Source: a virus. Taken from it: DNA of 44,664 bases. The notes beneath the pieces were generated by a model. It was not told the origin of the DNA. It did no database searches and worked only from the letters and a program-made list of their open reading frames with translations. The stretch covers positions 1 through 44,664 of IMG/VR virus record IMGVR_UViG_3300012022_000001; one strand, given 5' to 3'. A program made the position numbers and the translations under genes. This document shows positions 1 to 44,664 of this stretch, in pieces. Each line of letters starts with the position of its first letter. The stretch's first letter is position 1.

Positions 1-48
1 CCTGTATCAGTAGCAGAGCAAGTTAAGAAAAAGATTGAATATAAATAA
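1..48 (+). CDS. 3' end of a truncated small gene
   Basis: The first 15 codons read PVSVAEQVKKKIEYK and stop at 46-48, 14 bases before the next start. The lysine-rich, helix-like composition and tight spacing to the next gene suggest the tail of a real gene cut by the window edge. If the genome is circular it would be the end of the ORF that runs off the right edge from 44543; joining the two needs one additional base. No function can be assigned. Confidence 0.4.
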   Translation, partial: PVSVAEQVKKKIEYK

Positions 49-62
49 ATAGGAATAAGACA

Positions 63-2189
63 ATGACTAGAGAATTAGCCGCCAAGATGGCCCGTGAAGA
101 ACTAGAGAAGTGGAATCTTAAGGACTGGCATGTAAGGATTAATCCAGTTAATCTAGATTCCCGATTCCAATACCTTGCATTGTGTTCACATAAGGATAAA
201 TGCATTATCCTGAATGCACACCACGTTGATCTTCATGATGAAAAAGAAATTCTCAATTCAATCCGTCATGAAATTGCTCATGCTCTCACACCCGGTCAAC
301 AGCATAGTGAAGTATGGGCTGATAAAGCAAGGGAAGTAGGCTGTCATAATGTTGCTGCATGCTCACACTTAAGTTTACCTTCAAGTGTAATTGATGCAAT
401 TAGGTCAGGCGCGACGGTTGAAGTTAAGTTCGAGGAAGAAATTATTCGTCGGCCAAAATATGTTGTGACTAGATTACAGGATAAATGTGAGTTCTGTGGT
501 AAAGTTGCAGTAACTAAGCATGAACTATTAATCCCAGAAAAAGATCCTTTCAAGCCTGATACTAAGATGATATGGTTAGAGTGCGGCCATATCCTCACGA
601 AATTACTTCCTAAAGGCACTCCCTTTCAAACCTTACTTGCAGATGGCGATGATTCATGCGCGCACGAGTGGTCCGTTAATAAAAAAGGAGTGGAAACTAA
701 TGTATGTGTTAAATGCAATGGGAAAAGACCCTTCCAATTTCAGATTGAAGGGATGAAATTCGGTGAACAGGCCCTTGCAGTTAATAATGGCGTCCTTATT
801 ATGGATGCTATGGGCCTTGGTAAGACACCACAAAGTATAGGATTATTGAAGTTTCATCCTGAGTATTTCCCCGTTCTTTGTGTTGTAAAGTCTAAGATTA
901 AGTTTCAGTGGTTTAAGCAGTGGTTACGATGGACCCGTGATGGAGTCCTCCCACAAATTATACAAAGTTCAAATGACATATTGATTCCAGGATTGAAAGT
1001 ATATATCATCGGATTTGATATGTTGGTCCCTAAAACTCGGAAGAGTAAGACGGGTAAAGTAATTCAGCAGGGATTTGACATTACTAAGTTTGATAAAGTT
1101 GGAATTAAAACTCTCCTGATTGATGAATGCCAGCATATCAGTAATCCTGATTCTACTCGGACGCAGCAGGTAAGGAAAGTTGCAAAGGGTAGAAAAGTTA
1201 TTGGTTTATCTGGAACCCCTTGGAAGAATAGAGGATCAGAATTCTATTCAATCCTGAATATGATTGCCCCCATGCTATTCTCGTCCTATCAAGGATACAA
1301 GGATAGATGGGTTGAGTATTATTATTCAGGACGTTATACCAAGGAAGGTGGAATTAAGAATCCAGCCAAGTTTAAGGAATATATCAAGGATATCGCCATT
1401 CGCAGAGAAAAAGGTGAAGTTCTTGATGAATATAATCCTGTAAATAGAATGCCCCTTCATATTGAGTTGGGTTCCTTATATCAAGATCAGTATGACCAGA
1501 GTGAGGGGGATTTCGTTAATTGGTATAACGATAAGATTATTGGTGGTGAATCCTTGGATGGAATTGAGTTACTTGCAAAGATGTCGCGCATGCGTCATTT
1601 AGCAGGATTAGCTAAGATTCCAGCCACAGTTGAATTTGTGAAAGAATTCATTGAAGAGAAAGAAGGTTCTCTTGCAATTGGAGTTCATCACAAAGATGTT
1701 GCAGAATATCTCATAGAGAAGCTGAAGGAAGAAGTTCCTGAAGTTCAAGTTCTTGCATTGAAAGCAGGCGGGGAATCGGATCCTATCGTTAACGCATTTA
1801 ATTCACGCAGGAGTGTATTAGTTGCATCTACTCTCGCAGGCGGAGAAGGAGTAGACGGATTACAGAATACATGCGACGAGTTCATTATGCATGAGAGGCA
1901 ATGGAATCCTGCTAATGAAGAACAGTTTGAAGGTAGATTAGATAGGATGGGACAGAAATCCCCAGTTGTTAATGGCACCTATGTAATGGCTGAGGGAACT
2001 GTTGATACTATCTTCGATGAAATTGTTGAAAGAAAGAGAATTGCATTTCATAACGCCATGAATAAGGGGGAAACTCCTAAGTGGAATCAAGGTGATATCG
2101 GGCGCGAAATGGCGGATATGATTGTGAAGAGATACAGAGAAAAGAATAAAGGTAAGTTGGAGAAATCGATCACTAGTAAGGTAGGATAA
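63..2189 (+). CDS. SprT-like metalloprotease fused to SNF2-family helicase
   Basis: A 708-residue fusion. Residues 1-100 form a SprT-like zinc protease domain: HEIAH at 69-73 (two zinc His and catalytic Glu) and a third ligand at H81 in HSEVW. Residues 141-218 hold Cys pairs (CEFC, CGH, CVKC) suggesting one or two zinc ribbons. Residues 225-700 are an SNF2/SF2 ATPase: GLGKT at 251-255, DECQ box at 354-357, the SGTPW motif III, and a C-terminal helicase lobe ending in EGRLDRMGQ. Known SNF2 enzymes translocate on duplex DNA and strip proteins; SprT/SPRTN proteases digest proteins crosslinked to DNA. The fusion therefore suggests removal of protein roadblocks or DNA-protein crosslinks, which is inference. 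The start follows an AGGAA ribosome site. It leads the replication block visible here. Confidence 0.87.
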   Translation: MTRELAAKMAREELEKWNLKDWHVRINPVNLDSRFQYLALCSHKDKCIILNAHHVDLHDEKEILNSIRHEIAHALTPGQQHSEVWADKAREVGCHNVAACSHLSLPSSVIDAIRSGATVEVKFEEEIIRRPKYVVTRLQDKCEFCGKVAVTKHELLIPEKDPFKPDTKMIWLECGHILTKLLPKGTPFQTLLADGDDSCAHEWSVNKKGVETNVCVKCNGKRPFQFQIEGMKFGEQALAVNNGVLIMDAMGLGKTPQSIGLLKFHPEYFPVLCVVKSKIKFQWFKQWLRWTRDGVLPQIIQSSNDILIPGLKVYIIGFDMLVPKTRKSKTGKVIQQGFDITKFDKVGIKTLLIDECQHISNPDSTRTQQVRKVAKGRKVIGLSGTPWKNRGSEFYSILNMIAPMLFSSYQGYKDRWVEYYYSGRYTKEGGIKNPAKFKEYIKDIAIRREKGEVLDEYNPVNRMPLHIELGSLYQDQYDQSEGDFVNWYNDKIIGGESLDGIELLAKMSRMRHLAGLAKIPATVEFVKEFIEEKEGSLAIGVHHKDVAEYLIEKLKEEVPEVQVLALKAGGESDPIVNAFNSRRSVLVASTLAGGEGVDGLQNTCDEFIMHERQWNPANEEQFEGRLDRMGQKSPVVNGTYVMAEGTVDTIFDEIVERKRIAFHNAMNKGETPKWNQGDIGREMADMIVKRYREKNKGKLEKSITSKVG

Positions 2190-2199
2190 GGAGTTAACC

Positions 2200-2406
2200 A
2201 TGTTTGATATGCATAAGAATTCACCCCAAGATGGTGGATATAAACTAGTAATTAATTATAATTCTAGATCTAAAGTATATACTATAGCAGGATATACTTG
2301 GACCTTAGATAAAAATAACGTGATACATTCTGACTTGGATGGAGAATTTTTAGTTTTCGATTCTTTGGAAGATGTAATTAAATCTATAGTAGATTATCCA
2401 TCATGA
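2200..2406 (+). CDS. Small hypothetical protein
   Basis: 68 residues, no recognised family. Mostly short beta-strand-like stretches (KLVINYNS, KVYTIAGYTW) and an acidic C-terminal helix. A strong AAGGAG site lies just before the start and the stop overlaps the next start (ATGA), so it is probably expressed with its neighbours between the SNF2 fusion and the nuclease. No function is proposed. Confidence 0.6.
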   Translation: MFDMHKNSPQDGGYKLVINYNSRSKVYTIAGYTWTLDKNNVIHSDLDGEFLVFDSLEDVIKSIVDYPS

Positions 2407-2579
2407 CACTCGATGAATTATATGAAATCAAATCCGCCCTAGAATACGCCAAGTTTGTAGATTCATACTTGGATGAAGCAGAAAAAGCATTAAAAATCGT
2501 GGAAAGAGAAATTGAATTGAAAACAATGGACCCCCGTAAGGTTAAAGCAGATATATCGGGTAATTTAATTGAGGAATAA
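2403..2579 (+). CDS. Small helical protein
   Basis: 58 residues beginning MTLDELYEIKSALEYAKF. It overlaps the preceding stop as ATGA and ends two bases before the next start. The sequence is almost entirely charged and amphipathic helix (SYLDEAEKALKIVEREIELK), consistent with a coiled coil or small dimer. No family recognised. The coupled start and intact frame support a real gene. Confidence 0.55.
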   Translation: MTLDELYEIKSALEYAKFVDSYLDEAEKALKIVEREIELKTMDPRKVKADISGNLIEE

Positions 2580-2581
2580 AT

Positions 2582-2803
2582 ATGGCTACAATAGATAGTA
2601 AAAATTTAATAGACAAAATCATTGCCAATAATGGATATTATGAAGATGATCCCCGAGTTTATAAGATTGTAGAATATACAAATGCTTATGGAAATACAAC
2701 TTGGGGAGTTACTTGGAGTAACGAGCTTTCCTCAAGCAGAGATAGATATTTAATTGAAACTGAATTTGTAAAAAATCCCAAGGTTATTTGGGAGGCAAAA
2801 TAA
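2582..2803 (+). CDS. Small conserved phage-type protein
   Basis: 73 residues. The core (YKIVEYTNAYGNTTWGV, then RYLIETEFVKNPKVIW) looks like a small beta-rich protein type common in phage early regions, recognised by pattern only and with no known function. A GAGG site precedes the start. It ends two bases before the nuclease start, and the nuclease ribosome site (GGAGG) lies inside its last codons. Confidence 0.65.
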   Translation: MATIDSKNLIDKIIANNGYYEDDPRVYKIVEYTNAYGNTTWGVTWSNELSSSRDRYLIETEFVKNPKVIWEAK

Positions 2804-2805
2804 TC

Positions 2806-3828
2806 ATGGAAGTAATGATTCAGAAGAAGAATATAGTCCTTGATGCGACCGTAATGAATACAATTCTTTCATGCGGGCGCCTTGCTGACTTTAGATTCAA
2901 TCATAATTTTCAATCAATCCGGGGCAAATCAAATTCCCTGGAATGTGGGACCATGTTTCACAAGATTAAGGAAGTTTATAATAAACATAAAATCAAGGGA
3001 TTTGACCGTAACATGGCTATAGCCCAAGGATTAATTGCGGGCGAGTTATATGCTAATGGTTGTCCCCATTGTGCGGACTTTATAGAACCAAAACATGATT
3101 CATTATATACAGTAATCGAGGCCGATGGATATGGAAATCATGTTTGTGGTCCTAACTGTATATTAAAGCCCGCATGTGGGCATCAACCTCAAGAATATCC
3201 TGGAGTTAAAAATACTCCTATAGATTCAGAAGGACATTATATTGGTTGGAAATATGTCCTTCAAACCGCAATTGAATACTTCGAGCACTATAAGAATGAT
3301 CCTTGGATTGTGTTAAAATCAGAAATAGTTAAAGCAGAAGTATTATATGAAGATGAAGATATTCGTGTAATGTGGAAGGCCAAGTTTGATGAAATTGTAG
3401 ATACAAATAATGGAATATATCCCTGTGATATCAAGACACAGAAACAGCGCAGGGAGAAGCTAGTATTAAATAATCAGTTCATTGGGCAATGTATGCTAAT
3501 GAAAACCCGCAACATGATAGTTGATAATGTGGGTTTTCAGAAATCACTATCAGCTAAAGATAAATTCACGCGCGAACTCATGTCCTACTCTTCCGACCTA
3601 TTACTAGAATGGCAGAGTGAGACAATGCCTCATGCTGCATATAAATTGTTAGAATGGAGTGAAGCTAACTACTGGCCCCCCAATTATACGCACTGTGAAA
3701 ATAAGTATGGTAATTGCCCCTTCGTAAAGGTATGTGAATCTGATAGGAATATGCGGGCCGAAGAAATTAAACTAAATTTCTATCGTGGACCGAAATGGAA
3801 TCCTACGAATGATAATGATGGCGAATAA
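2806..3828 (+). CDS. Cas4/RecB-like PD-(D/E)XK nuclease
   Basis: 340 residues from the ATG at 2806, which has GGAGGC ten bases upstream; an upstream in-frame start at 2788 would bury that site. Nuclease motifs: GTMFH (48-52), E173, D195 in FDEIVD, and D208-I-K210. Four cysteines, C23 plus C297, C304 and C310, match the split Fe-S cluster of Cas4/AddB nucleases. Between them sits a second Cys group (C86, C89, C114, C118, C124) that could bind zinc and is unusual for the family. Likely role: DNA end resection feeding the Sak4-like recombinase encoded downstream. The superfamily call is firm; the substrate is inference. Confidence 0.82.
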   Translation: MEVMIQKKNIVLDATVMNTILSCGRLADFRFNHNFQSIRGKSNSLECGTMFHKIKEVYNKHKIKGFDRNMAIAQGLIAGELYANGCPHCADFIEPKHDSLYTVIEADGYGNHVCGPNCILKPACGHQPQEYPGVKNTPIDSEGHYIGWKYVLQTAIEYFEHYKNDPWIVLKSEIVKAEVLYEDEDIRVMWKAKFDEIVDTNNGIYPCDIKTQKQRREKLVLNNQFIGQCMLMKTRNMIVDNVGFQKSLSAKDKFTRELMSYSSDLLLEWQSETMPHAAYKLLEWSEANYWPPNYTHCENKYGNCPFVKVCESDRNMRAEEIKLNFYRGPKWNPTNDNDGE

Positions 3829-3846
3829 TCATGGAGAAATTAATAA

Positions 3847-4026
3847 ATGAGAATCCAACCAAGAACTAAGGAACCAAAGTTAAGCGTTGGTAGCAGGTTT
3901 CTTCCTAAATTAGAGCGCGCAGTAGAAAGAGAAATGAAAAGATTTAATGCATCTCGTTCCTTCGTAATTGCAGTTGCAGTAGCGGACGCGCTTGGAGTTC
4001 AGTTAGAATATGATTACAAGGAATAA
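3847..4026 (+). CDS. Ribbon-helix-helix-like small protein
   Basis: 59 residues. A basic N-terminus is followed by a strand-like segment, the helix LPKLERAVEREMKRF, a turn, and a second helix starting SRSFVIAVAVADALG. This layout resembles CopG/Arc-type ribbon-helix-helix proteins that bind DNA as dimers. It could regulate the early block. The family is inferred from pattern only. It overlaps no neighbour and ends one base before the next start. Confidence 0.55.
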   Translation: MRIQPRTKEPKLSVGSRFLPKLERAVEREMKRFNASRSFVIAVAVADALGVQLEYDYKE

Positions 4027-4027
4027 A

Positions 4028-4147
4028 ATGAGAATCCTTGATCTTCTATTCAGCCCCTTTCCTTGGTATCGTAAGTTACGCGGGGGAATATGGATTTTTA
4101 CCCCCAACGAAAAGATGTCTAAGGAATGGAGAAGGAAAATAATATGA
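4028..4147 (+). CDS. Tiny hypothetical protein
   Basis: 39 residues, starting one base after the previous stop and overlapping the next start by ATGA. Aromatic N-terminus (LLFSPFPWYRKL) and basic C-terminus (KEWRRKII). The tight coupling on both sides is the main evidence that it is translated. No family recognised. Confidence 0.45.
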   Translation: MRILDLLFSPFPWYRKLRGGIWIFTPNEKMSKEWRRKII

Positions 4148-4278
4148 AAATTAAATGTGAATCAGACCATTGTGGTAGATATGCAGCATGTATCTGTTGG
4201 GGTCAGTGGTTGTGTAAGGAATGTTATAAGATTCTATATTGGAGAAAGAATAATGCCAACAAAAGGCCAAACCACTAG
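4144..4278 (+). CDS. Small Cys-rich zinc-binding candidate
   Basis: 44 residues with Cys/His pairs typical of a treble-clef or zinc ribbon: C5, H9, C10, C16, C18, C24 and C27. The start overlaps the previous stop (ATGA) and its last 26 bases overlap the HNH gene in another frame. A role cannot be assigned; small zinc proteins are frequent in this part of the window. Confidence 0.5.
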   Translation: MKIKCESDHCGRYAACICWGQWLCKECYKILYWRKNNANKRPNH

Positions 4279-4621
4279 TGTCTTAGACAGATTATGGGCA
4301 AGAACCGAAGTAAAAGATGGTCATTTTATCTGGCTAGGAAAAACAGTGGGTCGTGGATATGGCAGTATTTGGTATCAGGGAAGAAATGTAAGAATAAATA
4401 GATTAATTTGTCACCTATATTATGGTATGGATTTGGATGATAAATTTATGCAGGGAAACCACAAATCAAGTTGTCCCTACTATAATTGTTGGAATCCCAA
4501 CTGTTTATATGTTGGAACGCAAATGGATAATGTAAAGGATCAAATAAAGGAAGGAACATTCCACTACGGTACAGCAAATCTAAGAAATGGTAATGCTTTT
4601 AATGGTATTAAAGAGGAGTAA
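4253..4621 (+). CDS. HNH endonuclease
   Basis: 122 residues from the ATG at 4253, preceded by GGAGAA. A longer in-frame reading from 4157 overlaps the Cys-rich gene and is less likely. The pattern CHLYYGMD, then GNHKSSC (H70), then CWNPNCLYVGTQMDNVKD is that of phage HNH enzymes with structural cysteines (C74, C79, C84). Such enzymes are often free-standing homing endonucleases, or nicking enzymes that help packaging. Its position far from the terminase and inside the recombination module favours a mobile homing-type gene, which is inference. Confidence 0.82.
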   Translation: MPTKGQTTSVLDRLWARTEVKDGHFIWLGKTVGRGYGSIWYQGRNVRINRLICHLYYGMDLDDKFMQGNHKSSCPYYNCWNPNCLYVGTQMDNVKDQIKEGTFHYGTANLRNGNAFNGIKEE

Positions 4622-4630
4622 TAAATACAA

Positions 4631-5404
4631 GTGCCAACTCTTGAAACGATTGATTATACCAACTTATATTGTCTTTTTAAGGGGGAACCTGGAACTCGTA
4701 AGAGTACCTGTGCATTATCATTTCCCAAGCCTCAGTATTGGTTTAGTTGGGATATGAAAATGGATGCATTAGGTTTACCCATGCGGGCTTGGAATATTAA
4801 CCCAAAGGATATTGAATATGATGATTATGATAATTGGGATAGAGCTAAATATAAGTTGGAGCAACTTCAGATGGCGTGTAAGTTCAAAACCATTGTGGTA
4901 GATTCTATTACCTCAATGGCTGATGCATCTATACGTCAAACGATTAGAATTAAATCAGGTGAAGGTGGAGGAAAGAAGATTGCTGGTATTCCCGTAAGTG
5001 GTTTCGATGAATTTAATGCCGAAGCCTCCGCAATCTCAGAACTAATCGCCCTCACCAAAGCATTAAGATCAGATAAGAAAGTAAATGTAGTTCTAATCGC
5101 CCATATTATTCAGAAGGAGCAGAAATCTTTGGATGGGCAGACTCATATGTCCCGTGTATTGGTTACAGCGGGTAAAGCTATCGCCCAAAAGATTCCTGCA
5201 TACTGCTCTGAAGTATATCATTTCAATATTAAGACGGGCGCGATGATTGGCCGTGGTGGTCAATATGCGTTAAAAACAACTCACACAGGAGATGATTTCG
5301 CTAGAAGTTCATTACCAATAGACGAAGAAATTGTATTTGGTAATGATCCGTTGTATGACAAATGGATTCAGCCCGCGATTACGAAGATGAATGGAGTTAA
5401 ATAG
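4631..5404 (+). CDS. Sak4-like RecA-fold ATPase (AAA_24)
   Basis: 257 residues, GTG start with GAGGAG about 12 bases upstream. Walker A is GEPGTRKST at 18-26 and Walker B is FKTIVVDS with D91. Size and layout match phage Sak4/AAA_24 proteins, minimal RecA-like single-strand annealing or recombination proteins that work with a phage SSB. It lies between a Cas4-like nuclease and a DUF669-like SSB candidate, the usual neighbours of Sak4. The stop abuts the next ATG directly, implying coupled translation. Confidence 0.82.
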   Translation: MPTLETIDYTNLYCLFKGEPGTRKSTCALSFPKPQYWFSWDMKMDALGLPMRAWNINPKDIEYDDYDNWDRAKYKLEQLQMACKFKTIVVDSITSMADASIRQTIRIKSGEGGGKKIAGIPVSGFDEFNAEASAISELIALTKALRSDKKVNVVLIAHIIQKEQKSLDGQTHMSRVLVTAGKAIAQKIPAYCSEVYHFNIKTGAMIGRGGQYALKTTHTGDDFARSSLPIDEEIVFGNDPLYDKWIQPAITKMNGVK

Positions 5405-5623
5405 ATGCCTATTGATAAGCCATATGCATATCACAAACCTTCACCTGAAGGATTGGATAAAATCAATCGTTTGCGTGAACATTTTAGTGAGGGAGAACGG
5501 TTGATTAAAGAAATTTGTGGTAATAACAGGCAATCTTCTGTTGCTATCACAAATAATGAAACTACAGCAATGTGGGCTATTAAAGCTGTAGTATTCAATG
5601 ATCCACAATCTCAAGTAGAGTAG
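5405..5623 (+). CDS. Acb2/Tad1-hairpin-like anti-defence protein candidate
   Basis: 72 residues. The pattern PSPEGLDKINRLREHFSEGE, then NNRQSSVAITNNETTAMWAIKAVVFNDP resembles small phage proteins with the Acb2/Tad1 helical hairpin domain. Acb2 binds cyclic nucleotide signals and blocks CBASS immunity; Tad1 sequesters Thoeris signals. The conserved MWAIKAVVFNDP end is the main reason for the call. It starts right after the Sak4 stop, so it is made early with recombination functions, fitting an anti-defence role. I recognise the pattern but could not run a profile search, and ligand-binding residues are not confirmed. Confidence 0.62.
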   Translation: MPIDKPYAYHKPSPEGLDKINRLREHFSEGERLIKEICGNNRQSSVAITNNETTAMWAIKAVVFNDPQSQVE

Positions 5624-5669
5624 TTACGATTACGAAGATGATCCCAACGAAGATTAATGGAGAAGAACA

Positions 5670-6101
5670 ATGCCAACAATCCAATATAGCAAGCGTGATT
5701 TGCTTCGAGATAAGATTGTTACCCCCTCATGGTATCTTGTTCAGATTGATACTGTGGGGGATTGGGCGCTTAGTAAGGATGGTAGAAGCAATAACATGGT
5801 CCTCGAAGGAACTGTTGTTCGGGATGCTGAAACAGGTTCCGAAGAATTTAAGGATGTCCCCATTGGTGGAATGGGTGCGTGGTCCTTTAATACTAAGGCT
5901 CTGGGCTTTAGTTTGGGACTCGTAAAAGCATGTGCCGCACAGTTAGGATTCTCTCCCGAGGAGATTACTCCTGAGTCTAAGATTGAAATGAAGCATCTTG
6001 AGGGGAAGTATGTCGAGATGCATATCATTAATGATACCTATGAGGGCCGTCTGAAAAATAAGGCTGATCATGGGTATAGGGCACCTAAAGTAACAGCATA
6101 A
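5670..6101 (+). CDS. DUF669-like single-stranded DNA-binding protein candidate
   Basis: 143 residues, start preceded by GGAGAAG. Small beta-rich protein with WYLVQIDTVGDW at the N-terminus, a central KDVPIGGMGAWSF, a helical section (LVKACAAQLGF) and KYVEMHIINDTYEGRLKN near the end. This resembles DUF669-type phage proteins that occur next to Sak4 and are thought to act as OB-fold SSBs. With the Cas4-like nuclease and Sak4 it completes a recombination module. It lacks the classical acidic SSB tail; a separate very acidic protein lies just downstream. Confidence 0.65.
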   Translation: MPTIQYSKRDLLRDKIVTPSWYLVQIDTVGDWALSKDGRSNNMVLEGTVVRDAETGSEEFKDVPIGGMGAWSFNTKALGFSLGLVKACAAQLGFSPEEITPESKIEMKHLEGKYVEMHIINDTYEGRLKNKADHGYRAPKVTA

Positions 6102-6120
6102 TTAATATTGCGTCCAGACG

Positions 6121-6246
6121 ATGTTGCGTATGAACAAGGACAAGCGTAAATCATTTAGTAAGTTACGACCAGCGCGCGCTTTAGTCGTGAACCCAAAGAA
6201 TGAAATACCAAGGGCCGATACACATACAAGATCGCCAGTCTCATAA
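6121..6246 (+). CDS. Doubtful small basic ORF
   Basis: A 41-codon reading frame (MLRMNKDKRKSFSKLRPARA at its start), very basic, in the 231-base gap after the SSB candidate. There is no convincing ribosome site, so it may be a leader region instead. Nothing else was recognised between 6102 and 6320 apart from the AAGGAG site of the next gene. Confidence 0.22.
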   Translation: MLRMNKDKRKSFSKLRPARALVVNPKNEIPRADTHTRSPVS

Positions 6247-6332
6247 TCATTGCTGGGGGTTACTAACAGCTAAAAGGGATTAAAGGCTTACACGTTGGGC
6301 GCAATTTCATTCAGATAGAAGGAGAAAATAAA

Positions 6333-6491
6333 ATGTTTAATCTTAACGGTGTTGATGATAAAGAAGTTGATAACGTTCCTGATGTTGATGAAGATGAAAT
6401 TGAGGGAACGGATGAAGAGGATGAAGAGATTGAAGAAGAGGAAGATGAGGATGTGGAAGTAGAGGATTCACTTGACGAAACGAAAGAATAA
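6333..6491 (+). CDS. Very acidic small protein, possible DNA mimic
   Basis: 52 residues with a strong ribosome site (AAGGAGA). After a short N-terminus (MFNLNGVDDKEVDNVP) about two thirds of the remaining residues are Asp or Glu, with only a few basic residues. Phage DNA mimics such as Ocr, and acidic tails of SSB proteins, have this kind of charge, so inhibition of a DNA-binding host protein or interaction with the neighbouring SSB candidate are both possible. No homologous fold is visible, and low-complexity acidity alone does not prove either role. Confidence 0.6.
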   Translation: MFNLNGVDDKEVDNVPDVDEDEIEGTDEEDEEIEEEEDEDVEVEDSLDETKE

Positions 6492-6553
6492 CCGAACGAA
6501 CTCTATTGCAGATGTAGAGGGAGAATAGGTGACAAGTAGTTAATCAGGTGATA

Positions 6554-6631
6554 GGATGCGCGCTTATGGTTCATACAACGACACTCCTATTTGAAAAAGT
6601 AGTGTATCACGTATGAATAGAGCGCGCATCC
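6554..6631 (+). other. Large imperfect hairpin before a small gene
   Basis: The arm at 6554-6576 (GGATGCGCGC, then TCATAC) pairs with 6611-6631 (GTATGA, then GCGCGCATCC). Inside, ACACT at 6581-6585 pairs with AGTGT at 6601-6605. There is no U-tract after it, so it is not a typical terminator. It lies 22 bases before the start at 6654 and could be an RNA processing, stability or translation-control element. A 14-codon frame (6613-6657, MNRARIRFHSWRMI) begins in its right arm and overlaps the next start as ATGA. Confidence 0.6.
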
Positions 6632-6653
6632 GTTTTCATAGTTGGAGAATGAT

Positions 6654-6845
6654 ATGATTATAACTAGATGTGATGAATGCAAAAAATTAAGTGATGAGCC
6701 AAATATAGGCTACATCGGTCGGAAGTTTGCAATTAAAACACATAAACAAGTATTCATGACCATTACAACTCATAGGGATTTGTGCAAAGATTGCTTACAA
6801 AAACTTGTAGCTGAAAACAGTCCTATTGAAGATACGGACTATTGA
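6654..6845 (+). CDS. Small zinc-ribbon protein
   Basis: 63 residues from the ATG at 6654 (GGAGA five bases upstream; the in-frame TTG at 6642 includes that site and is less likely). CDEC near the N-terminus and CKDC near residue 48 form a two-pair zinc ribbon. Function unknown. It is the first gene after the hairpin and ends two bases before the next start. Confidence 0.6.
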   Translation: MIITRCDECKKLSDEPNIGYIGRKFAIKTHKQVFMTITTHRDLCKDCLQKLVAENSPIEDTDY

Positions 6846-6846
6846 T

Positions 6847-7059
6847 ATGAAGCCCCCAGATTTTTCTTTAGAGGAGTTACAATTTCTGTTACAGATAAAT
6901 GGATATACCTTTGAAGAAGTAAAAACTCCTACAAAAATAGTTCATATTTGGTATAGACCCGACGGAACACAATTCTTAACCGCAATTAAGGAATTAAGCA
7001 ATGTTAAAGAAAATAGTGGCAGAGTTCAAAGCAGAAATTCCGCCAGATATCAGAGTTGA
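6847..7059 (+). CDS. Small hypothetical protein
   Basis: 70 residues from the ATG at 6847; a longer in-frame reading from 6826 would overlap the previous gene. N-terminal helix (LEELQFLLQINGYTFEEV) followed by strands (KIVHIWYRPDGTQFLTAI). The last 59 bases overlap the next gene in another frame. No family recognised. Confidence 0.5.
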   Translation: MKPPDFSLEELQFLLQINGYTFEEVKTPTKIVHIWYRPDGTQFLTAIKELSNVKENSGRVQSRNSARYQS

Positions 7060-7192
7060 TGAATTCGTTCATTTGATTGCGGATTATATTAGAATAAATA
7101 GATTTACAATGGATGTTGAGAGAGTAACTGCGTATCCTCCTGATTCCAAAATCTTTGTTCATGATATAAAAGTTGATTTGAAGCAGATGTGA
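7001..7192 (+). CDS. Small hypothetical protein
   Basis: 63 residues (MLKKIVAEFKAEIPPDIRVD at its start), a mixed alpha/beta pattern with no known motif. It overlaps the end of the previous gene by 59 bases and ends three bases before the next start. Only its place in a tightly packed gene string supports it. Confidence 0.5.
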   Translation: MLKKIVAEFKAEIPPDIRVDEFVHLIADYIRINRFTMDVERVTAYPPDSKIFVHDIKVDLKQM

Positions 7193-7195
7193 ATC

Positions 7196-7387
7196 ATGAA
7201 TACAGGAGACTTATTAATTTGTAATTGTGGGCATCCAAGATCACATCATACGATTGGTACTACTGCCTGTAATTTATGTTCATCTAGTAAGTGTTTAACA
7301 TTTCTTTTAAGTGAAAGAAAAACAGAAGATGCAATTAGAGAATTCATTGTCAATCTTCGAATGAAATTGGAGAATATAATTCGATGA
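7196..7387 (+). CDS. Small Cys/His zinc-binding protein
   Basis: 63 residues. CNCGHPRSHH near the N-terminus and CNLCSSSKC provide Cys and His ligands for one zinc site, followed by a C-terminal helix (EDAIREFIVNLRMKLENI). Similar short zinc-knuckle proteins are widespread in phages and actinobacteria, but no role is known. The stop overlaps the next start (ATGA). Confidence 0.58.
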   Translation: MNTGDLLICNCGHPRSHHTIGTTACNLCSSSKCLTFLLSERKTEDAIREFIVNLRMKLENIIR

Positions 7388-7683
7388 GTATAATGGATAG
7401 TTTCAAACCCTTAGATGAACCGTTTAATGATCCTAAGCCCTATGATAACACGCGCGTTCGGGGTAAAATCTTCCTTATCAACGAGCAGGGATATGGCTTT
7501 ATTATTTCAAAAGCTATTCCCTTCCGCAGACTTTTCTTTCATTGGACTTTTCTTGAGGTAAACACGCTAACTTTCGATAAGTTAGAGGAAGGAATGATTG
7601 TTGAATTTAAAGCAATTGAATTGCCAGATAAAAGATGGCGTGCAATTAAAATCATGGTATTAGAGAATGAGGATATCGAGTGA
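7384..7683 (+). CDS. Cold-shock-domain-like protein
   Basis: 99 residues. RVRGKIFLINEQGYGFI then RRLFFHWTFLE matches the RNP1/RNP2 arrangement of cold-shock domains (GYGFI and FFH), followed by EGMIVEFKAIELPDKRWRAI. These small beta-barrels bind single-stranded nucleic acid and can act as RNA chaperones. An N-terminal extension of about 25 residues is extra relative to CspA. A second cold-shock-like gene lies at 12760. Confidence 0.7.
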   Translation: MSIMDSFKPLDEPFNDPKPYDNTRVRGKIFLINEQGYGFIISKAIPFRRLFFHWTFLEVNTLTFDKLEEGMIVEFKAIELPDKRWRAIKIMVLENEDIE

Positions 7684-7940
7684 TGACTAAAGAACAATTG
7701 AAATACATAAAAAACGCGGAGATTATCAATCTTCGTCAACAGGTGTCCGAGCAGCAGCGGGAGATCGAGCGGCTACAGCAGGAGTTGGGCGCGACCAAAG
7801 TGTTTTTTGGAGACGCCTCGACGCGCAATCGAGAGCATTACGAGGCCTTCATCGCGCGAGCCGAGGCCGCCGAACGGGAGATCGAGCGGCTGACGAAGGC
7901 ACTAGAAGATTGGCGGGCAGAACGAGATGAGTACAGATAA
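7683..7940 (+). CDS. Coiled-coil protein with foreign base composition
   Basis: 85 residues from the ATG at 7683, which overlaps the previous stop (TGATG). Almost wholly coiled coil: NLRQQVSEQQREIERLQQE and later AEAAEREIERLTKALEDW. From about 7735 to 7930 the DNA is strikingly G+C rich with codons such as GAG, CGG, GCC and CTG, unlike the AT-rich neighbours, which indicates recent acquisition from a high-GC genome. No function can be given; such coiled coils are often bridging or scaffold proteins. Confidence 0.6.
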   Translation: MTKEQLKYIKNAEIINLRQQVSEQQREIERLQQELGATKVFFGDASTRNREHYEAFIARAEAAEREIERLTKALEDWRAERDEYR

Positions 7941-7973
7941 ATTATTGCAGGAATTCTTCGAGGAATTTCAATA

Positions 7974-10469
7974 ATGAGCGATGTATACGTCCCCGGAGTG
8001 GGGCCAAATTCAGGCGCACAATTAATGATATTAGGTGAAGCTCCCTCGTATCAAGAAGTTGCGGAAGGAAAACCTTTCGTTGGCCCCTCCGGTAAAGAAT
8101 TAGATAGAATGCTACGTGATGCGGACTTGCCCTCACGAGAAGATATATGGGTTACTAATGTTTGTAAATATGAAGTTCCCCCTCCCCCTAGGGGAACTAA
8201 AATACCATTTCATGTAAGAGCAAAGAATGTAGGAATAAATTTAGATGAGCAACTTAGAGATTTGCAAACCGAAATATCTGCAATTAAACCCAATTGTATA
8301 CTTGCGTTGGGTGGAACTGCATTGTGGGCATTATCCGGAAAAAATAAGATTAGTAATTTTCGCGGGTCAATTATGCATGGCATGGGGAGAAAATTTGTTC
8401 CCACATACCACCCCGCACATTTATTGCATAGTTCCGTTGGTGGGGAAATAAAAGGATATTGGAATCGTTTCATAATGATTCATGATTTTAAACGTGCTTG
8501 GGAACAGGCGCAGTTTCCTGAGTTAAGATTACCCAGGAGAAATTTAAGAGTATGTCAGTCCTCGATAGAATTATATAACTTCTACGAGGCATATAAGGAT
8601 CGTAGAAAATTATCAGTTGATATAGAAGCTGGGGGTTCATGTATTCCAATCTGCATTGGATTAGCGTTTAACAAAAGTCACGGTCTAACGGTCCCCCTTT
8701 GGAATAAAGAAGGAATCTCGAATATACCTGATGAGGATCTAGTAAACTGTTGGAAAATCCTAACTGAGATACTATACAATCATGACATCATCGGCCAAAA
8801 TTTTAACTATGATCGAGACAAACTTCGACGACTTGGATTTATTATTAGAAGCCTTAAGTCTGATATCATGCTCAAAGGATTTACCATTAATCCAGAGCTA
8901 CCAAAAAAACTTGCATTTAATCAAAGCATCTATACGGAGGAACCTTTCTACAAGGACGAGGGAATGTATGAGGGCTCCCTAAATGATCTCCTTATAGGAT
9001 GCGCGCGTGATGCCTGTGTTACATATGAAATAGATGAGAAAATGGATGCAGATATAGACGAAATAGAGCAGCGGGATTGGTATGAAAACTTTATAATGAA
9101 ATTGCCTGACTTCTATCTCGAAATAGAGAATAATGGATTTCATATTAATGAAGAGAAGAGACAGAAATTACTTAAAAAATATATCGAATGGGATGAAAGG
9201 ATAAGATATGAACTCTTTAAATACACAGGAACGCATATTAATTGTCAATCTCCTAAACAAATTAGCATCTTATTGTTCGATACTCTCAAATGTCCACGTA
9301 GGGATGGCACAGGAGAGGAAGAGCTTACTAGCTTACTCAATCTCCAATCCTTCACTGATCCAGATAAACGAAGAATTGTTGAACTTATCCTTGAAAACCG
9401 TAGAGTTAGAAGAACAATTTCTCATGATATCACAGCGTTACCAGACTATGATGGGAAAATGAAAACTACTTGTTTCCCATGTTTAGAAACTGGTAGAAGT
9501 AGTACAGGTCAGCAAGATCCTCCTATTAGACCTTCCTTAGAGGTAATAGGAGAGGATGGTAAGAAAAAGAAGAAATCATTAGGAACTCCATTCCAAACTA
9601 AGACCAAGCATGGCGATATAGGACCTGAAGTTAGAGAAATGTTTGAACCCGCTAAGGGAAATATATTTGTTCAAGTAGATAAAGCACAGGCTGAAGCTAG
9701 AGTAGTCTTTCTTCTAGCTGAAGATGAGCAGGCATTAAAAGATATTGACGAACATGATTATCATGCATTAACTGCCTCATGGTTTTTTGGGGGAGTAGAA
9801 GATGACTGGAGCAAAAAACGATGGGGATACGAACACCCTATTAGATTCTGTGGAAAAACTCTTAGGCATGCCGGTCACCTCGGAGCAGGAAAAAGAACAG
9901 CAAAGACTAGCGTTAATACGGATGCTAGAAAATATAAGATCAAAAATCCTGATGGAACTCTCTTCTCAATCGAAGAAGATTTCGCCGGACGCGCCCTAGA
10001 TATTTTTCATAAGAAACAACCCAAGATTAGAGGAGTATTTCAAGCAGGAATAATTGAAGCATTACAAAAAGGAAGGGTTTTAATCGCGCCAGTTCCTTAT
10101 GGTATAGATGCTAAATATGGGGGTAAACGAACTTTCTACGATAGGTGGGGAGATGAATTATTCCGCGAAGCCTTCAGTTATATACCGCAGCGAGCAATAT
10201 CGGATTCTACTAAAGCAGATGGCATGCGCGTTAAAAAACAGTTTTCCATCGCCAAAATAATTATGGAAGCGCATGATGCTTTGTTATTCGAAATTCCAGA
10301 ACGTCATGCAGATGAATTCTCTGAGTTAACTGTAGAGGAATTCGAAAAACCAATTAGATTTGATACCTGCTCACTCCCCCGCAGAGATTTAATTATTCCA
10401 TGTGAAGTTGAAATAGGTTATAACTATTATGAACTAAAGAAATTTAAATTTATGAAGAGGGCTGCATAA
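7974..10469 (+). CDS. Uracil-DNA glycosylase / 3'-5' exonuclease / family-A DNA polymerase fusion
   Basis: 831 residues in three parts. Residues 1-180 are a family-4-like uracil-DNA glycosylase: GEAPS (21-25), GKPFVGPSGKELDRML (32-47), TNVCKYE, LALGGTALWAL and YHPAHLL with HPA at 146-148. The Fe-S cysteines of classical family 4 are not seen. Residues 205-360 are a DnaQ-like exonuclease: D216 and E218 in SVDIEAG, D280 in FNYD, D346. Residues 500-831 are the polymerase: motif A D569 in VQVDKAQAEAR, O-helix R624...K628, motif C H767-D768. Several conserved active-site positions differ (K570, H632, L636, A769). This is the main replicative polymerase candidate. The start overlaps a tiny preceding frame and lacks a strong ribosome site. 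Confidence 0.88.
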   Translation: MSDVYVPGVGPNSGAQLMILGEAPSYQEVAEGKPFVGPSGKELDRMLRDADLPSREDIWVTNVCKYEVPPPPRGTKIPFHVRAKNVGINLDEQLRDLQTEISAIKPNCILALGGTALWALSGKNKISNFRGSIMHGMGRKFVPTYHPAHLLHSSVGGEIKGYWNRFIMIHDFKRAWEQAQFPELRLPRRNLRVCQSSIELYNFYEAYKDRRKLSVDIEAGGSCIPICIGLAFNKSHGLTVPLWNKEGISNIPDEDLVNCWKILTEILYNHDIIGQNFNYDRDKLRRLGFIIRSLKSDIMLKGFTINPELPKKLAFNQSIYTEEPFYKDEGMYEGSLNDLLIGCARDACVTYEIDEKMDADIDEIEQRDWYENFIMKLPDFYLEIENNGFHINEEKRQKLLKKYIEWDERIRYELFKYTGTHINCQSPKQISILLFDTLKCPRRDGTGEEELTSLLNLQSFTDPDKRRIVELILENRRVRRTISHDITALPDYDGKMKTTCFPCLETGRSSTGQQDPPIRPSLEVIGEDGKKKKKSLGTPFQTKTKHGDIGPEVREMFEPAKGNIFVQVDKAQAEARVVFLLAEDEQALKDIDEHDYHALTASWFFGGVEDDWSKKRWGYEHPIRFCGKTLRHAGHLGAGKRTAKTSVNTDARKYKIKNPDGTLFSIEEDFAGRALDIFHKKQPKIRGVFQAGIIEALQKGRVLIAPVPYGIDAKYGGKRTFYDRWGDELFREAFSYIPQRAISDSTKADGMRVKKQFSIAKIIMEAHDALLFEIPERHADEFSELTVEEFEKPIRFDTCSLPRRDLIIPCEVEIGYNYYELKKFKFMKRAA

Positions 10470-10470
10470 A

Positions 10471-10635
10471 ATGATTATAAAAGTTGATATGTTATTAGAT
10501 GTAATTGATGATGATTGTTCAATGACAGATGTTATTGCGGCACTATTAGACCAAGTATTCAAGGATAATTCACATTTAGCTAAACTCATTATATGTGATG
10601 TAAAAGAAGAGAAGAGTGATGTGGAACCCAGATAA
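10471..10635 (+). CDS. Small acidic hypothetical protein
   Basis: 54 residues starting directly after the polymerase stop: MIIKVDMLLDVIDDDCSM at the N-terminus, then a helix and EEKSDVEPR at the end. It overlaps the next gene by 17 bases in another frame. Acidic and compact, with no recognised motif. Confidence 0.5.
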   Translation: MIIKVDMLLDVIDDDCSMTDVIAALLDQVFKDNSHLAKLIICDVKEEKSDVEPR

Positions 10636-10813
10636 GGAGAGACTTCTATATTGTTTTCAATGTAAAATGGATTTCATGAGTAATATGCCCCAACCCACAT
10701 GCAAGTTATGTGGGAACACTTTATATACCGTGACTAAAAGTGCAATAGATGGAACCAGAAGAACAGGTAAACAAACCAAATTCGTAAGTCTTTTATTAGA
10801 TGAAAAGAAATGA
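10619..10813 (+). CDS. Small zinc-ribbon protein
   Basis: 65 residues from the ATG at 10619. CFQCKMDF and CKLCGNTLY give two CxxC pairs about 16 residues apart, the classic zinc-ribbon layout. The AGAAGAG before the start is a plausible ribosome site. The stop overlaps the start of the DUF3987-like ATPase (ATGA), so it may be a partner of replication proteins; this is only positional inference. Confidence 0.58.
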   Translation: MWNPDKERLLYCFQCKMDFMSNMPQPTCKLCGNTLYTVTKSAIDGTRRTGKQTKFVSLLLDEKK

Positions 10814-12090
10814 CATGGCTGGATCGCTTGGTTTTTTCACGTTCAGAACTTGAGCCTCCCCTCTCGTTTTGGTGGTGGTCTGGACTAGCGATAATTTCGG
10901 CGGTGGTTAAAGACAATATATGGTTACATAGACAAATCTATAACTTGTATCCTAACATATACGTCATGTTTCATGCGGATTCAGGACTAAAAAAAGGCCC
11001 GCCTGTAGCAATGGCAGCTAAATATGTCTCTACCGTAAATAATACTAGAGTAATCGCAGGAAGAAGTTCAATTCAAGGTATCTTAAAGGATATGAGCCAG
11101 GCTAAAACAACGCCGGGCGGGAAAATTCCTACTACTGATGCCTCTGTATTTATCTGTAGTTCAGAACTTTCGAGTTCCATAGTTGAAGATAAAGTAGCAA
11201 CGTCAATTCTTACGGATCTATACGATAGACAGTATAGAGTTGGAGAATGGCGTTCTTTATTAAAGATGGAATCATTTAAGTTAAATAATCCCACAGTTAC
11301 TATGTTAACTGCAACCAATGAAGCACATTCAAATGATTTCTTTGCCAAGAAGGATATCCAAGGGGGATATTTTGCACGAACTTTTATCATATATGAGCAT
11401 ACCGAGAATCGTTCTAATTCCCTAATTCTCCCATTAAAGAATCCCCCCAATGATGAGGAAAGTATAAATTATTTAAAGGCTCTTGGAAAATTAAAAGGAT
11501 CCTTTCTTCCTTTAGGAATGGCAGAAAAATGTGAAGGATACGAGGAATTTTGGACTGATCCTTTAAGTGGGGAATCAGGATATTTAAGTAAAGCAGGATT
11601 AATATACCAACAATGGTATTATGATTTTAAAGCTAGCATGAAGAACCAGTTCAATAAAGATGAAACAGGAACTATGAATCGTTTTGGAGATTCAGTTCTT
11701 AAAGTAGCAATGCTTCTATCCTTAGCAGAGAAACCAGAATTAATCATAACCGAAAGGGCAATGGATGAATCAATAAGAAAATGTGAATTTCTATTAGGTA
11801 ATGTGCGCCAAACTACATTAGGTGCTAAGGGAACAAGTCTTAATACTCCTCTTAAAGTTAAAATAATAATGGAGTTACTTGGACGGGAAAATCAACAGAT
11901 TAGTCATCAGATGTTATTGAAAAAAATATGGATGCATTACAAAGATATAAATGAAATAACTGAATTAATGGCTTCCTTTGAACAGGCGGGGATGATTAGA
12001 ATAGAAATGAATGGCAATCACATAATCTACAAAATGACTGAAAACCAGGTAGAAGAGTATAAACGCTTCTTTGCAGGAAAAACAAAATGA
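10810..12090 (+). CDS. DUF3987-like replication ATPase candidate
   Basis: 426 residues. N-terminal WLDRLVFSRSELEPPLSFW then a helix and a degenerate P-loop (HADSGLKKGPPV, 55-66), followed by GRSSIQGILKDMSQ, a strand ending SSELSSS, and TATNEAH, an order typical of DUF3987/YfjI-type proteins related to helicase-primase ATPases. The usual GKS is GPP here, so nucleotide binding may be altered. The C-terminus looks like a winged-helix (QISHQMLLKKIWMHY, then LMASFEQAGMIRIEM). Its place after the polymerase suggests the helicase or loader function, since no DnaB-type helicase is seen. Confidence 0.6.
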   Translation: MTWLDRLVFSRSELEPPLSFWWWSGLAIISAVVKDNIWLHRQIYNLYPNIYVMFHADSGLKKGPPVAMAAKYVSTVNNTRVIAGRSSIQGILKDMSQAKTTPGGKIPTTDASVFICSSELSSSIVEDKVATSILTDLYDRQYRVGEWRSLLKMESFKLNNPTVTMLTATNEAHSNDFFAKKDIQGGYFARTFIIYEHTENRSNSLILPLKNPPNDEESINYLKALGKLKGSFLPLGMAEKCEGYEEFWTDPLSGESGYLSKAGLIYQQWYYDFKASMKNQFNKDETGTMNRFGDSVLKVAMLLSLAEKPELIITERAMDESIRKCEFLLGNVRQTTLGAKGTSLNTPLKVKIIMELLGRENQQISHQMLLKKIWMHYKDINEITELMASFEQAGMIRIEMNGNHIIYKMTENQVEEYKRFFAGKTK

Positions 12091-12623
12091 CTAAGAACAT
12101 TTGCAAACTAACCTTCGTGTTCTTACTCGCAACTGCGCCCGTTTACGCAGTTCCCATTGGTGATCCAGTTGTAGTTATGAGATCATGGGAGGGAAATAAT
12201 TTTAGATTGGATCTCGAAATAACTACCGTCCTAGAATCAGGTATCTACGTTCCTATCGGCCCAATGAGAGGAGCAACTATTGCTGATGTTGTAACTTCCA
12301 TAAATGGACAATTATTTAGGGATGGAAATACATACACAATTTCAATGGGCGGGGTTAAATATCGCAGTTGGATGTTTCCCAATTTTGCGTATCTCCAACT
12401 GAACATTCAGAATTTCGGTTTCCATGTATTAGGACATTATTCGGGCGGAATGTCCTTAAGTGGTCCAATAGCTTCACCTTTAAGTGAAATTACTCCTTCC
12501 TTTGAACTCGCGCCTGCTATTACATCCACAGTTACATCCTCAACTTCTGTAGCTGTTCCTGAACCTTCTACTATGATGCTCTTAGTTAGTGCATTATATG
12601 CATGTATCTGGAGATTAAAATAA
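12087..12623 (+). CDS. Exported PEP-CTERM protein
   Basis: 178 residues. The N-terminus has a clear Sec signal peptide (TKNICK, then LTFVFLLATAPVYA with cleavage after residue 21). The C-terminus is a textbook PEP-CTERM sorting signal: VPEPST at 157-162, a hydrophobic stretch (MMLLVSALYACIW) and a basic RLK end. In bacteria such tails are processed by exosortase and the protein is anchored or released with exopolysaccharide. The body is beta-rich with low charge. The start overlaps the ATPase stop (ATGA). A phage-encoded PEP-CTERM protein would act on the host surface, perhaps in superinfection exclusion or biofilm change; that role is inference. Confidence 0.78.
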   Translation: MTKNICKLTFVFLLATAPVYAVPIGDPVVVMRSWEGNNFRLDLEITTVLESGIYVPIGPMRGATIADVVTSINGQLFRDGNTYTISMGGVKYRSWMFPNFAYLQLNIQNFGFHVLGHYSGGMSLSGPIASPLSEITPSFELAPAITSTVTSSTSVAVPEPSTMMLLVSALYACIWRLK

Positions 12624-12763
12624 TGGAACCATTTGAACGGCTAGAATGGCGTGAGGATTTACTTGGCCGTTGGGTCTGTTGGGTTTTTCGTCAGGATGTT
12701 GATGGGCGCTGGTATGCAGTTAAATCTGTTCCTGCTGTATTTCTAATAAAGGAGTGTAAATGA
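12623..12763 (+). CDS. Small Trp-rich hypothetical protein
   Basis: 46 residues. The start overlaps the stop of the PEP-CTERM gene (TAATG) and the end overlaps the next start. Trp and Arg rich (LEWREDLLGRWVCWVFRQD, then GRWYAVKSV). No family recognised. An AAAGGAG ribosome site for the following gene lies in its last codons. Confidence 0.5.
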   Translation: MEPFERLEWREDLLGRWVCWVFRQDVDGRWYAVKSVPAVFLIKECK

Positions 12764-12954
12764 TGATCGGAATCGTTAAGAATACTATAAGTGATAAAGG
12801 ATATGGTTTTATTCTGTCCGAAGGAAAAGAATATTTCTTTCATTCAACCGAATGCACCACACCCTTCAATTCCTTAATCAAAGATATGAAGGTTAAATTT
12901 GAAATTAGGGAATCCCCAAAGGGATGGCGTGCTTTTAATGTGGAGAAGATATAA
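12760..12954 (+). CDS. Cold-shock protein
   Basis: 64 residues (63 if the second ATG is used), with AAAGGAG upstream. IGIVKNTISDKGYGFIL and EYFFHSTEC carry the RNP motifs (GYGFI, YFFH) of a single cold-shock domain, and the length is that of CspA proteins. Probable single-strand RNA/DNA-binding chaperone aiding translation of phage messages. It is shorter and closer to CspA than the protein at 7384. Confidence 0.78.
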   Translation: MMIGIVKNTISDKGYGFILSEGKEYFFHSTECTTPFNSLIKDMKVKFEIRESPKGWRAFNVEKI

Positions 12955-12961
12955 CAATGAA

Positions 12962-13049
12962 CCCACAGTGGCGGAATAGGCAGACGCTACGGACTTAAAA
13001 TCCGTTGGTATTTAATACCATGTGGGTTCGATTCCCACCTGTGGGACCA
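12962..13049 (+). tRNA. tRNA-Leu (anticodon UAA)
   Basis: Class II tRNA with acceptor arms CCCACAG and CTGTGGG, D-arm TGGCGGAATAGGCAGACGC, anticodon stem ACGGA/TCCGT around loop CTTAAAA (anticodon TAA), variable arm GGTATTTAATACC, T-arm GTGGGTTCGATTCCCAC, discriminator A and an encoded CCA (13047-13049). All arms pair. It reads TTA codons, which are frequent in these AT-rich genes, so it may offset a host preferring other Leu codons. Confidence 0.95.
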
Positions 13050-13068
13050 GTTAGAAGGAGATAAAATC

Positions 13069-13515
13069 ATGTTTTCTAGAAGAGAATTTTTACGCCATAT
13101 AGCAGCTATTTCAGTAGGCACCGCTGCTGTACCGGAACAAATAGATATTTTAGAAAGAATATATAATATAAATACCCCAGAAATAGAAAAAGATCTTATT
13201 TCCGTTGATGAAATTTGGATTTCAGGATTAGCTAAATTTTCCTCCCCTACTAGTGTAATAATCAATTGTGGCCCATTTCTTGCTCCATTATATCTCACTG
13301 TCAATTGCTTCGGGGGAATAGTTCGTTGGGTTGCAACTGCTGAGGGTAAGATCATTATGGATAAAAATAAATTAGATATTTCCTTCAAGGAGCATTTTGA
13401 AAGGGGACCAAATTACGAAAAGGATGTGGCCTTTACCAAGGGAAAAATATTAATAGGCCATATTCACTATCTTGATCAGGATTTAAGAAGCCAAACATTA
13501 GGATTTGAGTACTAA
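13069..13515 (+). CDS. Twin-arginine-signal protein with phage decoration-like core
   Basis: 148 residues with AAGGAG upstream. The N-terminus SRREFLRHIAAISVGTAAV fits a Tat signal (S-R-R-x-F-L-R then a moderately hydrophobic, Ala-rich stretch). The segment LYLTVNCFGGIVRWVATAEG resembles LLNLSFNAFGGVVRWVNGPD in the virion protein at 41726-42220, suggesting a shared small beta domain. Known Tat substrates are exported folded. Export of a virion-like domain would be odd, so the signal may be coincidental or the protein may act at the host envelope. Neighbours are a tRNA and a beta-helix protein. Confidence 0.5.
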   Translation: MFSRREFLRHIAAISVGTAAVPEQIDILERIYNINTPEIEKDLISVDEIWISGLAKFSSPTSVIINCGPFLAPLYLTVNCFGGIVRWVATAEGKIIMDKNKLDISFKEHFERGPNYEKDVAFTKGKILIGHIHYLDQDLRSQTLGFEY

Positions 13516-13541
13516 GAATTTGAGTATTAGGAGTAACAACC

Positions 13542-15014
13542 ATGACCATATTCATAGGCGGTATAGGATTAAGCTCTGTTGCTGTTCGTGGGGGTTCTCC
13601 TACATTATCAGGAATACCAGTTCCCCTAAATACGGTAGATATAAATGGATTCATTGCCCAGTTTCCTACGGGTTCTGAATTTAGATTTGTAGCGGGAACC
13701 TATAGATTCCTGGAAAGTTTAGTTGCTCGGAGTGGAGATATTTATCATGGAACAGTATCAGGCGGAGTTAGACAAACTACTATTACAGGGGCAAAAATTT
13801 TAACTGGATGGGTTTTTGAAAGTGGAAGATGGTGGGTAGGGGGACAAACACAACAAGGAACTGTAGGGAGTTCAAGCGCGTGTGCAGGAGCTATTTCCTT
13901 TGACCCTGAATATCCAATGTGTATTCATCCTGAAGCCCTATTCATGGATGATGTATTTAAGATCCACGTTTCCACAATAGGAGAAGTAATTCCTGGGACA
14001 TGGCATTTTGATTATCCCAATGATAGAATTTACGTAGGGGATGATCCTAATGGACACTTGGTAGAGACTAGTTGGGTACCTAAAGTATTTGCTCCTACAT
14101 CCTCTGCCTCAAATGTTACAATATCAGATATGATTATCGAGAAATTTGCTGCCCCTACAGCAGAAGCGGCAGTTAATTTAGGATATTCCCCATTAGGAGC
14201 AGCCAATTGGACCTGTGAATCATGTGAAGTTAGATATTGTAGTGGAGGTGGAATAGGAAATGATGCCTTCACTTCCGCAAGAAATAACTACGTCCACCAT
14301 AATATAGGTTTTGGTTTCATTGGTGCGGGTGAGGGAGTTGTAATTGAGGGAAATGAAATAGCATATAACAATATTCAAAGGGTTTACAATAGATTCTTTG
14401 GCGCAGGTGGAAGTAAATGGGTATTTACTACTGGTTTAATTGTGAGAAATAATAATTCTCATCACAATTGGGGGCCAGGATTATGGACAGATACTAGTAA
14501 TATAGATACATTGTATGAAAACAATGTCGTGGAATTCAACCAGAGTTCGGGTATATTTCATGAAATTAGTTATGATGCTATAATCAGGAATAACACCTGT
14601 AGATTTAATGGACAGGGACAAGATTTCCCATTTTGGGTTAGCCCTGCTGGAATTGAAGTTGTATCCTCACGTAACGTGGAAGTTTACGATAATGTTTTGG
14701 AGGGAAATTACAACGAAATTACAGGGAATGATGATGGAAGGACAGGCGCGGGTGATCCTAATGCCATTCATGGATTATGGCAATTAACAGGATTTAATGT
14801 ACATCACAATAACATTACGAATACAACCATAGGACTCGGGGGCGCCCGCAGTGGAGTTATTGGAGCATTTCCATTCACATGGGATTTCAATAATCATGTA
14901 TATGGACCAGCAGTAGCAGAACCTTTCTTTATAACCAATGATAGTTATAATGAAACTACTTGGGTAAATGTGGCTGGTAAGGATGTGAATGGTTCATTTA
15001 CTAGGGTACCTTAA
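13542..15014 (+). CDS. Right-handed beta-helix protein (spike or depolymerase-like)
   Basis: 490 residues, TAGGAG upstream. Residues 20-130 resemble the start of pectate-lyase-like tail proteins; residues 180-450 carry parallel beta-helix repeats of about 22-25 residues with N-N and H-N ladders (LIVRNNNSHHNWGPGLW, VVEFNQSSGIFHE, AIIRNNTCRFNG, NVEVYDNVLEGNY, FNVHHNNITNTTIG). This fold is used by phage tailspikes that bind or cut surface polysaccharide and by secreted lyases. It is encoded on the strand opposite to the virion genes and lacks the head-binding domain of classical tailspikes, so a secreted or surface-acting enzyme is also possible. Catalytic residues cannot be picked. Confidence 0.72.
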   Translation: MTIFIGGIGLSSVAVRGGSPTLSGIPVPLNTVDINGFIAQFPTGSEFRFVAGTYRFLESLVARSGDIYHGTVSGGVRQTTITGAKILTGWVFESGRWWVGGQTQQGTVGSSSACAGAISFDPEYPMCIHPEALFMDDVFKIHVSTIGEVIPGTWHFDYPNDRIYVGDDPNGHLVETSWVPKVFAPTSSASNVTISDMIIEKFAAPTAEAAVNLGYSPLGAANWTCESCEVRYCSGGGIGNDAFTSARNNYVHHNIGFGFIGAGEGVVIEGNEIAYNNIQRVYNRFFGAGGSKWVFTTGLIVRNNNSHHNWGPGLWTDTSNIDTLYENNVVEFNQSSGIFHEISYDAIIRNNTCRFNGQGQDFPFWVSPAGIEVVSSRNVEVYDNVLEGNYNEITGNDDGRTGAGDPNAIHGLWQLTGFNVHHNNITNTTIGLGGARSGVIGAFPFTWDFNNHVYGPAVAEPFFITNDSYNETTWVNVAGKDVNGSFTRVP

Positions 15015-15015
15015 C

Positions 15016-15129
15016 ATGAAGAAACCAACTTTGCAAGAATGGTTAATTGCATGGGCAATTGCACCAGTAGTAATATTTCTGAGTGCAGTAGAATGGTATT
15101 GGATATTTGATATTATTTTTCAGATGTAA
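15016..15129 (+). CDS. Small single-pass membrane protein
   Basis: 37 residues beginning MKKPTLQEWLIAWAIAPVV: a short basic N-terminus then one hydrophobic helix with many Trp. It starts one base after the beta-helix gene stop. It could be a small holin or lysis-related peptide, but nothing specific supports that. It is the last rightward gene and ends two bases from the convergent virion operon. Confidence 0.5.
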   Translation: MKKPTLQEWLIAWAIAPVVIFLSAVEWYWIFDIIFQM

Positions 15130-15131
15130 TA

Positions 15132-17207
15132 TCAAAATCCTCCCCCCTGATACTTAACATCATATTCTTCAGGAAGGAGGACTGATTCCTGTCTACCTTT
15201 CTCATATGTTTGTGTACCCATTCCCATAGCTGTAGGAATAACTAATGGAAGTAAAGAAAGATCTTCTTTAGCTAATTCCATAACATCTTGCACAATTAGG
15301 GGTACAAACATCTGAGCAACACGATCGCCTAACATTACTGATTTGTATTGGGAGGCATCATATAAATCATAGGCAAATTTTAAAGTTGGGTGAAGTTTAT
15401 TTGCTCCAAAGTCTTCCGCGACTGAACGACGGGTGGGTGCTCTAAATCCTTTTCCTAATTCCTGTGTCCTGCCTGAAGTAGAACTAGTAGTTTTGCCAGA
15501 TAATAATCTATGAGCCAAAACAAGATACTGTTGGAATCCCGCAGCAGGGTCTAATCTAGTATTACCTATCTTAATCTTTCCAAAATCTGAATTGTTAGGA
15601 TCTAATACTACATCTGCCCCTGCCATCTTAGCTAACGATGCAACAGTTCCCCACGCGCCCGCTGTAGATAGAAACGCTTTCATATATTGCCTTCTCACAA
15701 AAGGAGATGCAGCAATATAAGTAGCAGGATTCAACATTCTTACACGAGAGGCAACTAATCTTGGGGAAAAAAGAGTGTTTGTTAATACTGATGCTGCTTG
15801 CTCTAATGAACGCTCTTTTAATCCTACTCCCCCTCTTGATATATTAGGAAGATGAGTTCTTAACGGTCCCCTTCCAGTTGCAGTATTCACAAAATCAGCA
15901 ATTTCCTTTGCAAGAACAGGATTATTTATTGCATCAGCATCCTTAATAAGGGATTCAAAAGTATCTGCACGTAATTTATTCAAGAACGCAGTGTAAGCTC
16001 TATTACTTCTTTTTACTCCTGGGGCATATTCGGCCCATGAACTCATTAAATTCTCTTCTCGACTGCTGAACGATTTCAGATCAGTCATTTTAAGACCAGA
16101 TTTTTCAGCCAAAGAAGGAACTCTTTTATTAACCCATTTACCCCCTACAAAAGCAGGTTCAAATGTAGAAGCAAAGAACGGACGCGCTTCTATATTTGCC
16201 ATCACCATATCATATGCTTGCTCACTTTTCATTGATTTAATCATACTAGGCCATGCTTTCCACCATTCCTTCTTAGTAATTAATGGAAGCCCCTGCCTTA
16301 ATGGAGCAGAAATATCCCATGAAGTAGTAAGACCCCTTGGAAGATTATATAATTCCTGCATTACACTAGCTTTTTGTTCGGGCGCGATTGGTAAATCTTC
16401 TAGTGGAATAGGTTTTCCTTTATATGTCATGAAAGGAATACCATCTGGTCCTACTCCCCCAGGAACATATCCTCTCTTTCCTAATGCATGAATTAATTCC
16501 ATCGTGGGTTGCTTTAATTTAATATTACGTGCTCCTTCTGGCGCGGGTTCAATATTAATTGCGCCTGTTTCACTCTTCATTCTTTGTGCCGGTCTAATTG
16601 GTTGGGATGCAATTATATCTGTAGCTGGAGCTTTAGGAATAGAAAGAGGACTCCTTCTCATTGCCTCAGAATCTTTAATGATAGTATCTAATCTTCCTCT
16701 TAACGGGGATTTACCTCCAGTTAACATATTTAATCCACCAAGGGCTATGTCTACTGCTCCTTGAGGAAGATCACCTTCAGCTATATCACCTACTCCATGC
16801 GCGGCTTGTACTATTCCTAATGCCTTGGCTGCAACACTTGCTAATCTACCACGGCCTAAAGTTAGGATATTAGCAGGGGTTAATAAACTAGCTGCACCTT
16901 CAGTTGCTCCACCTAAAAATCCTCTTGCCATAGAACCAAGCATGGATTCATCTAATGAATGTTCAGTTAATCCTCGGGATATATTTTGAGCACCCTTAGT
17001 TATAAATTCAGGGGTTTCGAATATTGTTTTATATGCTCTAGTAAGAAATCCTTCTTCTGGAGATTCCGATACAGATTTAGTTACAGGAGTAGGAGTAGGA
17101 GTAGGAGCAGGAGTGGGAATAGCTTTTCCAGATTTAATTACATTTCCATTGTCATCTAGGTAGATAGGATTACCATTATCATCAAGATAAGCAGCTTGTT
17201 GTGGCAT
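15132..17207 (-). CDS. Large ejection-type internal virion protein
   Basis: 691 residues. N-terminus has a repeated YLDDNGN unit (residues 7-24) and a Pro-Thr linker, then Gly/Ala-rich membrane-active-looking helices (GFLGGATEGAASLLTPANI, 90-115; GAVDIALGGLNMLTGG). Residues 440-620 match a segment common in large polyvalent phage proteins: FSPRLVASRVRMLNPATYI, then DPNNSDFGKIKIGNTRLDP and GFQQYLVLAHRLLSGKT. Such proteins are packaged in the virion and ejected into the cell with DNA. It is the last gene of the leftward virion operon, where podoviruses often place ejection proteins. Confidence 0.62.
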   Translation of the reverse strand: MPQQAAYLDDNGNPIYLDDNGNVIKSGKAIPTPAPTPTPTPVTKSVSESPEEGFLTRAYKTIFETPEFITKGAQNISRGLTEHSLDESMLGSMARGFLGGATEGAASLLTPANILTLGRGRLASVAAKALGIVQAAHGVGDIAEGDLPQGAVDIALGGLNMLTGGKSPLRGRLDTIIKDSEAMRRSPLSIPKAPATDIIASQPIRPAQRMKSETGAINIEPAPEGARNIKLKQPTMELIHALGKRGYVPGGVGPDGIPFMTYKGKPIPLEDLPIAPEQKASVMQELYNLPRGLTTSWDISAPLRQGLPLITKKEWWKAWPSMIKSMKSEQAYDMVMANIEARPFFASTFEPAFVGGKWVNKRVPSLAEKSGLKMTDLKSFSSREENLMSSWAEYAPGVKRSNRAYTAFLNKLRADTFESLIKDADAINNPVLAKEIADFVNTATGRGPLRTHLPNISRGGVGLKERSLEQAASVLTNTLFSPRLVASRVRMLNPATYIAASPFVRRQYMKAFLSTAGAWGTVASLAKMAGADVVLDPNNSDFGKIKIGNTRLDPAAGFQQYLVLAHRLLSGKTTSSTSGRTQELGKGFRAPTRRSVAEDFGANKLHPTLKFAYDLYDASQYKSVMLGDRVAQMFVPLIVQDVMELAKEDLSLLPLVIPTAMGMGTQTYEKGRQESVLLPEEYDVKYQGGGF

Positions 17208-17210
17208 ACA

Positions 17211-18368
17211 TCACCTAGTTACAATAGTAGTAGTAGGAACCCATTTAGTTCCATCCCATTGACCCTCATTACCATTGGGAAACTTCCATTTCATTCCTTT
17301 AGTTCTTTTTTCAACAGGTGGTGGAGTTCCTGTATTATTTGGCGCAGTATTAGGATTAGCCCTTCCCGTAGCTCTAGATTTAATTCGATTATATCTTTCA
17401 CGAATATCATCTACCGCATCTGCATACTCATCATCATCTTCTGCATCTGATGTAGGTAGTCCAGTTTCATCCCAGAAATCCCTATGCTGAGGATTATCAG
17501 TTATATATTGTTGTCTAGCTAATTTCCATGCAGCAGCTTCCTGAGAAGCAGACATAGTTTTATCTTTAGTAGCTGCTTCCTTACGAATACGGGCGCGCAT
17601 ATTTACTAAAGTTTCCCGCCCAGATTGTCTTACTGCTTCTGTCTTACGGGCTTCCGCGCCTGTAGCTGCAATTCGTTTTAATGATGCACCTAGTTGAAGA
17701 TTGATTTTATCCTCATCTGACAATTCATTACTTCTTACAGGTTGCCCATCTGGACCTGTGATAAATTGTGATTCATTAGTTTGAGGATCAATCCCAATCA
17801 ATCTACCTTCACTATCTGTTTTAACAGTATGATTGGGATTACGAGCTTTCCAATCATATGTGGCTGCTCTTTTTTCTCTAATTGCAATATTTTGTTGTCC
17901 TTCCCTAGCTTTTCTTTCAGATTCCCCCGCCTGAATATCAAGCCTTCTTTGGGCGGCTGCATTAGCTGCGGCAGATGTGGCAATTTGTCTTAAATTAACA
18001 TTGGACGCGCGCTCCTGATTTGCTACGTCTAATGTAGGTTTCCATTTCATTTGCCAATCTGTCATCTGTCTACGATAAGGACCATATAATGCATCCTCAG
18101 TTGCATTAGGATCTCCCCCAAGATTAATCAAGGAACCTGCAATTTTCCTTAATATCCCAGGTTCCCGTCTTTGGGGCATTTCTCCTAACATCCTATATAG
18201 CATTTCCTGAGCTTGGGTATCAGGTTTATATGCTTCTAAAGGATTTTCAGGGGCCATTGGCTGACCTGTATATGTCCCAAAACCAGTAGAAGGATTAGGT
18301 AAACCTGTATTATCAGGAATACCAAACAAATTCTGAAATCTTAAGTTAGGAAGAAATGGTGATCCCAT
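17211..18368 (-). CDS. Internal virion protein candidate
   Basis: 385 residues. N-terminus is Pro/Gly rich, the middle (130-280) is a long charged helix region with Arg and Ala (ESERKAREGQQNIAIREKRA; ETLVNMRARIRKEAATKDK), and the end is a small domain GMKWKFPNGNEGQWDGTKW. Helical, Ala/Gln-rich proteins next to a large ejection protein are typical podoviral inner-core or ejection components. No family recognised. Confidence 0.5.
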   Translation of the reverse strand: MGSPFLPNLRFQNLFGIPDNTGLPNPSTGFGTYTGQPMAPENPLEAYKPDTQAQEMLYRMLGEMPQRREPGILRKIAGSLINLGGDPNATEDALYGPYRRQMTDWQMKWKPTLDVANQERASNVNLRQIATSAAANAAAQRRLDIQAGESERKAREGQQNIAIREKRAATYDWKARNPNHTVKTDSEGRLIGIDPQTNESQFITGPDGQPVRSNELSDEDKINLQLGASLKRIAATGAEARKTEAVRQSGRETLVNMRARIRKEAATKDKTMSASQEAAAWKLARQQYITDNPQHRDFWDETGLPTSDAEDDDEYADAVDDIRERYNRIKSRATGRANPNTAPNNTGTPPPVEKRTKGMKWKFPNGNEGQWDGTKWVPTTTIVTR

Positions 18369-18370
18369 AA

Positions 18371-19093
18371 CTATGTCCTAATTCCGGGAAACCTGTTATA
18401 AGTAGAATCCATACCAGGAACCCTGCCAGAAGGAATTAAATTACTAGCTCCACTAGTTAACCAAGGAGCAGCAATTTGCCCACCAATTCTAGCAACATCC
18501 CCAATTCTACCCAAGGTTCCTTCCCATTTACCAGGTAATTGCTGTGCCTGAAATTCAGCATTAATAGCATCCTGATTAATACCTAATCTTTGGGCCATAG
18601 CATTTAATACTTGATTTCCAAACATACTAGTTAATCCGGGCGTAGTTCCATATAATCCTGTGGCCCCTTGTAATCCAAATTGTTTACCCTGATTTACCAT
18701 TTGAGCAATAGCAGCTTCAGCCCCAGTAGAAGCATCACTCATTGATTGGCCCTGTTCCCTAGCCATACGCGCTTTTAATACACCTTGGCCGGGGGAATAA
18801 CCACCTTGCAATGATTTCTGCCTATTTACATCTCTAGATGCATTGGCATACGCAGCCCTAATGGGGGAAACCGCGCGTGCCCTAATATTAGATAAATCTC
18901 CAGGGGAATAACCTCCAGTATCTTGGAAGTTTTTAAATCCCCCCATCAGTTCGCCATAATGCTGCATATTTTGTTGGGCGCCCTGATTGTATAGATTTCT
19001 AAACAAATCTAATTGGGGATCAGCTATACCCTTAGCTTCTCCAATCTCCCTAGAAGCTACCTTACGCATTTCCTTCTTTTTGTCGCCAGCCAT
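18371..19093 (-). CDS. Internal virion protein candidate
   Basis: 240 residues. Gln/Gly/Ala-rich and helical: NLYNQGAQQNMQHYGELMG, AYANASRDVNRQKSLQGGYS, AEAAIAQMVNQGKQFGLQGA, ending in an amphipathic hydrophobic segment (IGGQIAAPWLTSGASNLI). This composition recalls podoviral ejection proteins. It lies two bases from the 385-residue neighbour and together with the large protein forms a three-gene ejection set. No specific family match. Confidence 0.5.
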   Translation of the reverse strand: MAGDKKKEMRKVASREIGEAKGIADPQLDLFRNLYNQGAQQNMQHYGELMGGFKNFQDTGGYSPGDLSNIRARAVSPIRAAYANASRDVNRQKSLQGGYSPGQGVLKARMAREQGQSMSDASTGAEAAIAQMVNQGKQFGLQGATGLYGTTPGLTSMFGNQVLNAMAQRLGINQDAINAEFQAQQLPGKWEGTLGRIGDVARIGGQIAAPWLTSGASNLIPSGRVPGMDSTYNRFPGIRT

Positions 19094-19100
19094 ATATCAC

Positions 19101-19478
19101 CTATATATCCAAAACTAAAATGTCACCCCTACTATGGAAACCAGCTTCTTCTAATTGGTGTTTCCATATCTTTTGTTCAGTGACAATGTGTAATCTATCA
19201 AATCCTGCCCTTTGAGTTAAATATTGACTAGCCTGCAAAATCTGATATAGGGCTGTTCGCCGTTTTCTGGTTGAATGATTTTTATCCGTTAACGCTACGA
19301 TTTCGGTTATGAGTCTAATTCCGCCTGCACTAATTATCTTATCCTGCTCATCCGTTATGCAAAAAGTGCAAAGATAATTGTTAAGAAAATCAGGAAATTC
19401 AAATTCATCTTTATAAAATTCCTGATGAATTTTCCTCAATTTACAAATATCCCCCTCATTTATTGCACGTATATTCAT
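19101..19478 (-). CDS. GNAT-family acetyltransferase-like protein
   Basis: 125 residues. IRAINEGDICKLRKIHQEF at the N-terminus, a central ISAGGIRLITEIVALTD strand pair, RRTALYQILQASQYLTQ helix and a C-terminal EEAGFHSRGDILVLDI are in the order of the GNAT fold; the canonical acetyl-CoA loop (QxxGxG/A) is replaced by TRKRRTAL. Short GNAT-like genes occur between tail genes of several phages, with unknown substrates. It overlaps the tail protein upstream by four bases. Confidence 0.62.
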   Translation of the reverse strand: MNIRAINEGDICKLRKIHQEFYKDEFEFPDFLNNYLCTFCITDEQDKIISAGGIRLITEIVALTDKNHSTRKRRTALYQILQASQYLTQRAGFDRLHIVTEQKIWKHQLEEAGFHSRGDILVLDI

Positions 19479-20062
19479 TTCTGTATTACTCTATAAGTAA
19501 GATTAAAGAAAAATCTATGCTGAACTCCATTAAAACCACAAATCCATTCCATCTGTGCGCGGTTATTTACTACATCTCCAAAAATGGCCGCGCATTCTGA
19601 TCTAACAGTAGGACATACTGCTACACCAGAACATTGATGATCAAAATCAAAATATGAGATCAAGGGTAATGCGATTCCTAATTGAGTAGTTGTATTAAAA
19701 GCATTAGGAAGGGCAAAGATTATTCCCGCAACATGAATGAAATCCCCAATCCTATAATAATATGCAGGGTCAGTTCCCGCGCCCGAAAGATTTGATACAA
19801 GAGTTAATTCAGGTATATATAATCCAGTTTGAGTTCCTCCATTTTCGAGAGGAATTTTACCACTTATTTGATTTTTCGCATTTATTTTATCCCCCTTACC
19901 TAATTTCCCATCTACAATGTCAGTAATTGATCCCGCCCCATCAATCAATCCATTAATAGTTTGGAACAAGGCAGAATTTTCATTCTGGAATCCTGAGTTG
20001 ACAAGAATATTACGTAATCTATTATAATCGTAATTTGGTTTAACTCTATTTTTAAATGCCAC
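19475..20062 (-). CDS. Tail fibre-type virion protein
   Basis: 195 residues. N-terminus is helical, followed by a linker with IPLENGGTQTGLYIPELTLV, and a C-terminal beta-sandwich: AYYYRIGDFIHVAGIIFA, TTTQLGIALPLISYF, NNRAQMEWICGFNG, HRFFFNLTYRVI. This beta domain recurs at the end of many phage fibre and baseplate proteins, where it probably forms a trimeric tip or decoration. Role in host attachment is inferred. Confidence 0.6.
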   Translation of the reverse strand: MAFKNRVKPNYDYNRLRNILVNSGFQNENSALFQTINGLIDGAGSITDIVDGKLGKGDKINAKNQISGKIPLENGGTQTGLYIPELTLVSNLSGAGTDPAYYYRIGDFIHVAGIIFALPNAFNTTTQLGIALPLISYFDFDHQCSGVAVCPTVRSECAAIFGDVVNNRAQMEWICGFNGVQHRFFFNLTYRVIQK

Positions 20063-20076
20063 AATCCCATCCTGTC

Positions 20077-20385
20077 CTAGCCAGGAAACTCAGAAGCAAA
20101 ATACCGGGAATAAAGAATAATTCGATTTATTCTAAAATAATCATTAATTGTATTAGTTCCTATCTCCAACTTAGCCCTTTGTTCCTTAAAATTAGCTAGA
20201 GTTCTAGGTTGAATAGCAGTTCTAGCTGATAAAGGAATATCATGAAGTTGTTGTCTACTTACATCCTGTTGGGATAAAAGAGCTAATTTAAGTGAACCAT
20301 TTCCCGTAACGCGCAGGCGCACCATATTAATATGAGAAATTGCCTCTCCTGAAGAACCTGTAGGACGTGCAGTTCCTTTAGGCAT
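20077..20385 (-). CDS. Small virion protein candidate
   Basis: 102 residues. MVRLRVTGNGSLKLALLSQQ, then FKEQRAKLEIGTNTINDYFR, ending RIILYSRYFASEFPG. Beta-strand rich. Its neighbours on both sides are tail proteins and it starts just after the 581-residue protein. The sequence resembles small phage structural proteins, with no known function. Confidence 0.5.
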   Translation of the reverse strand: MPKGTARPTGSSGEAISHINMVRLRVTGNGSLKLALLSQQDVSRQQLHDIPLSARTAIQPRTLANFKEQRAKLEIGTNTINDYFRINRIILYSRYFASEFPG

Positions 20386-22130
20386 TATTCACCTATCAAT
20401 CCTGTTTTAATATAAGGATTGGGGATTTTTACCACAGTTGTCGTTTCCGCAGATAAATCATTCCATAATGTATCATTTCTTTTACCGGGAACTATCTTAT
20501 AGATTCCTGATCGTTCATTGGGATTTAATGTATTTATAACATTTATCGTGATTGTTTCCCCTTCTTGAAGAGATAATGCATTGATAGGACTACCATCACT
20601 TACATTATAAATAACTGACCAACCAGGAGGAAGTATTTCCTCTATTCCATAAACTCCTATTGGAACATCATTATAAACTTGAATTTGTCCATGACTCAAA
20701 GTAAAAGAAGTTGGGGTTAATCCATTTGCATTGAATGTAAATACAGTAGGATTACTGCTGGGAACAGTTGTTTTAATAATAATTATAGTTCCTACTGGAA
20801 CAACAGATTCTCTTATTTCAATAATTGGACAACTATCAGAAGTAACAGTTAAGGGAGGATTTATTTGTTCAATTTGAGTATTAGTAGAATCTGGAGTTAA
20901 AGAAGTAACTAATTCCACTCCATCACTTACTCTAATTAAACGAATATCACTAAATCCAGTTGTTAAATGATTAAAAAACCAAAATGCTTCTGGACTATTA
21001 GCAGAATAACCTAATCTGGGATTGATTGAAGTTAAAGTAGCACCAAAAATAGGAGCATAGGTATTGAGAACAGTTCCCGCCGTATTATAATGAACAGCAT
21101 AAGAACTTCTAGGGGTGGTTGACTTAAAATAACTTGCTATTATAGTATCATCACTTAATACTAATATATCAGTAACCTTATAGCCAACTACAATTGCAGA
21201 TAAATCCGAGAGAAAAGTTGATCCAGGAATACTCCATCTTTTAATATTAGAATTTAACGAACTTCCTACTCCTACAATGTAAAGTACATTTTCCGCATTA
21301 TTTACAGCTAATGCAGTTGCCCCTTGAAATCCGGTTAAAGGAGTTCTTGCACTAATTACTCCACCATCAGTTACATTAGCAAAATGAATAAAATTTCCAC
21401 TTCCCCCAGGATCTAAAACATAAAATTTATTACTTGGATTATGGGTTCTTACGAGAGGAGGGGTAATAGGAGAATAAAATACGACTCTAGTTAAAAGAAC
21501 AAAATTAGCATCATATAAATTTAGCCAATAATTACCCAATGGTGGAGGTGGCGGAGGAGATAAAACAGAAAATTCGTCAACATAAAGCATTATACCATTC
21601 GGTAATATATCCCCCTGTTCCCCCGGAATAAAAAATTGTTGAAAATTAACGATTTGTTGGGTAGTTGTTCTAATATATCCCCCAGGTAATCCAGTAAATC
21701 CCACGGCTATTTGTGAGGGAGTTATACTAGCTGCACTTATAAATATATCTCCTGCTAATACCGCATTTTGGGGGGCACGAATTAAATCTATATTAAGTAT
21801 TGCTGGATTAGGATTTCCTGCATTTGGTGTAATTCTAAAATAATAAGTTGTTCCTATATTAATAGGAAGTTGGGAATTAAGATTGTTTCCAGTTGAACCA
21901 ATAAAATCAACAGGACCCGAAAATACGGTAGTAAAAGGCCTATAGGTTCCCGCTCCACCATTAATAATACCATAAAATCTAAATCCAATTACTTCATTAG
22001 GAACACTACCAGTATATTTATACCATACCGTATATGTAATTCCAGCATCATGAACATTTTGGGTAGAGGAAAAGGGAAGCGATAATATATCAATCGCATT
22101 TGCCGCGTCTATATTTATTGGAGGTGCCAT
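20385..22130 (-). CDS. Virion protein with beta-propeller-like and prealbumin-like domains
   Basis: 581 residues. Residues 1-190 look like a lectin-type beta-sandwich (TYTVWYKYTG, TYYFRITPNAG). Residues 200-420 have propeller-like blades (ATALAVNNAENVLYIVG; VTDILVLSDDTIIASYF; LTSINPRLGYSANSPEAFWF). Residues 445-530 form a prealbumin-like/SpaA-type domain: GTIIIIKTTVPSSNPTVFTF, PIGVYGIEEILPPGW, EGETITINVINT. A tail surface protein is likely, with the last domain serving adhesion. Domain limits are estimated. The start overlaps the previous stop (TAATG). Confidence 0.58.
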   Translation of the reverse strand: MAPPINIDAANAIDILSLPFSSTQNVHDAGITYTVWYKYTGSVPNEVIGFRFYGIINGGAGTYRPFTTVFSGPVDFIGSTGNNLNSQLPINIGTTYYFRITPNAGNPNPAILNIDLIRAPQNAVLAGDIFISAASITPSQIAVGFTGLPGGYIRTTTQQIVNFQQFFIPGEQGDILPNGIMLYVDEFSVLSPPPPPPLGNYWLNLYDANFVLLTRVVFYSPITPPLVRTHNPSNKFYVLDPGGSGNFIHFANVTDGGVISARTPLTGFQGATALAVNNAENVLYIVGVGSSLNSNIKRWSIPGSTFLSDLSAIVVGYKVTDILVLSDDTIIASYFKSTTPRSSYAVHYNTAGTVLNTYAPIFGATLTSINPRLGYSANSPEAFWFFNHLTTGFSDIRLIRVSDGVELVTSLTPDSTNTQIEQINPPLTVTSDSCPIIEIRESVVPVGTIIIIKTTVPSSNPTVFTFNANGLTPTSFTLSHGQIQVYNDVPIGVYGIEEILPPGWSVIYNVSDGSPINALSLQEGETITINVINTLNPNERSGIYKIVPGKRNDTLWNDLSAETTTVVKIPNPYIKTGLIGE

Positions 22131-24028
22131 TATGCAACCTGCTCCGAACCGATTACAAGAGTATCAGTCTGAATTAATGCAATTGTGGTTGTTTCAATAT
22201 CAAAACTCCAAGGATGCCATTTAATATCCTTGGGTGTTAATCCATCATCATATTGACCTAATAATAATTGTCTATTAGGAAGAGTAATATATAATTTCTT
22301 ATTTAAAGTATCATTCATTATCTGAATATTTCCAAAATCATTTCTATCTATTGCTTCCCAAAAATCTTCGATTACCCAAGTTAGAGGAATTTCAGTATAA
22401 ACACCATTGAATATGTAAATTCCCCCAAAATAAACAACTATGAGATATTCTACGTTAACCCCACCAGAATCCAATACTTGTGCAATTCCATAAACCGAAG
22501 TTCCTATACCTTGATCCAATGGAACTGGTCCCGCCCATGTAGAAGGAACATCCCCATTGTCAGTGCTCATGTATGTTCTTGTCTTTTTATACAAATAGAG
22601 CACATCTCTAAATTCTTGCGCGTTCGTTATAGGATTTCCATCTAGAGGAACAATGATTTGTCCATCTACTTGATCTATTGCTTCAGGTTCCCCAGGCGCA
22701 CTTAAATATGCTAGGGAAATATCAGTAAAAGTGGCAGCGAGAATCATTCGATTGTTATAACTCGAAAGGACCGCGCCGGCTGGAATTGAAGCAAAATTAT
22801 CTAAAAGATAGGATGCATCTTCAATTAAATCCAAATCGTAATAGGAAACAGTTTTTGTCGTATCTGCGTTATTTTCAATAGTTCCATCTGGAATAAAATA
22901 TAATTGATAACCCCTATCATCTCCATTATAATCTGTAATAGCTCGACTTGAAACTAAATGTCTTTTTATTACAAAGGGATCAGGAGATGTAGGAATGTTT
23001 GCTATATCTATAGCCTTATTTACATTAACAAATGATTGAACTGCAAATACTTCAGGACCAGGAGCAGTTAAAAATCCAGTATCAGTTTCATATACCACGC
23101 CAATAATATGTAATCCTAAATCGGAATGTCCCTCCACCGCAGAATTCTTTGCATTAATCCCGCCCGAAGTAGGATTAGCCAGCGCGCCTGCTACGAATGG
23201 CACGGTCAATTCTGTATCAGCAAAAGATACTGTAGTTGCTGTATCTGTATTATTTAAAACTGTCTTAACTAGAAAATATGTATATGTAGTAGTATCGGGA
23301 TTCCAATCTTTAGGATCTATAGCTACCGTAGCCCATATTTTACGTTGTGTAATACCCAAAGGTCCAATTGGAATATTATTTATGATGGCTTCTTTTCCAC
23401 CTGGGGCATATATAACTGGTAATATAGTAGGACCAAGACCCGTAGAATCTCCTACTCCGTCACTAAATGTAGCAGCAAATACATGAATTCCTTGATTAAT
23501 TTTTCCATCTATAGTACTATTAAAAGCAACCATAGGAGTATCCCCAGGTAACGTAGGAGGATTCCCTGCGGCTGCGCGTGCGGCTGTTCCATCTCCCTTA
23601 TACACGTAAACTACTTGATTCTGTAATCCTTTCTGATAATTTTTACCATCAGAGTCTATAAATGTGCCAAAAGGACTAATATATGCCCGTCCTGCAAATG
23701 CAAAGAATGCAAAATCCGTCATTCCTGTCACATGCAAAACAGGACCATGTACTGTAGGAGAAGTCCAAGGGGGAATTGCATGATAAATATCCCCATTAGT
23801 ATCTAAAATAATGAGGGACTCCCCAGTTTGCAACTTGTAATTATAAATACGAAGAACATTTCCTTGCGCGAGTAAAGTATCCAGCCCATCTCTTGTTTCA
23901 AATCCTGATTCAATTGATTGAATATTATTTTCATCTGTAAAATATTCCTGAGGACACGAATCCTCATCTCCCCTTTTCCACAATCCATTGAATTCCTCTA
24001 AAACTATTGGTTCATGATCACGAAACAT
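22130..24028 (-). CDS. Tail stopper/nozzle-like virion protein
   Basis: 632 residues from the ATG at 24028, which overlaps the stop of the adaptor gene (TAATG); a GTG three codons upstream is possible. N-terminus EEFNGLWKRGDEDSCPQEYF then GFETRDGLDTLL is typical of phage proteins placed after the head-tail adaptor. The rest is beta-rich and propeller-like: YNYKLQTGESLIILDTNGDI, VYGIAQVLDSGGVNVEYLIV. In podoviruses this place is held by nozzle proteins such as T7 gp12. Homology to gp12 itself is not visible; the role rests on position and composition. Confidence 0.55.
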   Translation of the reverse strand: MFRDHEPIVLEEFNGLWKRGDEDSCPQEYFTDENNIQSIESGFETRDGLDTLLAQGNVLRIYNYKLQTGESLIILDTNGDIYHAIPPWTSPTVHGPVLHVTGMTDFAFFAFAGRAYISPFGTFIDSDGKNYQKGLQNQVVYVYKGDGTAARAAAGNPPTLPGDTPMVAFNSTIDGKINQGIHVFAATFSDGVGDSTGLGPTILPVIYAPGGKEAIINNIPIGPLGITQRKIWATVAIDPKDWNPDTTTYTYFLVKTVLNNTDTATTVSFADTELTVPFVAGALANPTSGGINAKNSAVEGHSDLGLHIIGVVYETDTGFLTAPGPEVFAVQSFVNVNKAIDIANIPTSPDPFVIKRHLVSSRAITDYNGDDRGYQLYFIPDGTIENNADTTKTVSYYDLDLIEDASYLLDNFASIPAGAVLSSYNNRMILAATFTDISLAYLSAPGEPEAIDQVDGQIIVPLDGNPITNAQEFRDVLYLYKKTRTYMSTDNGDVPSTWAGPVPLDQGIGTSVYGIAQVLDSGGVNVEYLIVVYFGGIYIFNGVYTEIPLTWVIEDFWEAIDRNDFGNIQIMNDTLNKKLYITLPNRQLLLGQYDDGLTPKDIKWHPWSFDIETTTIALIQTDTLVIGSEQVA

Positions 24029-24723
24029 TAGAACCACCCACGAGTTTTATAATTAGCTCTAAATGGCCTTCTGCGTGTGGAAATAGCCTGCCTACCTTTG
24101 GTTGGAATATTTAATGCGCGCTCCAATGCAATTTTTGCTTTACCATTCTGGGCTTCTGCTCTGGTTTCATTTTCTCCAATAAACATGGAACAGAGCGCGC
24201 CTGTTGCATATCCAAGGTAAGTAGTTAAGTTCATGAAACGGATGCCTAATTCTACATCCACATCATCAATTTCAATAGGTAAATTGAAAATAGATTGGAT
24301 ATAATCTAATTTAAGCTGAATAATTCCCGTAGCAGGGGGAACTCTAATTTCATTATTTATCCACGCAAACATTCCAAAGGAACTTATCTCTATTTCTTCC
24401 AAATTATGGGGAATAAATTCCTTCCTAACCATAGGAATCCAAGTATTTCCATCATCATTACTTTCCCACACCTGCTGTATTTCAATTAAATTAGCTGGTA
24501 AAGCAGGAACAGTAGTAAATCCTATAATTACTGTACCAGCGGGAACAGTCAATATACTAGAAACTTGATTAGTTACAGGAATATTATTTTCCTCGAATAT
24601 TTCCTGTAACTCCCGCATTGCCATATTTAAATAAGGCAAAACAGCATCTTCTGTATATTGCTGTTGGGCAGTATCATTCTGTAATGATGCTACCATATTG
24701 ATAATTTCAGCAGGTGTGGGCAT
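24028..24723 (-). CDS. Head-tail adaptor protein
   Basis: 231 residues. N-terminal helix (TPAEIINMVASLQNDTAQQQ), VLPYLNMAMRELQEIFEEN, a beta insertion (ILTVPAGTVIIGF; MFAWINNEIRVPPATG) and a helical end (GKAKIALERALNIPTKG). This helix, strand, helix layout is that of portal-associated adaptors (gp6/gp11-like). It sits between capsid-side genes and the nozzle candidate, the expected position. Confidence 0.7.
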   Translation of the reverse strand: MPTPAEIINMVASLQNDTAQQQYTEDAVLPYLNMAMRELQEIFEENNIPVTNQVSSILTVPAGTVIIGFTTVPALPANLIEIQQVWESNDDGNTWIPMVRKEFIPHNLEEIEISSFGMFAWINNEIRVPPATGIIQLKLDYIQSIFNLPIEIDDVDVELGIRFMNLTTYLGYATGALCSMFIGENETRAEAQNGKAKIALERALNIPTKGRQAISTRRRPFRANYKTRGWF

Positions 24724-24726
24724 TTT

Positions 24727-25434
24727 TTACACCGCAAACTTAAGATTTGCTGCCATTGGATGAGACTGATCTACCCATTTACAAACGGCACAAACAGGAT
24801 ATGCAGGATTTCTCATGTTTCCACAGGCTTGGCAACGAATTAATTCCGCCGCATGATAATCCTTAATCCATTCCTTATCTAAACCTAATTCCTTGGCTGC
24901 AAGTCTCATATCATCCATGATAGTAATAGGATTTCCATTCGAGCGCGCCCAAAGAATATCAGCAATCTTAACTAAGGCTCGGAACCAATTATCCTGTCTT
25001 TTCTTTGCCTTATCCAAATGGGCTTTATAATCTGTAACAATCTTTTTTACAGAATGTTCACCGGGCAAATAAAAGAGTCCCGGCATGGATTCTGCCATAT
25101 CACAGCCAATATATCCATTGCAATAATCCCTTACGATGGAATCCGCAACTTGAATACTAGAACATGGGATTTCTAATAATGGCTGCTCGGGATCAATATC
25201 TCTCCACCAACTAGAAGGACCAACCACAAGAACGGAAGGATTTTCATATCTACCTGAAGGAATATGAAAATCCCCAGGCATAATAGTTGGTTTATATTCA
25301 TGAAGTTCCTTGGGGAAAATGCTAACTACCGTAGATTTATCCAAAGGATTTACTTCCGCCCGAATAGTCCTTCTCTTACTGAAACCTAAGGCACTAGCAG
25401 GGATTCCACCGGGGATTACATCTGTGAGGGCCAT
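24727..25434 (-). CDS. Hypothetical protein with C-terminal zinc ribbon
   Basis: 235 residues. N-terminal half is unremarkable with PKELHEYKPTIMPGDFHIPS; the C-terminus has CQACGNMRNPAYPVCAVCKW, two CxxC pairs forming a zinc ribbon near residues 208-224. A virion-associated or assembly role is inferred from position between the adaptor and the glycosyltransferase. No family recognised. Confidence 0.55.
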   Translation of the reverse strand: MALTDVIPGGIPASALGFSKRRTIRAEVNPLDKSTVVSIFPKELHEYKPTIMPGDFHIPSGRYENPSVLVVGPSSWWRDIDPEQPLLEIPCSSIQVADSIVRDYCNGYIGCDMAESMPGLFYLPGEHSVKKIVTDYKAHLDKAKKRQDNWFRALVKIADILWARSNGNPITIMDDMRLAAKELGLDKEWIKDYHAAELIRCQACGNMRNPAYPVCAVCKWVDQSHPMAANLKFAV

Positions 25435-25436
25435 TA

Positions 25437-26000
25437 CTAACTCTCCTTGTTGGGACTACTACCATGTCCATATGCCACACCACTACGATGTGAAAGGGCA
25501 GTAGTTATTTTACTTTCATTTCCAAATAATGCTTCTTCATATTGTCTAACTCTCTGCTCTTTTACTTCCAATGCTTCTTTAGGATTTGCTTCAGGATCCT
25601 TATATTTAACCGTTCCTGCCTTTTCCGTATTCTCTTTCAAAGTTTCAAGTATCAATTGAATTGCAGGCCAAATAGGAATTAAATATTCCCCATGTTTATC
25701 CTGAAATGTCCATATTGGTTCATACGAAATTCTCGCAGGAATATCCGTTTCCCCTTCGATAGCTTGTAATCCTTCAAGAACATATCTATTACTTTTCCAT
25801 CCCTTGTATTTAGGAACTTCCCTTACTTCAGGAAAAAGTAATTCAAATCCTTCGTCTGTATGAGTCATCCATCTCTTCTCATACACATCATCAGACCAGA
25901 CTAATCGAAAATATGGTATGTTATTATCCATTCTGCCATATAATTCAATTAATTTTTGATTAAAAGCTCTTAATTCAGACGGGAGAAGTTTCTGGATCAT
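25437..26000 (-). CDS. Hypothetical protein
   Basis: 187 residues. FNQKLIELYGRMDNNIPYFR, then RLVWSDDVYEKRWMTHTDEG, a central RISYEPIWTFQDKHGEYLIP and a helical LKENTEKAGTVKYKDPEAN, EQRVRQYEEALFGNES. It looks like a phage protein with a globular N-terminus and helical C-terminus found near adaptor genes, but I cannot name it. It overlaps the glycosyltransferase gene by 26 bases. Confidence 0.5.
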   Translation of the reverse strand: MIQKLLPSELRAFNQKLIELYGRMDNNIPYFRLVWSDDVYEKRWMTHTDEGFELLFPEVREVPKYKGWKSNRYVLEGLQAIEGETDIPARISYEPIWTFQDKHGEYLIPIWPAIQLILETLKENTEKAGTVKYKDPEANPKEALEVKEQRVRQYEEALFGNESKITTALSHRSGVAYGHGSSPNKES

Positions 26001-26682
26001 TTTTCATCACCAAAGCTGGATTAATTTGGGGACTAGCTATTTGCCCCGAACCACCAGTATCATATGTGGTATACCAAATTCCCTTATCTTTTTTAGGGCG
26101 TATAATCATGGTTCCAATATGACCAATCCAACAATCCATGTCACAATATGAACGTATCCCTGCCTGGCGCACTCTACTAAAGAATCCAATATCATCGCAC
26201 CATTGCTCAGGATCTAATTCCCCTAATCTTACGTAAGGCTTTTCCAATTTCTCAAAGATGGAAGTCTTTACGAGAAGAAAGCCAAATCCCGCTGCTACAA
26301 TTTCCTTCAATCCAGAATCATTAGGACCCAAATATGCGTAAAGACATGCACCTGAATCATCAGCTACATCGAAAATTAAAGGTTGATGAGGATATGCTCT
26401 AGCCAAATAAAGACCCGAAACAATATCCTTATCATGTTTCAATAATCGAAGTAATGCATCTGTTTCAAATACTTGATCATCATCAACAAAAAGAATATGA
26501 GTGCATCCGTGCTCAAAAGCCTTCTGAATAATTAAATTCCTACCTGCCGCGGGAGAACGATCATGACAAGGAAGAATAAAGGTATCAGGGGGCTTTTGTA
26601 AGATATTGATGTAATCATAAAAATCCGCCCGCCTTGCATATTCTCCTGTAACGTATCCAATCATTACTTTCGGGTCCACCAT
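25975..26682 (-). CDS. GT-A-fold glycosyltransferase
   Basis: 235 residues. VMIGYVTGEYARRADFYDYI, then RSPAAGRNLIIQKAFEHGC, the metal site HILFVDDDQVFETDALLRLL (DDD around residues 67-69), DIVSGLYLARAYPHQPLIF, and AAGFGFLLVKTSIFEKL with EQWCDDIGFFSRVRQAG, the order seen in GT2-like enzymes. Substrate unknown. It is coupled to a methyltransferase gene and lies inside the virion operon, so glycosylation of a virion or host surface component is possible. The start may be the ATG at 26682 or the one at 26664, which overlaps the methyltransferase stop. Confidence 0.78.
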   Translation of the reverse strand: MVDPKVMIGYVTGEYARRADFYDYINILQKPPDTFILPCHDRSPAAGRNLIIQKAFEHGCTHILFVDDDQVFETDALLRLLKHDKDIVSGLYLARAYPHQPLIFDVADDSGACLYAYLGPNDSGLKEIVAAGFGFLLVKTSIFEKLEKPYVRLGELDPEQWCDDIGFFSRVRQAGIRSYCDMDCWIGHIGTMIIRPKKDKGIWYTTYDTGGSGQIASPQINPALVMKNDPETSPV

Positions 26683-27245
26683 ATTGTATCCTCTACTGTA
26701 ACATTCGTTAACATTTTATCTACAGCCTTCTTTACTCCAGGCCATGTGGAAAAGGCATAATCATGTCCACAAATGATTCCATTGGGTTTCAATAACCATA
26801 AAGCTTTCTTTATATCCTTAACTACTGTATCATATCTATGGTCCCCATCTATGAAAACCATATCAGCATATTCGTAATCGGTCAAATAAAAATTATATGA
26901 AAAATTTCTAATTGGAATTACTTTTCCTGATTCAACATATTCCCTTAAATTAGCTATAAATTGAGGCATTACATAAGTATCTACTACCTCTAAATTTTCT
27001 CCACTATCTAATTTATATGGTCCATTCCAAGGATCTACTGCATAAATCTTAGCATTCTCGGGCGCATTATCTGCGAGCGCGCGTGTTGAACGCCCAAGAA
27101 ATGAACCAAATTCTACTATACAACTACATGACCGCGCCACATTAGCTAACCAGGTTAATTCCCTTATAGACATCCAACCTGGTGTAGCTAATGCTTTGTC
27201 AAGAATTACTTTGTCAAGAATTAGTGGGTCAGTTGCAATCTTCAT
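26664..27245 (-). CDS. Class I SAM-dependent methyltransferase
   Basis: 193 residues. CIVEFGSFLGRSTRALA is SAM motif I, AKIYAVDPWNGPY motif II, YADMVFIDGDHRYDTVVKDI motif III with LLKPNGIICGHDYAFS after it; this is the Methyltransf_24-like layout. Such enzymes often methylate sugars or small molecules, fitting its coupling to the glycosyltransferase. It is unlikely to be a DNA methylase, as no NPPY or PC motif is present. Confidence 0.75.
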   Translation of the reverse strand: MKIATDPLILDKVILDKALATPGWMSIRELTWLANVARSCSCIVEFGSFLGRSTRALADNAPENAKIYAVDPWNGPYKLDSGENLEVVDTYVMPQFIANLREYVESGKVIPIRNFSYNFYLTDYEYADMVFIDGDHRYDTVVKDIKKALWLLKPNGIICGHDYAFSTWPGVKKAVDKMLTNVTVEDTIWWTRK

Positions 27246-27307
27246 TTTCTCTCCCTGCGCTGCGCTATTGCGAAAATAGTTAGCCCGAACAGCAACACCA
27301 TTTTCAT
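27242..27307 (-). CDS. Tiny hydrophobic peptide ORF
   Basis: 21 residues: MKMVLLFGLTIFAIAQRRER then K. It overlaps the methyltransferase start (ATGA) and contains that gene's ribosome site (AGGGAGAG). It could be a small membrane peptide or just a leader that couples translation. Evidence is weak. Confidence 0.35.
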   Translation of the reverse strand: MKMVLLFGLTIFAIAQRRERK

Positions 27308-27364
27308 AAATGAAGTTCCCAACTGGTTACCCTACCATGAAAAAATCAGTAGCCCACCCAATCA

Positions 27365-27682
27365 TTACGTGGTAACTTCACCCGTGTAGTATTTGCCTTC
27401 AATCGGATTATATACAAGGAAATGTGGCAAATTCGTTGTAGGAGTTGTCACAGCCTTGATATTTCCGGTTGTAGTGAATGCCGTAGGTGTAGTGGTTGTG
27501 AAAACGAAACACAACATATGCACACCCGGCACAGGGGGAGTAACAGTAGCAATCGCAACTGTCCCACTAATGAAAGTAAGAAAGTTTTGAGGTGCTACTG
27601 TAGCAGCAGAAGCAATTGTAGTAGGCTTCTGATTCAGTTCACTCTGAACAGTTGAAATATCCTGAAAGTTTAAAACTGACAT
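27365..27682 (-). CDS. Small capsid-side protein, paralogue A
   Basis: 105 residues, AAGGAG upstream. Beta-rich: NFLTFISGTVAIATVTPPVP, MLCFVFTTTTPTAFTTTGNI, HFLVYNPIEGKYYTGEVTT. It shares this order (GTVAI strand, GNI, FLVY...GKYY end) with the proteins at 27809-28102 and 27686-27796, indicating duplication. Its place just downstream of the major capsid gene suggests head decoration or a fibre-like virion surface protein. Confidence 0.6.
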   Translation of the reverse strand: MSVLNFQDISTVQSELNQKPTTIASAATVAPQNFLTFISGTVAIATVTPPVPGVHMLCFVFTTTTPTAFTTTGNIKAVTTPTTNLPHFLVYNPIEGKYYTGEVTT

Positions 27683-27685
27683 TAC

Positions 27686-27796
27686 CTATGCTCCTTGGTG
27701 AATGTTCCACAAAGAAGTATCATTATCATAAATCAGAATTACTGGTCTACCAATTCCCATCGCTATTGCAACAGGAGTATTGATATTACCAGTCAT
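27686..27796 (-). CDS. Small capsid-side protein, short paralogue B
   Basis: 36 residues, AAAGGAG seven bases upstream. GNINTPVAIAMGIGRPVILI then YDNDTSLWNIHQGA aligns with the C-terminal halves of the two flanking proteins (GNILVGIVMAVNRP...GKWYIGA in C). It therefore looks like a half-length copy, either a functional mini protein or a remnant after duplication. The intact ribosome site and frame favour expression. Confidence 0.55.
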   Translation of the reverse strand: MTGNINTPVAIAMGIGRPVILIYDNDTSLWNIHQGA

Positions 27797-27808
27797 TAAT
27801 CTGCTCCT

Positions 27809-28102
27809 TTATGTTGGAGTTGTTGCTCCAATATACCATTTACCAACTGTTTTGCTCCAAAACATAGTATATGGTCGATTTACAGCCATAACAATACCAA
27901 CTAGAATATTACCAGAGGTACCAAGAGTAACGGCTCCATCTACAGGAATAAGTACAACCATTGTACTACTTCCCATTAATGGTGAAAGAATAGTTTGAAT
28001 CGTGGTGCTACCAGTAATTCTAACAACATCTGTTTTGACAGAAATACTGGTAGCCGAAGCAACTACGCTTTCCGACAGTTTAGACTGAGTACCAGGAATC
28101 AT
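27809..28102 (-). CDS. Small capsid-side protein, paralogue C
   Basis: 97 residues. VVRITGSTTIQTILSPLMGS, TMVVLIPVDGAVTLGTSGNI, VGIVMAVNRPYTMFWSKTVG then KWYIGA. Beta-rich, same order as paralogue A. It is the first gene after the major capsid gene. Similar small proteins near capsid genes often decorate the head, which is inference here. Confidence 0.6.
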   Translation of the reverse strand: MIPGTQSKLSESVVASATSISVKTDVVRITGSTTIQTILSPLMGSSTMVVLIPVDGAVTLGTSGNILVGIVMAVNRPYTMFWSKTVGKWYIGATTPT

Positions 28103-28122
28103 CCTCCTACCTCCTATATTCC

Positions 28123-29373
28123 TTAGTAACCAGTAGGAACTGCTAATGTATCAATATAGGCAGTGGCCGCAGGATTGTTTACGAATGCCTGGAAACCATT
28201 GACCATATAGAAGATTTCAGCAGTCATAACGCCACCTGAAGGCCCACGGATTTCAAAAATCTTTCTACCATCGGTTGTATAGAAACCAATAGGAAGAATT
28301 TCTCCACGGCCCCAGGTTTCATCGGTAACGAAATCAATACGGGTTTTATCCCAACTGAAATGAGTCTTAATGGGTGCTCCAGCTAACTGCATGTTATCGC
28401 CGAAGTAAACATTAAGAGCCTCATCTTTAGCCTGCTTATGAATAATGGAAATTAACTGACCAATTTCCTCATAAGCCTGCGCCTGACAAGGATGGGTCCA
28501 AGCATTTGGTCTGAAATTATTATTGCCGACACGATTTCCCATCTTGTTAATTGCTAATCGTGGTAATGGTAATGACAATGCAGCAGAACCACCATTAACA
28601 CGATTGGAACGAATTTCAGGCGTGGTTGCCCGGCTAAAACCTAACCAAGTTCCTGTAGATGCATTAGAATGATGATAAGGCACACCAAATAATGCAGGTA
28701 AGGAAGCAGGAGAGGTAATACCGTTGGTAACAATCTTATCCGTAGCAATCACACCTGCAATCTGGGGCGCGATTTTAATTTGCTTATTTTCCACGTCCCA
28801 GAAAGTAATAGTTCCTGAGCCACGATTAGTAGCTAAGGTAGCATCAAAGATTTGAACCGTTTGTCCAAATCTCATTAAGCGCGCACCAAAGCCGTCAGTG
28901 GTTAAATCAATTACGTTCTCACCACCGGCGGGCGTATCCGCAGTTACAGTTCCAATTACACCATTACCAGGCTGTTGTAATTGAGAATCAATCTGACGGC
29001 GCAATTCATCTAATGCTGTAGCAACTAAACGCCGCACAGCATTTTCGATGGATTTACGATCAGTATTCGTGGCCCACTGAGTTAACTTGGTATATTCAAT
29101 ATTTTCTGACATGAATACAGGCTGTAATACGGCTTTATCCCAAGTTGGCCCACCGCCACGTCCTAAATCTCCACCATCGGGATTAAAATACTGGAAAGAG
29201 CCACCAGGTCTTAATTCCAATGGAACACGCATTTGACGATATGAAATTGTCTCAACATCACGCTTCTTGATGTTGGCATAAAACATATCATCACGTTCAA
29301 AAACTGTGCGAACTTTAGGCAGTACCCGCTCTAATTCAAGAGCAACTACCTGCTGTTCATTAACTGCTGCCAT
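28123..29373 (-). CDS. Major capsid protein
   Basis: 416 residues. N-terminal arm VLPKVRTVFERDDMFYANIK, then LRPGGSFQYFNPDGGDLGRG, a helix LTQWATNTDRKSIENAVRRL and the P-domain-like IGQLISIIHKQAKDEALNVY; ends in GVMTAEIFYMVNGFQAFVNN. Length, composition and position directly after scaffold and portal identify the major capsid protein, presumably HK97 fold. No proteolytic delta domain is seen; a separate scaffold is present. Confidence 0.85.
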   Translation of the reverse strand: MAAVNEQQVVALELERVLPKVRTVFERDDMFYANIKKRDVETISYRQMRVPLELRPGGSFQYFNPDGGDLGRGGGPTWDKAVLQPVFMSENIEYTKLTQWATNTDRKSIENAVRRLVATALDELRRQIDSQLQQPGNGVIGTVTADTPAGGENVIDLTTDGFGARLMRFGQTVQIFDATLATNRGSGTITFWDVENKQIKIAPQIAGVIATDKIVTNGITSPASLPALFGVPYHHSNASTGTWLGFSRATTPEIRSNRVNGGSAALSLPLPRLAINKMGNRVGNNNFRPNAWTHPCQAQAYEEIGQLISIIHKQAKDEALNVYFGDNMQLAGAPIKTHFSWDKTRIDFVTDETWGRGEILPIGFYTTDGRKIFEIRGPSGGVMTAEIFYMVNGFQAFVNNPAATAYIDTLAVPTGY

Positions 29374-29384
29374 AATTTACCTCA

Positions 29385-30659
29385 CTAATCAGACATTAGA
29401 TAATCCCTACTAGACATACCAGCAGGAATTTGTCCGGGTTTAGTTTTCGGGCGCGCGTCCGATCTTTTAGGTGAGGCATCGGATTTCCTTTCCTTTGGTT
29501 CATTATTCTCTTCTTCAATAGATTCTTCTTTTATTCTTTTACCCATTCCCTTTAATGCGTCGTTTCGAGCCTTTTTAATGACTGAGGCTAACAGTGTTTG
29601 TGCTTTGGAAAGATATGCTTTCTGAATTCTATCAATGGATTCTGAACTGAAATTATTTTTCTCTGCATACTGCCAGAGTTTATCTCGTAAGGCAGCAAAA
29701 CGACTATCCTTACTGATCAATTTGTAAGTAGTTTCTAATGCATCCCGTTCTGCAACTCCCTTAATATAAGGAGTCATAGAACTCTTAGGATCAATATGTT
29801 TACCAATATTATGTTTAAGAATTTTTTCAATCTTATTTTCTAATCCATCACGGGCTTCCTCAAATTTCTGTAGACCCAGAGCCTTTTCTCGTTCTTCAAG
29901 TTGCTTTTCCCGCTCCGATTTCTCAGGCTCATTTTTAGATAAAGGTTGGGAACCAGTTAATTTAGAAGTCCCAAATACAAATTGATTTAAAATAGTTGCA
30001 GTGTTTTCAAGGAGTTGCCCTTGATCTCCCCCTACATCACGACCCTCTTTAATCATGTTATAGATAGTGCTTCGGATAATATTTCCAATAACATGATGAT
30101 ATGCCTTTTCATCAACTTTTGATAAGGACATTAAATAATTATCTGCAATTTTATTGAATGATTCATTATTTTCTTTCTTAACCGATTCAAGAACCTTGGT
30201 TAAATCTCCACCTAATAATTCTTGTTCAAAATTATCAAGTGTCTCCGCCCGTTCATGCGCGGTTTGAGCATCCGAGGGAGAAGGAAATATTTCAGAATAC
30301 TTTCTTTCCCTATAGTAAGCCTTCTCAAGATAGGGAAAATCCTGAAAAATCTTGGGATATTTACGCAGTATCTCCGCCCGCCTGACAGGTTGAATAATTT
30401 CTAAATCATCTTCCTCTTTATCTTCGAGTTCTAATTCCTCTTCAATTTCCTTTAATTCATCAATTTCTTCTTCCTTTTCTTCCTTCTCATCCTCATCTTC
30501 CTTTTCATCTTCCTTCACTTCTTCATCTTCTTTAACTTCTTTTTCCTCATCCTTTTCTTCAGGTTTTTCATCATCCTTCAGAAGATCATAAATCTCTTCA
30601 GGACCAGTATCAGACTTTAAATCAATAGGGCCAGGGCCAGAATTAGAGAGTATTGACAT
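29385..30659 (-). CDS. Capsid scaffolding protein
   Basis: 424 residues. Residues 25-92 are extremely rich in Glu, Asp and Lys (for example EEKDEEKEVKEDEEVKEDEK), then a mainly helical body (REKQLEEREKALGLQKFEEA) and a basic C-terminus (GKRIKEESIEEENN, then KPGQIPAGMSSRDYLMSD). An acidic, helical protein between portal and capsid genes with a positive tail is typical of phage scaffolds, which guide capsid assembly and then leave. It overlaps the portal gene by 17 bases. Confidence 0.8.
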   Translation of the reverse strand: MSILSNSGPGPIDLKSDTGPEEIYDLLKDDEKPEEKDEEKEVKEDEEVKEDEKEDEDEKEEKEEEIDELKEIEEELELEDKEEDDLEIIQPVRRAEILRKYPKIFQDFPYLEKAYYRERKYSEIFPSPSDAQTAHERAETLDNFEQELLGGDLTKVLESVKKENNESFNKIADNYLMSLSKVDEKAYHHVIGNIIRSTIYNMIKEGRDVGGDQGQLLENTATILNQFVFGTSKLTGSQPLSKNEPEKSEREKQLEEREKALGLQKFEEARDGLENKIEKILKHNIGKHIDPKSSMTPYIKGVAERDALETTYKLISKDSRFAALRDKLWQYAEKNNFSSESIDRIQKAYLSKAQTLLASVIKKARNDALKGMGKRIKEESIEEENNEPKERKSDASPKRSDARPKTKPGQIPAGMSSRDYLMSD

Positions 30660-32946
30660 CTTCGTTCCCCTTTATCGGTGCCTCTTTATCAGTTTCTTTG
30701 GGCTGTTTACCTTCAGATTGGGCACTCTGTTCTGAAGCAGCCATCATTGCAGCTTGTTGCTGTATAATTTGCAAATGCATCTTAGCATGTAATAATACGT
30801 TCTTATAACCTGCCTCATTCTCAATCTTGGCTAATCTGCCTGCATCACTAACTAACCAAGAACGGCAGATTTCAAATTCTATTTCATGATTATCAATATC
30901 AGGATCTACTTCTACTGAAGGAACCTCTTGAGGCATCATTGCTTGCATAGCCATAGGATCCTGTGCAACCATAGGATCTTGAGCCATCATAGGATCCATA
31001 GTAGGAGGCAATACTATTGGTTCAGAATCTAATAAAAGTTTAATTTCCTCATACTGTTTATTCCTATCATCTTCGCCAGGAATATAAAAATCTTCAAGTC
31101 CTAATGATTCACGAATAATGGGAAGATTCTCGGGCGCGCCTAATACCCCTAGGACTTGCTCATTATTCATTTGCATAAGATTCATTACCACGTCCTTCCT
31201 TTGGGACCATGTTAAAGGAAGATTCTCATTTGCCTGTAATTCAAATTTACCTATCTTCCCCTCTAAATCCGCCCGACGGATAAATACATTGATAAACTTC
31301 CCATTTGCATCCAATTGAACATCTCGTTCATCTGCTTGAATATTTTCAATGTATTGGGGAATAGCCTTGCTAAATACTTTCTTCCACGCAATAGTAAACA
31401 TCTTCCAAAGATTCTGTAATCTTTGTAATGCCTGCTCACGGGACATTGCATAACCGGACGCAGTTTTCTGTTCCTGTAATGCCCCACCAAATAAGGAAGG
31501 GAGCGCGCCCGAAACCATTTGTCCTAATTGCTGTATATTTTCACTGAAAGGTAATACTTCCTGTGATAATGTAGCAGTCTTAATTTCAAAAAATGCATCT
31601 GATAAACTACGCCCAGCCTTTGGCTTCGCAGGATATATTGAACCAGGCTTGGTTTCCATTTGTCTGTATCCTGCGAAGTTTAATACTTGAGGATCAGCAA
31701 ATGTTTGTCCAACTCCATGTTCAATAGTCTGTATAACAAGAGATACTAAATCATTCGTAATTTCCTGAACACTTACTAAAAGTAGTCCTAAAGGATCATG
31801 CTGTAAATAATCCGACATGGGATTATAAGTAAGAGTCCATCTCTCATCTAATTTCTCAGGACATGCTTCAGCGAAATCATCATTAGCTAAAACTACTTTG
31901 CATCCATCAGGAAAATGCTTCAATAATTCTTCAGTTTCTTCTTCCTTTAAAATATCGAACGCGCAGGGTCTTAACCAATAACATCTTTCTGAAATATTAT
32001 TCGTGGGATATTCTCCTAAATATTGAGGTGATAATCTACCCCAAGCCTCATAAGGATCAAATATTCCTTGGGGCTTACCTTGAAACTTTTCTTTCAACTG
32101 GGGATATTTTTTGATAACATTTACATAATGGGTTTCACATGTATAACTAAGATAAGGACAATCATCTTGCTTTCTAGCGTAAACTGGGGTCTTAACGTAA
32201 AGCCCGCCCCATGCTTCTAAACATAATCTCGTCTTATCCTTAAATTGAGTTCTAATTAATTGACTAATCAACTCTGTAGTTCTGTTAATTTGAGGACTTA
32301 TTAGGGAACCACAATTCGGGCAAATATCCTGTTGTTCTTCCATACCCATCATGGGTAATTCATCACCGGATTCAACTATATTATTTTCAATTTCATATCC
32401 ACATTCGGGGCAAGAAATTATTTCATGCTCCTCAGGAACATCCTCATAAACATTTTCCTCATATTGACCGTATTCTTTATCTGATTTTGGATAATTGTAA
32501 TAAGCTACCATTCCTTCGGTGCAATAAATAAACCATGCGTGAAGCCAAAGGAGAATTACATCATTATGATGATAAATTAATTTAGCAATTTGATCTCCTG
32601 CTTTTGCAGTTAAAAGATCGAGAGAATCATCCGCATCATCGGGATAACATTTAATTGCGGGAACCGTGATTGAGAGAGCAGCAATAATAGATTCTAAATA
32701 AGCCCGGAAGATATTCATGGGCTTATCATAATACGATTGTTCTCCATCATCTACTGCACCAGGTTCAGGAATTCTCCAATCATGCGCGACTTCACTATAG
32801 TAAATATTCCGGAATCCTTCCCATAGCAATTTCAACCTGCGCCATGTCCTAATCTGGCGTTCGCGCACAGATTTATCTTCTTCATCAAAATGATCAATAA
32901 CTGTTTTTAATAATCGTTGAACTTCTTCTGAATATTCCTTAGCCAC
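30643..32946 (-). CDS. Portal protein with inserted zinc ribbon
   Basis: 767 residues. N-terminal helical RQIRTWRRLKLLWEGFRNIY, PMNIFRAYLESIIAALSIT and ILLWLHAWFIYCTEGMVAYY, a wing, NDLVSLVIQTIEHGVGQTF and GYAMSREQALQRLQNLWKMF (stem region), as in large portal proteins that form the packaging vertex. Residues 179-212 carry CPEC and CPNC pairs spaced by 26 residues, an inserted zinc ribbon that most portals lack. The C-terminus has a Met-Ala-Gln-Asp-Pro repeat (PMMAQDPMVAQDPMAMQ). It follows the terminase and precedes the scaffold. Confidence 0.82.
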   Translation of the reverse strand: MAKEYSEEVQRLLKTVIDHFDEEDKSVRERQIRTWRRLKLLWEGFRNIYYSEVAHDWRIPEPGAVDDGEQSYYDKPMNIFRAYLESIIAALSITVPAIKCYPDDADDSLDLLTAKAGDQIAKLIYHHNDVILLWLHAWFIYCTEGMVAYYNYPKSDKEYGQYEENVYEDVPEEHEIISCPECGYEIENNIVESGDELPMMGMEEQQDICPNCGSLISPQINRTTELISQLIRTQFKDKTRLCLEAWGGLYVKTPVYARKQDDCPYLSYTCETHYVNVIKKYPQLKEKFQGKPQGIFDPYEAWGRLSPQYLGEYPTNNISERCYWLRPCAFDILKEEETEELLKHFPDGCKVVLANDDFAEACPEKLDERWTLTYNPMSDYLQHDPLGLLLVSVQEITNDLVSLVIQTIEHGVGQTFADPQVLNFAGYRQMETKPGSIYPAKPKAGRSLSDAFFEIKTATLSQEVLPFSENIQQLGQMVSGALPSLFGGALQEQKTASGYAMSREQALQRLQNLWKMFTIAWKKVFSKAIPQYIENIQADERDVQLDANGKFINVFIRRADLEGKIGKFELQANENLPLTWSQRKDVVMNLMQMNNEQVLGVLGAPENLPIIRESLGLEDFYIPGEDDRNKQYEEIKLLLDSEPIVLPPTMDPMMAQDPMVAQDPMAMQAMMPQEVPSVEVDPDIDNHEIEFEICRSWLVSDAGRLAKIENEAGYKNVLLHAKMHLQIIQQQAAMMAASEQSAQSEGKQPKETDKEAPIKGNEDVNTL

Positions 32947-33097
32947 GCTTTTTATCCTTCTTACCGAAGAGTCCTTTTGGTGTCTTTTTTACAAATTCTC
33001 TAGCTACTTCTTGAGATGGGCCTACTCCTGTCTTGCTTTTCGCCCCATGCGCGATTGCCTGCATGAATCTAAGTTGCTTAGCTGATTTTGCTGGCAT
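32939..33097 (-). CDS. Small basic phage protein
   Basis: 52 residues from the ATG at 33097, which has GGGGGAAG upstream; a longer reading of 63 residues lacks a good ribosome site. MPAKSAKQLRFMQAIAHGAK then GVGPSQEVAREFVKKT is a recurring small basic protein found beside terminase and portal genes of many phages; role unknown, possibly nucleic acid binding. It overlaps both neighbours slightly. Confidence 0.62.
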   Translation of the reverse strand: MPAKSAKQLRFMQAIAHGAKSKTGVGPSQEVAREFVKKTPKGLFGKKDKKRG

Positions 33098-33440
33098 TTT
33101 CTTCCCCCTTACCCAGAATTTCTTCCTCAAGTTTCTCCACCGTAGAATTCATTTCCTTAATTTCTTTCTGTTTTTTCTGCATTAATTCCAATGATTTCCT
33201 ATCTTCCTGATCCATCATTTGCTGCCTAACAGCATGAGGAATAAATTTACGGGAAGTGGGCAATGGTTTCATTTCTGAAATTTCCATTGCTGGTTGTGTT
33301 TCTACTTTAGGCATTAAGAGCCTATCCAGTAATCGTTCTTTCTCTCGTCTTTCATTCTCTAACTCACGTTGAAGAACTTCACAAGTTGAACACGGTTTAT
33401 CTTCAAGACCAAACCATTTATAAAGTAATTCTTTAATCAT
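33078..33440 (-). CDS. Coiled-coil protein beside terminase
   Basis: 120 residues. CSTCEVLQRELENERREKER is a coiled coil with one CxxC, a Pro-rich middle (MKPLPTSRKFIPHAVRQQMM) and a second helix (MQKKQKEIKEMNSTVEKLEE). Similar small coiled-coil proteins are found between TerL and portal in related phages. Function unknown. It starts at the stop of TerL (overlap of one base). Confidence 0.55.
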   Translation of the reverse strand: MIKELLYKWFGLEDKPCSTCEVLQRELENERREKERLLDRLLMPKVETQPAMEISEMKPLPTSRKFIPHAVRQQMMDQEDRKSLELMQKKQKEIKEMNSTVEKLEEEILGKGEENASKIS

Positions 33441-35113
33441 TATCTACTCCTGTGAAATCTTTGAATTGGTTTAATCATTTCCTCATCACCAGCTTCCATT
33501 GTTCTCATATTTCGATAGAAAGCAGTGAAATCTCCGGTATTTGCTAGCTGTTGCGTAAGATGTTCCCTTTCTTGGAACTTCTTAAATTCTTCCGCTGCTT
33601 CCTCAAAATATGATTCAGCGGTCGCGCATGCATATCTTAAATCATCGTATGCATCATCTCCCTCAAACTCTGCAACATCTTCTGCGGGTTTATTATTTTT
33701 TGGCTTATCATAATTACATGCTTTGATTGAATCAACCATTATTGGGCAACAATTAGCATGCCCATGATTAGTAGGATGATCACCTTCACACAGAAAGATT
33801 TGAAGTTTAGGTATATTCTTCTCTTCTTCAGGCGTGTCAAATAATTTCAGATATCTCTTATATGTATCAAGACCCTTTACTCGAAGGAGCCATCTTGCAT
33901 ATTCATCATTATATTTTGGCATTTCCTGCACTGGAACATGCTGCTGTTTCCATCGTAAATATTCATGAAGTAACGTCTTACCTGCAAGACGAGAGCCAGG
34001 AGTATTATCAGATAATTCAATAGGAACATCCAATGCTTCACTAATCTGCTCCTGAATAGTCTGCTCCTGTCCTCTATCCTGTTTTGCAGACCTACAGAAC
34101 TTAACAATTCTTGGATTCTCCTTTTCAATAAATTCCTTGACATACGGTGCCCATTCCTTAATCTTTGTCTTAACCCACCATTGTTCCCGGTAAAGATAGA
34201 GCCTTTTAGTTGGGGATACTGCATAATATCCAATATAAGTCATTGCAGTATAACCCCAATCACCAATTACAAACTTGGGCCACCACTCAGGAATTTGGAA
34301 TGGAGGAATACAATGTAATGCATTATCAGGTTCATCAGGATAATGTTTATCCCTAAATTCATCAAATACCTGGCCTAGATATGCATCAAAATCTCCATAT
34401 TTCTTAGCTTTCTTCTCAGCTTCATTTAATCCTTCTAACGATTGACCATACGTAGGATCAAGGTGAGGATTATCAGCTAATGTTGCGCGGACGAATATGC
34501 GGAGATTTCCACCTTTACCTTCAATAACTCTTCCACCAGGTTTATAAGGATCTATGAATCTTTTCTTAAACCATGTATGACCTATTCCACCCGGCATAGC
34601 TGCACCACGCACGATAGCAGGTAATGTCCTATCCGATGCACGTACGCGGGTGAAGGCAATATACATATACATATATTCAGTTAATGATGTCATCTCATCG
34701 GGGGTGAAGAGATTAATTTCCATTGAATCGTATTTATGAACATCATCCTCATTTTCGCAATGGCCCAAGAAAATCATTGCTCCCATATTTCCCATACCAG
34801 TTCCCCCTGCTTGATCTAGCCTAGGAAATGTCCATACCATTTCAGAACGATTTAATGTTGCTCCAAATTTAGTAAATATTTCCCTAGAACGAGGTAATAC
34901 TTCATTCCTTAATTCGGGGAAAGTCCTGCGCATGAAAACCTGTTTAAATCTAGAATTCATGTGCCATTCATGAATAATTCCATATACCAATAATACATCT
35001 GTCTTACCTGAACCAGCCCCGCCTGCATACACAGCTTCTTTAATACTCAAAGGAACCGCGAGGAAGGGTTCCTGCTTTTTATTTGGTTTCCAGTATGGTT
35101 TATCAAATGCCAT
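33440..35113 (-). CDS. Terminase large subunit
   Basis: 557 residues. ATPase: Walker A GGAGSGKT at 31-38 and Walker B INLFTPDE with D139-E140, followed by a coupling motif in IAFTRVR. Nuclease: FVIGDWGYTAMTYIGYYAV provides the first RNase H-fold Asp near residue 280, and EFEGDDAYDDLRYA near the C-terminus supplies the late acidic residues. It packages DNA into the prohead through the portal. The small-terminase candidate lies at the promoter end of the operon, not directly beside it. Confidence 0.92.
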   Translation of the reverse strand: MAFDKPYWKPNKKQEPFLAVPLSIKEAVYAGGAGSGKTDVLLVYGIIHEWHMNSRFKQVFMRRTFPELRNEVLPRSREIFTKFGATLNRSEMVWTFPRLDQAGGTGMGNMGAMIFLGHCENEDDVHKYDSMEINLFTPDEMTSLTEYMYMYIAFTRVRASDRTLPAIVRGAAMPGGIGHTWFKKRFIDPYKPGGRVIEGKGGNLRIFVRATLADNPHLDPTYGQSLEGLNEAEKKAKKYGDFDAYLGQVFDEFRDKHYPDEPDNALHCIPPFQIPEWWPKFVIGDWGYTAMTYIGYYAVSPTKRLYLYREQWWVKTKIKEWAPYVKEFIEKENPRIVKFCRSAKQDRGQEQTIQEQISEALDVPIELSDNTPGSRLAGKTLLHEYLRWKQQHVPVQEMPKYNDEYARWLLRVKGLDTYKRYLKLFDTPEEEKNIPKLQIFLCEGDHPTNHGHANCCPIMVDSIKACNYDKPKNNKPAEDVAEFEGDDAYDDLRYACATAESYFEEAAEEFKKFQEREHLTQQLANTGDFTAFYRNMRTMEAGDEEMIKPIQRFHRSR

Positions 35114-35115
35114 GA

Positions 35116-35394
35116 CTATTTTCCATGATTCATTCCATGATTTATTCTTCTATCAATAAGTTCTTCTATATCTTCCTTACGCAAGTGATTTCTTTCCTGG
35201 GTTCTTAACATGGAAATTAATTCCACATTAGAAGCGGTGTTATCCTTTATAACTTCCATTAGCATTAAACTTGTGCTTTTCCATAACTCCGTATACATTT
35301 GGACATCCTTGCGATAAAACACAAACATAAACGCCGCAAGAATCCCACCTATACCAAGAGTTGTAAACCACTTTACAAACTCCGGATCAATCAT
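35116..35394 (-). CDS. Holin-like membrane protein (BhlA/UviB type candidate)
   Basis: 92 residues. One N-terminal membrane helix (FTTLGIGGILAAFMFVFYR) followed by a charged helix (LMLMEVIKDNTASNVELISM; EDIEELIDRRINHG). A single transmembrane segment plus a charged coiled tail is the layout of BhlA/UviB holins. Position just upstream of terminase is unusual for lysis but common for this family in phages. It is the best lysis gene candidate here; the family call is by layout only. Confidence 0.5.
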   Translation of the reverse strand: MIDPEFVKWFTTLGIGGILAAFMFVFYRKDVQMYTELWKSTSLMLMEVIKDNTASNVELISMLRTQERNHLRKEDIEELIDRRINHGMNHGK

Positions 35395-35396
35395 TA

Positions 35397-35624
35397 TTAG
35401 GCTCGTTTCAGGGTCACAATAGTTCCGCTTGCAGTGGAACGAATGAAAGCAGAAGCTAACTCCGCTTGGTTATTTGTCAAAGTAACTGCTGCATAAGTAG
35501 AATTATCCTGAGAAGTTTCAATTGCCCCGGACGCGCGCACTAATACCCTACTTGCAGGCATTGCATATCCTTGATTCTGAACCAAAGTAGTAGCAGGTCC
35601 TATCGTAAGTAATTCAGGCATCAT
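35397..35624 (-). CDS. Small beta-rich virion protein candidate
   Basis: 75 residues. YAMPASRVLVRASGAIETSQ, then TYAAVTLTNNQAELASAFIR and GTIVTLKRA. Short beta strands and no charged helices. It overlaps the upstream gene by four bases. Possibly a head fibre or tail decoration subunit. Confidence 0.5.
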   Translation of the reverse strand: MMPELLTIGPATTLVQNQGYAMPASRVLVRASGAIETSQDNSTYAAVTLTNNQAELASAFIRSTASGTIVTLKRA

Positions 35625-36148
35625 GCACTCCTTGTAATGGAAGTGGGATTAACTGGATCATTCAATGTAAATGTCATTAATGTTGTACTTCCATCGGGCT
35701 TCCTAACTGTAACTGTAGTGCCTGTAACAATTCTTTCCTGTAAATATTGGTTAATCATATACAATGCCTGCTCTATTGAGGGCATAGTTCCATCTGAAGC
35801 AGCATTATCAGGTAATGTATATGTGGGATACATTAATTCATCTAAACTTCTAAGGGAAGTCTGAATTACAATAATCTGGTCCGCCCATTCCGCGCCAGCT
35901 ACATCACTAAAAAGAACCACTATATTATCTGCATTCATTTCAGTTGCAGTTAAACTAACCTGAACTGATTTACCAGCAGGCGGAGTTGTAGAAGGAAGAT
36001 TCGTTAAGTTTACGAATGATCCCCCATCTTTACTTACTTGAACATCCCCCGCTGCAAGAGTAGGAGTATTCTGTAAAAGATTAGGATCAGTCTGACTAGT
36101 TAAACCAGTATAAAATGTAAAGGCTGTGTTTCTTTTTGGAAAAGCCAT
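35621..36148 (-). CDS. Virion surface or fibre-type protein
   Basis: 175 residues. KRNTAFTFYTGLTSQTDPNL, DVQVSKDGGSFVNLTNLPST, GKSVQVSLTATEMNADNIVV and VLFSDVAGAEWADQIIVIQT form a beta-sandwich found in many phage structural proteins, followed by helix IEQALYMINQYLQERIV. It is probably a component of the tail or capsid surface. Coupled by four bases to the next gene. Confidence 0.6.
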   Translation of the reverse strand: MAFPKRNTAFTFYTGLTSQTDPNLLQNTPTLAAGDVQVSKDGGSFVNLTNLPSTTPPAGKSVQVSLTATEMNADNIVVLFSDVAGAEWADQIIVIQTSLRSLDELMYPTYTLPDNAASDGTMPSIEQALYMINQYLQERIVTGTTVTVRKPDGSTTLMTFTLNDPVNPTSITRSA

Positions 36149-36156
36149 ATCCCAAC

Positions 36157-36477
36157 CTAAGGAAACTGAACATCCCCGCCAATATTAAAATCACCTATAT
36201 TTAGAATCCTTCTATTTCCAGGGCTTACTCTAAATACATCATATACATATTTATCTGGCTGAATATTTAACGTAGCCGAGGGAATAATTACCATATATTC
36301 ACCCGCAGGACCATTGGTATTTACAGCAGTAACTTGGAAAATTTTATTTGGAGAATTAAACGCTTTAGCCACAGTTAGGGAAATTACCCATCCTGTAATA
36401 TCCCGAGGAGGAACCATGCTGAAATTAAGTTCTATATCTTCCCCACGATAAACTTGAATACTTTGAACTACTGGCAT
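36157..36477 (-). CDS. BppU-like small virion protein
   Basis: 106 residues. SIQVYRGEDIELNFSMVPPR, then DITGWVISLTVAKAFNSPNK and AGEYMVIIPSATLNI, ending DVFRVSPGNRRILNIGDFNI. The strand order and the RGED start resemble small beta-sandwich domains at the N-terminus of baseplate proteins such as BppU. Possibly connects fibres to the virion. It overlaps the repeat protein's stop by ten bases. Confidence 0.55.
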   Translation of the reverse strand: MPVVQSIQVYRGEDIELNFSMVPPRDITGWVISLTVAKAFNSPNKIFQVTAVNTNGPAGEYMVIIPSATLNIQPDKYVYDVFRVSPGNRRILNIGDFNIGGDVQFP

Positions 36478-39400
36478 TCGTCACCCCCAGACTCTAAATC
36501 GTAGATAATAATACCCGAATTAAAGTCGAGAATTTCAATAGCAGATTCAAGATCATATTCGATCAAGGCGGAATCGATACAAATTATGCGTCCCTGAACA
36601 TTAGGAAGAATATATGCTCGTACTATATGATCCTGCCCACCCCTTCTAATACGAAGGAATACAGGCCAATCATGTTGTGCGAAAGGAGTTGCTCCTACAA
36701 CTGCTGTAAGAACATCTAACGGATTATCTAACCAAGTTTCAGCAATTCTTCTCTTAATTCCAACCGGATATTCAATAAATCTAAATGGCTTATTTCCATC
36801 TAAGAATCTTGTTCTATCTGAAATTTGGGTAATTAAAGAGATATCTCGTCTCTTCCTTAAAGGATTAGGCCAATCCTTTTGAGATACAGATGTAACAGGG
36901 ATAGGTCCTAATGTATTCTGCTGAAGATTAACTATCCAATCATAAATTGGCTTCTTTTTACTTAGAGGGAGAGCAGTTGAACTCGCAATTAATGGCTGTT
37001 CCTCAATTCTATTAAAATATTTCCAATCAATTATTGCTCTTTTCCTTGCAATTGGATTGGGCCAATTAATGGGTTGAGTAGGATCGGCAGTTGTACTTGT
37101 ATCTATTGCATACCAGAATACCCAGGGCTGTCTTAATTTCCTCTCCAATATTGGATTAGGCAGGAATCCTGGGATTAATGGAGCTTCTCCCACTCCTGGG
37201 TCTAATGTAGATTGGAGAAGATTAACTATGTGAGTTTCAGCTATCTTTGTTTTTAATAAAGGGTTAGGCCAGGATAAAAGAATTAAAGGTTCCGTCTCCT
37301 GTATTTGGGAGATGAAGATAAAGGTCTGAACCGGAGGATGAATATGAATTGGATTTGGCCAATCTAACTGACGATTAGGTAATGGCTCATCGTAATAACT
37401 CGGGCGCGCCTGTATCCAATCCTTTACTACACTTCTTAATCTTAATACCGGATTAGGCCAATTATACTGTGCTATTGGAGCATCACTAACTGCAAGAGAA
37501 TCACTTAACCAAGTTTGAGCAATAATCTTCTTTAAAACAGGAGTCTGGAAGAACTGTTTACCTACAGGAAGATTAGTAATTGGAGACGCAACTAATGGCC
37601 GTTGAATCCATGTATGAGGTATTGGTTTACGACGTGCCGGGGGTAATGCTGTCCATTGAACAATACGTGGTTCATTAGTATCAATTACATAATAGAATTC
37701 ATGTTTTTGTGTATAAAGCTTCTTTCTTAATGGATTCGGAGCACTCTGTTGTTTAAATGGAATTGTAGTTCCGGGTAATGGAATTTCTCCAGTATATGTA
37801 TTTATATCAACAATTAATCCAAATAACTTATCGGTGGGAACCGGCCAATCAGCTTGACCAAAGGGTTTACCTGTAGGTTCAATGTAATAAGCAGGGCGCG
37901 TTTGAATCCATGTATTAGGGATAGGCCGAGTTCTAACTACAGGATTAGTAGTAAATTGTTTACCAACTATAGTTTGATCTGTTAATAATTGTAATGATCT
38001 GGATTGTAACCAAGTCCTATTTATAACTGGATATGGTTTAACTAAAGGATTTCCCATTGCTCCGGAGAGTAATGGTTGAGGATTAGTATCTAGCCCAAAT
38101 AGTGTAAAGCAGGTAATATCTCCGGGCGCGCCAATCCCCAGAGTAATTATACAACTGAATCCCTGAGGACTGGAGAGATACTGAGGCTTAGGAAGAATTA
38201 AATCCTGTCTAATCCTGGCCTTGATTAAGGGATTTGGATATATAATTGGAGTGAAAGGCTCTCCAACATCTCTAGTTAATTGGAAACTAGTTGTATATCC
38301 TCTTTGTGAATACTCCTTCCTAGATAAAGGATTAGGAAATGGCGAAGGATTTCTTGGACCATCAGGTAAAGCAACTAAAGCAAAGTTATTATAATTCCAA
38401 ACTAATGCTGATTTAATTGCTCTACGTGGTAAAGGCCAATCAGATTGTCTTACTAATGGAGTTTCTCCCGGCGCGGTTGGGGGACTAGTTGAAACATCTA
38501 TAATTAATCCAGGTTTTCTTGGATATGATTGTCCAATATAAAGACTTAATGGAGTATCTAGAATTGGAGCTAAAGTATTTTGTAATAGATTATTTGTCCA
38601 ATCCCTCCCACCCTTCTTAGGAAGTAATGGATTGGGCCAGTTATATTGATTATTAGGAGTTAAATCAACGTAATATTCTGGGCGCGCCTGTTCCCATCCC
38701 CTGTTTTGTTTCCCTCCGATTAGAGGATTAGGATAATCTACAGGAGTGAATGGTATTTCAGTAGGTTCTTCTAATTGTTTGAAATTAATCCAATCCTGTC
38801 CTGTCTTAATTCTTGGTAAGGGATTGGGCCAGTCGTATTGATTAAACCCTACCTGATCCTCATAAAATTGAGGTCTTTCCTCTACAAATCCTATATTCGG
38901 TCTACCCTTAATTAGAGGATTAGGCCAATCATACTGATTTGCAGGGGTGTTATCTATAGAAAACTGGGGTCTATCTTTAGTGAAACCTACATTGGGCCTT
39001 CCCTTGTATAATGGGTTAGGCCAATCATACTGATTAAATCCTACTTCGTCCTCGTAATACTGGGGCCTGGGTAAAGTAAATCCTACTAGATTTTTCCCAC
39101 CTATCAATGGATTATTCCATGATACTGGGACGAAGGGAGGAACTTCCTCAGGCGCGAATTGTGGTAATGTGGTATAACTATAATTTAATGGTTGTTTCTT
39201 CCACTGGTCAGGATTTCTCCAATCGATAGGAATGAAAGGAGAAGTTCCATCTTCCTGTGGACGAGAACTAATATCAACTGCTAATTGGCTTGTAGTCCTT
39301 AAGGGATTAGGCCAATCATTTTGATTATAAGGTTTAACTTCCTCAGGAGCAAGAGTAGATTGAAGAAGATTAACTGCTAGGGAAAGAATTGCAGTAGATG

Positions 39401-40109
39401 CAGGTAATCTTGGGGAGAAATGAGTAGGAGCAGTAGTGGTTTCAGCTTGAATAGGATCTGCGGGCGTAAATGCTATAGTAAACGCGGTCCAATCATCTAA
39501 TGCTCCTGTTACATCCCATACTCCAGCATCTTCACTCGAAGCATTTAACTGGCGCGCCGCAGAAGCCATTGTGCAGTTAGCAGTAATGGCCCCGCCCGTT
39601 CCTGTAGTTACAATTCCAGATTGATTTAAAGTATAGTTAGCGGGATAAGCAGTAATTCCCGTCTGCTCTCCTTCCATTGAATAATGAGTCCACCAAAGAT
39701 AATCTTTAGACCCAACATTAGGATTACAGTTTCCTGCATTGGGTTCTGTAGCTGCTCCAGTTCCTTGCGTTCCAAGGAAGGGAGGAATTTTCCATGATGC
39801 ATCTTGAACTGAAACTGCTATAGAAATGAATTTAGCATTGGCGGTAGTAATACTTATTGTAGTTCCGCCTTCATCTCCTTGGGCCAATTTCCATGCTATT
39901 GCCACTTCATCATCAGATGCATCAGGGGAAGCATCAAATAATTCATTCCAACTTGAATTAGGCCAAGTAATTGCACCTAATACAGTTACACGCATTATTA
40001 CAACAATTATATCCCCGGCTACAACGGTTGCAGGCAAACTGATAGTATGTGTAGTTTCTGCTACGGTAGCACTATCAGTTGCCTGTGACCGAATAGAGGG
40101 AAAAGCCAT
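36468..40109 (-). CDS. Giant W-P-N-P repeat virion protein
   Basis: 1213 residues, the longest gene here. Residues 1-215 form a beta-sandwich-like domain (ATVAETTHTISLPATVVAG; DAGVWDVTGALDDWTAFTIA). Residues 260-1160 contain about 25 degenerate units of 30-40 residues centred on DWPNPL or variants (YPNPL, WPLPR, TNPV), each followed by a basic patch and an aromatic strand (for example DWPNPLIKGRPNIGFVEERP). The end (ALIEYDLESAIEILDFNSGI) has two short beta repeats. A long, Pro/Trp-punctuated rod suggests a fibre or a virion surface polymer, but no function is known to me. It lies among lectin-like proteins. Confidence 0.6.
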   Translation of the reverse strand: MAFPSIRSQATDSATVAETTHTISLPATVVAGDIIVVIMRVTVLGAITWPNSSWNELFDASPDASDDEVAIAWKLAQGDEGGTTISITTANAKFISIAVSVQDASWKIPPFLGTQGTGAATEPNAGNCNPNVGSKDYLWWTHYSMEGEQTGITAYPANYTLNQSGIVTTGTGGAITANCTMASAARQLNASSEDAGVWDVTGALDDWTAFTIAFTPADPIQAETTTAPTHFSPRLPASTAILSLAVNLLQSTLAPEEVKPYNQNDWPNPLRTTSQLAVDISSRPQEDGTSPFIPIDWRNPDQWKKQPLNYSYTTLPQFAPEEVPPFVPVSWNNPLIGGKNLVGFTLPRPQYYEDEVGFNQYDWPNPLYKGRPNVGFTKDRPQFSIDNTPANQYDWPNPLIKGRPNIGFVEERPQFYEDQVGFNQYDWPNPLPRIKTGQDWINFKQLEEPTEIPFTPVDYPNPLIGGKQNRGWEQARPEYYVDLTPNNQYNWPNPLLPKKGGRDWTNNLLQNTLAPILDTPLSLYIGQSYPRKPGLIIDVSTSPPTAPGETPLVRQSDWPLPRRAIKSALVWNYNNFALVALPDGPRNPSPFPNPLSRKEYSQRGYTTSFQLTRDVGEPFTPIIYPNPLIKARIRQDLILPKPQYLSSPQGFSCIITLGIGAPGDITCFTLFGLDTNPQPLLSGAMGNPLVKPYPVINRTWLQSRSLQLLTDQTIVGKQFTTNPVVRTRPIPNTWIQTRPAYYIEPTGKPFGQADWPVPTDKLFGLIVDINTYTGEIPLPGTTIPFKQQSAPNPLRKKLYTQKHEFYYVIDTNEPRIVQWTALPPARRKPIPHTWIQRPLVASPITNLPVGKQFFQTPVLKKIIAQTWLSDSLAVSDAPIAQYNWPNPVLRLRSVVKDWIQARPSYYDEPLPNRQLDWPNPIHIHPPVQTFIFISQIQETEPLILLSWPNPLLKTKIAETHIVNLLQSTLDPGVGEAPLIPGFLPNPILERKLRQPWVFWYAIDTSTTADPTQPINWPNPIARKRAIIDWKYFNRIEEQPLIASSTALPLSKKKPIYDWIVNLQQNTLGPIPVTSVSQKDWPNPLRKRRDISLITQISDRTRFLDGNKPFRFIEYPVGIKRRIAETWLDNPLDVLTAVVGATPFAQHDWPVFLRIRRGGQDHIVRAYILPNVQGRIICIDSALIEYDLESAIEILDFNSGIIIYDLESGGDECQ
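36645..39325 (-). repeat. About 25 coding repeats with W-P-N-P core
   Basis: Within the 1213-residue protein a motif like Q-x-D-W-P-N-P-L recurs roughly every 90-130 bases. At DNA level the conserved part reads like GGATTAGGCCAATC on the given strand, best preserved at 38820-39025. Units diverge towards the C-terminus (QTP, ALP, FPNP). All remain in one reading frame, so it is a protein repeat. Confidence 0.85.
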
Positions 40110-40112
40110 TTT

Positions 40113-40811
40113 TTAAATTCTTTTCGCTCCAATTATCGTAACGAAAGGCAAAGCAACTGGGCCACCACCTCTATCACTAATATTGCGCGCCCGCCAATAA
40201 TCATGTCTAGTATCATAATCCGTAGAAATTCCTTGGCGGCCGCCTATACCACAAAAATTATCATCACTATCATCATGTCTATCTACCGAAGAATCACTTC
40301 CGGGGGACCAATCTGGAGATGCATCACTACCTAACCAACCTGGATCAGATGGTTTACTAGAACCATGATCCTGTAACCAAACAAAAAATGCTACATTTTC
40401 TCCAACTGCTCCAGTTGCAGCAATTCTAATAGTTACAAAATTGCCTGCTGTATAAGTTCCAAAACTATTTTGAAATACTGTTGATCTACTCCCCGCATTG
40501 AATCTATGTATATTTACAAATAATCCCCCAACATCCTCCACTGTTATACCATAATAATCTACTGCGCTTGAATTTATCCTAACCGCAGGGCCAACACCCC
40601 TTTCGCCTGATGCTGGTAATGCAAAAGTAGATTGACATTCTTGCTCAAGATTACCAGGGCTAGTATTATATCTAATTTGTGGCGGAGTTCCACCATTAGT
40701 AACAACATCTAATTCAAAATTAGTTGAATCCCATACAGCGGAACCATTTTGATTTACCCAACGTGGGGTTCCACCATAAGGATCTGTTGAAAAATCATCG
40801 GATAAATTCAT
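40113..40811 (-). CDS. Lectin-like virion protein
   Basis: 232 residues. MNLSDDFSTDPYGGTPRWVN, AVWDSTNFELDVVTNGG, then GVGPAVRINSSAVDYYGITV and NFVTIRIAATGAVGENVAFF: the strand pattern of a concanavalin-like/LamG sandwich that binds sugars. The C-terminus is Asp/Ser/Gly rich (SPDWSPGSDSSVDRHDDSDD), possibly calcium binding. Likely a surface or fibre protein used for carbohydrate recognition. Confidence 0.58.
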   Translation of the reverse strand: MNLSDDFSTDPYGGTPRWVNQNGSAVWDSTNFELDVVTNGGTPPQIRYNTSPGNLEQECQSTFALPASGERGVGPAVRINSSAVDYYGITVEDVGGLFVNIHRFNAGSRSTVFQNSFGTYTAGNFVTIRIAATGAVGENVAFFVWLQDHGSSKPSDPGWLGSDASPDWSPGSDSSVDRHDDSDDNFCGIGGRQGISTDYDTRHDYWRARNISDRGGGPVALPFVTIIGAKRI

Positions 40812-40814
40812 ATA

Positions 40815-41720
40815 TTACCAAATAGGACCAGTCCAGTAATCTGCTACAACAAAATCGTCTAAGAATGCATGTTCAGTTCCATTACCTAAATAATCAGCAA
40901 ACTCCCAATAACCACAAAAAGTTCTTTCCCCTACTACAAATCCACGCCCATTAGATTGGTATGATTCTGTGGGTGCGCCTACACTAGAATCTCTCTGAAT
41001 CATTTTAGTTACGCCAGAATCACCTTGACGTTTCATGTAAATTGCAGTCAAAAGATTTTCTTCACTTTGCATCATGCAGAACCATACAAATTCATTATCA
41101 ATGAAGGTAGCTAAATCTGGATTAATATTTACTCCATCATCAAAAAAGAAACCCCCCGCCCCGCCAACTGTAAGAGAAAACTTGAGACGTCCACTACCAT
41201 CTCCTACTAAATAATTTACCCATCTTGTTCTGAAATTAACACTATCTGGACCTGAACCATCTGCAAGATATTGACGTGCATCAAGAAATTTTAATGGATT
41301 AGTTAAATTCCGAAGTGTATTTACAAATGATGTACTTAATTTCATCGTAAAAGAATAAAACACTGTACGCCAATCATCTACTGCACCTATGCCTGGATTA
41401 TTATATAACCATCCAGTACTATCTTCTCCTGTAGCCTGTATGCAAGTAGTTCTCCATCCTCCTGAACTACTCCGACCAAAAGTAGAACCCCAAGTACATG
41501 AAGAAGATGGAGGACTAGGTTGAACTTGACTAGTAATTTCTGTTTCATAATCACGGGACATCCATAAATTTCCAGTAGTAGGAAATCCATCAGGATTATT
41601 ATTGGAACCCCCACCACCCCCACCGCTAAGTGGTCTTATAATAAATTGTCCTCTCTCATCTTTAACTACACGGCGAGCTAATTGACTCATTGGATCAATT
41701 AAATCCCGCCGTGTAATCAT
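40815..41720 (-). CDS. Lectin-like virion protein with Gly linker
   Basis: 301 residues. N-terminal ITRRDLIDPMSQLARRVVKD then a poly-Gly linker (LSGGGGGGSNNN) and a beta-sandwich with FYSFTMKLSTSFVNTLRNLT, DNEFVWFCMMQSEENLLTAI and CGYWEFADYLGNGTEHAFLD, then DDFVVADYWTGPIW. It resembles concanavalin-type domains in phage fibres. The N-terminal part probably anchors it to the virion; that division is inferred from the linker. Confidence 0.58.
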   Translation of the reverse strand: MITRRDLIDPMSQLARRVVKDERGQFIIRPLSGGGGGGSNNNPDGFPTTGNLWMSRDYETEITSQVQPSPPSSSCTWGSTFGRSSSGGWRTTCIQATGEDSTGWLYNNPGIGAVDDWRTVFYSFTMKLSTSFVNTLRNLTNPLKFLDARQYLADGSGPDSVNFRTRWVNYLVGDGSGRLKFSLTVGGAGGFFFDDGVNINPDLATFIDNEFVWFCMMQSEENLLTAIYMKRQGDSGVTKMIQRDSSVGAPTESYQSNGRGFVVGERTFCGYWEFADYLGNGTEHAFLDDFVVADYWTGPIW

Positions 41721-41725
41721 TTTAA

Positions 41726-42220
41726 TCAGAGAGTTTCAAAAACGATATTCGAACCAAGTAATCCAGGAGTACCCCCAGTAAATGCATTCAAGGAAAGTTC
41801 TCCCAAGGATGCAGTATTACCGAGATAACTGATTATTTCATCTGGTCCATTCACCCATCTAACTACGCCACCAAAAGCATTGAAAGAAAGATTAAGGAGC
41901 ATACCCAAGGTTGAACTACGCTGTGGTTTAGTAGTGGAAGCTGCGTAACTAACTGGAGGTGCAGCTAAAGCAGCAGTAGAAGGATCTAATGCAGCCAAAC
42001 GTGCAGCAGTTAAAGTAGCTCCAACTGTAGAAGTCCTACCTAATACCATAAAGGTAGGAGAACTCGCGCCCGCTTGACCGCCTAAATAAACTTCTCTTAA
42101 TTCTCCACGTTGCGTAGCTGAACCACCCTGCACAGTATGATGACCGTTATCGGTCATGTTAGTTGTATCTGCTACTGCTACGGGAGTCCAAGAAGGAATT
42201 GCTGCACCCCAACGAGCCAT
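41726..42220 (-). CDS. Conserved small virion protein
   Basis: 164 residues, AGGAGG upstream. Pattern: VADTTNMTDNGHHTVQGGSA, LREVYLGGQAGASSPTFMVL, STVGATLTAARLAALDPSTA, STTKPQRSSTLGMLLNLSFN, GGVVRWVNGPDEIISYLGNT. I recognise this as a phage structural family common among tailed phages of environmental bacteria, probably a capsid or fibre surface subunit. Part of it (NAFGGVVRWV) is echoed in the Tat-signal protein at 13069. Confidence 0.62.
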   Translation of the reverse strand: MARWGAAIPSWTPVAVADTTNMTDNGHHTVQGGSATQRGELREVYLGGQAGASSPTFMVLGRTSTVGATLTAARLAALDPSTAALAAPPVSYAASTTKPQRSSTLGMLLNLSFNAFGGVVRWVNGPDEIISYLGNTASLGELSLNAFTGGTPGLLGSNIVFETL

Positions 42221-42223
42221 AAT

Positions 42224-42310
42224 CTACCTCCTATTTCTGACCAACGAACTGAGACAAAGGACTAAAAACAACATAAGGAAGAATGCATGCGCGGTTAAAT
42301 ATCTTATCAT
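42224..42310 (-). CDS. Tiny single-helix membrane peptide
   Basis: 28 residues: MIRYLTAHAFFLMLFLVLCL then SSLVRNRR. The start overlaps the preceding stop (ATGA) and the last codons contain the AGGAGG site of the next gene. One hydrophobic helix with a basic end. Could be a membrane peptide (lysis or envelope) or a coupling leader. Confidence 0.5.
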   Translation of the reverse strand: MIRYLTAHAFFLMLFLVLCLSSLVRNRR

Positions 42311-42657
42311 TGGTCGGTAAGAATGATTAAAGGATCATTGGGGTTCTTTTGATTGTGATTATCAACCTGCTCTAATAATCTTGCTAAAGGTTGACATTCT
42401 TTATTGCATATTGGATTATCACATATATAATGATCACACTTTGCACAATATCCCCGAGGACGTTCACGTAAAGGATTCAATATAACTTGACTCCCACAAT
42501 GAGAGCAAAGTTGAACATCCCGTTCATAGACCGCGCCTGCTTTAACTACAGGTGCAATTCCTTGTAATTGCAAAGGAATATCTTCTGGATTTATACCAGG
42601 AGATTCTGAATGGTCTATAATTAAATATCCTGATCTATCTTTGAGGGAGTGTTTCAT
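42307..42657 (-). CDS. Zinc-ribbon protein
   Basis: 116 residues from the ATG at 42657; a TTG at 42669 is an alternative. CSHCGSQVIL, then GYCAKCDHYICDNPICNKEC gives two to three CxxC pairs (double zinc ribbon). The C-terminus is a helix (LARLLEQVDNHNQKNPND). Function unknown; it overlaps the start of the small membrane peptide. Confidence 0.6.
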   Translation of the reverse strand: MKHSLKDRSGYLIIDHSESPGINPEDIPLQLQGIAPVVKAGAVYERDVQLCSHCGSQVILNPLRERPRGYCAKCDHYICDNPICNKECQPLARLLEQVDNHNQKNPNDPLIILTDQ

Positions 42658-42808
42658 ATAGTTTACCAATGGGGGAAATTACTGGTAATGGTTCACATTT
42701 CTTTATAGGAAGAATTAATTCCCCCCAATGATCATTTATTAAATAGAAAACTTCCTTGGTTAATACTTGATGTCCCTCTGAAGTTCGGATTATGATGTAA
42801 TCTCTCAC
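42635..42808 (-). CDS. Small hypothetical protein, GTG start
   Basis: 57 residues with a GTG start overlapping the preceding stop (GTGA): MRDYIIIRTSEGHQVLTKEV then FYLINDHWGELILPIKKCEP. Beta-rich. It fills an otherwise empty 135-base gap in the operon and overlaps the next gene by 23 bases. Coupled start is the main support. Confidence 0.5.
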   Translation of the reverse strand: MRDYIIIRTSEGHQVLTKEVFYLINDHWGELILPIKKCEPLPVISPIGKLYETLPQR

Positions 42809-43122
42809 AATCCACCAGTCATCTTAATCAGATTGTTCACAGCAAATCCTGGCGTAACTTCCTTAACAGCTTTGGGATCGTAATCATCTCCAGTATTAAG
42901 CGTACTCAATACTAATGAAGGAGAATCCGGGCGCGGAATATCTCCACCAAGAAACGATGGCTGGTACTCAACTAACTCAATAGAACCACTCCCACAATAG
43001 ATACACAGATCATCACGTCTGTTACCTGTAATGGTCAAGGGCGCACTATTGGTAAAATATTTAGTTGGGACCAGCCATTCTCTTCTACATTCATTGCAAT
43101 ACATTCTAGAATGTTTCATCAT
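42805..43122 (-). CDS. Small zinc-ribbon protein
   Basis: 105 residues (104 from the second ATG). CNECRREW and CIYCGSGSIELVEY form a two-pair zinc ribbon separated by about 28 residues; the C-terminus (GDDYDPKAVKEVTPGFAVNN) is a different small helix-strand region. Overlaps the preceding stop (ATGA). Function unknown; several zinc ribbons cluster here. Confidence 0.6.
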   Translation of the reverse strand: MMKHSRMYCNECRREWLVPTKYFTNSAPLTITGNRRDDLCIYCGSGSIELVEYQPSFLGGDIPRPDSPSLVLSTLNTGDDYDPKAVKEVTPGFAVNNLIKMTGGL

Positions 43123-43259
43123 AATCTTACTCTCGAAATGATTTCACTAAGAACCCAGAATGCTAATCCTACGTATCCTAACTGGGAATCTCCTTTGATA
43201 GCTGCTAATACAAACATAATCAAAGCTAGAACGAGTAGGAGTAGAGTTAAGGTTAGCAT
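43119..43259 (-). CDS. Small two-helix membrane protein
   Basis: 46 residues: MLTLTLLLLVLALIMFVLAA, IKGDSQ, LGYVGLAFWVLSEIISRVRL. Two hydrophobic helices joined by a short loop, consistent with a class II holin-like layout, though also with generic small membrane proteins. The start lies just after the preceding gene and the stop overlaps the next start (ATGA). Confidence 0.55.
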   Translation of the reverse strand: MLTLTLLLLVLALIMFVLAAIKGDSQLGYVGLAFWVLSEIISRVRL

Positions 43260-43260
43260 G

Positions 43261-43482
43261 TTATTGTGAAATTGTAATGGTGAGGTTACCAGCGGAAATA
43301 GTTACAGTGAAAGTAGTCGTGGCGGAAAGATCGAATTCCTGAATTTTACCATCTGCCTGTTGAATTGAAAGGACAGACTTAGGCGCGGTTAATACTTCCA
43401 TCCTAACTACATTCGTGATTACTTGCGCTGTAACCGTCTGGGCCGGGCCTACTTTACTTGTAACGGTAGCTGTTGAGGGCAT
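43261..43482 (-). CDS. Small beta-rich protein
   Basis: 73 residues. TATVTSKVGPAQTVTAQVIT, then MEVLTAPKSVLSIQQADGKI and TTTFTVTISAGNLTITISQ. Strand-rich, low charge, typical of small virion subunits. Early position in the virion operon. No family recognised. Confidence 0.55.
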   Translation of the reverse strand: MPSTATVTSKVGPAQTVTAQVITNVVRMEVLTAPKSVLSIQQADGKIQEFDLSATTTFTVTISAGNLTITISQ

Positions 43483-43524
43483 TGTTTACTCCTATCCTAT
43501 CTATCTCGAACTAATCCTGTCTTA

Positions 43525-44091
43525 TCATTCATTAACTCGAATCGGCTCACCATAATCTTCCAAGCGCGCAGTCTCGGGACGATAGAATATGAATTGATTA
43601 TTCTGTTGATTAACTGGTCCTACGGGCGCGTCAGGTTCCATGTTCTTAACGATAGCAGACATATCCTTAGCTATTGCAGCTAAGTTACGAGGAGATTCTT
43701 TTTGAAGGGCTTCGGGGGAAATGCTATCTAGGGAGGATTGTAACTTTCGGAGGGCTTTCTTTGTCAGACGATCTTTTCTATTCCTGATATAATCTGCTAT
43801 CGTTTTGTTGGGGGTATTATATGATGCTGTGGAAGTACTACCTTTTGCATACGCACTTACGGAGGAATCTGATATTCCAAACATCCTTGCAATCTTTAAA
43901 GCTTCCTGTCTACCTTCAATCTCGCTTGTTTCACCAATAATCTTCCTGAGGGATTCAGGGACATTATTATTTCCTTGCCCTCTACCCTTGTCCTGATCCT
44001 GAGGAATAATTTCAGGTGTAATTACTTCTTTAACTCCATTCCTATGGAGTTCCCTTTCAAATTCATCGTTAGAAACTATACCCATGGGCAT
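43525..44091 (-). CDS. Small terminase subunit candidate
   Basis: 188 residues, AGGAGA nine bases upstream. A helix-turn-helix at about 60-85 (RQEALKIARMFGISDSSVSA, then YAKGSTSTASYN) followed by helical LTKKALRKLQSSLDSISPEA and KDMSAIVKNMEPDAPVGPVN, ending in a flexible tail with FIFYRPE. This is the pattern of phage TerS-like proteins that recognise the packaging site and recruit TerL. It is the first gene of the virion operon, right behind the leftward promoter. Confidence 0.65.
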   Translation of the reverse strand: MPMGIVSNDEFERELHRNGVKEVITPEIIPQDQDKGRGQGNNNVPESLRKIIGETSEIEGRQEALKIARMFGISDSSVSAYAKGSTSTASYNTPNKTIADYIRNRKDRLTKKALRKLQSSLDSISPEALQKESPRNLAAIAKDMSAIVKNMEPDAPVGPVNQQNNQFIFYRPETARLEDYGEPIRVNE

Positions 44092-44177
44092 AAAGAAATT
44101 CTCCTAGTCAGGATTATTCTAACTTGAATTATATTTAATTGTATGGAATGTATGTAGGGCCGGGGAGGGCCGAGGGT

Positions 44178-44206
44178 AAAGTAACACATGAGCAGGGGTT
44201 TGTCAA
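44178..44206 (-). promoter_or_regulatory. Leftward sigma70-type promoter for the virion operon
   Basis: On the minus strand TTGACA (44206-44201), a 17-base spacer and TACTTT (44183-44178) fit the -35/-10 consensus (6/6 and 4/6). Transcription would begin near 44171 and reach the small-terminase candidate after an untranslated leader of about 80 bases with GC-rich and AT-rich blocks. Confidence 0.7.
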
Positions 44207-44210
44207 TAGC

Positions 44211-44239
44211 TTGATTTCCCCCTAGCATTGTGCTATAAC
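44211..44239 (+). promoter_or_regulatory. Rightward sigma70-type promoter for the early block
   Basis: TTGATT (44211-44216), a 17-base spacer and TATAAC (44234-44239) match consensus at 4/6 and 5/6. It faces the small gene at 44329 and lies back-to-back with the leftward promoter; the two -35 boxes are four bases apart and form an inverted repeat (TCAA-TAGC-TTGA). Confidence 0.65.
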
Positions 44240-44328
44240 CCCATCCTAGCTCGACGATCGGGCGCGGGTGTAACTCAGCCCTACCCCGAACTTGGGCGCG
44301 CAGGAGGGCCATTCTGAGGATTACACGT

Positions 44329-44505
44329 ATGAAATATAAGTATGCAGTCACATTTGAATTTGATACGCAGAAACCTATTACTGACCGAGGGGAAATCTAT
44401 GCGAGTTCTTTGAGAACTGCCAGTGCAAGAGCTATTGATAATTCTATTTCCAATCACCCTAATATGCAATGGGCGTCTGTATGTATCTTAATTGAAAGGA
44501 TTTAA
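44329..44505 (+). CDS. Small conserved early phage protein
   Basis: 58 residues, GAGGA upstream: MKYKYAVTFEFDTQKPITDR, then GEIYASSLRTASARAIDNS and WASVCILIERI. It has the strand-helix-strand pattern of a short protein type seen in phages and bacteria (YxVTFEF ... SARA ... LVVxLE), with no known role. It is the first gene after the rightward promoter. Confidence 0.6.
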   Translation: MKYKYAVTFEFDTQKPITDRGEIYASSLRTASARAIDNSISNHPNMQWASVCILIERI

Positions 44506-44542
44506 TATATGGGACCCTTTTTGGGTGGAATTTAAAAATGAG

Positions 44543-44664
44543 ATGAAACGTGCAATTAGACTCTCCGCAATATTTATGCCATATATGGGACCCGCGAGGA
44601 TCTGTGTCCGGGTAGGTGTAAAAATAACTGGGACGAGAAAGTCTGACAAATCCAGACTCGTAAA
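44543..44664 (+). CDS. Small ORF running off the right edge
   Basis: Forty codons from the ATG at 44543 stay open to the window end (MKRAIRLSAIFMPYMGPARI, then VGVKITGTRKSDKSRLV). Basic. If the molecule is circular it leads toward position 1; in the present sequence it would stop after NLYQ, but one extra base at the junction would fuse it to the coding tail at 1-48. Gene status is moderate. Confidence 0.4.
   Translation, partial: MKRAIRLSAIFMPYMGPARICVRVGVKITGTRKSDKSRLV

Follow-up and report, generated by a model that had tools for sequence, protein, structure and literature searches.

A gene at positions 12087-12623 of the window, by which we mean the whole stretch of DNA analysed here (IMG/VR record G000, 44,664 bases, a metagenome contig and linear virus record), was found to encode a 178-residue protein combining a Sec-type signal peptide with a PEP-CTERM tail, the C-terminal tag by which some Gram-negative bacteria direct proteins to the cell surface. 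The gene lies in a phage genome, its signal architecture is conserved in a sister phage, and the same tag recurs on unrelated proteins of other phages. It is probably a phage accessory ('moron'-type) gene, the product of which would be a substrate of the host exosortase and alter the envelope of the infected cell.

The open frame on the plus strand, whose coordinates and residues agreed with the preliminary description when checked on the sequence, begins with MTKNICKLTFVFLLATAPVYA (12087-12149) followed by VP. Inspection and a simple test of hydropathy both indicated that this N-terminus is a Sec-type signal peptide, as the earlier reading had held, with cleavage expected after A21. Cysteine is absent from the cleavage site (VYA followed by VP), indicating that the signal is not a lipoprotein signal. 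The mature domain with its Ser/Thr-rich linker (12150-12554) matched no Pfam, NCBIfam or PHROGs family besides the tail. It appeared beta-rich only in a low-confidence model, as AlphaFold2 gave a pLDDT of 35, which is not usable. No transmembrane segment was seen other than the C-terminal helix. The C-terminus, VPEPSTMMLLVSALYACIWRLK, contains a three-part PEP-CTERM tail exactly at 12555-12620, made up of the PEP box VPEPST (12555-12572, matched by TIGR02595 and PF07589), the hydrophobic transmembrane stretch MMLLVSALYAC (12573-12605, the 11 residues 163-173, ending five residues before the stop), and the basic end IWRLK (12606-12620), followed by the stop codon at 12621-12623.

The tail had been called perfect in the preliminary description. 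All of its parts are indeed present, but the word overstates borderline scores. The TIGR02595 profile check proposed there gave 15.7 bits by hmmscan on the 178-residue protein, just below the cut-off of 16, and 17.9 bits (E 4e-4) for the window tail in a six-frame search, above the same cut-off, while PF07589 gave 18.2 bits by hmmscan against a cut-off of 20.7. The basic end RLK, with two basic residues, is also weaker than the usual cluster. Nevertheless, the combination of PEP box, hydrophobic helix and basic C-terminus was found in only 4 of 3,204 ORFs (ATG start, at least 60 residues), one of which was the window ORF, and all four also had a signal peptide; the ORFs came from the window and loci L001-L116, 117 sequences in all, some of which overlap and are thus not independent. 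No such tail was detected in 9,612 shuffled proteins. As far as can be judged from sequence, the tail together with the predicted signal peptide is beyond chance, and the putative protein carries a real PEP-CTERM-type tail.

The surrounding genes gave good support for a window that is phage throughout, and the predicted PEP-CTERM gene thus resides in a genuine phage contig. Directly upstream on the plus strand is a primase-like DUF3987 protein (10810-12090; PF13148, 1.2e-7; phrog_14296 DNA primase, 1e-11). The phage hallmarks terminase large subunit (33440-35113; phrog_979, 1.8e-31) and major head protein (28123-29373; phrog_14242, 9.6e-8) are encoded on the minus strand, and a family A polymerase was also matched in PHROGs (phrog_17). 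On the plus strand, the main genes between 63 and 15014 form the replication block, and the structural genes lie on the minus strand from 15132 onward. Relatives of the terminase were detected at 56 viral loci with 48-93% identity, and those of the primase at 60 viral loci. The PEP-CTERM gene overlaps the primase gene by four nucleotides, with its start codon running into the stop codon TGA (ATGA, 12087-12090), and AGGA occurs just 5' of the start, so that the gene looks translationally coupled to the replication block.

The window protein used as a lone query had no match in IMG/VR or in cultured phages, and a joint query with its ortholog recovered that ortholog alone. The family therefore has two members, the window protein and the sole ortholog found, which is in the sister phage IMGVR_UViG_3300050509_000040 (L057) and occupies the equivalent site after the primase. 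In most of the stretches that align, the two genomes show about 85% DNA identity. The primases share 99% amino acid identity, and the PEP-CTERM proteins 55%. All 11 signature residues (VPEPST and IWRLK) are identical in the two proteins, whereas much of the linker and helix has been replaced, with helix substitutions mostly of hydrophobic for hydrophobic residues and a one-codon indel inside the helix. If each residue had a 55% chance of matching, 11 of 11 matches would have a probability of approximately 0.001, which is our own after-the-fact estimate. The ortholog also keeps the signal peptide (...CAPAYA followed by IP), and its L-L-T-C sequence does not constitute a cleavage-site lipobox.

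A dN/dS of 0.35 between the two genes suggested that the PEP-CTERM protein would be expressed and selected. The dS value was 1.04 for this gene versus 0.30 for the primase. Along 10810-12623, the divergence from L057 jumps at the gene boundary, where the primase with 99% identity is followed by the gene with 55%, a sharp jump suggesting that the PEP-CTERM gene was exchanged or evolves very fast. Judging from these rates, the gene is under selection, but fast-evolving or exchanged. Of approximately 40 inspected primase loci, those of the window and L057 alone had a PEP-CTERM gene at the post-primase position, indicating that phages of this group do not require the gene.

Stronger cases were found in related phages. 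In a six-frame search, 7 of 80 related records passed the TIGR02595 cut-off, consisting of the window, the sister phage and five others (L117/L119, L118, L120 and L121). The tails of these five scored 26-30 bits on proteins non-homologous to the window protein; L117 and L119 represent one gene in two nearly identical contigs. In L118, L120 and L121, the PEP-CTERM gene is located directly behind a homologue of the HTH (terS-like) protein encoded at 43525-44091 of the window, and in L119, L129, L130-L133 and L134/L135 it is located between genes for a PD-(D/E)XK nuclease and an AAA ATPase. When the signal peptide and tail were removed, the proteins of the relatives fell into several families with no mutual similarity detected. 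What recurs is the tag and not the protein, at three positions within one phage lineage. Two members of the L119 family were also present in L128 (112 kb) and L126 (19 kb), contigs of quite different gene content, and no relatives of the two phage PEP-CTERM proteins queried were found in plasmid records. As a separate observation, a protein with repeated PDNSLPG- or DNTLP-type motifs adjoins the PEP-CTERM gene in several contigs (L118:934-1452, L184:1727-2230, L191:2457-2807 and L140:4945-5433).

The L119 family was predicted to fold into a beta sandwich (pLDDT 76). The best PDB matches of this model included glycan-binding proteins and carbohydrate-binding modules with Z scores of 8-10, values only slightly higher than those from unrelated sandwiches. 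The model therefore gives a hint of a glycan-binding-like fold for the L119 family alone, and not for the window protein. A cyanovirin-like sequence match of this family (E 0.07) was not significant and was discarded.

The search of viral databases for further cases, which the preliminary description had proposed, yielded many. Scanning IMG/VR for VPEP[ASG][TS][LW][AL]L detected 311 stretches, of which 63 were confirmed as tails, and the loci collected in the survey contained 73 distinct proteins with both a signal peptide and a PEP-CTERM tail, belonging to about 30 families. Two of these families, with 11 members each, span unrelated phages. By PHROGs matches, the PEP-CTERM gene of L161 is flanked by terL and portal, that of L151 immediately precedes these two genes, and that of L150 is next to the major head protein. 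In about half of 46 carrier records, a terminase was matched by phrog_2 or phrog_9, mostly strongly, and this count is a lower bound since the two profiles miss the window's own lineage; some of the carriers lacking a match may consist of host sequence from the edges of prophages.

The FGQ family (A7), named for I-x-x-FGQ-x near the mature N-terminus and exemplified by L161:5434-6081, L151 and L191:1747-2406 among L200-L277 and the earlier loci, had relatives in 111 IMG/VR viral stretches. The PEP tail was kept in 67 of 78 inspected loci, and relatives of terL or portal were located nearby in 23 of the 78, representing at least three lineages with only ten baits used. The mature part of one member (L121) reached the cut-off of no NCBIfam family model. 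A 26-residue consensus tail gave no tblastn match in cultured phages, which is weak evidence for so short a query. From their sequences, phage-borne PEP-CTERM proteins appear to be much more widespread than the window, and phages appear to borrow the bacterial sorting route repeatedly. In addition, nine viral contigs (L142, L143, L147, L164, L169, L176, L186, L188 and L189) contain two PEP-CTERM genes near each other, mostly from different families.

No exosortase was found in the window phage, nor by PF09721 in any of 50 carrier records, indicating that sorting would need the host enzyme; use of the host exosortase by the phage protein is likely. Neither the terL profile nor the PEP-protein family profile found relatives in GTDB genome contigs by scans with short exact peptide patterns, which can miss divergent ones. 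None of the cultured phages was close, with at most 29% identity for the terminase among the matches listed and 18-24% for the primase, and such distant relatives suggest no host.

In the model of Haft et al. 2006 (PMC1569441), the signal peptide leads a PEP-CTERM protein to the inner membrane, the helix holds it there, and exosortase cleaves at the PEP motif, after which the protein is sorted further. By analogy, the signal peptide would take the phage protein across the inner membrane, where its C-terminal helix would hold it with PEP at the outer face, the host exosortase would cut at the PEP box, and the mature domain would be handed to the cell surface or exopolysaccharide. On the simplest reading, the envelope of the infected cell would thereby be altered, for example by masking receptors against superinfecting phages or through a change in adhesion or EPS around the cell. 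The effect might be to exclude other phages, to alter aggregation or to help release. That the protein is exported and cleaved, where it ends up and how it benefits the phage are in this case what we infer.

The tail could instead be an ordinary C-terminal membrane anchor containing PEP by chance, giving a periplasmic phage protein anchored in the inner membrane independently of exosortase, with a spanin-like role or one in superinfection exclusion as examples. This seems unlikely. The curated hmmscan scores at or just below the cut-offs and a C-terminus with RLK only, in place of an RRRR-type cluster, agree with such an anchor, but VPEPST is fully conserved while the adjacent linker and helix change, related phages have unmistakable PEP-CTERM proteins, and the triad of PEP, helix and basic end occurred in no shuffled protein. 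Unimolecular spanins are exported phage proteins with a C-terminal transmembrane helix and an N-terminal lipobox. The window protein resembles them in its predicted export and C-terminal helix, and a signal peptide with such a helix is in general their topology too, but the required lipobox cysteine is absent from the end of the signal peptide, and this candidate was rejected.

Selection on the gene bears on whether it is simply a passenger of bacterial origin, recently acquired and useless to the phage. Its absence from the post-primase position in nearly all relatives inspected, and its much higher divergence than the primase (dS 1.04 versus 0.30), would be expected of an exchanged or passenger gene. 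We consider this less probable still than a membrane anchor, as dN/dS is 0.35, the gene is intact in two independent assemblies with the tag signature conserved, and unrelated PEP-CTERM proteins have been gained repeatedly by relatives and unrelated phages, often at the same site. Misassembly or a host flank, namely a gene of a bacterial contig joined to the phage, deserves hardly any credence: the window does come from a metagenome, as the contig behind a linear virus record, but the start codon overlaps the primase stop codon, phage genes lie on either side, and the independent contig IMGVR_UViG_3300050509_000040, about 85% identical in DNA, has the identical arrangement, on the basis of which this explanation was rejected.

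The window protein shares with proteins of the PEP-CTERM/EpsH system (TIGR02595, PF07589; PMC1569441) the signal peptide, Pro-Glu-Pro box, helix and basic end, as well as a highly variable mature domain with no other transmembrane segment seen. Unlike those proteins, it is encoded by a phage-borne gene overlapping a replication gene, not in a bacterial chromosome, and has a borderline model score and a short basic end. According to PMC12188702, PEP-CTERM proteins of bacteria stabilise surface EPS and are required for flocs to form, and proteins of the PepA type (NF033554) function in floc formation of Zoogloea and Aquincola (cited in PMC12188702; PMC9850573). Proteins of related phages gave partial matches to the PepA type and similar PEP-CTERM families, all far below the family cut-offs, whereas the mature part of the window protein gave none.

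The preliminary description had also called phage-borne examples not known to be described. Indeed, no dedicated description of phage-encoded PEP-CTERM proteins was found in the part of the literature that was searchable, with subscription journals and preprints largely outside it, but PMC11003980, the sole hint, refers to 13 TIGR03118 proteins, derived by HGT and bearing a putative exosortase interaction domain, on viral contigs from Yellowstone. These proteins are similar in having an exosortase-interaction-type C-terminal domain on viral contigs, and different in belonging to another family, not matched here, which was listed there in passing with no analysis of the tag. A Microcystis paper naming both PEP-CTERM and phages was set aside, as it concerns genes of the host and not phage-encoded ones. 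As a whole, the earlier interpretation was partly supported, by a real tail, a phage contig, retention in the sister phage, stronger cases in relatives and many in IMG/VR; it went too far in 'perfect', and its remark on undescribed examples was close to right, though not entirely.

Exosortase sorting is known from bacteria, where it serves surface proteins and proteins associated with EPS. If phages channel proteins of their own into this route, they would be able to modify the infected-cell surface within flocs and biofilms. The tag would then also provide a sequence handle on the hosts of uncultured phages, which would be exosortase-bearing and have an outer membrane, and the phage proteins would be small natural substrates for the study of exosortase. 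It is possible, if still short of probable, that PEP-CTERM cargo of many unrelated families, often encoded beside the terminase, is a systematic feature of phages infecting exosortase-bearing bacteria and serves to coat or remodel the infected-cell surface or exopolysaccharide via the host exosortase, which would constitute a widespread and unrecognised class of envelope-modifying proteins.

Several further features were observed behind the PEP-CTERM gene. A tRNA-Leu (anticodon TAA) is located at 12962-13049 amid small genes, and 13069-13515 encodes a 148-residue protein with a Tat-like N-terminus, MFSRREFLRHIAAISVGTAAVP. In L067, a small ORF lies directly behind the same primase gene, and its start, MNRRELLKLISMGALGHALDVDKLLW, is similar to that of the 13069-13515 protein. 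The plus-strand block ends at 13542-15014, apart from the structural genes, with a right-handed beta-helix protein (PF13229, 4.9e-11) that is possibly polysaccharide-active.
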